This document shows positions 1 to 55,655 of a stretch of 55,655 nt of DNA, in pieces (within the stretch, counting starts at the first letter, position 1; each line of letters starts with the position of its first letter). Below the pieces are notes generated by a model. That model did no database searches. It was not told the DNA's origin and saw nothing but the letters and a program-made list of their open reading frames with translations. The DNA lies in the NCBI RefSeq assembly GCF_005404945.1, contig NZ_BJDG01000025.1:1-55655 (forward strand), in the 5' to 3' direction. Both the position numbers and the translations under genes were made by a program. Source of the stretch: Lactiplantibacillus pingfangensis (GTDB taxonomy: Bacteria; Bacillota; Bacilli; Lactobacillales; Lactobacillaceae).

Positions 1-8
1 TGTACAGA

Positions 9-37
9 AAGCGCCCAGCCACGGGGCGGCTGGGCGC
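9..37 (-). terminator. Rho-independent terminator of the glycosyltransferase gene
   Basis: An 11-bp arm, AGCGCCCAGCC, pairs with GGCTGGGCGCT across a short loop. On the minus strand TTTC follows, about 45 nt after the glycosyltransferase stop. The stem is very GC-rich but the U-tract is short. Confidence 0.75.
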
Positions 38-81
38 TAATGATAGCTGATTACCAACAACAGTTGACAAAGAGCCATTTT

Positions 82-816
82 TTATTGGTTATTTAAATCT
101 TCACTAAAGGTGTGTTTGCGTTCTTGCTTCAAAATCTTCATCATTTTACGGCGAGCGGCGAAGAACGGAATCCCAATATGGGACAGGTTACTCCGAAAAC
201 GCCAGCGGTAATGATAAGTTTTATCCGTTAACAACTCTGCCGACTGAACGTAATTGGCATAGCGAAACGCAAAGAGTTGATCTTCAAGAAAGTTGATCTC
301 TTCATTGAAGGTTAAATGATGGGTCGTAATCATCGTTCGAATGAAGCACTTGTTCCACGAGAAGCCACCAACTGTGCCAAAATTAATGTTAGTGATGAGA
401 TCTTTTTGCGTATAAGTTTTGGCTGGACTAGGCACAGCTAAATAGCCAAAATGGCCGCAAATCACTAACTGTGTCTTTGGCGCAGCTTGATAGGCGGCTA
501 AAAAAGCGGCTAAGAAGTTGGGTTCAACCCAATCATCGCCATCGACAAAGCAGAGGTATTTTCCTTTGGCAGCGGCCATCCCAGAGTTACGAGCGGCTGA
601 AACGCCACGATTTTGGGCGTGGGTAATGACGTGAAAACGGTCATCACCCTTGATCAACGCCGCAATCTGGTCACCGGTGTCATCAGTTGAGCAGTCATTA
701 ACCACGATAACTTCAAAGTCAGTTACCGTTTGGCGTTGTAGACTGGTCAAGCAAGGATTAATAAATTTATGTTGATTGTACGCCGGTACAACCACTGAAA
801 AAAGGGGTGCAGACAC
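82..816 (-). CDS. Family 2 glycosyltransferase
   Basis: A 244-aa GT-A-fold enzyme expected to move a sugar from a nucleotide-sugar donor to a surface glycan or lipid acceptor on the cytoplasmic side of the membrane. The N-terminal strand VVVPAYNQ (residues 8-15), NDCSTDDT (40-47) and the metal-binding DGDD (92-95) are the usual GT2 hallmarks. The C-terminal third is variable and basic, and no membrane span is evident. The start is GTG at 816, preceded by GGAGG with good spacing; the next downstream in-frame ATG would cut into the fold. It is a monocistronic gene ending at a strong hairpin. The acceptor cannot be told from sequence; the neighbouring genes are catabolic and give no clue. Confidence 0.85.
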   Translation of the reverse strand: MSAPLFSVVVPAYNQHKFINPCLTSLQRQTVTDFEVIVVNDCSTDDTGDQIAALIKGDDRFHVITHAQNRGVSAARNSGMAAAKGKYLCFVDGDDWVEPNFLAAFLAAYQAAPKTQLVICGHFGYLAVPSPAKTYTQKDLITNINFGTVGGFSWNKCFIRTMITTHHLTFNEEINFLEDQLFAFRYANYVQSAELLTDKTYHYRWRFRSNLSHIGIPFFAARRKMMKILKQERKHTFSEDLNNQ

Positions 817-844
817 GCTAATTCCTCCATCGTAATTTGATATA

Positions 845-868
845 CTTTACCATTATAGCCGTAAAGTG
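845..868. promoter_or_regulatory. Inverted repeat upstream of the glycosyltransferase gene
   Basis: ACTTTAC and GTAAAGT are perfect 7-bp arms around a 10-nt centre, about 30 nt upstream of the GTG start. It could be an operator, or overlap the promoter. No regulator can be assigned. Confidence 0.35.
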
Positions 869-907
869 TGATGAAATTATAGCGAATTGTCCTTTTTTGA
901 GGATAAT

Positions 908-1615
908 TTAATTATTTGCGAGATTGGTCGTGTGAAAATAGAGCGCTAGGTCGGGATAAACGAAGACCGTATGGGAAAAATCAAGTAAACTATTATTCTT
1001 ATAATAATTGCAGGAATCGAGCGCCATGTATGTATCGCCATGACCTAGTTGGAGTAAACTCGCTTCTTCTTCCGTCAAATTCGTGAGTGACAAGTAATCA
1101 TCACTATTGGCAATCCCAATGCCATAAGCTTCATTAAGAAAGTCCCAAATCGAACTATTTACGGCTTCTGGTGAGAGGTAAGGGACCACGGAACGCAAAT
1201 AGTAGGCCTTTTCCAAACAATAGAGTTGATTATGCCAATAACGGAGGCGGATGACCCGATAGAGCTCGGAATTTTCTGCAATTTGCATTTGCTTCGCTAA
1301 AGCAGCGTCACTATGGATCGTGTCGAAGGTGACAATTTTAGAGACGAGGTCACGCGGATGCAACGCACTGCTAGGCATGGTTCTAGCAGATAAATTCACA
1401 ACGGTTTTATGACGAAGCTGAATTGTGGCGATGAAATAGCCACTCCCTTGAACGCGGCGTAATAAGCCTTGTTGGTAGACCAAATCAATCGCTTTGCGGA
1501 TCGTGTTGCGACTGACGTGATAGCGCGCCATCAATTGCGCTTCCGTGGGTAATTTTGTTTCGAATTCACCGTCTTGAATCGCATTAACGAGTTTGGTCGC
1601 AATATCACGGTACAT
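908..1615 (-). CDS. GntR/HutC-family (UTRA) transcriptional regulator
   Basis: A 235-aa regulator. The N-terminal winged helix (about residues 1-65) includes LPTEAQLMARYHVSRNTIRK and ends in the wing QGSGYFI. The C-terminal UTRA effector domain (about 85-230) usually binds a phosphorylated sugar. I chose ATG 1615 because AAGAAGTG lies 8 nt upstream; the longer form starting at 1633 has no Shine-Dalgarno. It is divergent from the PTS IIB gene, and two copies of a GGTACAAATTT-containing site lie in the shared spacer. The obvious role is control of the PTS and 6-phospho-beta-glucosidase genes and of itself. A near-identical site lies in front of the mupG-like gene at 10.4 kb. Confidence 0.9.
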   Translation of the reverse strand: MYRDIATKLVNAIQDGEFETKLPTEAQLMARYHVSRNTIRKAIDLVYQQGLLRRVQGSGYFIATIQLRHKTVVNLSARTMPSSALHPRDLVSKIVTFDTIHSDAALAKQMQIAENSELYRVIRLRYWHNQLYCLEKAYYLRSVVPYLSPEAVNSSIWDFLNEAYGIGIANSDDYLSLTNLTEEEASLLQLGHGDTYMALDSCNYYKNNSLLDFSHTVFVYPDLALYFHTTNLANN

Positions 1616-1655
1616 AGAAATCACTTCTTTCATCTAAGGGATATTAATAGTCAAA

Positions 1656-1730
1656 AAATTTATGGGTACAAATTTAATAAATTCAGTTTATTTAAACATT
1701 AGGACTTGTCAAATTTGTACCCATGACTTA
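1656..1730. promoter_or_regulatory. Paired GntR operators in the divergent spacer
   Basis: Site 1 (1656-1675) is AAATTTATGGGTACAAATTT, a near-palindrome. Site 2 (about 1711-1728) carries the same core inverted, AAATTTGTACCCAT. The 14-bp arms ATGGGTACAAATTT (1662-1675) and AAATTTGTACCCAT (1711-1724) are perfect reverse complements. Site 2 lies between the -35 and -10 of the PTS promoter, so occupancy should block transcription. Assignment to the adjacent GntR protein is inference from position and from the AT-rich palindrome typical of HutC-type regulators. Confidence 0.7.
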
Positions 1731-1734
1731 TAAT
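1706..1734 (+). promoter_or_regulatory. Sigma-A promoter of the PTS/beta-glucosidase genes
   Basis: TTGTCA (1706-1711), a 17-nt spacer, then TATAAT (1729-1734). This near-consensus promoter lies about 80 nt before the IIB start codon. Confidence 0.8.
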
Positions 1735-1745
1735 TCTAATTGTAA

Positions 1746-1759
1746 TGAAAGCGGTTTAG
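1746..1759 (+). promoter_or_regulatory. cre-like site (CcpA)
   Basis: TGAAAGCGGTTTAG matches the first 12 positions of the catabolite-responsive element and differs in the last two. It lies just downstream of the transcription start expected from the 1729-1734 -10 box, a usual position for CcpA repression. Confidence 0.6.
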
Positions 1760-1814
1760 TAAAGCAACCGCAGAATCACAATAAATTTAAAAACTATTTA
1801 GGAGCGTGTTTATT

Positions 1815-2126
1815 ATGGCTGAAAAAACAATTATGTTGGTATGTGCTGCAGGAATGTCTACATCACTTTTAGTTTCAAAGATGCAAAAGGCTGCTGAAGC
1901 AGACGGAATCGATGCAGAAATTTTTGCAACCGCTGCCAGTGACGCCGATGCAAAATTGGCTGAAAAGAATCCTGACATTTTAATGCTTGGACCACAAGTT
2001 CGTTACATGTTAAGTGATTTCCAAAAACGTGTTGATATTCCTGTTGAAGTCATCAACATGCAAGACTACGGTATGATGAACGGCGAAAAGGTACTTAAAG
2101 AAGCCGAAGCATCAATGGCCAAATAA
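1815..2126 (+). CDS. PTS lactose/cellobiose-type EIIB component
   Basis: A 103-aa cytoplasmic phosphocarrier of the lactose/cellobiose (Lac) PTS family. The N-terminal P-loop MLVCAAGMSTS holds the phosphorylatable Cys (about residue 10), and the length is typical of a stand-alone IIB. The start at 1815 is set by AGGAG at 1800-1804; the longer form from 1806 would overlap that site. A IIA gene follows after a 107-nt gap with a hairpin, then two 6-phospho-beta-glucosidases. No IIC permease gene is present on either side, so the membrane partner must be encoded elsewhere. It matches what I recall as pts20B of L. plantarum. The substrate is probably a beta-glucoside. Confidence 0.9.
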   Translation: MAEKTIMLVCAAGMSTSLLVSKMQKAAEADGIDAEIFATAASDADAKLAEKNPDILMLGPQVRYMLSDFQKRVDIPVEVINMQDYGMMNGEKVLKEAEASMAK

Positions 2127-2140
2127 TTAAATAACTAGAA

Positions 2141-2198
2141 GATGGGTGCTGCCAGACAGCGGATGAAGTTTAAAAACGGTCGGCAGCATTTTGATTGT
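2141..2198 (+). terminator. Hairpin between IIB and IIA genes
   Basis: TGCTGCC pairs with GGCAGCA across a loop of about 30 nt, followed by TTTTGATT. It is probably a partial terminator or processing hairpin that adjusts IIA expression relative to IIB. Confidence 0.45.
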
Positions 2199-2233
2199 GT
2201 GGGCACACGAAATAAGCTAAAAGGATGAGGATA

Positions 2234-2584
2234 ATGGCAGAAGAAAATCAAGTACCAACAGAAAAAGAAGCAAGCTTAGAAACAATCATGGGATTAATTG
2301 TTAATGGTGGGAACGCGAAGAGCTCAGCTTTCGAAGCAATCAAAGCCGCTAAAGAAAACGACTTTGAAACCGCTGATGCAAAGTTAAAGGAAGCTGACAA
2401 CTTCTTAACCGAAGCCCATAATTCTCAAACATCGATGTTAACCGCTGAAGCTAACGGTGAACACACCCATGTTTCATTACTCTTGGTCCATTCACAAGAC
2501 CACATGATGAATGCCATTACTTTCCGGGATTTAGCTGGTGAAATTGTTGATTTATACCGTCGCTTAGCTGCTGAAGATAAATAA
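2234..2584 (+). CDS. PTS lactose/cellobiose-type EIIA component
   Basis: A 116-aa, mostly helical IIA(Lac) protein that takes phosphate from HPr and passes it to IIB. The segment LLLVHSQDHMM contains the active-site His (about residue 86) in the family's VHxQDH context. An acidic 10-residue N-terminal extension precedes the first helix. The start at 2234 follows GGATGAGG; the track-style start at 2225 would put the codon inside the Shine-Dalgarno. A terminator-like hairpin and a 1.2-kb repeat island separate it from the glucosidases. Confidence 0.9.
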   Translation: MAEENQVPTEKEASLETIMGLIVNGGNAKSSAFEAIKAAKENDFETADAKLKEADNFLTEAHNSQTSMLTAEANGEHTHVSLLLVHSQDHMMNAITFRDLAGEIVDLYRRLAAEDK

Positions 2585-2596
2585 TCACGTCTTTGG

Positions 2597-2636
2597 GGAC
2601 CCAGACGAATACCTTGATGGTGTTGGTTGGGTCCTT
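2597..2636 (+). terminator. Terminator after the IIA gene
   Basis: GGACCCA pairs with TGGGTCC across a 24-nt loop and is followed by TTCTTTC. It lies 13 nt after the IIA stop and suggests that the PTS genes and the downstream glucosidases are at least partly separate transcripts. Confidence 0.6.
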
Positions 2637-2693
2637 CTTTCGTATCAAGGGCTTGCACTTGGAACGTAGATAGTCGATCGATTCCCGCCTGCC

Positions 2694-2837
2694 GGTCGTG
2701 GCCAGTTAGGGCTGGAACGCGGTGGGCACGTTTGGAAGCCACAGTGCGGTCTTCCAAGCCGGCCTTTTACTAAGCGGCCGGTAATTTCACCGCCCACTAA
2801 GTAAAATTTCACCGCTGAGTCCTAACTGACCACGACC
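2694..2837 (+). repeat. Structured repeat family B, copy B1
   Basis: The outer arms 2694-2713 and 2818-2837 form a 20-bp stem with two mismatches, ending in TTAGGGCT / AGTCCTAA. The interior has smaller hairpins, including TTGGAAG...CTTCCAA and a GGCCGG-rich stem, plus a TAAAATTTCACC tract. Most interior bases match copy B2 (3566-3710) in inverted orientation. Nothing in it is plausibly coding: open frames across it are not shared with B2. Confidence 0.75.
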
Positions 2838-2922
2838 TCTCGGCTAGCTAACGGTTAAAGAACGAAAATCACTAATAAATGTTGTCGTACTAGTACATTG
2901 GTAACGAAAATGGGTCGACGTT

Positions 2923-3110
2923 GTCGCTTCCGGCCGTCGCTGATTATATGCGGACGAGGGACTAGGCCAAGCCTGAAAAGCGGTCTTGGCCTTCGCCCGG
3001 AATGGTTGCAAAAACCGCAACTATCCCGGACCGTCCGTCCCGTAAGACCGGCAAAAGACGCCGCTCTAACGGGAATTTCACGTCCGATGCAATCAGCAAC
3101 GCCCTCCGGC
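2923..3110 (+). repeat. Structured intergenic repeat R, copy R1 (three inner hairpins)
   Basis: It starts with the family signature GTCGCTTCCGG and ends with CCTCCGGC. An outer stem pairs GTCGCTGATT...GCGGACG with CGTCCGATGCAATCAGC. Three inner hairpins follow in order: AGGCCAAG/CTTGGCCT, GGTTGC/GCAACT closed by CCGG, and CCCGT...CCGGC/GCCGC...ACGGG. It is closest to R6 (minus strand, 32953-33141). The full set of copies is described under findings. Confidence 0.85.
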
Positions 3111-3119
3111 TAGGTTAAT

Positions 3120-3300
3120 GGTTATAAAGTAACTGGCACTAAAAAGTGGTTGATTTGATTCTTAAAAGTCAATGAACGGATCGGCAATGTTTTGAACTTT
3201 CTAAATACTTTCATTGGCTATTCACATGTAACATTTGGCATGTAAATACTGCTACACTAGGATTAATAGCCACTAGTGTCCGTGCAACCTTTAGCAGTTA
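3120..3300 (-). repeat. Repeat module M3, copy M3a
   Basis: This AT-richer module follows R1 and recurs after R2 (about 7150-7275) and R6 (32775-32940, opposite strand). Shared text includes GGCAATGTTTTGA.CTTTCT and TTTCATTGG. Read on the minus strand, all three copies give a similar peptide (HTKYYS-like, then NES, then VQNIA) broken by stops, so it resembles the relic of a short coding sequence. No intact gene is present. Confidence 0.6.
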
Positions 3301-3565
3301 ATACGTTAGTATCAATTCTGGTTGGGTTGATAATATACGAAATGGTCAATAAGATTAGTATGCTCGAAACTATCCGGGTGTAAGTTTGGGCTAAAACTTA
3401 GCTTGATTCGGTAGCGAAACTAGTGGCTGACGATACTTGCCTAAGTCTAATCGGGATGAGACGTTGTGAGGTATTCTAACGGTTAGTTTTGAAATTTTCC
3501 TGACGAAGCATTACCCAACGGGCGGTTGTTCATGACTAACAGAATGTATGGTTATGTAGCCGTGA

Positions 3566-3710
3566 GGGTGGGGGGATTTAGGGCTCAGTGGTGAAATTTT
3601 ACTTGGCTGCCGGGTGATTTTACCGGCGGGTTAGTAAAAGGCCGGCTTTCGAGACCGCTTTGTGGCTCGAAAACGTGCCCACCACGTTCCAGCCCTAAAT
3701 CCCCCCACCC
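3566..3710 (-). repeat. Structured repeat family B, copy B2 (inverted relative to B1)
   Basis: The outer arms GGGTGGGGGGATTTAGGGCT (3566-3585) and its exact reverse complement (3691-3710) form a perfect 20-bp stem. The interior is the reverse complement of the B1 interior with scattered changes. The distal half of the stem differs completely from B1 yet still pairs. With B1 it brackets the R1-M3a stretch and about 260 bp (3301-3565) in which I see no gene or recognisable signal. Confidence 0.75.
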
Positions 3711-3770
3711 GGAAGGCGGCAAGCAGGCTCTATCCAAACGATTTAAACAAATAACACAAGAGAAATTTAG

Positions 3771-6683
<2,913 letters not shown>

Positions 6684-6706
6684 TTGAATTGAAATTATGA
6701 AACGAA

Positions 6707-6750
6707 AAGGGTCTGTATTGTCATTAAATGTGACGATGCAGGCTTTTTTA
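6707..6750 (+). terminator. Terminator after the glucosidase pair
   Basis: GGGTCTGTATTGTCA pairs imperfectly with TGACGATGCAGGCTT and is followed by TTTTTT. Confidence 0.8.
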
Positions 6751-6834
6751 GGTTGGTATGTAAAAGGTTGCAAGATCAAAATTGCTAGTAACTACCGCCA
6801 TGTCAATGATTAGGACATGAAGATTATTGACATG

Positions 6835-7023
6835 GCCGCTTCCAGTCACCACTGATAACATGCGGCCGCGGGACCGGGTCAAGCCTGAGAAACGTCTTGG
6901 CCCTCGCCCAGAATCCTTGCACAAATCGCAAGTGTCCCGGACCGTCCGTGGCGTAACGCCGGCACGTTTCTTGCCGGCGTTACGCCACCTTCACGACCGA
7001 TGTTATCAGCGGTGACCTCCAGC
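6835..7023 (+). repeat. Structured intergenic repeat R, copy R2 (three inner hairpins)
   Basis: The outer stem pairs GTCACCACTGATAACAT with ATGTTATCAGCGGTGAC (one mismatch). Inner hairpins: GTCAAG/CTTGGC, CTTGC/GCAAG, and a very long GTGGCGTAACGCCGGCA / TGCCGGCGTTACGCCAC stem. A leader from about 6768 (AGATCAAAATTGCTAGTAAC) is shared with R4. Confidence 0.85.
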
Positions 7024-7029
7024 TAAGTT

Positions 7030-7147
7030 AACTGTTTTTAGGTTAGGTTTAGTGGAGGCAACCAGAATTGTTGTACCATGTCGGCTTTGAATCGAAGTCG
7101 CAGACCCGTACCATGGCTGCGACTGTCCCGCATCTCAAAGTGATTCT
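7030..7147 (+). repeat. Repeat module M2, copy M2a
   Basis: It follows R2, as M2 follows R4 and R7. Shared text includes TTTAG.GGAG, then GCAGAATTGTTGT-like sequence, a GGCTTTGAATCGAAG.CGCAGACC segment and GACTGTCCC. ACCATG-centred inverted arms suggest base pairing. Confidence 0.6.
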
Positions 7148-7149
7148 AC

Positions 7150-7275
7150 GTGACAGAGCGACGTCGGCCAGCTCGGCAATGTTTTGAGCTTTCTCAATGC
7201 TTTCATTGGTCATCCCTGAGTAATATTTCGTATGTAAATGCTGCTGCAATAGGAATACTAGCCACCTTACAATCT
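7150..7275 (-). repeat. Repeat module M3, copy M3b
   Basis: GGCAATGTTTTGAGCTTTCT and ATATTTCGTATGTAAATGCT match M3a and M3c. On the minus strand an uninterrupted stretch reads HTKYYSGMTNESIEKAQNIAEL. The same peptide is broken by stops in M3a and M3c, so I treat it as a relic and not a gene. From 7276 to 7434 I see only the ribosome binding site of the next gene. Confidence 0.55.
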
Positions 7276-7434
7276 GCAGTTGGTGTGAGTAATTTGGCTG
7301 GCGGAATGACCGAAGATAGGTTGACCTTTAAATCATCAACATACGAATGATCTTTACCATCTATATCGAGTAATGTACAATTATCAGTAGATAAGACTTA
7401 AATCGGTGACAAAATCTTTTCAGCGGAGGCGAAG

Positions 7435-7974
7435 ATGTATTTATATCCAAATTATTTGATTTGGCATATTTCTGACCAGTTAGTAATTGATCGGCTAGTA
7501 ACCTTAATGGTGGCATATTCAGCTTGGTTCTTGATCGCGATATCATTGCAAGTCGTTGAGTTACTTAAAACTAAAAATGGCGGAATTAATCGGATTGTTG
7601 CTTCTAAATCAAGGCGAACCTTGATCCTGAGAATTTGTTTTCACATTATTTTGTGGTCATTTGGCGCAGTACAAATTTTGGCAATATATTTTAATCTACC
7701 GATTTCAAAGTTTCAATGGCATATTGGCTTTTTCTGCAATATCATTTTGATTGAACTGTTGATATATTCAGTACTTTTTGATTGGGTGGCGACTAAAAAT
7801 GACGATTCAATTTCTCGAAGACTCACGGATGTGCAAAAAAGTACATTAACGAGATTTGTCCAGATACATATTACGACAACACTGATCTCAAATATTTCAA
7901 TGATACCGACATTTGTCCTTGTGTACGATTACTTCACTGATTTTCCTAAAATACAATCCCTTATTTGGAATTAA
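7435..7974 (+). CDS. Hypothetical four-span membrane protein
   Basis: A 179-aa protein I do not recognise. Hydrophobic segments lie at about residues 20-42, 66-88, 95-118 and 147-168, separated by short charged loops (LLKTKNGG, ASKSRRT, ATKNDDSISRR). The start is supported by GGAGG 7 nt upstream. The gene is clearly AT-richer than its neighbours and sits directly behind the R2-M2-M3 repeat string. It ends at the strong shared terminator 7980-8021. Transfer with the repeats is possible but unproven. Confidence 0.65.
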   Translation: MYLYPNYLIWHISDQLVIDRLVTLMVAYSAWFLIAISLQVVELLKTKNGGINRIVASKSRRTLILRICFHIILWSFGAVQILAIYFNLPISKFQWHIGFFCNIILIELLIYSVLFDWVATKNDDSISRRLTDVQKSTLTRFVQIHITTTLISNISMIPTFVLVYDYFTDFPKIQSLIWN

Positions 7975-7979
7975 TCTAA

Positions 7980-8021
7980 AAAGGACCCACACAAAGCTAA
8001 ATGCCTTTGTGTGGGTCCTTT
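7980..8021. terminator. Bidirectional terminator between convergent genes
   Basis: AAAGGACCCACACAAAG and its exact complement CTTTGTGTGGGTCCTTT form a 17-bp perfect stem with an 8-nt loop between converging genes. Confidence 0.9.
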
Positions 8022-8029
8022 AAACCTGT

Positions 8030-9214
8030 TTAGAAATAATCAATCAATGCTGGCTTTTCATGAACCAAAACGGCATCTAACCGTTGGGCTGCCGATAAGT
8101 CGCCGGTAAGTTGACCGTGTTGCCAGGTGCTCGTCAGTGAACGCGTGCCGAACAAGGCTTTGGTCAACTGCTGAATACTTAGTTGCAGCGCTGACGGCTT
8201 AGTTAGATCGGTCGTGAGTCGATTCAAGGTAACGTTGCCGGCAACTAGCTGTAAGTCCCAAATGCCTTGATTTTGTGCCAAGGTGTCATCGGTTACGGCT
8301 AGCCGAATTGGGGCCAGATCAGTCCCAGTAAAAGGATATTTCTTGATGAAGTCGTGCAACAAAACGATTCGCGTCATCATATAAGGAACGGTTTTGACGG
8401 TCAGTGGGTAAGGGTCAGCCAATAAATCCAGTCCATGGCCATCGCTAGGGCCGTCATAACTGAACGTTTCAAACGTCGTCCCGTGTTTCGTGACAAAATT
8501 AGCGAGTCGTTCAAACGCGACGGGCGTACTCGTCGACCATTCTTGAATGGCGAAGTTAGTGGCTTGTCGCTCATAAATCAGATAACCTTCAATGTTACCC
8601 GTGGCATTCCGATAAATGGCGACCGACCAATCATGTTTCAACTGGAGGTAGTTTAACCACCAGTCAGGGCGAATGAGGCCGCCACGTTGATTGGCCGGTT
8701 GGGCAGCGTAAAAGTCATTGACCAACGCCAGACCGTCATTGCCATAGCGGGTAATGGTCCCGCTGAAATCACTCGGCTTAATCCGCGGTAAGTCCTTGGC
8801 CGCAATGGTTTGGATCGTATGATTGAAAGTCTGCTCGTAACCGAATTTTCGGTAATAAGCGTATGAAAATGGGGCCAGATACGAGAGCTCGATATGGTTA
8901 GTGGCCATTTCATTGAGGGCAGCGGTCAGTAATTTACCGGCACCACCGCGGCCAGAATATTCTGGCGCACTCATCACGTCGCCAATCCCGTTCATCCCAT
9001 AGTTAACACCGTGAAAGTTAATTTGAAACGGCAAGCTATACAGACCACTGACCAGTTTAGTTTGGTCATGAAGACCATAGATCCAGCCATGTTGGTAGCG
9101 GTCCATGAAGAAGGCCCGTCGTTCCGGGGTATCTTGCCGGTTAAAGGCATATTGGTATAACTGATAAAAGGCTTCGCGGTCCTCATCAGTTGTTAACCGT
9201 AAATTTTCTGTCAT
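8030..9214 (-). CDS. Eis-like GNAT-family N-acetyltransferase
   Basis: A 394-aa protein of the Eis type: an N-terminal GNAT domain (about residues 1-140), a second GNAT-like domain (about 150-290) and a C-terminal SCP2-like domain (about 290-394). The acetyl-CoA loop region is visible at SGRGGAGKLL, after the strand NGIGDVMSAPEY. The family acetylates amines, in some species aminoglycosides; the real substrate here is unknown. GGAGG sits 8 nt before ATG 9214. It lies 13 nt after the mupG-like gene and is probably co-transcribed with it. Confidence 0.85.
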   Translation of the reverse strand: MTENLRLTTDEDREAFYQLYQYAFNRQDTPERRAFFMDRYQHGWIYGLHDQTKLVSGLYSLPFQINFHGVNYGMNGIGDVMSAPEYSGRGGAGKLLTAALNEMATNHIELSYLAPFSYAYYRKFGYEQTFNHTIQTIAAKDLPRIKPSDFSGTITRYGNDGLALVNDFYAAQPANQRGGLIRPDWWLNYLQLKHDWSVAIYRNATGNIEGYLIYERQATNFAIQEWSTSTPVAFERLANFVTKHGTTFETFSYDGPSDGHGLDLLADPYPLTVKTVPYMMTRIVLLHDFIKKYPFTGTDLAPIRLAVTDDTLAQNQGIWDLQLVAGNVTLNRLTTDLTKPSALQLSIQQLTKALFGTRSLTSTWQHGQLTGDLSAAQRLDAVLVHEKPALIDYF

Positions 9215-9227
9215 CAGTTACGCCTCC

Positions 9228-10319
9228 TTATTTAGCAGGTAAAAACTTGAAATCCATCCAAGGCACTAATAAGCCCATGATTGGGAGTTCTGCAGCTGGA
9301 ATATGGCCAACCACGTTGATCCGACCAGTATTCTTGAAGTCGCGTAAGGCAATCTGAGTTTCACCTTTATATTGACCATATTCATCGTTGTCGATTAAGA
9401 CATCACCAACGTGTACATCGTCGGTATGCTTGGCTGGGAAGTCTTCATCTTTGTAAATGACCCGCGTTTGTGATGAACGGATCACATAGTCGGAGCAATC
9501 GCCACGATAAGTTTGTGATTGGTTGAAGAGGGCGGCATTTTCGGCCTTTGAAAGGTCAGCTGGCGTTTCAACATGCAATAAAGGTAGTGGACTGAAGAAG
9601 ACCTCACTAGCAGCCTTTAATTCAGCTTCGCTAGCATAGGCATTACCGATTAACACGTCGTCAATTAAACCGGTCAGCTTCAAATGTTGAACTTGAGTTG
9701 CAATTGGCAAGCCGCGATGGTCTTCTAACGTACAGAGACCATCTTGCATTGGCCAGGGCCCATAAGTTGCATCATTTGATGACACAAAGGCAGCGGTGTT
9801 AATGCCGTATTGCCGATATTGTTTAGAAGTTTCGACAAAGTAGTTAACGCCTAAACCAGTATATTGTTGTGGATAAAAATTATGGGAACCTAATAAATTA
9901 TCTTTTTCAGGATAGTAGTCCATAATCGTGTCAACGTAGTGCGTGCCTTTCGACATGTTGACTTCGATTTTGATGCCGTACTCGTTATGCGTCATCCGGG
10001 CTTCTTCTTGACCCGTGAATCCAAGGTCTAAACGGACTCCCCAGGCGCCTAAGTTGTGGAAAAATGAGAGATCGTCATAAGAAACGCCAAGTTGCTTGAA
10101 CAAGTCGGGGTTAACATCGACCATAACTTGTAACCCTAATTTGTTGGCATAAGTGATGACTTTTTTGAAATTAGCGACCACTTCATCTTTGTTGCCTTTA
10201 ATTTCTAGTAATGAAGTGAACACTCGTTGATAACCATACTTCGCTGCTAGATCTAAATAAGCAGCATCCTTTTCAAAGGTTGACCGTTCGGGATAAACGG
10301 ATACGCCAAGTTTACTCAT
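9228..10319 (-). CDS. mupG: MupG-type 6-phospho-N-acetylmuramidase (DUF871 family)
   Basis: A 363-aa TIM-barrel protein (about residues 1-245) with a C-terminal beta-rich domain (about 250-363). The N-terminus LGVSVYPERS and the motifs MVDVNPDLF and GSHNFYPQQYTGL match the DUF871/MupG family. Characterised MupG splits MurNAc-6-phosphate-GlcNAc produced by PTS uptake during cell-wall recycling; assignment by family only. The start follows GGAGGAATT. Just upstream are a cre-like site, an extended -10 and a GntR-type operator. The Eis-like gene follows 13 nt later. Confidence 0.85.
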   Translation of the reverse strand: MSKLGVSVYPERSTFEKDAAYLDLAAKYGYQRVFTSLLEIKGNKDEVVANFKKVITYANKLGLQVMVDVNPDLFKQLGVSYDDLSFFHNLGAWGVRLDLGFTGQEEARMTHNEYGIKIEVNMSKGTHYVDTIMDYYPEKDNLLGSHNFYPQQYTGLGVNYFVETSKQYRQYGINTAAFVSSNDATYGPWPMQDGLCTLEDHRGLPIATQVQHLKLTGLIDDVLIGNAYASEAELKAASEVFFSPLPLLHVETPADLSKAENAALFNQSQTYRGDCSDYVIRSSQTRVIYKDEDFPAKHTDDVHVGDVLIDNDEYGQYKGETQIALRDFKNTGRINVVGHIPAAELPIMGLLVPWMDFKFLPAK

Positions 10320-10347
10320 AAATTAATTCCTCCATGATAGTCGTAGT

Positions 10348-10361
10348 TGTATTCGCTTTCA
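10348..10361. promoter_or_regulatory. cre-like site in front of mupG
   Basis: TGTATTCGCTTTCA matches the CcpA consensus with one mismatch. It lies between the minus-strand -10 (TACAAT with upstream TGC, about 10362-10370) and the start codon, so CcpA binding would block transcription of the mupG-Eis pair. Confidence 0.65.
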
Positions 10362-10401
10362 TTGTAGCATGATTAATTGGTCCATACCAGCGAAAACCAC
10401 G

Positions 10402-10419
10402 AATTTGTTGGTACAAATT
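10402..10419. promoter_or_regulatory. GntR-type operator between mupG and the Tad2-like operon
   Basis: AATTTGTTGGTACAAATT is a perfect palindrome with 7-bp arms and a 4-nt centre. It matches site 1 of the 1.7-kb GntR spacer at 16 of 18 positions. It lies between mupG (minus) and the 10585 gene (plus) and abuts a candidate plus-strand -35 (TTGACT, 17 nt, GATTAT). Confidence 0.65.
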
Positions 10420-10584
10420 TGACTGCTGTTTTTATCGACGGGATTATGCTACGCTTTGAGTATTAATTGGACAGCGTGAACGATTGTTTTTTCAGTTACG
10501 GCTGGGCTGCGAGGATACTGGCCCATCTAAAGCTATCGGAAAGATTGTCGGTCATGATGAACAGACTATAATGGAGGAATTAAC

Positions 10585-10806
10585 ATGACATTTGAAGCAA
10601 TTTTACCCGCATTGAAAAAAGGTCAAAAGGCGGTACGAACTGGTTGGGAAGGTACCGAACTGTACGTGGTATTACAACCAACGACTACTTATCAAGGCGA
10701 TGTCCTGAATCCTTACTTCCTAATTAAGACGGCCGACGAAGCCTTTAGCCTGTGGTCACCAACGGATTGCGACATCTTGGCCGAAGATTGGCAACTTGTC
10801 GACTAA
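10585..10806 (+). CDS. DUF2829 / Tad2-like (Thoeris anti-defense 2 domain) small protein
   Basis: A 73-aa single-domain protein. The start TFEAILPALKKGQKAVRTGW, the aromatic strand YLVVLQP-like segment (YVVLQPTTTYQG) and the C-terminal WSPTDCDILAEDWQLVD fit the DUF2829 family, whose phage members (Tad2) sequester cyclic ADP-ribose signals of Thoeris defence. This copy is chromosomal, not prophage. GGAGG precedes the start. Its stop overlaps the next start (TAATG). The following genes (SDR, HIT, ADP-ribose-type Nudix) suggest a nucleotide-ligand role, but ligand binding is inference only. Confidence 0.75.
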   Translation: MTFEAILPALKKGQKAVRTGWEGTELYVVLQPTTTYQGDVLNPYFLIKTADEAFSLWSPTDCDILAEDWQLVD

Positions 10807-11552
10807 TGCAATTTAGTGAGTATCAGGGCCAGACCGTACTGATTACCGGGGCCGCGTCAGGAATTGGCTTCGCACAAGTGCAGGCTTTCCTGGCACAAGG
10901 CGCCAAGGTCATTGCGATTGATCGACAACTAGAACCAGCGGAACTTTTAAAAAATTCCGACTTAACTTATCAAGTTGCGGATGTCTGTGATGAATCGGCA
11001 TTGGTGACAGCGATCAAGACCGGGATGGCAAAATTGGGTCAGCCCCAGATTGTCTGTAACACCGCCGGCAAATTAGATGCGTATCGGCCAACTTTAGACA
11101 CGAGCATGGCACAGTGGCAAGACATCTTTGCCACCGACGTCACCAGCCAATTTATCGTGACGAATACCGTGTTGCCAAGTATGCTAGCGGCCAAGCAAGG
11201 AGTCTTTGTCAATATGGCGTCCATTGCTGGATTGGTCGCTGGTGGCGGTGGTGCGGCATATACGGCAGCTAAGCACGCAATTATTGGCTACACGAAACAG
11301 TTGGATTTGGATTATGCGGCGAAGGGCATTCGCGCGAACTGTATTGCACCGGGCGCCATTGATACGCCCATGAATGCGGCTGATTTTGCCGGTGATGGCA
11401 AGATGGCTAAGTGGGTCGCAAGTGAGACCCCCGCCAAACGCTGGGCCAAACCGCAAGAAGTGGCCGATTTAACGCTATTTTTGGCGAGCCGGCATGCGGA
11501 TTATATTCATGGCACGGTGACCCCAATTGATGGTGGTTGGTTAGAAAAGTAG
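10806..11552 (+). CDS. SDR-family NAD(P)-dependent oxidoreductase (FabG-like)
   Basis: A 248-aa classical short-chain dehydrogenase. Cofactor loop TGAASGIG (about residues 14-21), VCNTAG in place of NNAG, catalytic Ser in MASIAG and YTAAK supplying Tyr and Lys are all present, as is the C-terminal DGGW. The acidic DRQ after beta-2 suggests NAD preference. I place the start at ATG 10806, which overlaps the preceding stop by one base; the longer frame from 10752 reads through the upstream gene and is unsupported. The substrate is unknown. It is the second gene of a five-gene unit. Confidence 0.88.
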   Translation: MQFSEYQGQTVLITGAASGIGFAQVQAFLAQGAKVIAIDRQLEPAELLKNSDLTYQVADVCDESALVTAIKTGMAKLGQPQIVCNTAGKLDAYRPTLDTSMAQWQDIFATDVTSQFIVTNTVLPSMLAAKQGVFVNMASIAGLVAGGGGAAYTAAKHAIIGYTKQLDLDYAAKGIRANCIAPGAIDTPMNAADFAGDGKMAKWVASETPAKRWAKPQEVADLTLFLASRHADYIHGTVTPIDGGWLEK

Positions 11553-11563
11553 GTGTGAGACGT

Positions 11564-11923
11564 ATGACGGATTGTATCTTTTGTCAGCCACAGCCGTATG
11601 TGCTCGAAAATGAGCGGGCGGCGGCATTTTTTGATATTCATCCGGTTAGTCTAGGCCATTTGTTGATTATTCCAAAGCAGCATTATGCGACGTTTTTTGA
11701 CGTTCCCCAGGTTGATAAACAGGCGATGGCGGACTTGATTGATCTGGCTAAGACCTATTTAGATGAACGCTATCGGCCAGATGGGTATAATATTGGCATC
11801 AACGTCGGTGCGGCTGCGGGACAAACGGTGATGCATTGTCATGTCCATTTGATTCCGCGTTACCATGGTGATAGTCCACATCCAGAAGGTGGGATTCGCA
11901 AACTATTGCCGTCTGAAAAATAG
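11564..11923 (+). CDS. HIT-family nucleotide hydrolase/transferase
   Basis: A 119-aa histidine-triad protein. The triad HCHVHLIPRY (about residues 94-103) gives the HxHxH nucleophile. The N-terminal CIFC suggests a possible metal site, as in many bacterial HIT proteins. Such enzymes hydrolyse AMP-linked or dinucleotide substrates. The start at 11564 follows AGGTGTGAG; the longer form from 11537 overlaps the SDR gene. It sits in the operon 11 nt after the SDR stop. Confidence 0.9.
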   Translation: MTDCIFCQPQPYVLENERAAAFFDIHPVSLGHLLIIPKQHYATFFDVPQVDKQAMADLIDLAKTYLDERYRPDGYNIGINVGAAAGQTVMHCHVHLIPRYHGDSPHPEGGIRKLLPSEK

Positions 11924-11945
11924 GATTGAGAGAAGGAACTTGTAA

Positions 11946-12512
11946 ATGGCAGATGCATTGGATAAGGCTGGCCGTCAAGGGACAGTTCTAAGAAAAGAGC
12001 AAGTTTACAGCGGGCCAATTTTTAACTTGGTTAAGGAAACGATTAAAACGCCGGATGGCTTAGAAGTTGAACGGGATTTGATTGATCATGGCAACGCTGT
12101 GACGATTTTAGCGCTGACTGCGGATGATCAAGTGGTATTGGGCACGGAATATCGGGTCGGCCGTAATTCGGAAACAATCGGGTTACCAGCGGGCTTAATT
12201 AATGCGGGTGAGGCACCGTTAACCGCAGCTAAACGGGAACTACAAGAAGAAACTGGTTATATTGCGCATGATAGCCAAATTATGACAACAATTAGTTCTT
12301 CGGAGGGCTTTACCAATGAAGCGGTGAGCTTGATTTTGACGCACATTGATCCCAATGAACATGGCGACCGCCATTTTGATCATGATGAATATGTCAATAC
12401 GCAGTTAGTACCATTGCCGCAAGTCATCGACTTGTTGAAAGCGGGTAAGATTCGCTCAGCCCAAGGCATTTGTGCGATTACTTGGTATTTGAACTTCATT
12501 CGAAAGGGTTAA
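11946..12512 (+). CDS. Nudix hydrolase, ADP-ribose pyrophosphatase type (NudF-like)
   Basis: A 188-aa Nudix enzyme. The complete box G-x5-E-x7-REL-QEE-TG begins at GLINAGE and contains RELQEETG (about residues 98-105). The region upstream (VLGTEYRVG, then ETIGLPAG) is the signature of the ADP-ribose pyrophosphatase subgroup, which cleaves ADP-ribose to AMP and ribose-5-phosphate. Shine-Dalgarno GAAGGA precedes the ATG. It is the fourth gene in the operon starting with the Tad2-like protein. Confidence 0.88.
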   Translation: MADALDKAGRQGTVLRKEQVYSGPIFNLVKETIKTPDGLEVERDLIDHGNAVTILALTADDQVVLGTEYRVGRNSETIGLPAGLINAGEAPLTAAKRELQEETGYIAHDSQIMTTISSSEGFTNEAVSLILTHIDPNEHGDRHFDHDEYVNTQLVPLPQVIDLLKAGKIRSAQGICAITWYLNFIRKG

Positions 12513-12515
12513 CCG

Positions 12516-13121
12516 ATGGACTTAAGCGATAAATTCAATTATATGGCAACAGGTGACCCTTATAATGACTTGGACTCTGAATTGGTCGAAGCCCGACGAG
12601 TGGCCACGCTTAAGACGACCGCTTTAAATACCGCTACTGGAACTGAAAAAGAAAGCTTGTTTCGGCAATTGGTCGGTAAAGCTGGTGAGTCTCCAGTTGT
12701 TGAACCTAATTTTCGGGTTGAGTTTGGGCGTAACATTCGGGTTGGTGATGCTTTTTATGCTAACTATGATTGTGTGATGCTAGACGGTGCGCCAATTACG
12801 ATTGGTAGTCGTGTTCTCTTTGGCCCTAAAGTTGGGCTGTATACGAGTAATCATCTCTTTGACGCGCGTGAACGTGAACTTGGTGGCTGTATTGCGAAAC
12901 CAATTACGGTTGGTGATCGTTGTTGGCTGGCTGCCAATGTGACAGTTTTACCCGGCGTGACCATTGGGGCAGGGACAATCATTGGCGCGGGGAGCGTTGT
13001 GACGCATGACATACCTGCCGGAGTAATTGCGGCTGGCAATCCTTGTCAGGTCATCCGAGCAATTACCGCAGCTGATCAGACTGGCTTTACTGGTGAACAG
13101 TTCAAGCTGTCTCGTGGTTAG
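12516..13121 (+). CDS. Maltose/galactoside O-acetyltransferase (hexapeptide repeat)
   Basis: A 201-aa Maa/LacA-type acetyltransferase. A short alpha-helical N-terminal Mac domain is followed by left-handed beta-helix repeats (for example GAGTIIGAGSVV) and GNPCQVIR at the end. The catalytic His is expected in YTSNHLFD. It uses acetyl-CoA to acetylate sugars in the cytosol. It starts 3 nt after the Nudix stop and closes the operon. Downstream is repeat R3, with no clear terminator of its own. Confidence 0.9.
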   Translation: MDLSDKFNYMATGDPYNDLDSELVEARRVATLKTTALNTATGTEKESLFRQLVGKAGESPVVEPNFRVEFGRNIRVGDAFYANYDCVMLDGAPITIGSRVLFGPKVGLYTSNHLFDARERELGGCIAKPITVGDRCWLAANVTVLPGVTIGAGTIIGAGSVVTHDIPAGVIAAGNPCQVIRAITAADQTGFTGEQFKLSRG

Positions 13122-13125
13122 TGTT

Positions 13126-13223
13126 ACTTCCGGTTGGGACTGATCGCATGCGGTCGTGGGACCGGTCCAAGCCAAGTACGTCTTGGACCTCGCGACCGAT
13201 GTGATCAGTCCCAACCTACAGCG
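13126..13223 (+). repeat. Structured intergenic repeat R, copy R3 (minimal, one inner hairpin)
   Basis: The outer stem pairs GGTTGGGACTGATC...GCGGTCG (13132-13156) with CGACCGATGTGATCAGTCCCAACC (to 13216), nearly perfect. The interior holds only GGTCCAAG/CTTGGACC. It is the simplest member and defines the core of the family. Confidence 0.85.
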
Positions 13224-13342
13224 ATTAAGCTTAGCGTTTACCACGAATTTAGTTTTGGAACGACTGTTACTGATATGGTTCTGTTCACGTTGCTTTTGAT
13301 GACTTAATAATCTGATTAACCATATTATTTGAATAAATCGAA

Positions 13343-13381
13343 AAAAATAAGGCCTCCGTATTTGACGGTGACCTTATTTTA
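13343..13381. terminator. Terminator between acetyltransferase operon and HAD gene
   Basis: AAATAAGG...CCGT pairs with ACGG...CCTTATTTT and is followed by AGTTTAAT. It can serve both converging units. The rest of 13224-13471 shows no gene. Confidence 0.75.
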
Positions 13382-13471
13382 GTTTAATGACATAAATTTG
13401 AAAGTTGTATGGTTTAGTGGAGCGCCACTCACAACAACTCTAAATTAGAAGCGTCCGTTAGCAATTAAGAC

Positions 13472-14275
13472 TTAAACCAGGCCAAAATATTGTTCCAAGA
13501 AAACTGCCACGCCATCCGCATCATTGTTCAAGGTGTGATCTGATGCAGCCGCCTTGACAGCGGGAATCGCGTTATCCATGGCGACCCCAACTTTCGCGGC
13601 CGCTAGCATGCCGAGGTCGTTTTCTTCGTCACCAAACGCCATTAGATTGCTGTAATCTTCGTCAAAGTGGGCGAGGAGTTGTTTTAAGCCACTGGCTTTA
13701 TCGGTGTGCTGTGGTAAAAATTCTAATAAATTACGTCGTGAAGGCACTGCATGGAATTTAGCGGTGATTTCAGCAGGTAACTGGTCGCGATTGTCAACGG
13801 CTTTGGCCGAAGCGCTGACGACTTTACCGAACTTATCATCAGCAGGTAGGTCGGCAAAGGTGACATCACTGAAAGGCATCAGACCTTTTAAAAAGGCCTC
13901 ATATTCAGATTTTCCTAAATCGACTAGTGAGAAGACCTGGGTCAAATCAATGGCATCTAATGGAATGCCTAATTTTTGGGCATAGGCGTGTAAGGGGGCA
14001 ATGTCAGCCTTACTTAGACTCGTCCGGGCGAGAATATCACCGGTCGCATTTTGTTGGACTAGCCCGCCGTTGAAGGTGATTGAATAATCAGTTGTTTCCA
14101 TTAAGCCGAGTTGATTCAGCAGTGGCTGAATCGCCTTGATCGGCCGGCCAGTGCAGAGGACGACCCGGATACCATTAGTGTGTAATTGTTTAAGCACTTT
14201 CTCATTCCGCGGTGAAATCGTCTTTTCAGAAGTGAGCAAGGTATTATCTAAATCCAACGCAATCGTTGTAATCAT
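13472..14275 (-). CDS. HAD-superfamily Cof-type sugar-phosphatase
   Basis: A 267-aa HAD IIB phosphatase. Motif I ALDLDNTLLTS (nucleophile Asp), the motif II region VVLCTGRP, motif III Lys in DKASGLKQLL and motif IV GDEENDLGML are all present. The cap domain lies at about residues 85-185. Enzymes of this class dephosphorylate small sugar phosphates or flavin/PLP precursors; the substrate is unknown. AAAGGAAA precedes the ATG. It is 21 nt downstream of thrC on the same strand and may be co-transcribed. Confidence 0.9.
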   Translation of the reverse strand: MITTIALDLDNTLLTSEKTISPRNEKVLKQLHTNGIRVVLCTGRPIKAIQPLLNQLGLMETTDYSITFNGGLVQQNATGDILARTSLSKADIAPLHAYAQKLGIPLDAIDLTQVFSLVDLGKSEYEAFLKGLMPFSDVTFADLPADDKFGKVVSASAKAVDNRDQLPAEITAKFHAVPSRRNLLEFLPQHTDKASGLKQLLAHFDEDYSNLMAFGDEENDLGMLAAAKVGVAMDNAIPAVKAAASDHTLNNDADGVAVFLEQYFGLV

Positions 14276-14296
14276 GACAAGTTTCCTTTCTAAAGC

Positions 14297-15790
14297 TTAG
14301 TTTAAATGCAAAATTTGTTGAATCGCGGCGCCCATTTTGGCAGTTTCAGTCACTTGATCATGTCGTATTGGGGCCTTCCGTAGTTTTTCGACGGTGGCTG
14401 GAATTGGCGTTTTAATCAATTCGTGTAATTGGTCGACTGCAGTTAACCCATCCACATCGACCGCAGCCCCAGTAATTGCGGATAAAACGGCTTGTGGGAA
14501 TTTATATGGACTCGCGGTTGAGACAACTACCATTGGCCGTTGATCTTTAGTTGCCGTGCGATACTGTTTGGCAACGGCCGACGCCACTGCGGTATGAGGG
14601 TCAATCGTATAATGATGATGGGCAGATAAGTGGTGAATTTCCGCCTGATCTTGCCCCTCGGTGACGAAACCAGCCCAGAAGTCTTTAATTGCTTGGCGCA
14701 TGGTTGGCGTTAACTGGTACTGCCCGGTCGCCTTTAAATCAGCCATTAGACTGGCGGTCTGAACGGGATCTTCCCCAGTTAAGTAGAAGATTAACCGTTC
14801 TAAGTTACTTGAAACGAGAATATCCATCGAGGGTGAACTCGTTAAGAAAAAGTCGCGATTTTTGTTATAAACGCCAGTATTAAAGAAATCGGTCAAGACA
14901 TTATTACGGTTTGACGCACAAATTAATTTGTGAATGGGGGTTCCCAATTGTTTAGCATAATAGCCCGCCAAAATATCGCCAAAATTGCCAGTAGGGACGC
15001 TAAAATTGACTTCGTCGCCGTTCTTGATCTGACCCTGCTTAATTAATTGGGCATAGGCGTAGACGTAGTAGGCAACTTGTGGAAAGAGGCGGCCAATGTT
15101 GATTGAGTTGGCACTCGAAAATTGAAATTGATTGGCAGCCAGTTTTTGATGCAAGTCCGGGTCGTTTAAAAGTTCCTTAACCTTAGTCTGAGCTTCGTCA
15201 AAGTTGCCGTTAATGGCTACCACATAAGTATTATCACCAGTTTGGGTAATCATCTGTTGTTTTTGAATGGCGCTGACCCCATCTTTTGGATAGAACACGA
15301 TAATGCGCGTTTGGGGAACGTCAGCGAAGCCTGCCATGGCAGCCTTACCAGTATCGCCAGAAGTGGCCGTCAAAATAACGACTTCGCTTTCGAGTTGGTT
15401 CTTTTTTGCGGCGGTCGTCATCAATTGTGGCAAAATTTGTAAAGCCAAGTCTTTGAAGGCAATTGTCGGGCCATGAAAAAGTTCTAAATAGTATTGTTTG
15501 CCATGTTTCGTGACTGGCGCAATGGCAGGATCGTCAAATTGATCGCCATAAGCCGCACGGATGCAAGCTTTTAATTCAGTCTCGCTGTAGTCGGTGAAAA
15601 ATAATTTTAGTACCTCGTAAGCAACTTCTTGGTAGGACAGTGTTGCGAGTTGGTCGAAATCGAAATGGGCGGTTGGCAAGTTGACCGGGACAAATAGGCC
15701 GCCGTCGGGTGTTAACCCTTGCAAGACCGCTTGTGAACTAGTCATGGTGTGACTTGCAGTTTCTCGGGTACTGCGATAAAGTGTTTCCAT
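14297..15790 (-). CDS. thrC: Threonine synthase
   Basis: A 497-aa PLP enzyme converting O-phosphohomoserine to threonine. N-terminal YRSTRET, the PLP lysine in IAFKDLALQ (about residue 115) and TATSGDTGKAA (phosphate and substrate loop) are diagnostic of the longer, fungal-type threonine synthases. ATG 15790 is chosen because AAAGGA lies about 10 nt upstream; the form from 15808 adds MKGRSS without a ribosome binding site. No thrA/thrB neighbours are present in the window. Confidence 0.95.
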   Translation of the reverse strand: METLYRSTRETASHTMTSSQAVLQGLTPDGGLFVPVNLPTAHFDFDQLATLSYQEVAYEVLKLFFTDYSETELKACIRAAYGDQFDDPAIAPVTKHGKQYYLELFHGPTIAFKDLALQILPQLMTTAAKKNQLESEVVILTATSGDTGKAAMAGFADVPQTRIIVFYPKDGVSAIQKQQMITQTGDNTYVVAINGNFDEAQTKVKELLNDPDLHQKLAANQFQFSSANSINIGRLFPQVAYYVYAYAQLIKQGQIKNGDEVNFSVPTGNFGDILAGYYAKQLGTPIHKLICASNRNNVLTDFFNTGVYNKNRDFFLTSSPSMDILVSSNLERLIFYLTGEDPVQTASLMADLKATGQYQLTPTMRQAIKDFWAGFVTEGQDQAEIHHLSAHHHYTIDPHTAVASAVAKQYRTATKDQRPMVVVSTASPYKFPQAVLSAITGAAVDVDGLTAVDQLHELIKTPIPATVEKLRKAPIRHDQVTETAKMGAAIQQILHLN

Positions 15791-15911
15791 GGATGAACGT
15801 CCTTTCAATTGATTTTGTCTAAATGATACACTAAATTAGACGGCAACGGGGGCGTTTACAAGAAAATTACCCGGACATTTTATGAATTGGTCGCCTTTTA
15901 ACGGTGATAAA

Positions 15912-15925
15912 TGTAACCGGTTACG
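15912..15925 (+). promoter_or_regulatory. cre or MalR-type operator before the amylase gene
   Basis: TGTAACCGGTTACG matches the CcpA consensus except for the last base and contains the perfect palindrome GTAACCGGTTAC. It ends about 18 nt before the ATG and would mediate catabolite repression or maltodextrin control. Confidence 0.65.
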
Positions 15926-15943
15926 AGAAATGGAGCGTTAAGC

Positions 15944-17662
15944 ATGCAATTAGCAGGAATTTTACATCGGCCTGAAAGTGAAGACAGCGCGATTTTAGCC
16001 GATCATCGTGTCTTACTGCGCCTACAGACGGCGTTGGACGATGTGGTAAAAGTTGAGTTGGCCTATGCCGACATGTACTTATGGCAGGAAGGCGCACCGA
16101 TGCAGCAGGTCGAGATGCGAAAAGGGTTGGCAACGCAAGCCAATCAATATTGGACGTTGGCGGTTGACCTGCCCACTAATCGCGCCATCTATGCGTTCAA
16201 GATTACGGATCAAGCGGGTCAAACGATTGGTTATGGTGATGAAGGCTTTTTCGCCGATACGACGGCCAATTGGGCGGTTGCTGGGCGCTATTTCCATCTC
16301 CCATACTTGCATCTAAGTGATGCAGAATTACCACCGGCGTGGGTCAAACACACGGTTTGGTATCAGATCTTTCCGGAACGTTTTGCCAATGGCGACGTCA
16401 GCAATGATCCGGCTGGAACCCAGCCATGGGGGCAAGGACCAGTCAAGCGAGACTCATTTTATGGTGGCGACCTGCGTGGCATTATTGACCATTTAGACGA
16501 GATTGCGGCGTTGGGTGTGAACGGCTTGTACTTGTGCCCAATCTTTACCTCACCATCAAATCATAAGTATGACACGATTGACCACTTTGAAATTGACCCA
16601 CATTTTGGCACTAAAAAAGATTTTCAAGAATTGGTAGATCAGGCCCACGCGCGCGGTATGAAAGTCATGCTGGATGCTGTATTTAATCATTTTGGCGATC
16701 AATCACCACAGTGGCGCGACGTTGTCAAAAATGGTCAGGACTCTCGGTTTGCGGATTGGTTCCATATTCATGGTTGGCCAGTCGGAGTTGACGCGAAAAC
16801 TGGCGTCCTCAACTATGAGACTTTCGCAACCGGGGCGGCGATGCCAAAAGTTAATACGCAGAATCCGGCGGTGCAACAGTATTTGATTGACGTCACGAAA
16901 TATTGGATTGAACAATATAATATTGATGCTTGGCGCTTTGATGTGGCGGATGAAGTTGATCATGGCTTCTGGCGAAAACTCTGTGGCGCATTGCGGGCAG
17001 TGAAACCAGATGTGTATTTGCTCGGTGAAGCGTGGCATAGTAGTCAAGCATTGGTCGGCAATGGCCAGTTTGACGCGGTGATGAATTACCCATTGACCCA
17101 ACCCATCTTGGCGTTATTTAAACACGAGTTGACGTTGACTGACTATGTCGGCAAAGCTAATCTACAGTTGATGCAATATCGGCAACCAAATCAGCAAGTG
17201 ATGTTCAACGCGCTAGATACGCATGATACAGCGCGGCTACTGACGGTGTTGGATCATAATGTTGATCAAGTTAAGGCAGCCTTGATAGTATTGATGTTAT
17301 TGCCAGGGACGCCATGTCTCTATTACGGCACAGAAGTTGGTTTGGCGGGCGGCCCCGATCCAGATAATCGCCGCTGTATGCCATGGCAACCAGCAGATCA
17401 AGATTTAGCACTGCGCAGCTTTGTGACGAAATTAGTGACTTGGCGGCAAAGTCAGGCGGACTTTTTAGCAGAAAGTCAATTAAGTTGGCAGGTTGCCGGT
17501 GATGTCCTGAAATTAATTCGTCAAGATGCGACCCAGACAGTCACGGCCACAATTAATCTCGGTGAAACACCGGTAACGGTTACCACTGATAAAGTTATCT
17601 TGTCGACGGCGCTGACTGCCGGTCAGTTGGGCGCAGCTGGTTTTGTTTTAAGCGTGAAGTAA
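15944..17662 (+). CDS. GH13_20 cyclomaltodextrinase/neopullulanase/maltogenic amylase
   Basis: A 572-aa intracellular alpha-glycosidase. The N-terminal beta-sandwich (CBM34-like, about residues 1-120) is followed by the GH13 barrel. Conserved regions read VMLDAVFNHFG, AWRFDVADEVDH (nucleophile Asp), LLGEAWH (acid/base Glu) and FNALDTHDT (transition-state Asp). The segment WYQIFPERFANGD is typical of subfamily 20. It hydrolyses short maltodextrins and cyclodextrins. No signal peptide is present. The last 11 coding bases, including the stop, are duplicated at 18200-18210 beyond the adjacent repeat. Confidence 0.92.
   Translation: MQLAGILHRPESEDSAILADHRVLLRLQTALDDVVKVELAYADMYLWQEGAPMQQVEMRKGLATQANQYWTLAVDLPTNRAIYAFKITDQAGQTIGYGDEGFFADTTANWAVAGRYFHLPYLHLSDAELPPAWVKHTVWYQIFPERFANGDVSNDPAGTQPWGQGPVKRDSFYGGDLRGIIDHLDEIAALGVNGLYLCPIFTSPSNHKYDTIDHFEIDPHFGTKKDFQELVDQAHARGMKVMLDAVFNHFGDQSPQWRDVVKNGQDSRFADWFHIHGWPVGVDAKTGVLNYETFATGAAMPKVNTQNPAVQQYLIDVTKYWIEQYNIDAWRFDVADEVDHGFWRKLCGALRAVKPDVYLLGEAWHSSQALVGNGQFDAVMNYPLTQPILALFKHELTLTDYVGKANLQLMQYRQPNQQVMFNALDTHDTARLLTVLDHNVDQVKAALIVLMLLPGTPCLYYGTEVGLAGGPDPDNRRCMPWQPADQDLALRSFVTKLVTWRQSQADFLAESQLSWQVAGDVLKLIRQDATQTVTATINLGETPVTVTTDKVILSTALTAGQLGAAGFVLSVK
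17652..17662 (+). repeat. Direct repeat GCGTGAAGTAA, left copy
   Basis: An 11-bp sequence at the end of the amylase gene, repeated exactly at 18200-18210. The two bracket the 537-bp R4-M2b composite and look like a target duplication. Confidence 0.6.
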
Positions 17663-17733
17663 AGGTTGAACGATCAAAATCACTAGTAACTACTGCCATA
17701 TCAATGATGATGGCATGAAAATTAGTTGACGTG

Positions 17734-17923
17734 GTCGCTTCCAGTCGCCACTGATAGCATACGGCCGTGGGACCGGGTCAAGCCTGAGAAACGTCTTGGC
17801 CCTCGCCCTGAACCCTTGCACAAATCGCAAGTGTCCCGGACCGTCCGTGGCGTAACGCCGGCCAGCAACATGCCGACCCAACGCCACGGTCACGGCTGAT
17901 GCTATCAGCGGCGACTTCCAGCT
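17734..17923 (+). repeat. Structured intergenic repeat R, copy R4 (three inner hairpins)
   Basis: The outer stem pairs GTCGCCACTGATAGCAT with ATGCTATCAGCGGCGAC, one mismatch. Inner hairpins use GTCAAG/CTTGGC, CTTGC/GCAAG and GTGGCGT/ACGCCAC. The leader 17668-17733 matches that of R2 (ATCAAAAT..CTAGTAACTAC). Confidence 0.85.
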
Positions 17924-17939
17924 AATTTAACTGTTTTTA

Positions 17940-18130
17940 GGCTAGGCTTAGCGGAGACGGGCAGAATCGTTGTGCTGTGTCGGTAAGATTGGTCGGTGGT
18001 CTTGGCCGCCTAATCTTACAGGGCGATTTAAAGACGTGAATTATCGGCTTTAAATCGAAGGCGCAGACCGCACTATGGCTACAACTGTCCCACCATAGCA
18101 CAGCGATTTCTGCCTGCCGGAGCGGATCAC
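17940..18130 (+). repeat. Repeat module M2, copy M2b
   Basis: Shared with M2a and M2c: TTAGCGGAGAC, CAGAATCGTTGTG-like text, TTTAAATCGAAGGCGCAGACC, ACTGTCCC and CTGCCGGAGCGG. GTAAGATT and AATCTTAC arms within it form a hairpin. The stretch 18131-18217 has no gene; its TGTTTACGAG(C/T)CTTTT text is shared with the region after M2c. Confidence 0.6.
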
Positions 18131-18199
18131 CATAAATTTGGAAATGCCTGTTGTCTATATGATAGTGTTTACGAGTCCTTTTGTCCTTTTAAACTTCAG

Positions 18200-18210
18200 G
18201 CGTGAAGTAA
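18200..18210 (+). repeat. Direct repeat GCGTGAAGTAA, right copy
   Basis: Exact copy of 17652-17662, immediately before the terminator hairpin that presumably once followed the amylase gene directly. Confidence 0.6.
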
Positions 18211-18216
18211 TCATAA

Positions 18217-18256
18217 AATCCAACCACGAGTTTGAAAATCGTGATTGGATTTTTTA
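18217..18256. terminator. Terminator between amylase and phosphatase genes
   Basis: AATCCAACCACGA pairs with TCGTGATTGGATT and TTTTAA follows on the plus strand. On the minus strand it lies right at the stop of the phosphatase gene, so it can serve both. Confidence 0.8.
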
Positions 18257-18787
18257 ATTCGGGTAATTGATGGACTGAATTTCACAGTAATCAAACTGGT
18301 CTTGGTGAACAAACTGTGACATGACCTCGCCATGGGTGACGCAGATGATGCAGTCGTACTGCGTGACGTATTGGTCAAAAACTGCTGTTACCCGTGCTTG
18401 AAGCTCATCGGCCGTTTCGTATGGATAAGGAAAATCGGCTGGCCGACTGTGTGGTGTGCGTTTATATTGGGCGTAGGACTGGGAAACTTGTTGATTGTTT
18501 TCAATTAAGGTCCCCGTTCGGTCAGGTTGCCACTCATGTAACCCTAGCTCAACTTTGACGGGAGCGGCGACTTGACGGGCAATTTCGAGTGTTGTGGCCA
18601 TTGCGCGGGTGAATGGTGACGTTAAAATCACCTGCGCTTGCTGTAATTCAGGGCGTCGTGCACATTGTTGGGCTTGTTGAATACCAGCAGGGGTGAGGCC
18701 GCCTAAATCACGACCGTAACCCACATAATGTTTTTCGGTGACAGCGCGATAGTCTGGTTCACCATGGCGAATTAAATAAATTTTCAA
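18254..18787 (-). CDS. Histidine phosphatase (phosphoglycerate-mutase-like)
   Basis: A 177-aa branch-1 histidine phosphatase. LIRHGEPDYR (residues 4-13) holds the phospho-His. VILTSPFTRAM carries the conserved Arg, and ICVTHGEVMSQF the second His. The protein is shorter than true dPGM, so it is more likely a small-metabolite phosphatase than a glycolytic mutase. No clear Shine-Dalgarno stronger than AAAGGTGG is visible upstream. It appears monocistronic. Confidence 0.88.
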   Translation of the reverse strand: MKIYLIRHGEPDYRAVTEKHYVGYGRDLGGLTPAGIQQAQQCARRPELQQAQVILTSPFTRAMATTLEIARQVAAPVKVELGLHEWQPDRTGTLIENNQQVSQSYAQYKRTPHSRPADFPYPYETADELQARVTAVFDQYVTQYDCIICVTHGEVMSQFVHQDQFDYCEIQSINYPN

Positions 18788-18844
18788 GTTAAAACCACCT
18801 TTAGCTAATAGTTGTGATTAGTATGTGAATAAAAATTCAGATTT

Positions 18845-18905
18845 GAGCGTTTTTTGGCACAAAAGAAAAGCCGCCAAAATCAGCTAAGATTTCGAGCGAC
18901 TTGAT
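18845..18905 (-). terminator. Probable terminator of the small membrane protein gene
   Basis: On the minus strand AGTCGCTCGAAATC pairs, with G-U pairs, to GATTTTGGCGGCT, followed by TTTCTTTTG, just after the stop at 18910. Confidence 0.55.
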
Positions 18906-18909
18906 GGTG

Positions 18910-19227
18910 CTATTTAGTTGCAGCTGGTTTAATACTGCGACCTTGGAAGAATTCGATCACAATCAAAACAACGTAGCAAATTAGAACAATCCCTAATAGA
19001 TTAGTGGTGTTCACATTGCTGGATAACCAGTAATATTGCCAGTGTTGATTATTGAATACCCACCAAACTAACAAGCCGGCAAGTGCCCCTAAAGTATTCA
19101 TAATTGCGATAAAGAAAATATTGCCATTTTGTTTTTGACCAGCCCAGTAAGCTGATAAGATGGCCATCCAAACGCCCCAGACAATTAAGCCTACGACGAC
19201 GACCCAATAAATAATTGCAGCGATCAT
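18910..19227 (-). CDS. Small three-span membrane protein, unknown function
   Basis: A 105-aa hydrophobic protein with spans at about residues 4-27, 37-58 and 78-96, a basic C-terminus (GRSIKPAATK) and no catalytic motif. I start it at ATG 19227 because GAAGGAG lies 6 nt upstream. The longer frame from 19248 begins with TTG and would translate the Shine-Dalgarno itself. It is divergent from the 19425 gene. I do not recognise the family. Confidence 0.75.
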   Translation of the reverse strand: MIAAIIYWVVVVGLIVWGVWMAILSAYWAGQKQNGNIFFIAIMNTLGALAGLLVWWVFNNQHWQYYWLSSNVNTTNLLGIVLICYVVLIVIEFFQGRSIKPAATK

Positions 19228-19424
19228 TGGTACTCCTTCTTTCTTCAAGTTAATAACTTTATTTTACCATGAATTCGATTACATTGGGAGTGCTCAGTGA
19301 TAATTTTCACAATTTGGTTAGGGCGTTCATTTAATAAGTTTGGTGGCATTACTTGTTATTTAGGGGCTAATTATTTACAATTAGAACATAACAACAATGA
19401 AATAGGGAAAGGATTGGCCTATCA

Positions 19425-20063
19425 ATGACTTCTGCATGGAACTGGATTGGAATCATTGCTTGGATTATTACTTTAGCGGTGTTTGTTTGGGTATTTCATC
19501 ATATCCGCGTTCGTCGAATTAAAATGATTGTGGAACGCAAGCATACGTTTGAATGGGGTAATTTAATCGCTAGCGGCTTGGAATTAATTGTCGCGTTTTG
19601 TTTAGTCATCGGGATGGGTTATGTTACCTTTGGTCGGCGCGTCAATTTATCAGATCAGAATGCTGTCAAAGTTGCCTATGACTATGAACCATTAGTGTTA
19701 CGAGTCGGCACAGAAGGTTCTTACTATGTCGCTGTTGATCGCAGCACGAGTAACAAGCCGGTCCACGTTTATAATTACTGGGTCAAGGGTGCTAAGTATA
19801 CGGTTTCCAGTAATAAAGCCACGGTTGTTAGCAGCTTAAAGCAAGTAAAAATCATCGATACTGGGATTCCGTGGTCACAAAAAACGTTACAGAAAAAGGA
19901 TGCCCAACATGAAAATGCCTATGTGGCTAAAATGATAGCAACTTACCAGCCATCATTCATCAATGGTCTGGGTGTGCGAGTTGGTCATCAAGCCATGACA
20001 CGTTGGTTGATCCGGGTGCCAGCCCAATCATTTATTAATACAACGGATATTCAAAATCAATAA
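19425..20063 (+). CDS. LVIS_2131-like membrane-anchored protein
   Basis: A 212-aa protein with two N-terminal spans (about residues 5-25 and 47-68) separated by a basic loop (RVRRIKMIVERK). An extracytoplasmic domain of about 140 residues follows, rich in beta-prone text (VLRVGTEGSYYVAVDRSTS). The arrangement matches a lactobacilli-restricted family I recall as LVIS_2131; function unknown. GGAAAGG lies upstream of the ATG. No partner gene is obvious. Confidence 0.7.
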   Translation: MTSAWNWIGIIAWIITLAVFVWVFHHIRVRRIKMIVERKHTFEWGNLIASGLELIVAFCLVIGMGYVTFGRRVNLSDQNAVKVAYDYEPLVLRVGTEGSYYVAVDRSTSNKPVHVYNYWVKGAKYTVSSNKATVVSSLKQVKIIDTGIPWSQKTLQKKDAQHENAYVAKMIATYQPSFINGLGVRVGHQAMTRWLIRVPAQSFINTTDIQNQ

Positions 20064-20117
20064 TTGAACTAGTGAGAGTGGTTGATACAAGTTTCGACTG
20101 TCACTGTTTGGAGATAC

Positions 20118-20153
20118 TGAGGGGGCCATGACTTTGTCGTGGTCTCTTTTTTC
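20118..20153 (+). terminator. Terminator after the LVIS_2131-like gene
   Basis: GAGGGGGCCATGAC pairs with GTCGTGGTCTC over a TTT loop and is followed by TTTTTT. Confidence 0.7.
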
Positions 20154-20300
20154 GTATAAAGGGAATTAATTACTAAAAGTTGTTAAATATTTATATTTAA
20201 AATAGTTTTTAGTTTATGCCAGTTGCGTAAAGGGGTAAAATTAACTCATCAGTAAATTTGAATTTTTAGTGTAAACGATATAGTGAAGGAAGCGGAACCG

Positions 20301-20819
20301 ATGATAGTCAAACAAGATTCACCGTTAGTCGTTTGTGGCGTCATTGGTGATGAGACCACTTTAGTTGTGACCAAGTGCCTGACCGGGCCCTTTGAAAATC
20401 GTTACGATTTAGCAACGGCCCCCGTATCAATTGCCAAGACGCTTAGCGAAACGGTGACGGAAATCGCGGCGGTAGAAACCGGCTTACAAACAACCATCGA
20501 AAAACAATTGGGCACGATTCGGCTATTGTTACCGGCAATTGTAACGGCAGAGCAACCGCGGATGATTGTTAGTACGTTTTATTTGTTAGAGCCAGTCGGC
20601 GGTCACTTGATCACCGAACGACCAAATTATACGGTTGCTTTATCTGCTGGGGCGGATCGAGTGCCACTGAATCAGTTGAATTGGGCGAACAGTTCGCCAT
20701 TAGTTTTACAAGCGAAACGTTATTTGGAAACGCGGACTTTTCCGATCGCTGATCAGGTTATTGCCAATTATGAGACACCGGCCGAACCACAATTTCGTCA
20801 GCTTGACAATCAAGACTGA
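20301..20819 (+). CDS. Degenerate Nudix-like protein (catalytic residues lost)
   Basis: A 172-aa protein. The stretch YDLATAPVSIAKTL...ETVTEIAAVETGL (about residues 35-66) lines up without gaps on a Nudix box (YDLPGG.E.GESL...REV.EETGL), but GG, the first Glu and the RE..E core are replaced. The C-terminal NWANSSPLVLQAKRYLE also resembles the usual Nudix tail. It may keep the fold without hydrolase activity. The start at 20301 follows AAGGAA with 8-nt spacing; the frame from 20283 begins with GTG inside that site. The T-box promoter overlaps its last codons. Confidence 0.65.
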   Translation: MIVKQDSPLVVCGVIGDETTLVVTKCLTGPFENRYDLATAPVSIAKTLSETVTEIAAVETGLQTTIEKQLGTIRLLLPAIVTAEQPRMIVSTFYLLEPVGGHLITERPNYTVALSAGADRVPLNQLNWANSSPLVLQAKRYLETRTFPIADQVIANYETPAEPQFRQLDNQD

Positions 20820-20831
20820 ACGTTGTAAGTT
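20803..20831 (+). promoter_or_regulatory. Promoter of the T-box/C-S lyase unit
   Basis: TTGACA (20803-20808) with a 17-nt spacer to a weak TAAGTT. It lies in the last codons of the upstream gene and is correctly placed for a leader starting near 20838. Confidence 0.5.
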
Positions 20832-20837
20832 AGAAAT

Positions 20838-21097
20838 AACTTAAAAAATGATACGTTGATGAGAAGAGTAGTTAAGTCGTGGTGAACAGCGAGTCAATGG
20901 GTGGTGGAAATTGACGACAGTGGCTTAATGAAGATGAACTCGGAGTTGGTCAGTTGTTGACGCAACTGGTTCGGATTGATCACCGATACCCAGATCAAGC
21001 GTGTTTTTCGCGCGAGAATGAGGCAGCAGAAGCTGTGAAGATAGGTGGCACCTCGGAGTAAAAAAACTTCGTCCTTCGTAATGAGGACGGAGTTTTT
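20838..21097 (+). ncRNA. T-box leader, candidate Met specifier
   Basis: The leader has the Stem I entry GATGAGAAGAGTAG (20859 on), a candidate specifier ATG at 20934-20936 in GAAGATGAACTC, the T-box AGGTGGCACC (21043-21052), and a terminator with AAAAACTTCGTCCT pairing to AGGACGGAGTTTTT (21061-21097). The same GAAGATGA context occurs in the T-box before the MetE-like gene. Uncharged tRNA-Met would stabilise the antiterminator. A single-base change of register would alter the codon call, so the Met assignment is a strong guess. Confidence 0.85.
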
Positions 21098-21133
21098 TGT
21101 TTTTGTCAGCCAGTGATGAAGGGGAGTTTTAGA

Positions 21134-22330
21134 ATGGATCAAGCAGGATTTATTAAAAAATATGCCACTAATCGGTTAAACACCAACTCACTAAAGTGGG
21201 ATGCATTGGATCAACGTTATGGTAACAAGGATTTAATTGCAATGTGGGTCGCCGACATGGAATTTAAAGTGCCTGAACAAGTCACCACGGCACTGACTGA
21301 AAGAGTCGCCCATGGGATTTATGGCTACTCCTATACGCCAGATAGTTATTACGACGCCTTTATTAATTGGGAAGAACAGCGTCACGGCTTAACCTTAAAA
21401 AAAGATTGGATTCGTTTTGGCACGGGTGTGGTTAATTCGTTGTACGCCCTTGTTAATGCCTACACGCAACCTGGCGATGGTGTGCTGATTTTGACGCCAG
21501 TTTACTACCCATTCTTTAATGCTGTTCAAGATAATCATCGTCAATTGGTGACCTCTGAACTGGTTAATGATCATGGCAGTTACGCGATTGATTTTGAAGA
21601 TGTTGAAAACAAAATCAAGCAAAATGAAGTTCGCTTGTTTATCCAATGTTCACCTCATAATCCAGTTGGACATGTTTGGACAGAAGCAGAAGAGACTAAA
21701 ATTCTTTCCTTATGCGAACAATATCATGTGCTAGTGATTTCAGATGAGATTCATCAAGATTTAGAAATTGATCCAGAAAATCATCCTTTTATTTCCGCGT
21801 TAACGGTCGCCAATGAGCGGTTTGCCGATAATGTGATCGTGGTCAATTCACCTTCTAAAACATTTAATGTGGCTTGTTTATTAAATTCACATGTGATTAT
21901 TCCAGACGAGTCGTTGCGTCAACGTTATGACGACTTTATCCAGACGATTAATCAAACCGAAACGAATATTCTCGGTCAAACGGCCGGTGAAGCGGCTTAC
22001 ACGTATGGCACGGAATGGTTAGATCAAATTTTGGACATTATTCGTGGCAATTATCATTACTTGAAAACTGAATTGGCGGCTCACGCGCCTAAAATTGTCG
22101 TTGCAGACTTGCAAGGGACGTATTTAACGTGGTTGGATATTCGGCCATATGTAAAACCTGAATACACTCGCGAGTTTATTCAAGATAAATGTGGCTTGGC
22201 GGTCGATTTCGGTGAATGGTTTAGTGCTAATGATAAGGGATTTGTCCGTTTGAATTTGGCAACTGATCCCAAATATGTGCATCAAGCGGTTCAAAATATT
22301 GTGACCTGTTTAGCTGAATTAACGGCTTAA
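21134..22330 (+). CDS. MalY/PatB-family PLP C-S lyase (cystathionine beta-lyase type)
   Basis: A 398-aa fold-type I aminotransferase-like protein. The N-terminal LKWDALDQRYGNKDLIAMWV and WVADMEF, the segment SDEIHQDLE and the PLP lysine in NSPSKTFNVA fit MalY/PatB C-S lyases, which cleave cystathionine to homocysteine, pyruvate and ammonia. The start at 21134 follows AAGGGGAG. The Met-type T-box directly upstream supports a role in methionine supply. A class I aminotransferase activity cannot be excluded. Confidence 0.88.
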   Translation: MDQAGFIKKYATNRLNTNSLKWDALDQRYGNKDLIAMWVADMEFKVPEQVTTALTERVAHGIYGYSYTPDSYYDAFINWEEQRHGLTLKKDWIRFGTGVVNSLYALVNAYTQPGDGVLILTPVYYPFFNAVQDNHRQLVTSELVNDHGSYAIDFEDVENKIKQNEVRLFIQCSPHNPVGHVWTEAEETKILSLCEQYHVLVISDEIHQDLEIDPENHPFISALTVANERFADNVIVVNSPSKTFNVACLLNSHVIIPDESLRQRYDDFIQTINQTETNILGQTAGEAAYTYGTEWLDQILDIIRGNYHYLKTELAAHAPKIVVADLQGTYLTWLDIRPYVKPEYTREFIQDKCGLAVDFGEWFSANDKGFVRLNLATDPKYVHQAVQNIVTCLAELTA

Positions 22331-22333
22331 TCA

Positions 22334-22383
22334 AAAAAAGACGTTCCCAAATCTATTTAGATTTGAAGAACGTTATTTTTTTG
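22334..22383. terminator. Terminator after the C-S lyase gene
   Basis: AAAAGACGTTC...AAATCT pairs with AGATTT...GAACGTTATTTTTTT. It lies between converging genes and probably works both ways. Confidence 0.8.
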
Positions 22384-22388
22384 ATCGC

Positions 22389-22574
22389 TTAGCTGCGGCT
22401 TTTGTTGGCGGTGGTATGCCGCTTTAGTCCGCGTTTCCGTTCAATTTGTCGACGAATGAAGGAGTAAGCCAATAAGGCGAGCGCCAAAAGTCCGATGACT
22501 ACCGCGGCGGTTTTAAAACCAAAGATTAAAAAGAAAACGGCAATGGCGAGCGTACAGTATATGAGTAAAAACAT
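22389..22574 (-). CDS. Small two-span membrane protein
   Basis: A 61-aa protein with two adjacent hydrophobic segments (about residues 3-20 and 22-42) and a strongly basic tail (RRQIERKRGLKRHT). GGAGG lies 7 nt before the ATG, which supports real translation. Function unknown. The basic C-terminus should be cytoplasmic. Confidence 0.65.
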   Translation of the reverse strand: MFLLIYCTLAIAVFFLIFGFKTAAVVIGLLALALLAYSFIRRQIERKRGLKRHTTANKSRS

Positions 22575-22804
22575 TGGGATCCTCCCTCTTTCACATCGTG
22601 TCGATTAATTTAATAGCTTAATTGTAACGACAAAAAGTAGCCATCTCGTGATATAAATTTGAATTTTTTGTTAAGAGTCTGATTAAGCAGTAGTCATTAC
22701 TGATAGGATAGTGCTGCCAATTTTTTTGCAATGCCAACTTAAGTCAATTGAAAAAATGCCCTGGAATATGGCACGAGATTAACTACGCTCGGTTAGATTA
22801 TTTC

Positions 22805-22862
22805 GCCGTTATCAAAATGACGCCAGCACGATTGCTCGTACTAACGTCATTTTGATAACGGC
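22805..22862. repeat. Perfect 18-bp inverted repeat without a U-tract
   Basis: GCCGTTATCAAAATGACG (22805-22822) and its exact complement (22845-22862) flank a 22-nt loop. Neither side has a T-run, so it is not a classical terminator. It is the only feature I see in 22575-22882 apart from the promoter region of the small membrane gene. Confidence 0.6.
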
Positions 22863-22882
22863 TATTTAAAAGTATTCCCGAG

Positions 22883-23209
22883 CTAACGAAAGCGATGTCG
22901 ACTGAGACGACGTTCGTTTGCTTGATTGAGCTGTTCTTCGGTCAATTGATAACGTTGTGCCTGAATAAGCTTGTCGATTCCGAGTTGTAAGGCTTTAAAT
23001 TGATCTTGATTACCAACAGTTGGTGCTAGGATTGTGGCAATTGACTGTAATTTTTCAACATTCGGCGTCAGCGTTTCGGCAACCTGTTGATCATATTGCT
23101 GTTGTGAGAGACTGTGCGTTTGCCAACGGGTGACGCGTGCTAACAATGTAAACAAATGCGTGGTTAAAATATCGGTTAAATAATCCGTCTCATCTCGGCT
23201 AAATCCCAA
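22883..23209 (-). CDS. Hypothetical helical protein
   Basis: A 108-aa soluble, mostly helical protein with many Gln and Leu (SLSQQQYDQQV, LTEEQLNQANERR) and a basic end (RRLSRHRFR). It starts at TTG 23209, supported by AAGGAGG 8 nt upstream; no ATG is available nearby. I do not recognise the family and the neighbours give no functional hint. Confidence 0.65.
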   Translation of the reverse strand: MGFSRDETDYLTDILTTHLFTLLARVTRWQTHSLSQQQYDQQVAETLTPNVEKLQSIATILAPTVGNQDQFKALQLGIDKLIQAQRYQLTEEQLNQANERRLSRHRFR

Positions 23210-23391
23210 TTTGACAACCTCCTTAAACTACTCTGATTCATTCTAGTTTAGCACGTTCGATGCCTTAAAAAAGATAATTAAGTTACTAGTTGACTAAACT
23301 TGTTCAAAAGAGTGCAAGCTTGGGGAAATTAGGCGGTAGTGACTTAAATTAGGTGGTAAATTTACGGTATCGGTAGGAGGGAGAGATTATT

Positions 23392-23865
23392 ATGATTGGT
23401 CATGTTACGAAAATAAACCGGAGCTTGAATCAAGGCGTCTTAACGGACTTCCATGGGCGTCATTTTAAATTTACCTTATCAGCGACACCGACTGATGGAC
23501 CGGTTCATTTGGGGGAGGAGATTTGTTTTACGCCGCAATTAACGGCTGCTGGATTGATGGCGACGGAATTATGTTTACACCATCATGATGGCTCACGGGT
23601 CGTCATTCCAGTGCCAAACTCGGCAGATGAACCGCGTTTTGTCCGAATTGGTGAACTAGTAATCAACCTTGCGCAGATTCAATATTACGAAATGACCACG
23701 ACCCAAAATGAAATCCGCAATGGTTATGAGTCAACGGCGCGCCATTTATTGATTCAAATGAAGGGTGGTCGTCAATTTGTTTTTTACAACTGGGATGGCA
23801 TCAACATCGATGAAGTCATGCAGACATTAACGATGTTACATACTGCGAATCAAAAACTCGGGTGA
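23392..23865 (+). CDS. Hypothetical protein with OB-like N-terminus
   Basis: A 157-aa cytosolic protein. Residues 1-62 (GHVTKINRSLNQGVLTDF, then KFTL, then GEEICF) resemble a cold-shock/S1-like OB fold. Residues about 80-155 form a beta-rich domain ending in a helix (IDEVMQTLTMLHT). GGAGG precedes the ATG. It ends at the bidirectional terminator near 23.95 kb. The nucleic-acid-binding idea rests only on the weak OB resemblance. Confidence 0.6.
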   Translation: MIGHVTKINRSLNQGVLTDFHGRHFKFTLSATPTDGPVHLGEEICFTPQLTAAGLMATELCLHHHDGSRVVIPVPNSADEPRFVRIGELVINLAQIQYYEMTTTQNEIRNGYESTARHLLIQMKGGRQFVFYNWDGINIDEVMQTLTMLHTANQKLG

Positions 23866-23930
23866 GGACTTTCCTTTACCCTGACCACTGTCACGGATTG
23901 ATAGCAACTGGTTTGTCTAGTATGCGCAAC

Positions 23931-23969
23931 AAAAAAGCGGCCGAGAAAATTCTCAGCCACTTTTTTTAG
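23931..23969. terminator. Bidirectional terminator
   Basis: AAAAAAG.GGCCGAGAA pairs with TTCTCAGCC.CTTTTTTT between converging genes. Confidence 0.85.
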
Positions 23970-24391
23970 TCTTTATCGGCACGATCTTTAAAAATAAATA
24001 ATTTACTGAAGAACCAGTTCATAACAACCACGATGACTTGGTCTAAGAACTTAACGAGTAAGTTGTTACCATGCAAGACGGTGACCCCGATAATCATGAT
24101 TGCTTCATCCACGAAGAAACTGAGTAGGCGGAAGCCAAAGAACGAGCTGGCCTCGGCCAAGACTGCTTTGGCGGTTGGGGTCTTTGAATCAAAGACCCAT
24201 AACTTGTTGGTGATGTAGGCGAATAACACGGACAAGAACCAAGCAATTGCATTACTGAGCCAGACTGGCCAGCCAACGAGATCATTGAATAGCCAGAAGG
24301 CGACAAAGTTGACGACGGTGGTTAAACCACCAAAGATTAAATAAGACAAAACGCTTTGATAGCGATGCCATAATTGTATGATTTTTTTCAA
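23966..24391 (-). CDS. GtrA-family membrane protein
   Basis: A 141-aa four-span protein of the GtrA family, thought to flip or position polyprenyl-linked sugars for cell-surface glycosylation. Hallmarks are YLIFGGLTTVVNFVAFW, NAIAWFLSVLFAYITNKLWVFDS and the last span ending in NWFFSKLFIFKDR. I place the start at TTG 24391 (KKIIQLWHRY) because TTGGAG lies 9 nt upstream; the longer frame begins at that TTG inside the ribosome binding site. No glycosyltransferase partner is adjacent. Confidence 0.85.
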   Translation of the reverse strand: MKKIIQLWHRYQSVLSYLIFGGLTTVVNFVAFWLFNDLVGWPVWLSNAIAWFLSVLFAYITNKLWVFDSKTPTAKAVLAEASSFFGFRLLSFFVDEAIMIIGVTVLHGNNLLVKFLDQVIVVVMNWFFSKLFIFKDRADKD

Positions 24392-24466
24392 GATTTTTCG
24401 CTCCAAGTTGTCTAATTAAGTGCTATTATCGTAGCATAAAAAGACAACTTGTGCGGCAGTTAATAA

Positions 24467-24706
24467 TTATTTTTGTGCTAAATCTGCGAAATAGGCCTCG
24501 TAGGCTGTTTGTGCCGCTGCCAAATGGTCAAAGTGGCTTACGGCAATGACCGTATGTCCCACGAGTGTTAGGGCTGTAATCTTGACTGTAAAGGGATACT
24601 TGGATAAACGTTTGCTGGTTAGATCGAGCTGGTATTCAACTTCGTCACTAATGACAATTGTCTGACTGATAATCACACCATGATGTTTATTTTCAAGGGC
24701 TAACAT
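24467..24706 (-). CDS. Hypothetical small protein
   Basis: A 79-aa soluble protein, mostly beta-prone (GVIISQTIVISDEVEYQLDL), with a C-terminal helix (DHLAAAQTAYEAYFADLAQK). GGGGAGG lies 7 nt before the ATG. Unknown function. Divergent from the universal stress protein gene. Confidence 0.6.
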   Translation of the reverse strand: MLALENKHHGVIISQTIVISDEVEYQLDLTSKRLSKYPFTVKITALTLVGHTVIAVSHFDHLAAAQTAYEAYFADLAQK

Positions 24707-24902
24707 GTTAACCGCCTCCCCAGTGGAATAAGTTCATTGTAGTCGCTGGGTGTAAAAAGATGATTCTGTTTGTGTAAATGTTGTGTAAATGTGAGTGTTC
24801 GGGCAGTTAACAGTCATTTTCGCTTGAACAAACCAATTGAGAACGCATTCATGATCGATAAATGGTAAAATAAAGACAGTAGATGGAAAGGGTGTGGCGC
24901 AG

Positions 24903-25373
24903 ATGTTACAAGAATATACGAATATTTTAGTTCCCCTAGACGGTTCGAAACAAGCGGAAGTCGCTTTAAATAAGGCAATTGAGGTTGCTAAACGTAACCA
25001 GGCTCACATTGACGTACTAGCCGTGATTGATCCTGGTCAATTTGGGTATAATTTAGCCGGCTTGGCGGATGGCGACATTACGTACCAATTGGTTCAAGAT
25101 TCGGAAGCTTATTTGAAGGGACTCGTTGAAACCATTAAGAAAAACGGGTTTGACGATATTGAATTCCATATTCGAATGGGCAGTCCTAAACCAATCATCT
25201 CGCAAGACTTTATTGAAGATCATCACAATGACTTGATTATGATGGGTGCGACTGGCTTGAACGCGATGGAACGTGTTCTTGAAGGCTCGGTCACCACTTT
25301 TGTTCAACGTAATGCTTTAACCGATGTTATCGTGGTTAAAACTGATTTAAATAATACGCAAGTTGCTAAATAA
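24903..25373 (+). CDS. Universal stress protein (UspA family)
   Basis: A 156-aa single-domain Usp. NILVPLDGSKQAEVAL opens the fold. The ATP-binding loop reads MGATGLNAMERVLEGSVTTFV, matching G-2x-G-9x-G(S/T), so it should bind nucleotide. ATG 24903 is preferred over the GTG at 24894 because GGAAAGGGTG is correctly spaced for it. Monocistronic, ending in a hairpin at 25387-25425. Confidence 0.9.
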   Translation: MLQEYTNILVPLDGSKQAEVALNKAIEVAKRNQAHIDVLAVIDPGQFGYNLAGLADGDITYQLVQDSEAYLKGLVETIKKNGFDDIEFHIRMGSPKPIISQDFIEDHHNDLIMMGATGLNAMERVLEGSVTTFVQRNALTDVIVVKTDLNNTQVAK

Positions 25374-25386
25374 AAATCGTGATATG

Positions 25387-25425
25387 AAAAACGGCTGTCC
25401 GAAGTGAAGTGGGCAGTCGTTTTTT
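25387..25425. terminator. Terminator between usp and ABC permease genes
   Basis: AAAAACGGCTGTCC pairs with GGGCAGTCGTTTTTT between converging genes. Confidence 0.85.
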
Positions 25426-25430
25426 ATCAC

Positions 25431-26228
25431 CTAATTTCTGAGTTTGAGCTTGCGATTGAAACCGTAAGCAATCAGCGCCAGCATGAGACTGGCAACAACC
25501 ATCGTCATCATTGGCATGAAAGGGTTGAACAAGCCGAGTGTTTGATGGTAGCCGAGCAACCATTTTACAAAGCGTTGTAAGGCCAGTGTTCCCGCAGATT
25601 CTTGTGTTCTAATCGCTGCGGAGGCAACGAAGGCCAGTAAGAAGATGGCTAAAACTGGGACAACAATGTAAATAAGTCGTTGCACTGTCTTTGAAAATAA
25701 GACCATGATACTGCTGATGGCCATGGCGAGCAGACCGAGTGTGATGAAGAGCAGCCATAAGAATAGCATATAAATCGTCACGGTTAGAAAGACATTGTCA
25801 CCAAAGAATTTTGCGTACATTTCGTAAGGCCCGTGCGCCAATAAGCCGAAGACGTCAAGCCGAAGTAATGGCGCCGAAATCGCGAAGTCATTAATAATCG
25901 CTAATAAGACGCCGACAGCGCTCATGATGAGCAAATTAGTGACGCGTGCTAGCCAGTAAGTCCGCCGCGAGATGCCATTTTGAATGAATAGTTTGAAATT
26001 GTCGTAGTTTTGCAACCCAACAATGAAAATAAAGAATCCAAAAATTGCACCAAGGCCTAAACCACTCAGATGAGAGCGCCAACTAAATGTGCTGAGCGTG
26101 CCATTGAGCACGGCCATTAAAAAAGGAAAGACGGTTGCCAGGACGATAATGGCTAAGTAGGACCAGCCAAGATATTGTAATTGTTCCTTGAACAAGTAAC
26201 GTGTTAAACGCCAACTTTTATTTGGCAT
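25431..26228 (-). CDS. ABC transporter permease (second of pair)
   Basis: A 265-aa membrane protein with about six spans. Internal text FKLFIQNGISRRTYWLARV is shared almost word for word with the upstream permease, showing a duplication. GGGAGGG precedes the ATG. It is the last gene of the GntR-ATPase-permease-permease operon, similar in layout to the Bacillus ytr system. Substrate unknown. Its function depends on the ATPase gene, which is interrupted. Confidence 0.82.
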   Translation of the reverse strand: MPNKSWRLTRYLFKEQLQYLGWSYLAIIVLATVFPFLMAVLNGTLSTFSWRSHLSGLGLGAIFGFFIFIVGLQNYDNFKLFIQNGISRRTYWLARVTNLLIMSAVGVLLAIINDFAISAPLLRLDVFGLLAHGPYEMYAKFFGDNVFLTVTIYMLFLWLLFITLGLLAMAISSIMVLFSKTVQRLIYIVVPVLAIFLLAFVASAAIRTQESAGTLALQRFVKWLLGYHQTLGLFNPFMPMMTMVVASLMLALIAYGFNRKLKLRN

Positions 26229-26246
26229 ATGAATTCCCTCCCAGAC

Positions 26247-27056
26247 TTAGGCATTCTTAAGTTTAAGTTTGTGATTGAAGTAGGTCGAAATCGCACCCAT
26301 CATGGCACTAATGACTAACATGGTGACCATGGGCATTAGCGGATTCAGCGTGACTCCCGTACTTTGTCCCGTGTATCCGGCAAGAAAGCCAAGAAACTTG
26401 GCGGTGCCCTCAAAACTAACTTGACTAGGAAACCGTGCAATCAAGTTAACGAGAAAGGCCAAGAAAACGAATCCCAAGACTGGCACTGCGATGAATACGA
26501 TACGTCGCACTGATTTCGTCAGCAAACTGAAAATACTCCCAATGGCCATTCCACTTAAGCCAAGCATGATAAAGACTAGCCACATAAAGATCAGGTTCGT
26601 GATGAAGTTGCCAGCCAAGTTATGCCTGCCAAAGAAGTCTCCGTACAGTTGGGCATAAAAGAGGTGATTAAACCCGCTCGTAAAAGTACGATGTTGCAGC
26701 GGCGTATTGACCAAAAAGTGATAGCTAGTGGCAACGAGGTCACCGATAAAACTTAAAGCAATCACGGTGAGTACCCGCGCACGCCAGTAAGTTCGCCGTG
26801 AAATACCATTTTGAATTAAGAGCTTAAAATTATCGTAGGTGAACGTCATGATGATGAAAATCACGCAACCAAACGTAAAGCCCAAATTGATTTGCAAGGT
26901 GTTCAGAATGGTCTGTGAAGTCAGCTGACGGGTAATGAGTGTTGACACGAGCGGAATCCCAACAATACTGACGACAATCATCAGATAAACATAGCCAAGA
27001 ATTTTTAACTGTTCACGCAATAAGTAACGCGTTGTTAGTTTCAGTTTAGCTGACAT
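26247..27056 (-). CDS. ABC transporter permease (first of pair)
   Basis: A 269-aa protein with about six spans and the segment FKLLIQNGISRRTYWRARV. Paralogue of the downstream permease. ATG 27056 is preferred because GAAGG lies 8 nt upstream and the codon overlaps the end of the ATPase gene by 11 nt, a translational coupling. The form from 27077 would begin inside the upstream gene without a ribosome binding site. Confidence 0.82.
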   Translation of the reverse strand: MSAKLKLTTRYLLREQLKILGYVYLMIVVSIVGIPLVSTLITRQLTSQTILNTLQINLGFTFGCVIFIIMTFTYDNFKLLIQNGISRRTYWRARVLTVIALSFIGDLVATSYHFLVNTPLQHRTFTSGFNHLFYAQLYGDFFGRHNLAGNFITNLIFMWLVFIMLGLSGMAIGSIFSLLTKSVRRIVFIAVPVLGFVFLAFLVNLIARFPSQVSFEGTAKFLGFLAGYTGQSTGVTLNPLMPMVTMLVISAMMGAISTYFNHKLKLKNA

Positions 27057-27921
27057 GAGTGGCAGCCTTCTTCTCATTGGTTAAGTTAATGAATAGTTTT
27101 TGTAAGTCCAGATGTTCCAGTTTAACAGTGTCTGGAATTGGGCGGTCGTCTGCTAATGCACCGTAGACATAATGTGCAGTGATCCCGCCCAGGTGATCTT
27201 CGCCAATGACGTTTAAGCCAGTGGTGTATTGTTTCACGTCGGCATCTGGGCCTGAAATCGTATAAGCCCGTTCAAGAATGTCTGGGACGGCGCCATTAAC
27301 GACAATATGATGATCGTTCAAAACAAAGACATGTTCAATCAAGTTAGCAATTTCTTCGATCAGATGGGTCGAAATCACGAAAGTACGGGGCTTTTCTGAA
27401 TAAGTCTCGATCAATTCTTGGTAGAACAATTCGCGATGATTGGCGTCTAGTCCCAAAACGGGCTCATCAAGGAAAATGTAATCGGCTGGCACACAGAGGG
27501 CGACGATGAGTTTGAAAATCGAGCGATACCCAGTGGAGAGTTTACCGAAGCGTGACGTTAAGTCGAGACCGAATTTTTCTGCAAGGTCGTTGGCATAGTC
27601 ACGGTCAAAACTGCCATACATCATTTCAGTAATATCGAATAGCTTGTTCAATTTACTTCGTTCAGAGTAGAGGTTGACTTCACTCATGAGATAAAGGCGG
27701 CCAAGGGTACGATCGTTATCATTCAGTGATTATTCGTCTAAAGTAATGGTTCCTTGGCTTGGAAAAATGCGGTTACTAATGATATTTAGTAAGGTACTTT
27801 TACCGGCACCGTTACGACCTAGCAAGCCATAAATTTTGTTTGGTTCAATAGTTAGGTTGATATCCTCAAGAACTGGTTTGCCGTGGAAACTTTGACTAAC
27901 GGCGTGAATTTGAATGCTCAT
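27046..27921 (-). pseudogene. ABC transporter ATPase interrupted by an in-frame stop
   Basis: Reading from 27921, a single frame gives an ATPase of about 291 codons broken only by TAA at 27730-27732. The first fragment has Walker A GRNGAGKST. After the stop the same frame continues through SLNDNDRTLGRLYLMSEVNL to the degenerate signature LSTGYRS, Walker B YIFLDEPVLGLD and the H-loop STHL. A CAA to TAA change would explain it. A restart at ATG 27687 has no Shine-Dalgarno and would lack Walker A. Probably non-functional, or a read error; both flanking fragments are otherwise intact. Confidence 0.85.
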
Positions 27922-28289
27922 TTCGTTGAAAACCCCCGTTCAATTAATTGTGCTAATTCTTGTTTCGTAATGTGCAGTTTTCGTGCTTCACTAACTAAGT
28001 TTTTAACGTAATCGTCATAAAATTGGTTACGGCGTTTCTCGACAATCCGGCTTTGCGCACCGGCAATGACGAACATGCCGACGCCCCGACGTTTTTCAAT
28101 CAAGTTGGCATCAACTAGGATGTTCATCCCTTTTAAAACCGTCGCTGGATTGATATGGAATTCTTTAGAAATTTCAGTCGTGGAAGGCACTTGTTCACCT
28201 TCCGCAAATGTTCTCGCAAAGATTGCTTCTTCGATTTGTTCAGCAACTTGTAAATAGATTGGTTCAGTACTATTAAAGTTGAACTGCAT
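27918..28289 (-). CDS. GntR-family regulator, YtrA type
   Basis: A 123-aa short GntR protein. The winged helix (about residues 8-75) includes VPSTTEISKEFHINPATVLK and the wing KRRGVGMFV. The C-terminal tail of about 45 residues replaces an effector domain, typical of YtrA. It usually represses its own ABC operon. ATG 28289 follows GAGGTG. The stop overlaps the ATPase start (ATGA), so the two are coupled. Confidence 0.9.
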   Translation of the reverse strand: MQFNFNSTEPIYLQVAEQIEEAIFARTFAEGEQVPSTTEISKEFHINPATVLKGMNILVDANLIEKRRGVGMFVIAGAQSRIVEKRRNQFYDDYVKNLVSEARKLHITKQELAQLIERGFSTK

Positions 28290-28319
28290 ATTTTTCACCT
28301 CATTGCAGTGGGTTAATCG

Positions 28320-28598
28320 TTATTTGGTTGCAATTTTGTGGTGACGAGTCAAGGTTAATTGATGTTCAGTCCGGTCAATTCGGGCGGCAATCCAGCAGGA
28401 GAGCAGTAGCATAATCCCGAGTACTGCGAGTAACGTATCCTGATGTTCAAAACCGACAAAATTGGCGGTCATCAAATTTGCAGCGAGCCAAAAGACTGGC
28501 ATCAAGCCGCCAAGCCAGAATTGCTTCCGGTTAGCTAAGACGTAACGATGAATTGGCGTAATAACGATTAATAAAGCGACTAATCCAAAGTATACCAT
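28320..28598 (-). CDS. Small three-span membrane protein
   Basis: A 92-aa protein with spans at about residues 2-17, 28-46 and 56-72, and a basic tail (TLTRHHKIATK). GGAGGA precedes the ATG. It lies between the BceB-like permease and the YtrA-type regulator, 22-30 nt from each, so one long transcript is possible. Function unknown. Confidence 0.7.
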   Translation of the reverse strand: MVYFGLVALLIVITPIHRYVLANRKQFWLGGLMPVFWLAANLMTANFVGFEHQDTLLAVLGIMLLLSCWIAARIDRTEHQLTLTRHHKIATK

Positions 28599-28620
28599 GA
28601 TTCATTCCTCCTCCAAAAGG

Positions 28621-30411
28621 TTATTGTAAGACGATCCGCCGATAAATCTGGACCGTAATGAGATAGTAGATTAAATAGAGCCCCGCAAAGATTAAGAAAG
28701 GCAACCAGATTCCAGTATATGGTGAGCCAATCATGATGAAACTAAACATTTTTAGGCCGAAGAGCACGTGCACGACACCGACAATGCCGGGCAGGATAAA
28801 TAGAACGGCAATTTCTTTGCGCAAGGCATTGTTAAGTTCGCTAGTCCGTGTCCCAATTTTAGCCAGCATGACGTAACGATGTTGGTCGGCAGCGGCACCA
28901 GATAAAATTTTGAACATTAAGCAACTGGCTAACATGGCGAGAAAGGCGATTCCTAGAAAGAAGCCCATAAATTCTAGTCCAGAGTACATGCCGTTGACCA
29001 TTTGATAACCACTGTAACGGCCACCAAGAACTTGGCCTTGTAGCGCATGATCACGCTTTTGTTGACTAGCGGCTAACTTTTTCAAGGCCGCTTGATTGGC
29101 AACGACGTCTTTAGTCACAAAGACGGTTAAACGTTGTTCTGGTTGGGTCAAGGATTGATATTGTTGCTCAGAGACCATCGTCGTCGCTAACTGTTGTTGC
29201 GCACTCCCTTGTAATTGACCAAATTGATAACGTTCATATGATTTGGTCAATTTTTGGGCATCTAGCCGTTTCAGCTTAAATTTGAGCTGGGTTTTACCGA
29301 CCGGTGACATAGTTGCAAAAGGTTGCGCGTTAAATTCACTGGCACGGTAGTAAACGGCCTTTTTACCGATTTTGAAATGGTAAGTCGTTTCAGTCGTTGG
29401 TTTTAAAGCTTTGATCTGTGCCTGTTGTTGACTGGTCGTGTTCACAATTCCCATATCATAAGCACTGGTCCCGTTCGCCATTAATGGGACTTGCCGATGA
29501 AAGCCCATCCCCACGGTAATCGCGCCCAAGGCTAAGGCAAAGAGCATCGCGACGATGGCTAAAATCTTCGTGTAATTACGAATCCGGAAACTCAATTGTG
29601 ACAAGGTAAAGCCATTTAAACCGCGATTGGCAAAGGGTAACCGCTTGAGCAAGACAATTAGCCAAACAAAGATGGCATTAAATAGAAGATAAGTGCCCAA
29701 GACAATCGTGACTAGGGCGATCCCAATCCCGGCCAGTTGTAGCTTGTCGAGGTTCGCCATTGACCAATAGCCGATACTAATTGATAAGAGCCCGATAATC
29801 ACTTCAACGAGTTGCCGTACTGGTTTCAACTTAGGTCGATTTGGTTGATCGTTACTGTGTAATAATTTCAGCGCGGGTGTCTTCGTTAACGCAATTAGGT
29901 TGAAGAAGCCAGCGATGATGAATAGGCCGACATAGAGTAAGAGGGTCGTCAAAGCAGCTGGGAAATACCAAGCGGCTAGGTGATGCAACGTTAAGCCGAG
30001 ACTATTGATAAGGACTTGGCTGAGGCCCATTGTCAACAAGCTGCCAAGGGCAATCCCGATAATGGTGGCGGTAATTCCGACTAATAAGGTTTCCAACCAA
30101 ATCAATTGGCCGATTTTACCCTTACGTGCGCCCACTAGCATGAACAGGCCGTAATCGCGTTTGCGCATGCTGAGCAAGAAAGAGTTGGCGTAGCCGATAT
30201 AAACTAAGGTGATAATCGTCAGTAGGACTGAGCCAAATTGGAAAATCATCCCAACCATACTGATACTAGTATTTTGCTTTAAGAAGGCTTTGTTCGTCGC
30301 TAGGGCTTCGAACATGTAGAAGATGGCACTGGACATAATTAAGCCTGAGAATAGGACGAGATAGTCCCGCCAGCGTTTTTGAAAGCCGGTCATTGCGAGT
30401 TTAGTTAACAT
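28621..30411 (-). CDS. FtsX-like ABC permease (BceB-like)
   Basis: A 596-aa permease with about ten spans. The cluster of spans at the N-terminal half, the large extracytoplasmic domain (about residues 310-475) and the final three spans match BceB-type transporters linked to antimicrobial-peptide resistance or sensing. It follows its ATPase gene by 18 nt. No two-component system is adjacent, unlike typical Bce modules. Confidence 0.88.
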   Translation of the reverse strand: MLTKLAMTGFQKRWRDYLVLFSGLIMSSAIFYMFEALATNKAFLKQNTSISMVGMIFQFGSVLLTIITLVYIGYANSFLLSMRKRDYGLFMLVGARKGKIGQLIWLETLLVGITATIIGIALGSLLTMGLSQVLINSLGLTLHHLAAWYFPAALTTLLLYVGLFIIAGFFNLIALTKTPALKLLHSNDQPNRPKLKPVRQLVEVIIGLLSISIGYWSMANLDKLQLAGIGIALVTIVLGTYLLFNAIFVWLIVLLKRLPFANRGLNGFTLSQLSFRIRNYTKILAIVAMLFALALGAITVGMGFHRQVPLMANGTSAYDMGIVNTTSQQQAQIKALKPTTETTYHFKIGKKAVYYRASEFNAQPFATMSPVGKTQLKFKLKRLDAQKLTKSYERYQFGQLQGSAQQQLATTMVSEQQYQSLTQPEQRLTVFVTKDVVANQAALKKLAASQQKRDHALQGQVLGGRYSGYQMVNGMYSGLEFMGFFLGIAFLAMLASCLMFKILSGAAADQHRYVMLAKIGTRTSELNNALRKEIAVLFILPGIVGVVHVLFGLKMFSFIMIGSPYTGIWLPFLIFAGLYLIYYLITVQIYRRIVLQ

Positions 30412-30429
30412 TTTGTGAGCGGCTCCTTT

Positions 30430-31188
30430 CTATTGTTCGAATGTGCCTAAGGTGTCGAGAATTTGTTGGTAAAAGTCTTGCCGAGAGAGGTCTGCGCGGT
30501 TCAGTTCTTGACCGATTTTGCCGTCTTTAATAAATAAGATTCGTTGGCAATAACTGGCTGAGAAGGGATCATGGGTGACTAATAAGATGGAAACGGCTTG
30601 TTCACGATTAATCGTGGTAAATAAGTCGAGGAGCTCCCGCGCTGATTTGGAATCCAGTGCTCCGGTTGGTTCATCACCGAACAGCATGGCTGGTTCATTA
30701 ATTAAGGCCCGTGCGGCGGCAACCCGTTGTTTTTGGCCACCGGAAAGTTCATTAGGATAGTTATTCAAAAATTCAGCGATGCCTAAGTGACTAGCAACGG
30801 CTTCGACAGCCGGCTTAATTTTTTTAGCGGCTGTGTTTTGTAACGTTAAGGGTAAGGCAATATTTTCGTAAGCGGTCATCGTTTCTAGTAAGTTAAAGTC
30901 TTGGAAAATAAAGCCAATTTCTTTAGCCCGAAAGTCTGCCAGTCGATTACCTTTTAAATGGGTAATCGGTTGTTGATTAATGGTTACTTCACCGCTTGTA
31001 GGTTGATCGAGAGTGGCAAGCATATTTAGTAAGGTTGTTTTCCCGGAACCGGAAGCCCCCATGATGCCGACAAATTCGCCAGCATTGACGTTGAAGTTGA
31101 TCCCTTTTAAGGCTTCGTATTGTTTAGAACCGGCCTTGCCGTATGTTTTGTGTAAATCGGTAACCGTCATAATTGGTGTTGTTGACAT
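30430..31188 (-). CDS. ABC transporter ATPase (BceA/LolD-like)
   Basis: A 252-aa ATPase with Walker A GASGSGKTT, Q-loop FIFQDFNLL, signature ELSGGQKQR, Walker B AMLFGDEPTGALD and H-loop LVTHD. This is the MacB/BceA class that partners FtsX-like permeases. AAAGGAGA precedes the ATG. It is the first gene of an operon driven by the canonical promoter at 31248-31276. Confidence 0.92.
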   Translation of the reverse strand: MSTTPIMTVTDLHKTYGKAGSKQYEALKGINFNVNAGEFVGIMGASGSGKTTLLNMLATLDQPTSGEVTINQQPITHLKGNRLADFRAKEIGFIFQDFNLLETMTAYENIALPLTLQNTAAKKIKPAVEAVASHLGIAEFLNNYPNELSGGQKQRVAAARALINEPAMLFGDEPTGALDSKSARELLDLFTTINREQAVSILLVTHDPFSASYCQRILFIKDGKIGQELNRADLSRQDFYQQILDTLGTFEQ

Positions 31189-31227
31189 GATATCTTTCTC
31201 CTTTTAAGGTACTTAGTTTGTTATTTG

Positions 31228-31249
31228 GTTAGTTGCTTATGTAACTAAC
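31228..31249. promoter_or_regulatory. Operator-like inverted repeat at the BceAB-type promoter
   Basis: GTTAGTT and AACTAAC are perfect 7-bp arms around 8 nt, overlapping the minus-strand -10 box by two bases. It is a good candidate repressor site; the regulator is not identified. Confidence 0.55.
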
Positions 31250-31276
31250 TATAAAGGCTGTGATTAATTCTGTCAA
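31248..31276 (-). promoter_or_regulatory. Sigma-A promoter of the BceAB-like operon
   Basis: On the minus strand TTGACA, 17 nt, TATAGT. The rest of the 31189-31489 spacer shows only the ansA ribosome binding site. Confidence 0.8.
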
Positions 31277-31489
31277 CTAAATCTCAATTAGTTTAAGGTA
31301 ATTAGTGCGGTAAACGCTGATGTCAGTGGCTTTTCGGGGATGACTAATTTTGTGGGCAGCGCCGTTTGATTGGCGGGGCGGTTCATTAGTCCCTTGATTA
31401 AGTCTTGATAGTTTTGATTGCAATCACCGGCTTGCTAGCCTAAAATTACACTTACTGAGTTTAGGTAGCGGTTATAGGAGGAAAATGAA

Positions 31490-32464
31490 TTGAAAAAGAT
31501 TTTAGTTTTGCACACCGGTGGGACGATTGCCATGTCGGCGGATGCAGCGGGTAATATGGCGCCGGGCGCGCAGAATCCATTGGATAGTTATGAAAATCCA
31601 TTTAGTGGCGAAGTTCAATTAGAAACGGAAGATGTTTTCAATTTGCCATCACCACACATCACGCCGGAACGAATGTTGCAATTAAAGCAGCGAATCGCGA
31701 AAGCAGCGCGTGACGGGGTGGATGGTGTCGTCGTGACTCACGGGACAGATACGTTAGAGGAAACGGCCTACTTTTTAGATTTGACATTGCCAAATGAGTT
31801 ACCTGTGGTTGTTACTGGTGCGATGCGGTCGGCGAATGAGATCGGTTCTGATGGCTTGCATAATTTAGAAACCGCCATTCAAACTGCTAGCACGCCGGAT
31901 GCCGCTGAAAAAGGGGTCTTGGTCGTCATGAATGATGAGATTCATTCCGCGCGCTACGTCACTAAAACGCATACGACCAACGTGGCAACGTTTCGGACCC
32001 CAACCTTCGGCCCAATTGGCTTAGTTGCCAAACATGGTGTTGTTTTCTTTGAATCATTATTACGCTCAACTGTTTGCCCAATTCGGACAGTAGTGGACAA
32101 TGTCTTTTTGATCAAGGCATATGCGGGGATGGGGCCAGAATTATTTGACGCCATTGCACAATCGACGACAAACGGGGTTGTTATTGAAGCTTTAGGTGCT
32201 GGTAATTTGCCACCGGCAACGTTACCCGCCGTGCAAAAGCTATTAGATATGGGGATTCCGGTTGTGTTGGTTTCCCGTTGTTTCAATGGGATTGCCCAAG
32301 ACGTTTATGACTATGAAGGTGGGGGCGTTCAGTTGAAGCAGATGGGCGTCATTTTCTGCCAGGGACTGAACGGTCAAAAGGCCCGGATTAAGTTATTGGT
32401 CGGCGTGAGTGCCGGCATGGCTGAGGACGAGTTAGCCCGTTTTGTGGCAACTGCGAATTCATAA
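31490..32464 (+). CDS. Asparaginase (type I, cytoplasmic)
   Basis: A 324-aa L-asparaginase. HTGGTIAMS (residues 7-15) holds the first catalytic Thr, and VVTHGTDTLEETAYFL (about 83-98) the second Thr-Asp pair. No signal peptide, so it acts in the cytosol, releasing ammonia and aspartate from asparagine. The start is TTG 31490, supported by GGAGG 8 nt upstream; the ATG at 31485 is out of frame and stops after two codons. It ends at a very strong terminator. Confidence 0.93.
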   Translation: MKKILVLHTGGTIAMSADAAGNMAPGAQNPLDSYENPFSGEVQLETEDVFNLPSPHITPERMLQLKQRIAKAARDGVDGVVVTHGTDTLEETAYFLDLTLPNELPVVVTGAMRSANEIGSDGLHNLETAIQTASTPDAAEKGVLVVMNDEIHSARYVTKTHTTNVATFRTPTFGPIGLVAKHGVVFFESLLRSTVCPIRTVVDNVFLIKAYAGMGPELFDAIAQSTTNGVVIEALGAGNLPPATLPAVQKLLDMGIPVVLVSRCFNGIAQDVYDYEGGGVQLKQMGVIFCQGLNGQKARIKLLVGVSAGMAEDELARFVATANS

Positions 32465-32477
32465 AATTAGTTTTAAA

Positions 32478-32535
32478 AATAAAGACCAGTTCAACCGTCA
32501 AGCATTGAAGCTTGAGTGTTGAACTGGTCTTTATT
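32478..32535 (+). terminator. Terminator of the asparaginase gene
   Basis: AATAAAGACCAGTTCAAC and its exact complement (18 bp) surround a 22-nt loop, with TTTATT at the 3' side. Confidence 0.88.
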
Positions 32536-32551
32536 AACTTTCAGAATTTCG

Positions 32552-32686
32552 TTGCTTCCGGTTGGAACTAATCACATGCGGTCGTGGGACCGGTCCAAGC
32601 CCGGACCGTCCGTGGTGTAAAATCGGCAAAAATAGCCGATTAACGCCACCATCACGACCGATGTTATTAGTCCCAAACTTCAGCTA
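32552..32686 (+). repeat. Structured intergenic repeat R, copy R5 (shortened)
   Basis: The outer stem GTTGGAACTAATCACAT..GCGGTCGTG pairs with CACGACCGATGTTATTAGTCCCAAAC. Only the last inner hairpin (GGTGT..ATCGGC/GCCGAT..ACGCC) is retained; the first two are deleted. About 35 bp of M2-like text (TTTCTGCCTGACGGAGCA) follows at 32690-32725. Confidence 0.8.
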
Positions 32687-32774
32687 TTAAGTTTCTGCCT
32701 GACGGAGCACTTATCGTAAGTTTAGTTTAGATGCGGTCCACTTTACGTTTCTTTAGGACTTGAAACCGCTAGCT

Positions 32775-32940
32775 AAAAGTTGCAAGGTAGCCAGTGGCTA
32801 GTAATCCCAGTGGAGCAATATTCACATACGAAATATTACTCACCGATAGCCAATGAATATACTTAGAAAGTTCAAAGCATTGCTGACTGGTTCAATGAAT
32901 TGCAAGAATAAAATCAACCGTTTTTAGCGTCATTTCTTTA
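32775..32940 (+). repeat. Repeat module M3, copy M3c (inverted)
   Basis: The reverse complement matches M3a and M3b, including AAAGTTCAAAGCATTG and CCAATGAATAT. Relative to R6 it lies in the same order as M3a to R1. The peptide frame (HTKYYSPIANEY, then VQSIADW) is broken by stops. Confidence 0.6.
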
Positions 32941-32952
32941 TAACCATTAGCC

Positions 32953-33141
32953 TAGCTGGAGGGCGTCGCTGATTGCATCGGGCGTGAAAGTCCCGTTGAG
33001 CGGCGTTTTTTGCCGGTCTTACGGGACGGACGGTCCGGGATAGTTGCGTTTTTTGCAACCATTCCGGGCGAAGGTCAAGACCGCTCCTCAGGCTTGACCT
33101 GGTCCCTCGTCCGCATGTAATCAGCGACGCCCGGAAGCGAC
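32953..33141 (-). repeat. Structured intergenic repeat R, copy R6 (three inner hairpins)
   Basis: On the minus strand it starts GTCGCTTCCGG. The outer stem GGGCGTCGCTGATT pairs perfectly with AATCAGCGACGCCC. Three inner hairpins as in R1. The leader TTGGTAACGA and the trailer GGCTAATGGTTATAAAG are also shared with R1, so R1-M3a and R6-M3c are the same composite. Confidence 0.85.
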
Positions 33142-33166
33142 AGCGTTGACTTCTTCTCGTTACCAA

Positions 33167-33976
33167 CTACTGATTGAGCAAATTTTGGCGGACTAATCTG
33201 GCTAAGTAATTTTCCTGTAAGAGATCGCCGTGATTGATGTCTTTCTGATTAATTGTCATGGCGTTGTATCGAGTCGCTTCGTTCATAAATAATTTGCTGC
33301 CGGCCGTTACACTTGAAAGTGGCACTACGTGATCGTCGCCGTCACCGGCATCGCCGGCAATATTGATGACGGTGTGTAAGGATTTGAATTTAGCCTTTTT
33401 CGCCAATAGTGGTTTATAGAGCGTGTCATCTGGTTGAGATTCACTGGTGCCTAGGAAAGGTGTCCCGACCAGCATTAAATCACGAATTGCCAAAGGGTTC
33501 GAAGACGCCATGCCAGCCAAATAACGACTGAAAATCAAGCCACCGTTGGAATAGCCTAACGCATTGGCCGTTGTTAACTTATAATGTTTTTGCAAATAAG
33601 TGACCGCGTTGGCTAAGCCCTTAGTTTGTTCAATAATCGTGTCATTCGTGTCGTCACTATTTTCAAAAAAGATCACAATAAAGCTGTCATTAAACTGTGT
33701 GTGTTTGACGCGGGTCGCCGTTGAAGACACTTTCAAATCCTTGTCAACAGTCACATTAATGACGGGATGCGGTTGCGAGCCGTTGAGTGTTTTGATTAGC
33801 TGGTCAAAGTCATCACGCTGACTATTACTGCCGGCAATCAGCATTAAGGGCCGTTTCTGACCGGTAATCACGTGGCTCGCTTGGTCGGTATGCAGTTGGG
33901 TGACCAAGCCTAGGCCAATAATTGATAGGAGGAAAGCAATACAAGCAATCAATCCCCATTTTAGTTTTTTAGGCAT
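33167..33976 (-). CDS. DUF915-family alpha/beta hydrolase, membrane-anchored
   Basis: A 269-aa protein. One N-terminal hydrophobic segment (about residues 8-27) after KKLKWG suggests a signal anchor with the catalytic domain outside the cell. The nucleophile elbow is GYSNGG (Ser about 142), and the late DAGDGDDHVVPL and NHGDLL supply Asp and His. ATG 33976 follows GAGGTG. It ends 18 nt after the carbonic anhydrase gene begins the shared unit. A surface hydrolase of unknown substrate. Confidence 0.85.
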   Translation of the reverse strand: MPKKLKWGLIACIAFLLSIIGLGLVTQLHTDQASHVITGQKRPLMLIAGSNSQRDDFDQLIKTLNGSQPHPVINVTVDKDLKVSSTATRVKHTQFNDSFIVIFFENSDDTNDTIIEQTKGLANAVTYLQKHYKLTTANALGYSNGGLIFSRYLAGMASSNPLAIRDLMLVGTPFLGTSESQPDDTLYKPLLAKKAKFKSLHTVINIAGDAGDGDDHVVPLSSVTAGSKLFMNEATRYNAMTINQKDINHGDLLQENYLARLVRQNLLNQ

Positions 33977-33994
33977 GGTATGCACCTCGTTTGA

Positions 33995-34633
33995 TTAGAG
34001 CCGTTCCGCAATGATTGGTCGGTCGTTTAAAGGCTGAACCTGACGATTGTTGGGAGCAAATAAGTTTTGATAAGTCACTAACTGTTCTTCACCAAGCATG
34101 ACACTGTCCGCGCAAATGTACCACTCAACGGTTTCGGTTAATGGTGGGGTGGTTAATGAGCCGAGATAATGGTAGACGGTCCCAGTATCTGGTAAGAGTT
34201 CCGTCAGATCAATCGGTTCAGTCAACGCGTGACTAGTGGCAGGCGTGAACTGGTCCAATAGTGCTTGGAAACTAGCATTAGGTTTACCAATTCGGCCAAA
34301 AATTGCGACGACCGCGAGTTGACCGGTCGCACTACGATGAACTAAGTGCCATTCAATTGGGGCTGCTTGGCCATCAATTAAATGTTCCGCTGGTGTGTGG
34401 AAGTGGATTTGGTCAAAATTGAAGTCGCGGTCGTTTAAATAGGCCATCCCAGTCCCGGTCGCTTCAAGCGTGGTGTCAGTGCCAATAATTGTTTTTGCTT
34501 GATATAAGCCGCGCCAGCTAATTGCAGATAACTGCGATGCGGTGCTGTTTTTAGTTTCGATATTGATTGGGGATTGTTGTTGACCGCCGATTGATTGCCA
34601 ATTGGCTTGGGTTGAATAGTCTAATTTTGTCAT
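33995..34633 (-). CDS. cah: Alpha-class carbonic anhydrase
   Basis: A 212-aa zinc enzyme interconverting CO2 and bicarbonate. QSPINIET near the N-terminus and DQIHFHTPAEHLIDG...EWHLVHRS supply the three zinc histidines (HFH and EWH). LGSLTTPPLTETVEW carries the substrate-pocket threonine. No signal peptide is present, so it should be cytosolic, unusual since most bacterial alpha-CAs are exported. It may feed bicarbonate to carboxylations such as the PurK/PurE steps. First of two genes with the DUF915 hydrolase. Confidence 0.93.
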   Translation of the reverse strand: MTKLDYSTQANWQSIGGQQQSPINIETKNSTASQLSAISWRGLYQAKTIIGTDTTLEATGTGMAYLNDRDFNFDQIHFHTPAEHLIDGQAAPIEWHLVHRSATGQLAVVAIFGRIGKPNASFQALLDQFTPATSHALTEPIDLTELLPDTGTVYHYLGSLTTPPLTETVEWYICADSVMLGEEQLVTYQNLFAPNNRQVQPLNDRPIIAERL

Positions 34634-34753
34634 GAAAAAGCCTCCGTAACTGTTGTCTTAACGTCTATTTTCTCACGGTGACTGACTTTGTCAATTAATG
34701 GGGAATGTTTTTATCAAATCACCGGCGTGACAATGTTAGAATAGAGAGGTGCT

Positions 34754-34818
34754 GAGACGGTCGACTAAGTTTAACGATTGGCGCTAGCCAACTGTTAGCT
34801 CGCAAAACAGCCCGTCTC
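34754..34818 (+). promoter_or_regulatory. Structured leader of the tyrosine phosphatase gene
   Basis: Closing arms GAGACGG/CCGTCTC enclose TTGGC-GCTA-GCCAA and CTGTT...AACAG hairpins, giving a three-way junction. It lies between a -10-like TAGAAT (34736 on) and the start codon. It could be a 5'UTR control element; no known riboswitch class is recognised. Confidence 0.5.
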
Positions 34819-34846
34819 TAAATTCATAGAATAGGTGGCAGGACTC

Positions 34847-35638
34847 ATGGCAAATGAACGATTATTACCAATTCAACAAGGCTTTAATTTTCGCGAACTA
34901 GGTGGCTATGCAACGAAAGATGGTCATCATATTAAATGGCATAAATTACTTCGGAGCGGCGGCTTGGACCGTCTGACCCAAGCAGATTTAAAGTTTTTAG
35001 ATGAGTACGGTGTTCGTTACGATGTGGATTTCCGGTCGCCACAAGAAGTTTTAGATAGTCCTGACCGTGTTCCTGGCCATGCCAAATACTTATACGCACC
35101 AGTGTTTAATGTTGATGAAACCAAGAACTCTGACGGGACTGACAAGATGGCCGCCGACCTTGAACATCATCCTGATAGTGGTTATCGCCACATGCTTAAA
35201 GTTTATCGGATGGTCGTGACTGAACATCATGCTAAGCGGGAATATCGGCGCTTTTTCGATGCGTTATTAGCCAATGATCAGCCAGATGAATCGCTCTTAT
35301 TCCACTGTACTGCCGGCAAAGACCGAACCGGGATGGGTGCTGTTTATTTGTTAACGGCGCTTGGGGTGGATCTTGACACGATTCGACAGGATTATTTATT
35401 AACAAACTCAGCTTCTGCTGATCGAATTGATGCAGCTGTCGCTGATGCGAAAAAGCAAGGTGCCAGTGCCGATACGGTTGAAAGTATCCGGGCGTTATGG
35501 TCAGTCGATGATGATTATTTAGACAGCGCCTTGGCAGAAATTAAGCATCAGTCTGGTAATATTGAGCATTATTTACGGACTGAATTAAAATTGACAAAAA
35601 CAGAAATTTTACGATTACGCGAGTTATATTTAGACTAA
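34847..35638 (+). CDS. Tyrosine-protein phosphatase (Lip-like)
   Basis: A 263-aa phosphatase of the bacterial/fungal Tyr-phosphatase 3 family. FHCTAGKDRTGMG is the CX5R P-loop with catalytic Cys and the KDR triad that marks lipid/tyrosine dual enzymes. NFRELGGY near the N-terminus is the family opening. The start at 34847 is preferred because AGGTGG lies upstream; the frame from 34835 starts inside that. It lies 15 nt before the lipoate ligase gene. Confidence 0.9.
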   Translation: MANERLLPIQQGFNFRELGGYATKDGHHIKWHKLLRSGGLDRLTQADLKFLDEYGVRYDVDFRSPQEVLDSPDRVPGHAKYLYAPVFNVDETKNSDGTDKMAADLEHHPDSGYRHMLKVYRMVVTEHHAKREYRRFFDALLANDQPDESLLFHCTAGKDRTGMGAVYLLTALGVDLDTIRQDYLLTNSASADRIDAAVADAKKQGASADTVESIRALWSVDDDYLDSALAEIKHQSGNIEHYLRTELKLTKTEILRLRELYLD

Positions 35639-35653
35639 TCAGGAAGTGACAAT

Positions 35654-36679
35654 ATGCGTTATTTAACGAGTCCCAGTCACGACATTCGGACAAACTTAGC
35701 CATTGAAACTTATTTAATGGCGCATGCCGATTTATCCGAACCAATTTTATACTTCTATATCAATTCACCTTGTATTATTGTTGGTCGCTATCAAAATGTC
35801 TTAGCAGAAATTAATCAGGCGTATGTTGAACAGCAAAAGATTATTTTGACTCGTCGGACATCTGGCGGCGGGGCAGTCTTCGATGATCTCGGCAACGTTA
35901 GCTTTAGTTTCATTACGAAAGATGACGGCGATGGCTTTGGTAATTTCAAACGGTTCACGGCACCAGTTCTCAAGGCGTTACATGCTATGGGGGCGACTGG
36001 CGCTGAGATGAGCGGTCGCAATGATTTGTTAATTGATGGTAAAAAGTTCTCAGGAAACGCCATGCATGTTGAAAACGGGCGGCTATTTTCACATGGGACC
36101 TTAATGTATGATGTGGATCAGTCTCAGATTGCACAAGCCTTAACGGTACCAGCCGATAAGATGGCGTCCAAGGGGATTAAGTCAGTTCGGAGTCGCGTGA
36201 CCAATTTGCGACCATACTTGGCCCCGGAATACCAACATCTGACGATTGAAGAATTTCGAGATAATTTGGCACAAGAAATTTTAGGGGTGTCGGACTTAGC
36301 CGAAGCCAAGAGGTATTCGTTAGATGCGGCGGCTAAGGCGGGGGTTGACGACTTAAATCAACGCTACTTTAAAAATTGGGATTGGATCTATGGTCAGTCG
36401 CCAGCATTTGAACTACAACACCGGCGGCACTTTACGGCCGGAACCGTTGATTTTCGACTCAATATTGCCAATGGTCGAATTGCTGATCTGACAGTGTATG
36501 GCGACTTTTTTGGGTCCCAACCGGTTCAAATCGTGTTGGACCAGTTAAAAGGGGTTAAATATACTCGGACAGCCGTAACGGCAGCCTTAGCAGACTTAGA
36601 TTTACAACAGTATTTTGGTCAGATTGATCGTGACCAGTTGATTGAGCTAATTGTTGAACAGGGTGAAACCGGAAAATAA
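35654..36679 (+). CDS. lplA: Lipoate-protein ligase
   Basis: A 341-aa ligase that attaches salvaged lipoate to the lysine of E2 or GcvH domains using ATP. RRTSGGGAVFDDLGNVSFSF (about residues 62-81) is the lipoyl-AMP binding motif, SGRNDLLIDGKKFSGNA carries the catalytic Lys, and a C-terminal accessory domain (about 250-341) is present. GGAAG precedes the ATG. Confidence 0.93.
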   Translation: MRYLTSPSHDIRTNLAIETYLMAHADLSEPILYFYINSPCIIVGRYQNVLAEINQAYVEQQKIILTRRTSGGGAVFDDLGNVSFSFITKDDGDGFGNFKRFTAPVLKALHAMGATGAEMSGRNDLLIDGKKFSGNAMHVENGRLFSHGTLMYDVDQSQIAQALTVPADKMASKGIKSVRSRVTNLRPYLAPEYQHLTIEEFRDNLAQEILGVSDLAEAKRYSLDAAAKAGVDDLNQRYFKNWDWIYGQSPAFELQHRRHFTAGTVDFRLNIANGRIADLTVYGDFFGSQPVQIVLDQLKGVKYTRTAVTAALADLDLQQYFGQIDRDQLIELIVEQGETGK

Positions 36680-36721
36680 TAAGTATGTTAGTCACAAAGG
36701 GTGTAATTTCGATAACCCTTT

Positions 36722-36761
36722 GATTTCATTAATGAAATCGTTTACAATATCATTAATGATA
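36722..36761. promoter_or_regulatory. Two palindromes with a CATTAATG core before the FMN reductase genes
   Basis: GATTTCATTAATGAAATC (36722-36739, perfect 18 bp) and TATCATTAATGATA (36748-36761, perfect 14 bp). The core CATTAATG is the same in both. They overlap a TTTACA (36741) and lie upstream of TATAAA-like text, so they look like tandem operator sites. A redox or MarR/TetR-type regulator is plausible but not in view. Confidence 0.65.
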
Positions 36762-36811
36762 ATTATTTTATATAAAACGAGTGATTAAATCATCAAAAGG
36801 AGTGACTGAAG

Positions 36812-37420
36812 ATGCACAAATTTATTGCGATTGTTGGGACCAATTCTGATCAGTCCACAAATCGAAAGTTATTACAATTTATGCAAAAACATTTTGCCGA
36901 CCAAGCGGCCATTGAACTGGTTGAAATTAAGGATTTACCGATGTTCAATAAGCCAGAAAATAAACAAGTGCCAGCGGCGGCAACGGCGATTGCCGAAAAG
37001 ATTGACCAAGCGGATGGGGTGATTATCAGTACCCCTGAGTATGACCATTCGGCACCAGCGGTCTTGATGAATGCGTTGGAATGGCTGTCATTCCATATTC
37101 ATCCCTTTGTGGATAAGCCAGTCATGATCATCGGCGCGTCATATGGGTCGTTAGGGACCTCACGCGCACAGGCTCATTTGCGGCAGATTTTGGATTCGCC
37201 AGAATTACGTGCGCGGATCATGCCTAGTTCAGAGTTCTTATTAGGGCATTCATTGCAAGCTTTTGATGAAGATGGCAACTTAATTGATGCCCAAAAGTTA
37301 GCGAAGTTGACGGGGCTGTTTACTGATTTTCAGACGTTCGTCGATATTACCGCTGAGCTAAATCATGCGAACGAGGCTAATCGTCAAGAAGTACAAAACG
37401 TTAATTGGGACAAGCTATAG
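36812..37420 (+). CDS. NAD(P)H-dependent FMN reductase family protein
   Basis: A 202-aa flavodoxin-like oxidoreductase. FMN phosphate-loop text GTNSDQSTNRKLL (about residues 8-20), STPEYDHSAPAVLMNALEW (about 74-92) and the loop GASYGSLGTSRAQ (about 109-121) match the NADPH:FMN reductase/ChrR family. AAAGGAG precedes the ATG. The next gene starts 15 nt later and its first 180 residues are a paralogue, so the two probably work as a pair or heteromer under the twin CATTAATG sites. Confidence 0.9.
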   Translation: MHKFIAIVGTNSDQSTNRKLLQFMQKHFADQAAIELVEIKDLPMFNKPENKQVPAAATAIAEKIDQADGVIISTPEYDHSAPAVLMNALEWLSFHIHPFVDKPVMIIGASYGSLGTSRAQAHLRQILDSPELRARIMPSSEFLLGHSLQAFDEDGNLIDAQKLAKLTGLFTDFQTFVDITAELNHANEANRQEVQNVNWDKL

Positions 37421-37435
37421 ATAGGAGTTTTTGCC

Positions 37436-38743
37436 ATGAAATTAGTTGGAATTGCCGGTTCAGTTGCAGATAAGTCATACAACCGGTTACTATTAAAATT
37501 TATTGCGACGCATTTTAGTGACACCGTTGACGTTGAAATCTTGGACATTCAAGATGTGCCGATGTTTAATCAAAGCGATGATCAAACTAACAGCGACGCC
37601 GTTCAGTATTTAAGTCACAAAATCCAGCAAGCGGATGGTGTGATTATTGCAACACCTGAACACAATCATACGATCACCGCTGCGTTAAAGAGTGTCATTG
37701 AATGGCTATCTTTCAGTATTCATCCATTATCTGGCAAGCCGGTGATGATTGTCGGCGCCTCGTATTATGATCAAGGTTCATCACGCGCACAGTTGAATTT
37801 GCGGCAAATCTTGGAATCTCCCGGCGTCGATGCGGTTGTCATGCCCGGAAATGAATTTTTACTCGGCGAAGTTAAAGATGCTTTTGATGATCAGCATAAT
37901 TTAAAGGACCCACGAACAGTTGGCTTTTTAAAGGAAACGCTTGAAAAGTTCGTTAAGTTTGTTAAAGTCATCAATACGATGAATGGCCCAGTCGAAGACG
38001 ATAGTTGGAAGTCGGAAGATTTGGAAGCCCATGGCAAAGTTGAAACGACGATTGAAGGCGTGGATATGCATGCAGCCGATTGGGTCGAACAGGCGGCGGC
38101 TAAAACACATGCCGCTGAAGGGGACGACACCGTTAAGTTGGATCGTGGTGTCCTGACTGTCAATCAGTTGAATTACTTCTTAAATTCGATGCCGATGGAA
38201 TTAACTTATGCCGATGCGAATAATCAATTTATTTACTATAATCATAATGCCGATGCCAAAGATATGATGGCGGCGCGGACACCAGCGCAAGCCGGCAATC
38301 CGATGGCTGATTGTCATCCGAAGCGAGCCATTCCGCATGTACAACAAGTGATTCACATGCTACGAACCGGTAAGACCGACTTGTTCAAGTTACCCGTTCC
38401 AGGAAATGGTCCCGAAAAGTACATTATGCATTACTATCAAGCGATGCATGATGCCAAAGGCGAATACAAGGGGATTAATGAATTTGTCCTCGATATTTTG
38501 CCAATTGTGAAATATTATTTGGCACATACTGGTCAAGTGTTAGCCAAGGATCCGAATGCTAAAGCCGATGCCATTTCTGGCGCTTCTGCCAAATCCGCTG
38601 ATGCCAAACCGGACAGCGTTTCGGGTGCATCCGCAGACGCCGAACCGGAGCAACCTGATGAAGTTTCAGCTGCGTCAGCAGATCCTGAACCAGTTAAACC
38701 CGAAGTTGACAGTGTTTCGGGCGCTTCTAGTAACGACAACTAG
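37436..38743 (+). CDS. FMN-reductase domain fused to PAS/DUF438-like domain and a repeated flavinylation-like tail
   Basis: A 435-aa three-part protein. Residues 1-180 are a flavodoxin-like NAD(P)H:FMN reductase ([44 protein letters not shown]). About 233-365 is a PAS-like domain of DUF438 type ([20 protein letters not shown], then [11 protein letters not shown]). Residues 366-435 are Ala/Asp/Pro/Ser-rich, probably disordered, with DAISGAS (378-384), DSVSGAS (393-399), DEVSAAS (408-414) and DSVSGAS (425-431) at a 15-17 residue period. These resemble the Dxx(S/T)GA(S/T) site that ApbE flavinylates. No signal peptide is present. ApbE is not in the window. Covalent FMN is inference. Confidence 0.85.
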
Positions 38744-38781
38744 GTGCTGGTGACATGAACAGTTAAATTAGATGGAAACCT

Positions 38782-38822
38782 AAAACAGACCCGAAACCGT
38801 TATTAGTTTCGGGTCTGTTTTT
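38782..38822. terminator. Terminator after the FMN reductase pair
   Basis: AAAACAGACCCGAAAC and its exact complement with an 8-nt loop and TTTTT. Also serves the converging small gene. Confidence 0.9.
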
Positions 38823-38834
38823 GTGTCCAATCAG

Positions 38835-39029
38835 TTAATACTTCTTCTTTTTCTGAAAGATGGAAAACCAAATACTGCCAATCGCGATAACGAAAATGAT
38901 GGGATAAGTGAAGAGATCACCAACGGTCACCATAGTTTTAGGAAACCCAAAAATGGCGACCCAAACGAATACGAGACCAAACCAAAACGCAATGGAACGA
39001 TAAAAGGTTACTGGGTGTTTAAGCTGCAT
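38835..39029 (-). CDS. Small two-span membrane protein
   Basis: A 64-aa protein with spans at about residues 12-30 and 38-57 and a basic end (FQKKKKY). AGGAGG lies about 11 nt before the ATG, slightly long but good. Function unknown. Confidence 0.6.
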   Translation of the reverse strand: MQLKHPVTFYRSIAFWFGLVFVWVAIFGFPKTMVTVGDLFTYPIIFVIAIGSIWFSIFQKKKKY

Positions 39030-39229
39030 CGGCTAACTCGCCTCCTGACATCAATGGCACGACTGATTCAATGAAACATCAGCAGTTTAGTTCGGCTTTT
39101 GATCGCTGTAAACTCAAAATCATCATATGGGACGCTTGGTAATGATATTTTGAGCCAAAGTAGTTAGTTAACTTTAAGTCGCGTCAGATTGCTCACAACG
39201 TCAAGTCAAAAGCTGAGCGAAGAATTTGT

Positions 39230-39310
39230 ATCGTTCGGAATTTAACGATAAAACAATTTATATCTTATAAACAGCCTCAGACCGTTTATTTGGTCGACAA
39301 CCGAACAAAT
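39230..39310. promoter_or_regulatory. PurBox-like sites upstream of purE
   Basis: ATCGTTCGGAATT (39230-39242; minus strand AATTCCGAACGAT) and ACAACCGAACAAA (39297-39309) fit the PurR consensus AWWWCCGAACWWT with one and two mismatches, in opposite orientation. A weaker one is at 39086-39100. They lie 110-190 nt upstream of the promoter, so an activating PurR (as in lactococci) is as plausible as a repressor. I see no purine riboswitch fold in 39030-39480. Confidence 0.55.
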
Positions 39311-39380
39311 TGCGGCCTATACAGATATAAAATTAATAATGTTAAGCTAGAGATAAAATTGCCTTAATTTAAATAACACG

Positions 39381-39394
39381 AACGTTATAACGTT
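39381..39394. promoter_or_regulatory. Palindrome before the pur promoter
   Basis: AACGTTATAACGTT is a perfect 14-bp palindrome ending 27 nt upstream of the -35. The preceding ACGAACGTT is PurBox-like. Confidence 0.45.
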
Positions 39395-39421
39395 AATTAA
39401 TAGATAAAGTTAAGAAATTCG

Positions 39422-39450
39422 TTGACAGCAACTAGCGAGGTTGTTAAACT
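39422..39450 (+). promoter_or_regulatory. Sigma-A promoter of the pur operon
   Basis: TTGACA (39422-39427), 17-nt spacer, TAAACT (39445-39450), leaving a short leader of about 25 nt before purE. Confidence 0.75.
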
Positions 39451-39480
39451 TATCATGAAAACAAAGAAAGAAGGATTGAG

Positions 39481-39963
39481 ATGGCGAAAGTTGGTTTAGT
39501 GATGGGGTCAATTTCAGATTGGCCGACGATGCAATTAGCTGCCGAGCAATTAACAATGCTTGGGATTGATTATGAGCGGCACGTGATTTCGGCACACCGG
39601 ATGCCAACAACGTTACAAACATACGGTGAACAGGCGGCTGTACGTGGCTTGCAATTAATTATTGCCGGTGCTGGCGGCGCAGCCCATTTACCAGGAATGC
39701 TGGCTGCTAATACGCTGTTGCCAGTCATTGGCGTGCCGATTAAAACCCGAGCGCTCAACGGGGTTGATTCACTGCTATCGATTGTTCAGATGCCTGCCGG
39801 TGTACCGGTTGCCACGATGGCAATTGGTGAAGCTGGTGCCAAGAATGCGGCCTTAATGGCGGCACAAATATTAGGATTACAAGATGAAAAAATTCAGCAC
39901 GCGGTACTTAACTTTCGGCAACAACAACGGCAGGAGGCTGAACAAAGTGAACAACAATTCTAA
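39481..39963 (+). CDS. purE: N5-carboxyaminoimidazole ribonucleotide mutase
   Basis: A 160-aa class I PurE that moves the carboxyl group of N5-CAIR to give [17 protein letters not shown], the catalytic His in SAHRMPTTL, and [14 protein letters not shown] are the active-site loops. First gene of an eleven-gene operon. Its end overlaps purK by 17 nt. AAGGA precedes the ATG. Confidence 0.97.
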
Positions 39964-41077
39964 TCAGCCAATTTTACCGCCAGCCACGATTGGCATTGTC
40001 GGTGGTGGACAGTTAGGCCAAATGATGGCGCTCAGTGCTAAATCAATGGGATATCATGTCGGGGTGCTCGATCCGACACCACAAGCGCCAGCCGCTCAAG
40101 TTGCGGATTTTCAAATTACTGCGGATTATCAAGATAAATCTGCCTTGATTATGCTGGCACAAGAAAGCGACGTCTTGACATATGAGTTTGAAAATGTGGA
40201 TGAAGCCGCGCTAATCGCTGCGCAGCGCTATACCAAACTCCCTCAGGGTACTGATCTATTACACATTACTGGCAATCGCCTCAATGAAAAACAATTCTTA
40301 CATGATCACGGGATTCCAGTGACACCATTTGCCCCGGTGACTGACCAACAAAGTTTTAACTATGCGTTGAAACGAGTAGGCACGCCAGCGATTTTAAAAA
40401 CTGTGGCGGGTGGTTATGACGGCCATGGTCAAACGGACTTGATGCAACCAGAATTAACTGCGGCGGCAGCTCGATTAATTGACCAACCTTGCATTCTCGA
40501 AGCCCGACAAGAATTTCGCGCGGAAGTGTCAATGATAGTCACACGGAGCGCTGCCGGCGTCGTGACCACCTTTCCACTCGTTGAAAATCGACATCAACAT
40601 CACATCTTACACACCACCATTGCGCCAGCTAATGTGCGGCCGGCAGTACATGTGGCCGCACGCAAAATTGCGGTCTCAATCGCCGAAGCACTAAAATTAC
40701 GCGGCGTTTTAGGGATTGAATTCTTCGTTTTACCAGATGATAGCTTATTAGTTAATGAACTTGCACCACGGCCACATAATTCCGGCCATTACACCATTGA
40801 AGCTTGTAATATTTCTCAATTTGAAGCACATATTCGGAGCATTTGTGGATTGCCGATTCCAGCCATCACGCAAGTTGAACCCGCAGTCATGCGCAATTTA
40901 TTAGGCACCGATTTAACTGTTGCGCGCGAAAATCTCATGAATCATCCCGAGTGGCATTTTCACGATTACGGCAAGGCCGAAATTAAACCACAACGAAAAA
41001 TGGGGCACATTACAGTTCTAAATCAAAACGTTGATGAAGCATTAAACGCATTGCAACAATTGAAGGGAGAACAATAA
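39947..41077 (+). CDS. purK: N5-carboxyaminoimidazole ribonucleotide synthase
   Basis: A 376-aa ATP-grasp enzyme making N5-CAIR from AIR, bicarbonate and [23 protein letters not shown] opens it, [11 protein letters not shown] and [16 protein letters not shown] are ATP-grasp motifs. The start is GTG 39947, supported by AGGAGG 9 nt upstream; the longer frame from 39884 lies inside purE with no ribosome binding site. It uses bicarbonate, which the carbonic anhydrase at 34 kb could supply. Confidence 0.95.
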
Positions 41078-41079
41078 TT

Positions 41080-41814
41080 ATGACGGCAGTTGAAAAAGGC
41101 GAGTTACTTTACACAGGCAAGGCTAAAGAAATGTATGCGACCAATGATCCTGAGGTGTTGTGGGTCCAATATTTGGATCAAGCAACCGCGCTGAACGGGA
41201 AACGAAAAGTGGTTGTTGATCAAAAAGGCTTACTCAACAACCGCATTTCTAGTCTGATTTTTAAAGATCTCGCTCAACATGGCATTCCAAATCATTTTAT
41301 TGATCAACCGTCTGCCTATGTGCAATTAGTGCGTCGCGTCAAAATGATTCCGCTGGAAACGGTCGTTCGCAACGCTGCTTCGGGTAGCTTTGAACGAAAA
41401 TTTGCCGTTGATCATTTAACTAAATTTGCTACACCCGTTTTGGAATTATTCTATAAAAGTGATGCTTTAGATGATCCATTTATTAATGACTCACAAGTTG
41501 CGGCATTGACGATTGCCAGTACCGAAGTGGTGGCCGAAATGAAGCGGCAAGCACTGCTCGTCAATACCCGGTTGCAGGAAATCTTCGCTGAGATGGGCGT
41601 TCAACTCGTTGATTTTAAGATTGAGTTTGGCCTGACTGTAACTGGTCAAGTATTACTGGCGGATGAAATCTCACCGGACAGCTGTCGCTTAGTTGATGAG
41701 AAGACTCAAAAGTCACTAGATAAAGATGTTTTTCGGAAAAATCTGGGCGATTTAACGACTGTTTATCAAGAAGTCCTCCAGCGTTTAGCCACTGTCGAAG
41801 GGAGCCAACAATAA
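41080..41814 (+). CDS. purC: SAICAR synthetase
   Basis: A 244-aa phosphoribosylaminoimidazole-succinocarboxamide synthase, joining aspartate to CAIR. YTGKAKEMYAT near the N-terminus and ADEISPDSCRL are diagnostic. AAGGGAGA precedes the ATG. The stop overlaps the purS start. Confidence 0.96.
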   Translation: MTAVEKGELLYTGKAKEMYATNDPEVLWVQYLDQATALNGKRKVVVDQKGLLNNRISSLIFKDLAQHGIPNHFIDQPSAYVQLVRRVKMIPLETVVRNAASGSFERKFAVDHLTKFATPVLELFYKSDALDDPFINDSQVAALTIASTEVVAEMKRQALLVNTRLQEIFAEMGVQLVDFKIEFGLTVTGQVLLADEISPDSCRLVDEKTQKSLDKDVFRKNLGDLTTVYQEVLQRLATVEGSQQ

Positions 41815-42065
41815 TGTATTTGGCAAAAGTATACGTGACTTATAAAGAATCAATCTTAGATCCAAAAGGTGAAGCCGTTCATGATGCCCTACACCGGCTT
41901 GGTTATACTAATGTTGACGCGGTAGAACTCGGGAAGTATTTTGAAATCAAACTAACCGCTGGTAAACAACCCGTTGAGGCGGAAGTTGATGAAATGTGTG
42001 ATCGCTTGTTAGCTAATGTGAATATGGAAAGTTATCGTTACGAAATTACTGAGATGGAGGCGTAA
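41814..42065 (+). CDS. purS: FGAM synthase, PurS subunit
   Basis: An 83-aa structural subunit of the three-part formylglycinamidine synthase (PurS-PurQ-PurL). AKVYVTYKESILDPKGEAVH and the C-terminal MESYRYEI are typical. It starts in the purC stop (TAATG), so its translation is coupled. Confidence 0.93.
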   Translation: MYLAKVYVTYKESILDPKGEAVHDALHRLGYTNVDAVELGKYFEIKLTAGKQPVEAEVDEMCDRLLANVNMESYRYEITEMEA

Positions 42066-42071
42066 GCAATC

Positions 42072-42749
42072 ATGAAATTTGCCGTACCTGTTTTTCCAGG
42101 GTCCAATTGTGACCACGATATGGTCAACGCGTTGCGTGATATTTTAAACGCTGACGCGGATTTAGTGCCTGCGACGACCACGGACTTAGCCGAATATGAT
42201 GCCGTGATTTTGCCAGGTGGGTTTTCGTACGGTGATTATTTACGCAGCGGTGCCATCGCTCGGTTTGCCCCAGTAATGACTGCGGTGAAGACGTTTGCCG
42301 TAACTGGAAAGCCAGTCATGGGAATCTGTAACGGTTTCCAAATTTTAACTGAAGCTGGCTTGCTTCCGGGTGCACTACAAGCGAATCGCTCAGCGCAATT
42401 TATTTGTGAGACGAGTGAATTACGTGTCTGTAATGTTGAGACGCAGTTTACGAGTGATTATGCCGCGGATGCGCGTCTCCAGCTGCCAATTGCACACGGG
42501 GAAGGCAATTATTATTGTGATGACGCCACCTTGGCCGACTTGCAGGCAAATCATCAGATTGTCTTTGAATACGTGACTAATCCAAATGGTAGTGTCGCAA
42601 ATATTGCTGGCATCGTGAATCGACAAGGCAATGTCTTAGGGATGATGCCCCATCCAGAACGGGCTGTGGAAGCCTTGCTAGGGTCTACCGACGGACTCGG
42701 GATCTTTAAGTCACTGTTAGCACACCATGAGGAGGTTGCCCATGCTTAA
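42072..42749 (+). CDS. purQ: FGAM synthase, glutaminase subunit
   Basis: A 225-aa class I glutamine amidotransferase. GICNGFQIL holds the catalytic Cys, and the His-Glu pair is in [16 protein letters not shown] opens the fold. It delivers ammonia to PurL. Overlaps purL by 8 nt. Confidence 0.95.
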
Positions 42750-44961
42750 AAATAATGAGTTAACACCCGAAGCGCTACGTGACAGTCAAACGTACCGTGA
42801 ATGGGGACTGACCGACGCCGAATACCAGTTAATTACTGAAAAAGTGTTAGGGCGGTTGCCAAATTATACGGAAGCTGGCTTATTTTCCGGTATGTGGAGT
42901 GAACATTGTTCGTATAAAAACTCTAAACCAGTGCTTAAGAAGTTCTGGACTCAAGGCGAACAAGTCTTAGAGGGCCCCGGTGAAGGTGCCGGAATTATCG
43001 ATATTGGTGACGGTCAAGCCGTGGTTTTTAAGGCCGAAAGTCACAATCATCCGTCGGCAGTTGAACCATATGAAGGCGCAGCAACTGGCGTCGGTGGGAT
43101 CATTCGCGACATTTTCTCCATGGGCGCGCGGCCGATTGCGTTACTGGATAGTTTGCGCTTTGGTGAACCTAACGATGCGCATACCAAATACTTAATTGAA
43201 CAAGTGGTTGCCGGAATTGGTGGTTATGGTAATTGTATTGGAATTCCTACCATTGGTGGCGATACGGTTTTTGACGCCAGTTATCAAAAGAACCCATTAG
43301 TCAATGCCATGTGTGTTGGGATTTTAAATCAAGCCGATATTCAGAAGGGCCAAGCTACTGGGATAGGCAATGCAGTGATTTACGTTGGCGCAAAAACTGG
43401 CCGTGACGGCATCAACGGGGCGTCATTTGCCTCGGCTGAGTTTAATGATGCCAAAGAATCACAACGTTCAGCAGTTCAAGTTGGTGATCCATTTATGGAA
43501 AAACTCTTGATGGATGCTTGTCTGGAAGTGATTCATGACCATCGCGAAGTGTTGATTGGGATTCAAGATATGGGTGCAGCCGGCTTGGTGTCGTCTTCAG
43601 CTGAAATGGCCTCAAAGGCCGGTAGTGGCTTGGAACTGAACTTAGACTTAGTCCCACAACGCGAAAGCGACATGACAGCTTTTGAACTCATGTTGTCAGA
43701 GTCACAGGAACGGATGTTACTTTGTGTGAAGGCTGGCGCAGAAGCTGAAATTACCCAGGTCTTTGACAAGTACGGTCTGGATGCGGTGACGATTGGGAAA
43801 GTTACCGATGGTCATCAGTATCAATTATTCCATCACGGCAACCTCGTGGCGGATGTGCCCGTCGATGCCTTAGCGACGAAGGCCCCCGTCTATCAACGTG
43901 AAAAGAAACGGCCCAGTCGCTTAAACAAACAGAGTCATCATCAATTTATGCCAAGAATCGTGGATGCGACCGGCGCATTGAAAAAATTATTGCAACAACC
44001 AACGATTGCGTCTAAGAAATGTCTTTATGAAACGTATGATTCACAAGTTCAGACGAATACCGTCGTTAAGCCGGGCTCTGACGCTGGGGTCATTCGGATT
44101 CGATACACGGATAAAGCTTTAGCCGTCACGACCGATGTGAATGGCCGCTACTTGTATTTGAACCCCAGAGTCGGTGGTGAAATTGCAGTCGCTGAAGCGG
44201 CCCGAAATATTGTCGCCTCTGGTGGACAGCCGCTTGGGATTACCGATTGCTTAAATTATGGTAATCCAGAAAAACCGGAACAATTTTACGATTTAGACGA
44301 GTCGGCGATGGGGATTGCCCGTGCTTGCCAATTGTTCAATACACCAGTGATTTCCGGTAATGTGTCGTTGAACAATGAATCGAATGGCGACCCAATCTAT
44401 CCAACGCCGATGATTGGGATGGTCGGGTTAATCAAACATCAACGTGATATTACGACTCAAGACTTTAAACAAGCGGGCGATGCGGTGTACGTCTTTGGCG
44501 AAACTGGCGCCGACTTTAACGGCAGTGAATTACAAAAGATGTTAACTGGAACGATTTCTGGCGAACTTTTTGACTTTGATCTGGTGACTGAAAATCAAAA
44601 TCAACGGTTGTTATTACGTGCGATTCAAAAAGGGCTCGTTGCCAGTGCGCATGATGTCTCGGAAGGTGGCTTAATTACAACAATTGCGGAATCCTGCTTT
44701 GGTAACGGCTTGGGGGTTAACTTGAAGAGCGACTTGCCAGCAGCACATTTCTTTGCGGAAACCCAATCACGATTCGTGATTTCTGTGACTGCGGCGAAGC
44801 GTGCAGAATTTGAAAACTTAATGGAACCCTACGCCACCTATTTAGGCATGACGACGGCAGATGACCGGTTGTTCATCGAAACGGCCGACCAGAATTTTGA
44901 CATTAAGGTCAGTTTTGCGAAACGGTTATGGGAAGGAGCCTTACCATGCCTACTGAAGTAA
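42742..44961 (+). CDS. purL: FGAM synthase, PurL subunit (small type)
   Basis: A 739-aa small PurL lacking the fused glutaminase, hence the need for PurS and Pur[19 protein letters not shown] carries the catalytic His region. [20 protein letters not shown] and [15 protein letters not shown] are the ATP and substrate loops. The start at 42742 follows GAGGAGG; the frame from 42727 runs through that site. Overlaps purF by 16 nt. Confidence 0.96.
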
Positions 44962-46397
44962 AGGGTTTGAATGAAGAGTGTGGGCTCTTTGGTGTTTGGG
45001 GTAACCCGGATGCGGCACAACTCACTTATTTTGGCTTACATGCGTTACAACATCGCGGTCAAGAAGGTGCTGGGATTACTGCTAATGATCACGGTGTCTT
45101 GCAATCGGAACGTGACCTGGGGCTATTAGCCGATGTTTTTCGGGACCCCGCTCGGTTAGCCCGGTTAACCGGTGATGCGGCGGTTGGGCACGTTCGTTAT
45201 GCGACAGCAGGCAACCACGGCGTTGAAAATATTCAACCGTTAGAATTTAACTTTAGTGATGCGCAATTCGCATTGGCACATAACGGTAATTTAACCAATG
45301 CTGTGACGTTACGCCATAATTTGGAGCAAAATGGCGCCATTTTCCATGCGAGTTCTGACAGTGAAATCCTGATGCATTTAATTCGTCGCAGTCCGGCAGC
45401 GACCTTAACGGAGCAAGTCAAAGATGCGCTGCGGCAAGTCCATGGTGGTTTTGCCTACTTACTGCTAACTAATGACCGGCTCTATGCCGCATTGGACCCG
45501 AATGGGTTTCGGCCATTAGTTGTCGGCAAGTTACCAACGGGTGGGTATGTCGTTTGCAGTGAAACTTGTGCCTTAGATACGGTTGGCGCCACGTTTGTTC
45601 AAGACGTCCATCCAGGAGAACTACTGATTATTGATGACCAGGGTTTGAAAATCGACCACTATACGACGGATACCCAATTAGCCATCTGTTCGATGGAATA
45701 TATTTATTTTGCCCGTCCCGATTCCGATATTCATGGTGTCAATGTCCACTCTGCGCGTAAGCGAATGGGGGCAGCTTTAGCTAAGGAACAACCGGTTGAA
45801 GCTGATATTGTTGTCGGTGTGCCCAATTCGTCTTTATCTGCGGCGACGGGATACGCCGAAGCGAGTGGCTTGCCTTATGAAATGGGGCTCATAAAAAATC
45901 AATATTCATCGCGGACTTTCATTCAGCCAACTCAAGCGTTACGTGAACAAGGGGTTCGGATGAAGTTATCGGCCGTCAAAGGGGTCGTTGCCGGTAAGCG
46001 CGTGGTTTTAATTGACGATTCAATCGTGCGCGGGACCACTAGTCGGCGCATTGTGAAATTGCTAAAAGATGCCGGGGCCAAGGCAGTTCATTTACGAATT
46101 GCTTCACCACCATTACGTTTCCCGTGTTTTTATGGGATTGATATTCAGACCACTAAAGAGTTAATTGCCGCGCAACAAACGATTCCTGAAATGTGTCAGA
46201 CATTTGGGGCTGATTCACTGGGCTTCTTGAGTGAACAAGGGGTCATTGACGCGGTCGGTTTAAAAGTGGATGCCCCATATGGCGGTCTTTGCATGGCTTA
46301 CTTTAATGGTGACTATCCAACGCCACTATATGATTACCAAGCGGAATATGATGAAGAACAACGACAGTTACAAGCAAAACAGTCGAGGGGTGATTAG
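44946..46397 (+). CDS. purF: Amidophosphoribosyltransferase
   Basis: A 483-aa first enzyme of the pathway, making phosphoribosylamine from PRPP and glutamine. An 11-residue propeptide ([11 protein letters not shown]) precedes Cys12 of CGLFGV, the N-terminal nucleophile. PRPP motif [14 protein letters not shown]. Further cysteines (about residues 240-460) could hold the Fe-S cluster of Bacillus-type PurF. GAAGGAG precedes ATG 44946. Confidence 0.96.
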
Positions 46398-47423
46398 GTG
46401 AGCGACGCATATAAAAAAGCCGGCGTCGACCTAAATGCCGGTTATGAAGTCTTGAAAGAAGTCAAAAAAATGAGTGGTAACAGCCAACTTGGGGCTTTCG
46501 GTGGGTTATTCCCGTTGGCGCCCGATGCCGTTGAGAACGGGCCAGTTTTGGTTGCCGGGACGGATGGCGTTGGAACCAAGTTATTAGTCGCGATTGCCGC
46601 AAATCAGCACACGACCATTGGAATTGATCTGGTGGCGATGTGCGTGAATGATATTTTAGCTCAAGGTGCTAAACCACAATTTTTCTTAGATTATTTAGGA
46701 CTGGGACATACGGATACGACTCGCGTTAAAGCAATTTTAGCAGGGGTTGTCGCCGGTTGTCAGCAAGCTGGAACAGTTTTAATTGGTGGTGAAACGGCCG
46801 AAATGCCAGACATGTACGGTCAGGATCATTATGATTTAGCCGGCTTTGCGGTCGGAATTGCGGATAAAGCGGATTTGCTCAGCCCTGATAATGTGCAAGC
46901 TGGTGACATTTTGATTGGTCTGCCATCTAATGGGCTGCATTCTAATGGCTTCAGTTTAGTTCGAGATATTTTATTCAAGCAACATGATTTTGCGTTGACC
47001 CACGTTTTCCCTGAATTGGGGCACGAGTTACAGACCGAATTATTACGACCAACCAAAATTTATGTTGACGCGATTTTACCGTTGTTGCAACAAAAGTGCG
47101 TTGCTAGTATTGCCCATATTACGGGGGGCGGTTTAATTGAGAACGTGGCGCGAGCTTTGCCGACTGGATTATCGGCACAATTTACGGTCGGTGCTTGGCC
47201 GATCCCGCCGATCATGTCGCTCTTAGCAGATTTAGGGGACTTATCAGCGGCCGACTTACGCGCAACTTTTAACTTGGGCTTGGGGATGGTCTTGATTGTT
47301 CATCCAGAACAGTTAGCAGCAGTGACGACCAGCTTGACGCAACAGCAACAAGTGTTTTATCAGGTCGGTCAAGTGACTGACCATGGTGAACCAGTCGTCT
47401 TTCAGGAGGCAGCGCATGCTTAA
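46398..47423 (+). CDS. purM: AIR synthetase
   Basis: A 341-aa phosphoribosylformylglycinamidine cyclo-ligase. SQLGAFGGLFPL, VAGTDGVGTKLLVA and GGGLIENVARALP are family motifs. The start is GTG 46398, immediately after the purF stop, with AGGGGTG upstream. Overlaps purN by 8 nt. Confidence 0.95.
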   Translation: MSDAYKKAGVDLNAGYEVLKEVKKMSGNSQLGAFGGLFPLAPDAVENGPVLVAGTDGVGTKLLVAIAANQHTTIGIDLVAMCVNDILAQGAKPQFFLDYLGLGHTDTTRVKAILAGVVAGCQQAGTVLIGGETAEMPDMYGQDHYDLAGFAVGIADKADLLSPDNVQAGDILIGLPSNGLHSNGFSLVRDILFKQHDFALTHVFPELGHELQTELLRPTKIYVDAILPLLQQKCVASIAHITGGGLIENVARALPTGLSAQFTVGAWPIPPIMSLLADLGDLSAADLRATFNLGLGMVLIVHPEQLAAVTTSLTQQQQVFYQVGQVTDHGEPVVFQEAAHA

Positions 47424-47994
47424 AAAGATTGCCATCTTTGCTTCTGGAACGGGAACTAATTTTGTGGCGTTACAACAAGCCATTCAAACGCGACCGATCG
47501 CGGCAGAAATTGCCTTATTAGTTTGTGATAACGCCGAGGCACCCGTAATCAAAAAGGCGCAGGCCGATCAAATTCCGGTTTTGGTCATTAATTTTCATGA
47601 TTATGCTAATAAAGCAGCAGCAGAAGCAATTATTTTGTCTGCACTACAACGCCATGAAATTGCTGCCATTTTATTGGCAGGCTACATGCGCATCATTGGG
47701 CCAACGTTGTTAACCGCTTATCCACATAAGATTATTAATATTCACCCGGCACTACTGCCTAAGTTTCCCGGGCGGCACGGCATCGAGGATGCTTTTGCGG
47801 CCGGTGTTTCTGAAACTGGCGTCACCATTCATTTTATTGATGCTGGCATTGATACCGGGCAAATTATTGGTCAGCGACAAGTGCCAGTCAAGCAAGCAGA
47901 TACCGTCGCGTCGTTGGCGGCACGGATTCACGAAACAGAACATCAATTTTATCCAGACGTCTTACAATCACTCATCAATGAAGGAGCAATCTAA
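47416..47994 (+). CDS. purN: GAR transformylase
   Basis: A 192-aa phosphoribosylglycinamide formyltransferase using 10-formyl-THF. ASGTGTNF, the catalytic [15 protein letters not shown] and [13 protein letters not shown]-like segment ([17 protein letters not shown]) are present. The start at 47416 follows AGGAGG; the frame from 47383 lies inside purM. Confidence 0.95.
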
Positions 47995-49526
47995 TGACAA
48001 AGCGAGCCTTATTAAGTGTTTCTGATAAACAAGGATTGACTGATTTTGCAAAAGGGTTAGTCGCACTCGACTATGAATTGGTTTCAACCGGTGGCACGAA
48101 GAAAGCCTTAGAAGCTGCGGGCGTTCCCGTTATCGGGATTGAAGAAGTGACCGGCTTCCCAGAAATGTTAGACGGTCGCGTGAAGACTTTGCATCCAAAA
48201 GTTCACGCTGGTTTATTGGCACGACGCGACTTACCAGCCCATATGGCGCAACTCAAAGAAGCTGGAATTACGCCAATTGATATGGTTGTGGTCAACTTGT
48301 ATCCGTTCAAAGCAACTATCTTACAACCAGATGTGACGCAAGCAGAAGCCATTGAACAGATTGATATTGGTGGTCCTTCAATGTTACGTTCAGCCGCCAA
48401 GAACTTTGCAGCCGTATTGCCAATTGTGGACCCAGCTGACTATGATCAAATTTTAGCTGACTTACAAACCGATACAGTGACGCCAGAATTGCGCCAGCGC
48501 TTAGCTGCCAAGGTTTTCCAACACACCGCGAGCTATGATGCGTTGATTGCGCAATATTTAACGACGGATGAATTTCCTGACAAATTAACCCTGACTTACG
48601 ACAAGAAGCAGGCACTGCGCTATGGTGAAAATAGTCATCAGAAGGCATCATTCTATGAAAATGCCTTGCCAACCCCATTCTCAATTACCGGTGCGAAACA
48701 GTTACATGGTAAAGAATTGTCATACAATAACATCAAGGATGCTGATGCAGCCTTGCATATGGTCAGCGAATACGATGTTCCGGCAGTTGTTGCGATGAAG
48801 CATATGAATCCTTGCGGTGTTGGGCTAGGTGATACGGTCGAAGCGGCCTGGGATAAAGCCTATGCCGCCGACTCAATTTCCATTTTTGGGGGCATTATTG
48901 CGCTTAATCGACCAGTTGATTTGGCAACGGCGGAAAAAATGCACAAGATTTTCTTGGAAATTATCATTGCGCCTAGTTTTGATCAGGATGCTTTTGACGT
49001 CTTAGCGAAGAAAAAGAATGTGCGGTTACTCACGGTCAACTTTGATCAAGCACACACGGCCGATAAGTTTGAAACAATCTCCGTTGGTGGGGGCTTGTTA
49101 CGTCAAGAAGTTGATCAAGCATTCGAAAACCTAGCTGATTTCACGGTTGTGACCAAACAACAACCAACGGACGCGCAATTAAAGGCGTTAGCATTCGGGC
49201 AACAAGTCGTCAAACACGTCAAGAGTAATGCGATTGTGGTGACTACCGCGGACCGAACTTTGGGCGTGGGATCTGGTCAGATGAACCGAATTGATTCAAC
49301 CAAAATTGCGATTGAAAAAGCCATGAGCAAGCCAGGTTATGAAAATGCCATTTTGGCTTCCGATGCCTTCTTCCCAATGGATGACTGTGTTCAATTCGCC
49401 GCCCAACATGGGATTCGTGCAATTGTACAACCTGGTGGCAGTATCAAAGATCAGGACTCAATTGATATGGCGGACCGTTACGGTATTGCCATGGTCACGA
49501 CGGGTGTACGACACTTCAGACATTAA
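47994..49526 (+). CDS. purH: AICAR transformylase/IMP cyclohydrolase
   Basis: A 510-aa bifunctional enzyme for the last two steps to IMP. The N-terminal cyclohydrolase domain ([14 protein letters not shown], then [15 protein letters not shown]) is followed by the transformylase domain with [10 protein letters not shown] and the catalytic K-H of AMKHMNPCG. The start overlaps the purN stop by one base. Confidence 0.96.
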
Positions 49527-49544
49527 GCGAAAGGGTGGCAAGGC

Positions 49545-50780
49545 ATGGCTAAAGTTTTAGTTGTTGGTAATGGCGGGCGTGAACATGCGATTGCTAAAGC
49601 ATTGCTAGCAAGTCCTCAAGTCGCGCGGGTCTATTGTGCCCCGGGCAATCCAGGCATGCGGTTAGATGATATTCAAACGGTTGCGATTGATGAGCTGGCC
49701 TTTTCCGAATTAGTCACTTTTGCACGTCAAAAAGCCATTGACTTGACCGTGATCGGACCAGAAGTGCCATTGGCCGCCGGAATTGTCGATTACTTTCAGG
49801 CGGCGGGTTTGGCTGTTTTTGGACCGAACAAAGCCGCTGCCAGGCTCGAAAGCTCAAAAGTTTTTGCAAAACAATTTATGGCGCGACATCAAATCCCAAC
49901 GGCTGGTTATCAACTTTTTCATGAGTTAACGAGTGCCATTGCGTATAGTCGTGAACAGCCTGTGCCACAAGTCATCAAAGTCGATGGCTTAGCGGCTGGC
50001 AAAGGGGTCACCGTGGCCATGACTCGTGATGAGGCGGAAGCGGCGTTAGTGACCGCATTTGAGGCAACTGAGACGGTCTTGATTGAAGATTATGTTGAAG
50101 GCTTTGAATTCTCACAAATGGTCTTCGTTGGTGGCGACAAGACTGTCTTGTTACCAACCGCACAGGATCATAAGCGCCTGTTGGATGATGATCTTGGGCC
50201 TAACACTGGTGGCATGGGAGCTTACTCACCTGTACCGCAAATAACACCGGAAATTTTGGCGCAGACGGTGACGACCATTATTGAACCGACCATCAAAGGG
50301 CTTAAAGCCGATGATTTGAGTTTTGAAGGCGTCATTTATGTGGGTGGTATCTTGACACCACAAGGACCACAAGTGATTGAATATAATTTGCGACTAGGTG
50401 ATCCTGAAGCACAAATCTTGTTGCCACAATGTCAGAGCGATTTTTATCAGCTCATCGTCGACTTGTTGCAGCATCGGCAACCGGTTGTGCAATGGCAAAC
50501 CGATGAAACCTATCTCGGGGTTGTCTTGGCGGCACCGGGGTATCCGGGGCCAACAAAAGCAAATGTGCCGGTACCGACCGTCCCTGGTGCTGACTATGCC
50601 AGTGTTGCTGGCGAACCGGGCGCCTTAGTGAGTGCCGGTGGACGCTTGATGATGCTGGGGACGCACGCCGTAGATTTAGCGACAGCCCAGCACCAAGTTT
50701 ATGCCCAACTGGCGCAATTGACCTTAGGTGACTTGTGTTATCGGCATGATATTGGTGCCAAAGGACTCACTAAAACCTAA
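49545..50780 (+). CDS. purD: GAR synthetase
   Basis: A 411-aa ATP-grasp phosphoribosylamine-glycine ligase. [15 protein letters not shown] opens it, [14 protein letters not shown] and [13 protein letters not shown] follow. Last gene of the operon. No strong terminator is seen before the next promoter at 50798, so read-through into the T-box leader is possible. purB and purA are not in the window. Confidence 0.96.
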
Positions 50781-50797
50781 AAAGCGTGATGATGAGC

Positions 50798-50826
50798 TTG
50801 ACAATTATGAGAAACAGACTTATAGT
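50798..50826 (+). promoter_or_regulatory. Sigma-A promoter of the Met T-box/MetE-like unit
   Basis: TTGACA (50798-50803), 17 nt, TATAGT (50821-50826). Near consensus, 18 nt after purD. Confidence 0.85.
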
Positions 50827-50839
50827 TTAATCATCATTT

Positions 50840-51118
50840 AATCGTAATCTCATATTTGCGTTGAGGAGAAGAGTAGCGTTTAGTTTTAGGTGACAGTGAG
50901 CCCGACGAGTGGAAACGGGTCCTAAGATAAGCGTGAAGATGAGCTCTGAGCATGTCAGGCGGTTCACGCTGACTGACCGGTTGCAACCGTTAGCTTGCCA
51001 GGTATCAACAGGTACCGTTGAGGCTAGTTGTGTAAACAATTAGTGAAGCTAGGGTGGTAACGCGCAAAAAAATCGTCCCTTTTAATCACATTGGTGTGAT
51101 TAAAAGGGACGATTTTTT
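50840..51118 (+). ncRNA. T-box leader, candidate Met specifier
   Basis: Stem I entry GAGGAGAAGAGTAGCG, candidate specifier ATG at 50939-50941 in GAAGATGAGCTC, T-box AGGGTGGTAACGCG (51051-51064), then a terminator whose arms AAATCGTCCCTTTTAATCACA-type text (51070 on) pair almost perfectly over a TTGG loop (to 51118). It matches the leader at 20.8 kb around the specifier. Control of a MetE-like gene supports methionine. Confidence 0.92.
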
Positions 51119-51153
51119 AGTTACGATTAAAACAAAATTTAACGGGGGCTTTT

Positions 51154-52314
51154 ATGATGACAACAGCAACACAAACATTTTCAAACCGGACCACTTCACC
51201 ATTTCGTTATGACTTCGTTGGTAGTTTCTTGCGGCCAGCAGCTTTAAAGACAGCACGGGCGCAATTTGCTAAGGGAGCGCTTGATGCGGCTGGGTTAAAA
51301 AAAGTTGAAGATGCCGCAATTGTTGAGCTGATTCAAAAGGAAGAAGCGGCAGGATTAAAGGCTGTTTCCGATGGTGAATTTCGGCGGAGCTGGTGGCATT
51401 TAGACTTTTTCTGGGGCTTACAAGGGATTGAAAAGAAACAACTGGCCCAAGGTTATGTTTTCCATGATGAAGAAACGCGGGCCGAATCTGCCATTGTCAG
51501 CGGCAAGCTTAGCGGTGAGAATCACCCGTTTGTTGACCATTTCAAGTTTGTGCGTGATCATGTCAGTGCTGGCACCCAAATCAAGCAAACGATTCCAGCA
51601 CCAGCCCAGTGCCTAGCTGAATTACAGAGGCCAGAAAATGTGGCGGCATTACGCCGAGTTTATGGCACGGAGGCTGCAGTTGTTAAGGATTTAGCAGCGG
51701 CCTATCATCAAGTTATTGAAGACTTATACGCCGCGGGTGCGCGCACGATTCAATTGGATGACTGTACTTGGGGGATGTTAGCCGGTAATCATGCTAAAGG
51801 TGCGGAAACTGGTGACCTCACCGCTCGTAATGACGCGGTTTTGGACCAAAACAAACAACTTTATTTGGACGTTAATAACGAAGCGATTAAAGACTTACCC
51901 GCAGATTTAACGATTAATACACATATTTGTCGCGGTAATTATCATTCTACTTGGGCATCAGCTGGTGGTTACGATTCTGTGGCCGACCCACTGTTCAACC
52001 AAGAAAACGTTAAGGCTTACTACCTTGAATACGATAGCGACCGTGCGGGTGGCTTTGAACCATTGAAATTAGTTAGTGACAACAAGTTAGTTGTTTTAGG
52101 ATTATTGACTTCTAAATCAGGTGAGTTGGAAGATCGCCAGACTGTCATTGATCGGATTCATGAAGCGGCCAACTATTTGCCATTAGACCGGTTGTGCTTA
52201 AGCACACAATGCGGATTTGCTTCTACCGAAGAAGGCAATGTGCTAACTGAAGCACAACAGTGGGCAAAGATTGCCCTCGTTAAGTCAATTGCTGAAGAAG
52301 TCTGGGGCGTCTAA
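51154..52314 (+). CDS. MetE-like (cobalamin-independent) methionine synthase family protein
   Basis: A 386-aa protein covering only the C-terminal barrel of MetE (YxjG/YxjH type). Zinc ligands are visible in INTHICRGNY (His, Cys) and LSTQCGFAS (Cys), with a Glu in YLEYDSD. FRYDFVGSFLRP opens it. It would methylate homocysteine to methionine; the methyl donor for this short class is uncertain. Start at 51154 or the adjacent ATG 51157. Preceded by the Met T-box. Confidence 0.9.
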   Translation: MMTTATQTFSNRTTSPFRYDFVGSFLRPAALKTARAQFAKGALDAAGLKKVEDAAIVELIQKEEAAGLKAVSDGEFRRSWWHLDFFWGLQGIEKKQLAQGYVFHDEETRAESAIVSGKLSGENHPFVDHFKFVRDHVSAGTQIKQTIPAPAQCLAELQRPENVAALRRVYGTEAAVVKDLAAAYHQVIEDLYAAGARTIQLDDCTWGMLAGNHAKGAETGDLTARNDAVLDQNKQLYLDVNNEAIKDLPADLTINTHICRGNYHSTWASAGGYDSVADPLFNQENVKAYYLEYDSDRAGGFEPLKLVSDNKLVVLGLLTSKSGELEDRQTVIDRIHEAANYLPLDRLCLSTQCGFASTEEGNVLTEAQQWAKIALVKSIAEEVWGV

Positions 52315-52319
52315 CCAGG

Positions 52320-52332
52320 TCATAATGAGTCA
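52320..52332 (+). repeat. Direct repeat TCATAATGAGTCA, left copy
   Basis: 13 bp just after the MetE-like gene, repeated exactly at 52772-52784. The pair brackets the 439-bp R7-M2c composite. Confidence 0.6.
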
Positions 52333-52349
52333 CCAATTAATTAATAGCT

Positions 52350-52539
52350 GTCGCTTCCGGTTGGAACTGATCACATGCGGTCGTGGGACCAGGCCAAGCC
52401 TGAGGAGCGGTCTTGGCCTTCGCCCGGAATGGTTGCAAAAACCGCAACTATCCCGGACCGTCCGTGGCGTAACGTCGGCAAAAAACGGCCGATGTAACGC
52501 CACCATCACGACCGATGTTATCAGCCCCAACCTTCAGCC
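52350..52539 (+). repeat. Structured intergenic repeat R, copy R7 (three inner hairpins)
   Basis: The outer stem TTGGAACTGATCACAT..GCGGTCGTG pairs with CACGACCGATGTTATCAGCCCCAA. Inner hairpins: GGCCAAG/CTTGGCC, GGTTGC/GCAACT closed by CCGG, and GTGGCGTAACGTCGGC/GCCGATGTAACGCCAC. The most complete and regular copy. Confidence 0.88.
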
Positions 52540-52540
52540 A

Positions 52541-52690
52541 TAAACTTAGCGGAGACTGGCAGAAATATTGTGCCGTGTGGGTAAGATTCAAAGACGTGGG
52601 GTATCGGGTTTGAATCGAAATCTTAGACCACACTCTGGTTGGGACTATCCCGTATCCGACAATCATTCTGATTGACGGAGCAGTTATCAT
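52541..52690 (+). repeat. Repeat module M2, copy M2c
   Basis: Shares CTTAGCGGAGACTGGCAGAA-type text, GGTTTGAATCGAAATCTTAGACC and TGACGGAGCAG with M2b. GTAAGATT / AATCTTA arms form a hairpin. Confidence 0.6.
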
Positions 52691-52771
52691 AATTCTAGTC
52701 TAAAATGTTTATTATTGACATAACGGTGTTTACGAGCCTTTTTGATTACAATCTTTAGGCAGTTAATTAGA

Positions 52772-52784
52772 TCATAATGAGTCA
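52772..52784 (+). repeat. Direct repeat TCATAATGAGTCA, right copy
   Basis: Exact copy of 52320-52332. Here it forms the 5' arm of the terminator that follows. Confidence 0.6.
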
Positions 52785-52815
52785 TCGGCCGAAGTTGGTT
52801 GATGGCTCATTTTCA
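52777..52815 (+). terminator. Displaced terminator of the MetE-like gene
   Basis: AATGAGTCATC pairs with GATGGCTCATT, then TTCATATTTT. The left direct repeat at 52320 carries the 5' arm only, so the hairpin was probably adjacent to the gene before the repeat arrived. Confidence 0.65.
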
Positions 52816-52907
52816 TATTTTAATGTCATATATAATCGACATTTCTTAAGTGAGTGTTAGACGCTAGGTGTCAATTAGCCTTGATGTTTTAAAAGGGAGC
52901 GAGTACA

Positions 52908-53105
52908 TTGAATCGAGTCAAAAATTATCGTAAGTCGGCAGGATTAACCCAATTTGAATTAGCACAAGCGGTTGGTGTTGCCCGCCAAACCATCAATCTG
53001 GTTGAAAATGACAAGTATAATCCATCACTCGATCTCTGTATTCGTTTAGCGCAAGTGTTGCATACGGATCTTAATCAGTTGTTCTGGGAGAAAATAAACG
53101 GATGA
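52908..53105 (+). CDS. XRE-family HTH regulator (short, YgzD-like)
   Basis: A 65-aa single helix-turn-helix protein: LTQFELAQAVGVARQTINLVE (the HTH) then NDKYNPSLDLCIRLAQVL. The start is TTG 52908, with AAAGGGAGCGA upstream. The stop overlaps the next gene start (ATGA). Such small regulators often sit in front of DUF3278-type membrane proteins, as here. Confidence 0.88.
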   Translation: MNRVKNYRKSAGLTQFELAQAVGVARQTINLVENDKYNPSLDLCIRLAQVLHTDLNQLFWEKING

Positions 53106-53631
53106 AGAATGGGGAATGGCTGCACGATTGGGTTGTCAAACGTTTTTTTGTATTACGGGAAGCTTTGACGAGTATAAACGTCAAGCAGTGGGGCGGATTA
53201 GTACGACTGCTTTTTTGGCTTCCATTATGTTCATAGTCGTTGCCACTGTGATTGCGGGTGTGTGGGGAATACAATCACCGTATGACGCATTGGTTGGTCT
53301 CATGATGGCGAATATTGTCTTTTCGATGGGAATCATTGCACCTTACGTGATGATTGCTAGTCAGCGTGCACATCTAACTGATCAGGAGGTTGGCTGGCAA
53401 TCAATGCGTCAAGCCCGCCAAAAAATAGGCTGGCAAGCACTCGGTTCCGGCAGCTATTTTGGAATCAGCACGTATTTCTTGTTTGCCGGTATTGATATGC
53501 TGACTGATGGTAGTGACTTCTTTGCTGTTTTGAGTTTACCTGGTAATATTTGGCATGCGGTGTTTCGTGGCATATTCTTTGGCAGTTGCATGGGATTAAT
53601 CGGGTTGAGTCGCCTGAAAAAACAAGTTTAA
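53102..53631 (+). pseudogene. DUF3278-like membrane protein gene with a frameshift
   Basis: Translation from ATG 53102, which overlaps the HTH stop, reads MKNGEWLHDWVVKRFF and then goes out of register at the T7 run (53143-53149). The family text continues in another frame as CITGSFDEYKRQAVGRI, followed by about four spans (to residue about 170). Homologues read RFFG(I/V)TG here, so one G seems missing after the T-run. The frame from 53116 alone lacks a ribosome binding site. Could be a true lesion, slippage or a sequencing error. Confidence 0.75.
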
Positions 53632-53652
53632 CACCGAAATTAGTTAATGAAA

Positions 53653-53700
53653 TAAAAAAAGTGATTCAGAAATTTGGTTAAAATTTCTGAATCACTTTTT
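53653..53700. terminator. Bidirectional terminator
   Basis: AAAAAGTGATTCAGAAATTT pairs with AAATTTCTGAATCACTTTTT between converging genes. Confidence 0.92.
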
Positions 53701-53720
53701 GTTGCTGCTGTCAGGTTTAA

Positions 53721-55025
53721 TTAAGCCACAAAAGCAAAGTAAGCAATGAAGACGACCATCATCGTCCACATTAAGGCGTTAACTTCGCGCCAACGGCCTT
53801 TAACCGTCATGGTAATTGGGTAGAAGATGAAGCCCACAGCCAAGCCTTCGGAGATACTATAAGTCAATAGCATCATAATCATAGTGAAGAAGGTCGGCAC
53901 CGCAATTTCAAATTTCGTCCAATCAATATACTGGACGTTGGATAACATTAAAATACCGACGATAATTAACGCTGAGGCCGTGACGGCTGACGTGATCACC
54001 GATAAGAGTGGTGAGAAGAAGGCAGCAATCGCGAACAAAATTGCCACGACGACGGAAGATAAACCGGTCCGTGCTCCAACAGCGACGCCAGAGGTGGATT
54101 CCACATAGGCGGTGGTTGGCGAAGTCCCGAAAATGGCGCCAATCGTTGTTGCTAAAGCGCCACTAAACAAGGCCTTACCGACACCTTTGACTTCGCCAGT
54201 GTCATGATTGACCATGCCGGCTTCCGTGGCGACACCGACTAAGGTTCCCGAGGTATCAAATAAGCCAATGATGAAGAAGGTCAAAATGACGATAATCATT
54301 TGAAACGAGTTGATGTCTGTCAGATGCAAGATGGCTTGACCAAAGATTGGTTGGACGCTAGGAACGCCACTGATAATGCCGGTTGGTAAGGGAATGACTT
54401 TGAAAATCATCCCGACAACTGCGGTGATGAACATGCCCCAGAAAATACCACCCGTCACATTGGCAGTGACCAGCATGACGCCGACGATAATCCCGAAAAT
54501 GGCGAGCAAGACGGCTGGACTATGCAAGTTGCCTAAAGCGACCGCGTTCGATTTGCTGGCGACAATGATACCAGAAGTTTGTAAGCCAGAAAAGGCAATG
54601 AACAGCCCAATACCAGCAGAAACGGCATATTTTAACGCGCTCGGAATCAAATTGATTAATTTATCCCTTAACTTGGATAATGTTAGCAAAATAAATAGTA
54701 AGCCAGCAACGAACACGCCGGCTAAAGCTGTTTGCCACGGAATATGCCAAGATTGCACAACGGTATACGTGAAAAAGGCGTTGAGTCCCATTCCTGGTGC
54801 TAAAGCAACCGGGAAATTTGCGACAAGGCCCATGAGTAAACAACCAACAATGGCAGCCAACACGGTCGCGGTAAAGACGGCAGTTTTGTTCATGCCGGCA
54901 CCCCCTAATAGTTCGGGGTTTACCGCCAAAATGTATGACATTGCCAAGAAGGTGGTTAAGCCACCCACAAGTTCAGCTCGGACAGAAGTGCGTCGTTGCT
55001 TTAAATGAAATAATTGCTCTAAAAT
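53721..55025 (-). CDS. NCS2-family purine permease (guanine/hypoxanthine type)
   Basis: A 434-aa permease with about 12-14 spans. AMSYILAVNPELL, GMGLNAFFTYT and GTSPTTAYVESTSGVAVGARTG are typical of the AzgA/PbuG branch carrying guanine, hypoxanthine or adenine. The family N-terminus (EQLFHLKQRRTSVRAELVGG) is encoded in frame upstream of the first GTG (54968), and AAGGAG lies 9 nt before ATT 55025. I therefore extend the gene to a rare ATT start. A GTG start at 54968 would truncate the protein and has no Shine-Dalgarno. Confidence 0.85.
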   Translation of the reverse strand: MLEQLFHLKQRRTSVRAELVGGLTTFLAMSYILAVNPELLGGAGMNKTAVFTATVLAAIVGCLLMGLVANFPVALAPGMGLNAFFTYTVVQSWHIPWQTALAGVFVAGLLFILLTLSKLRDKLINLIPSALKYAVSAGIGLFIAFSGLQTSGIIVASKSNAVALGNLHSPAVLLAIFGIIVGVMLVTANVTGGIFWGMFITAVVGMIFKVIPLPTGIISGVPSVQPIFGQAILHLTDINSFQMIIVILTFFIIGLFDTSGTLVGVATEAGMVNHDTGEVKGVGKALFSGALATTIGAIFGTSPTTAYVESTSGVAVGARTGLSSVVVAILFAIAAFFSPLLSVITSAVTASALIIVGILMLSNVQYIDWTKFEIAVPTFFTMIMMLLTYSISEGLAVGFIFYPITMTVKGRWREVNALMWTMMVVFIAYFAFVA

Positions 55026-55072
55026 AGTTTCCCGCTCCTTACATAATAAAAGGTTAACAATTCAACAATTAT

Positions 55073-55089
55073 CCAGTATAACATACTGG
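55073..55089. promoter_or_regulatory. Palindrome over the NCS2 permease promoter
   Basis: CCAGTAT-AAC-ATACTGG, perfect 7-bp arms. It contains the minus-strand extended -10 TGTTATACT, so a bound protein would block the promoter. Confidence 0.5.
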
Positions 55090-55140
55090 TTTTTGGATGG
55101 TAGGGGGTGGCCGCATTAACCGTAAGACCAATGTAAACAA

Positions 55141-55185
55141 AAGACCGGTCCAATCGTGATTATCACGACTAGACCGGCTGAGTCT
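55141..55185 (-). terminator. Terminator of the truncated permease gene
   Basis: On the minus strand GCCGGTCTAGTCGTGAT pairs with ATCACGATTGGACCGGT and is followed by CTTTTGTTT. Confidence 0.8.
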
Positions 55186-55196
55186 TTTTTATGAAA

Positions 55197-55583
55197 TTAA
55201 TTGTTTTCTTCATTTAGGCCGACTGATTCTTCATCGACGGTTTTTTCGGCAGCGTGACGATTGAACAAGAGATTTAAGCCAACTGCGGCCAAACTCCCGA
55301 CAACGACACCGTTGCCTAACATGATTTGGAGTGAATTTGGTAAGAACTGAAAAATATTGGTACGAACGGTAACGCCTAACCCCAAACCAATGGAGACGGC
55401 GGCAACTAGTAAGTTATTGTTATTGCGGAAATCCACCTGAGCGAGCATGCGAATCCCTTGGATACCGACGATCCCAAACATGACGACCATCGCGCCACCT
55501 AAAACTGGGTCGGGAATGACGGTCGCTAAGGCGCCAATTTTTGGCAGCAAACCGAGGACAACTAAAAATGCCGCTGAGTAAAG
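55197..55583 (-). pseudogene. 3' remnant of an NCS2 xanthine/uracil-type permease, cut by an IS
   Basis: The last 128 or so codons of a nucleobase permease: [20 protein letters not shown], then PDPVLGGAMVVMFGIVGI and two C-terminal spans, ending in an acidic tail (DEESVGLNEENN). This is the conserved C-terminus of the PbuX/UraA branch. Upstream of the Tyr-Ser-Ala codons the reading frame enters IS end sequence at about 55584 and the family text stops. The remnant lacks most spans and cannot transport. Confidence 0.8.
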
Positions 55584-55655
55584 TGAACCCCCAAGGTTGG
55601 ACAGAAAAATCCAATTTTGGGGGTTTCATTTATGAGTAAATTTAATTTCGATTTT
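55584..55655 (+). mobile_element. Left end of an IS3-family element (continues beyond window)
   Basis: TGAACCCCCAAGGTTGGACA begins the element. AACCCCCAAGGTTGGA and TCCAATTTTGGGGGTT make the imperfect inverted repeat often seen at IS150-type ends. ATG at 55632 opens MSKFNFDF, the usual start of an IS3-type orfA, cut by the window end. The element interrupts the permease. Confidence 0.75.

Follow-up and report, generated by a model that had tools for sequence, protein, structure and literature searches.

A FRedB-like FMN reductase of Lactiplantibacillus pingfangensis with a C-terminal tail of probable ApbE flavinylation sites

The window analysed in this study is the whole of contig NZ_BJDG01000025.1 (positions 1-55,655) from Lactiplantibacillus pingfangensis GCF_005404945.1. 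On its forward strand, positions 37436-38743 form a single open frame of 435 residues, in which an FMN reductase domain and a PAS domain are followed by a tail with four similar seven-residue motifs. A sequence-only reading of this DNA took the motifs for possible sites of covalent FMN attachment by ApbE, which raises the question whether the tail of this protein is indeed flavinylated and, if so, what an enzyme that reduces flavins would do with several flavins bound to its own chain.

The locus and the motifs of the tail

On Pfam and orthologue evidence, the product of 37436-38743 (+) is a FRedB-like protein with an FMN_red domain, a PAS_10 domain and a motif tail, of the type of Lp2732, a name that we take from the available part of PMC4500961. 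The flavodoxin-like FMN_red domain (PF03358; Pfam 8.8e-38) covers residues 1-146 (37436-37873, +), and its Foldseek matches include the structures of ChrR, FerB and SsuE, while the PAS_10 domain (Pfam 6.2e-29) covers residues 245-354 (38168-38497, +) and has as its top fold match 2qkp, the C-terminal domain of SMU_1151c. Pfam gave no match in the protein to FMN_bind (PF04205) at E<=1, nor to FAD_binding_2. The AlphaFold model, which was built on a shallow alignment of 22 sequences and has a mean pLDDT of 68.9 and a pTM of 0.45, shows helices and strands up to residue ~365, mostly at pLDDT 70-90 with weaker stretches that include residues 109-115 and 137-144. Residues 374-435 (38555-38740, +) stay below pLDDT 50 throughout, in agreement with the disordered tail after the FMN_red and PAS domains that had been proposed. 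We rejected the idea of a secreted protein, as the frame starts with MKLVGIAGS and is by eye without signal or lipobox.

The gene immediately upstream (36812-37420, +) is co-directional, ends 15 nt before the 435-residue frame and encodes a 202-aa FMN_red protein (Pfam 1.1e-36) that has neither PAS domain nor motif. Two adjacent FMN_red genes are also a feature of the FRedA/FRedB system, and an FMN_red protein of the same BLAST cluster sits at position -1 in 59 of 62 named loci (one genome per species was scanned to obtain these). The 202-aa paralogue is therefore very probably the FRedA-like partner subunit, as had been suggested. Ahead of this gene, at 36722-36761, lie two CATTAATG-centred palindromes of 18 and 14 bp that overlap promoter-like hexamers; in the 13 genus relatives that could be read, out of 21 genus loci of which one is the window's own copy, the exact palindrome at 36722-36739 was not found.

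The four motifs and their acceptor serines are placed exactly as the sequence-only reading had them: site 1 is DAISGAS from residue 378 (38567-38587, +; acceptor Ser384), site 2 DSVSGAS from residue 393 (38612-38632, +; Ser399), site 3 the off-consensus DEVSAAS from residue 408 (38657-38677, +; Ser414), and site 4 DSVSGAS from residue 425 (38708-38728, +; Ser431). The C-terminal extension thus holds three strict Dxx[ST]GA[ST] sites and one variant (SAAS), and D378 and A383 of site 1 are invariant in the alignment of 22 sequences. When the protein's own tail was shuffled 200,000 times, at least one strict motif arose in 0.27% of the shuffles, at least two at a frequency of 5e-6, and three in none, so that a chance repeat was rejected. 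Recent duplication of the motifs at the DNA level was rejected as well, since all four copies differ from one another, also in their synonymous codons. Across the genome, a degenerate DNA pattern for the motif is hardly enriched (9 matches, against 6 for the reversed pattern); the evidential weight lies in the clustering and conservation of the motifs and not in their genome-wide frequency.

Motif tails among the relatives

Orthologues of the 435-aa protein occur in all 21 genomes of the genus, 11 of them with four motifs and 10 with three, at spacings that vary from 12 to 26 residues. Units were counted in the last 110 residues of these orthologues with the pattern D....A[ST], which by itself fixes D and A. 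All 74 units found in this way have Ser or Thr at position 4 and Ser as acceptor, and 73 have Gly at position 5, the sole exception being SAAS at site 3 of the protein studied here. This third site had been singled out as the odd one, and it is: of the 11 tails with four motifs, none of the other 10 departs from the strict form at any site, so that SAAS is a local change, and the equivalent site reads DEVSGAS in L020-L022. In a K. pneumoniae model, flavinylation is roughly halved by a change of G to A in the motif (PMC12052999), which predicts poor labelling of site 3; the same source reports that a seven-residue terminal tag is enough for ApbE. Within the genus, the motifs stay while the linkers between them diverge.

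The same is seen further out, where the number of motifs varies more widely. Of the 62 named loci, 58 are of the PAS type if L104, which is split into separate genes, is counted in. We left L104 out of the tail counts, together with the FMN_red protein without further domains of L110 and the 817-819-aa fusions of L106, L108 and L109, and added 71 Lactobacillaceae stretches (48 fusions and 23 solo PAS-tail genes) to the 57 named loci that remained, which gave 128 tails with some species represented twice. These contain 295 strict motifs, against a mean of 0.5 and a largest value of 3 in 500 shuffles. A tail has between 0 and 6 strict motifs (three to four motifs within the genus); at least one is present in 111 tails, at least two in 97, and none in 17, of which 16 keep a looser D...[GSA]AS core (DASASAS, DAVSSAS and similar). 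Only L160 has neither. Many Bacillus-type loci end with DAVSGAT...DTVSGAT, and in many of them two sites stand alone, about 10 residues apart. An order-wide sample of 20 further loci gave a similar picture, with at least one strict motif in 19 and at least two in 17. The comparison of homologues suggested by the earlier reading therefore finds a variable number of copies of a motif that is itself kept.

Twenty distant PAS_10 proteins, taken from these same genomes as expected negatives, do not form a plain negative control, as 14 of them have motifs and 6 do not. Among the five carriers checked with Pfam, four are FMN_red-PAS_10 proteins (L297, L298, L303, L312) and one is a solo PAS protein (L308), while the three checked proteins without motifs are a DUF438-hemerythrin-PAS protein (L310) and two PAS-only proteins (L306, L316). 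A second, divergent FMN_red-PAS subfamily thus has motif tails too, and the checked PAS_10 proteins with other architectures have none.

Two variations on the tail deserve mention. A 713-aa relative (L290:2501-4642) has FMN_red, PAS and a motif-bearing linker, followed by what by eye is a second PAS-like stretch, an arrangement that suggests duplication of the PAS-tail unit. One genus (family f4, genus g43) contributes 13 loci (L275-L287), and in 10 of them many His and Gly residues lie around or between the two motifs of the tail; metal binding by these tails is possible.

ApbE enzymes and their link to the tail

A genome search for apbE, the gene whose presence the flavinylation proposal presupposed, found three copies. 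By a simple hydrophobicity and lipobox rule, which was used here in place of a trained predictor, two of them (on contigs 6 and 15) are without signal peptide. The third, on contig 3, encodes a lipoprotein and adjoins a gene for a secreted-looking protein with DVVSGAT and DVVTGAT. The contig-15 enzyme (316 aa) is found in the same stretch as a fusion of FMN_bind, FAD_binding_2 and FMN_red, and the contig-6 enzyme (L003:1423-2421) has 333 aa. Within the window no apbE is adjacent to the reductase pair, the signal-less genes lying elsewhere in the genome, and the same lack of an adjacent apbE holds for the 11 closest named loci (L049-L059).

In more distant relatives the genes are often neighbours. 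ApbE is among the neighbouring ORFs in 39 of the 62 named loci, at +1 in 23, at -2 in 13 and at -3 in three (L106, L108 and L109), and all 39 of these ApbEs are without lipobox or signal by the hydrophobicity rule. A signal-less apbE lies no more than two ORFs away in 36 of the 58 PAS-type loci. Two operon-linked ApbEs were flagged by the rule, the truncated one of L179 and that of L146, which has a hydrophobic stretch. Of the Lactobacillaceae stretches, 16 of the 48 with a fusion and 5 of the 23 with a solo PAS gene include ApbE, and in the order-wide sample it lies within ~2.5 kb in 16 of 20 loci. At L132, L135, L136 and L146 an apbE gene stands beside a solo PAS-tail gene where no FMN_red gene is found in the 1.5-2.5 kb on each side; the link is therefore to the tail.

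The distribution of the genes across genomes points in the same direction. In 350 Lactobacillaceae genomes, a full ApbE is present in 120 of 121 with a strong PAS match and in 71 of 229 others, as raw counts that are uncorrected for phylogeny, with cut-offs of ~1e-35 for PAS and ~1e-50 for ApbE and with some species reached twice. The latter group is not a clean negative set, since some of its genomes encode a motif-bearing FMN_red-PAS protein that is more distantly related, and the sole strong-PAS genome without full ApbE (G310) is 76% complete. We then considered 18 genomes with both tail and ApbE (20 minus G310 and G123, both incomplete), which have a single ApbE in 17 cases and two in one. 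None of the 18 has a match to FMN_bind or to NQR2_RnfD (NqrB/RnfD). The signal rule was applied to 15 of their 19 ApbE loci (the other four being L236, L238, L239 and L240); all 15 came out as signal-less, one of them (L235) being truncated at its start. Among the families searched, FMN_bind and NQR2_RnfD out of a set of described ApbE substrates that also comprises DUF2271, DUF3570 and Flavodoxin_4, the tail is the only candidate ApbE substrate predicted in these 18 genomes. With apbE present and the motifs conserved, the sites in the tail of the 435-aa protein are very likely flavinylated covalently by ApbE, as the sequence-only reading had supposed.

As to which ApbE would be responsible, a tree of 91 ApbEs groups the contig-6 enzyme with free-standing cytosolic ApbEs, apart from the lipoproteins and next to a number of operon-linked ApbEs (e.g. 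L164, L167, L174). Three other genomes (G002, G008, G010), whose tails are intact (L020, L036, L021), are each listed with two ApbEs, one of them a lipoprotein (L204, L203, L205, respectively), and the second ApbE of G002 and G010 (L227, L228) groups with the contig-6 enzyme. The tree and these sets of ApbEs make the contig-6 type the likely enzyme for the tail. Both signal-less ApbEs of the genome, whose activity is only putative, have Glu at the position that aligns with the Mg-binding Asp D301 of FmnB, which counts against the proposal, as does the lack of an adjacent apbE in the window. Glu is also found there in 79 of the 91 ApbEs as a whole, against Lys in two and Asp in 10, the last being seven rows of the lipoprotein clade together with L106, L108 and L109. 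Four residues past this position, Thr is replaced by Lys, Ser or Gly in 39 of the 91.

A scan of many alignment columns also drew attention to an Arg (R217 of the contig-6 ApbE) that is missing from 5 of 58 tail-paired ApbEs (L184, L186, L195, L196, L198). The tails of these five loci are without Gly at position 5 and have little or no Ser/Thr at position 4. Five of the 53 Arg-keeping ApbEs pair with Gly-less tails as well (L070, L080, L146, L165 and L192, with L080 and L192 from one species), and at L095/L191, L162 and L182 the Arg is kept, yet few or no Ser/Thr occur at tail position 4. The apparent covariation of Arg and tail is only a lead.

A possible role for the predicted tail flavins

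Two published systems resemble the locus. The first is a class of ApbE-associated FMN_red proteins, mostly from Firmicutes, with C-terminal extensions that bear one to two motifs; two such Lactococcus proteins were flavinylated by their own ApbE in a Ser/Thr-dependent manner (mSystems 2024, PMC11334425). The proteins from Lactococcus lactis and L. taiwanensis share with ours the FMN_red domain and the unstructured, motif-bearing extension, but have apbE as a neighbour, which was the search criterion of the authors, and carry one to two sites instead of three strict sites and a variant. Because its apbE is located elsewhere in the genome, the 435-aa protein is a variant rather than a plain member of that class. 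The topic of PMC11334425 is 'extracytosolic' electron transfer, and the accessible part of its text mentions neither the PAS domain nor FRedA/B or LjPAS. A Lactococcus lactis plasmid (NZ_CP042409.1) has a complete operon (L295:3400-6209) of consecutive apbE, FMN_red and FMN_red-PAS_10 genes; two DATSGAS motifs are present in the FMN_red-PAS_10 protein, and by analogy the Lactococcus proteins tested in PMC11334425 probably belong to the same FMN_red-PAS_10 tail family. The plasmid is typed as conjugative, its operon lies downstream of a gene for a Crp/Fnr-family regulator, and a similar set is present on a Lacticaseibacillus paracasei plasmid (L296).

The second system is FRedA/FRedB of Lactobacillus johnsonii N6.2. 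This heterodimer has two FMN sites and oxidises NADH, with FMN as a substrate (Km 20 uM) and H2O2 as a product; it uses oxygen, and the quinones that were tested are not used (PMC4500961, in the sections available). FMN is bound only by the dimer, with a KD of about 2 uM, and the enzyme was purified with 0.58 FMN per two-site dimer. LjPAS, a 28-kDa PAS protein, improved the solubility of FRedA and slowed assembly, without effect on the FRedA/B dimer once formed; it was produced in E. coli, apparently without co-expression of ApbE. The same source describes an L. plantarum protein as a PAS-10 fusion and includes Lp2732 and EF1227 in its figure of homologues and fusion partners, and the words 'covalent' and 'ApbE' occur zero times in its text. 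Both the published enzyme and the pair described here would be heterodimeric FMN reductases with a PAS_10 partner, which is a separate gene in L. johnsonii and is fused to FMN_red in the present case.

Flavinylated FMN_red extensions (PMC11334425) and the FRed/PAS enzyme (PMC4500961), as far as these sources were accessible, are thus already in print. What appears to be new concerns LjPAS. The two qPCR primers published for LjPAS each have an exact match in locus L154, and the 244-aa PAS protein of this locus ends with three motifs, DATTGAT, DTATGAS and DTSSGAS. Its genome (G097) has one ApbE (L222, 308 aa), signal-less by the same rule. Judged by its sequence, LjPAS carries three predicted flavinylation sites, so the literature on ApbE-flavinylated FMN reductases and that on the H2O2-making FRedA/B-LjPAS enzyme, which make no mutual reference as far as we searched, would describe one system. 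The ApbE of E. coli is periplasmic and would therefore not act on LjPAS made in that host. If our reading is true, the experiments on the published regulator LjPAS used a protein that lacked its cofactors. The union of FRed/PAS enzymes with flavinylation, the many-site tails, the motifs of LjPAS and the relaxed-site lineages were not found in the open-licence literature that was searched.

What we infer for the 435-aa protein, that is its flavinylation, the ApbE responsible and the path of the electrons, would run as follows. The genes 36812-37420 and 37436-38743 would encode a cytosolic NADH:flavin reductase, built as a heterodimer of the same type as FRedA/FRedB, and a cytosolic ApbE, most likely the contig-6 copy, would attach FMN by a phosphoester bond to the final serine in three or four D-x-x-S-G-A-S sites. 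Electrons would pass from NADH to the reductase's own bound FMN and on to the FMNs of the tail, which would serve as a built-in flavin substrate at high local concentration and pass the electrons on to oxygen, with H2O2 as the product, or to some other acceptor. That the pair is such a heterodimer, with its flavinylated tail as tethered flavin substrate, we consider a good deal more probable than its opposite. A wider proposal, to which we would give an even chance, is that the physiological acceptor of Bacillales/Lactobacillales FRed/PAS enzymes, LjPAS included, is the set of tail-tethered FMNs made by cytosolic ApbE and not mainly free FMN; LjPAS would then carry electrons on several flavins for an enzyme that forms H2O2, and in some lineages a joint drift of tail and ApbE would have led to relaxed sites (DxxASAS). 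Counted against a tethered substrate is the slower assembly in the presence of LjPAS in vitro, which is the opposite of what a helpful carrier would do.

The flavin of the tail could instead be a prosthetic group that folds back into an FMN site of the dimer, where it takes the place of the weakly bound FMN that can dissociate. AlphaFold models led to the suggestion of such a tethered cofactor for the Lactococcus proteins (PMC11334425), and the binding of FMN by the FRedA/B dimer only, with its KD of about 2 uM and 0.58 FMN per dimer (PMC4500961), would suit it. Against it, tails with up to 6 strict motifs exceed the two FMN sites of a heterodimer, the spacings between motifs vary, and 23 of the 71 Lactobacillaceae loci are solo PAS-tail genes. 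The surplus of sites and the solo genes lead us to favour a substrate or carrier over a fixed cofactor, and we hold the latter to be rather unlikely.

It is improbable, in our view, that the tail flavins form a wire, as the sequence-only reading had suggested, which relays electrons over distance to a remote acceptor in the manner of multihaem proteins. A wire would be in keeping with the several sites of a tail, which in the genus lie 12-26 residues apart, and one was proposed for multi-flavinylated secreted proteins (PMC8238504, as far as available). A disordered chain offers no fixed path, however, many Bacillus-type loci have only their two closely spaced sites, and a protein with three FMNs has a single potential and no directionality according to its authors (PMC10339131, in the part consulted); the tail is explained at least equally well as a tethered substrate or cofactor. 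SaFMN3 and CbFMN4 resemble the 435-aa protein in having several covalent FMNs per chain, but each of these FMNs sits in a folded FMN-binding domain that is predicted to be extracellular (PMC10339131, PMC8238504, both in their accessible parts).

We also see little probability in a sensor, in which PAS domain and tail flavins would tune the assembly or rate of FRedA/B to oxygen, with the flavins as redox reporters, since the published LjPAS was probably unflavinylated and the multiplication of motifs is left unexplained. Finally, that the D..SGAS units are unflavinylated linker repeats, kept for another modification, for binding or for solubility, is very improbable: the Pro/Asp/Ala/Ser-rich composition of the tail and the looser motifs (DASASAS, for example) of certain lineages speak for it, and against it stand the linkage and co-occurrence of apbE, the flavinylation experiment in Lactococcus (PMC11334425, as reported in the part available) and the motifs in 14 of 20 distant PAS_10 proteins, where the carriers checked are FMN_red-PAS_10 or solo PAS proteins and the non-carriers checked have other architectures.

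The 435-aa protein is not the only predicted flavinylated protein of this genome with an FMN_red domain. Three more (L017:442-2829, L014:8291-10777 and L016:7585-9972) combine FMN_red, FMN_bind and FAD_binding_2 in three different orders. They have the FMN_red domain and a cytosolic flavinylation motif in common with the 435-aa protein, with one motif each, and differ from it by FMN_bind and FAD_binding_2. Like the pair described here, the hydroxycinnamate reductase HcrA/HcrB of L. plantarum consists of two contiguous proteins with COG0431 domains (PMC10295242, from the part consulted), and we infer that the three fusions are HcrB-like.
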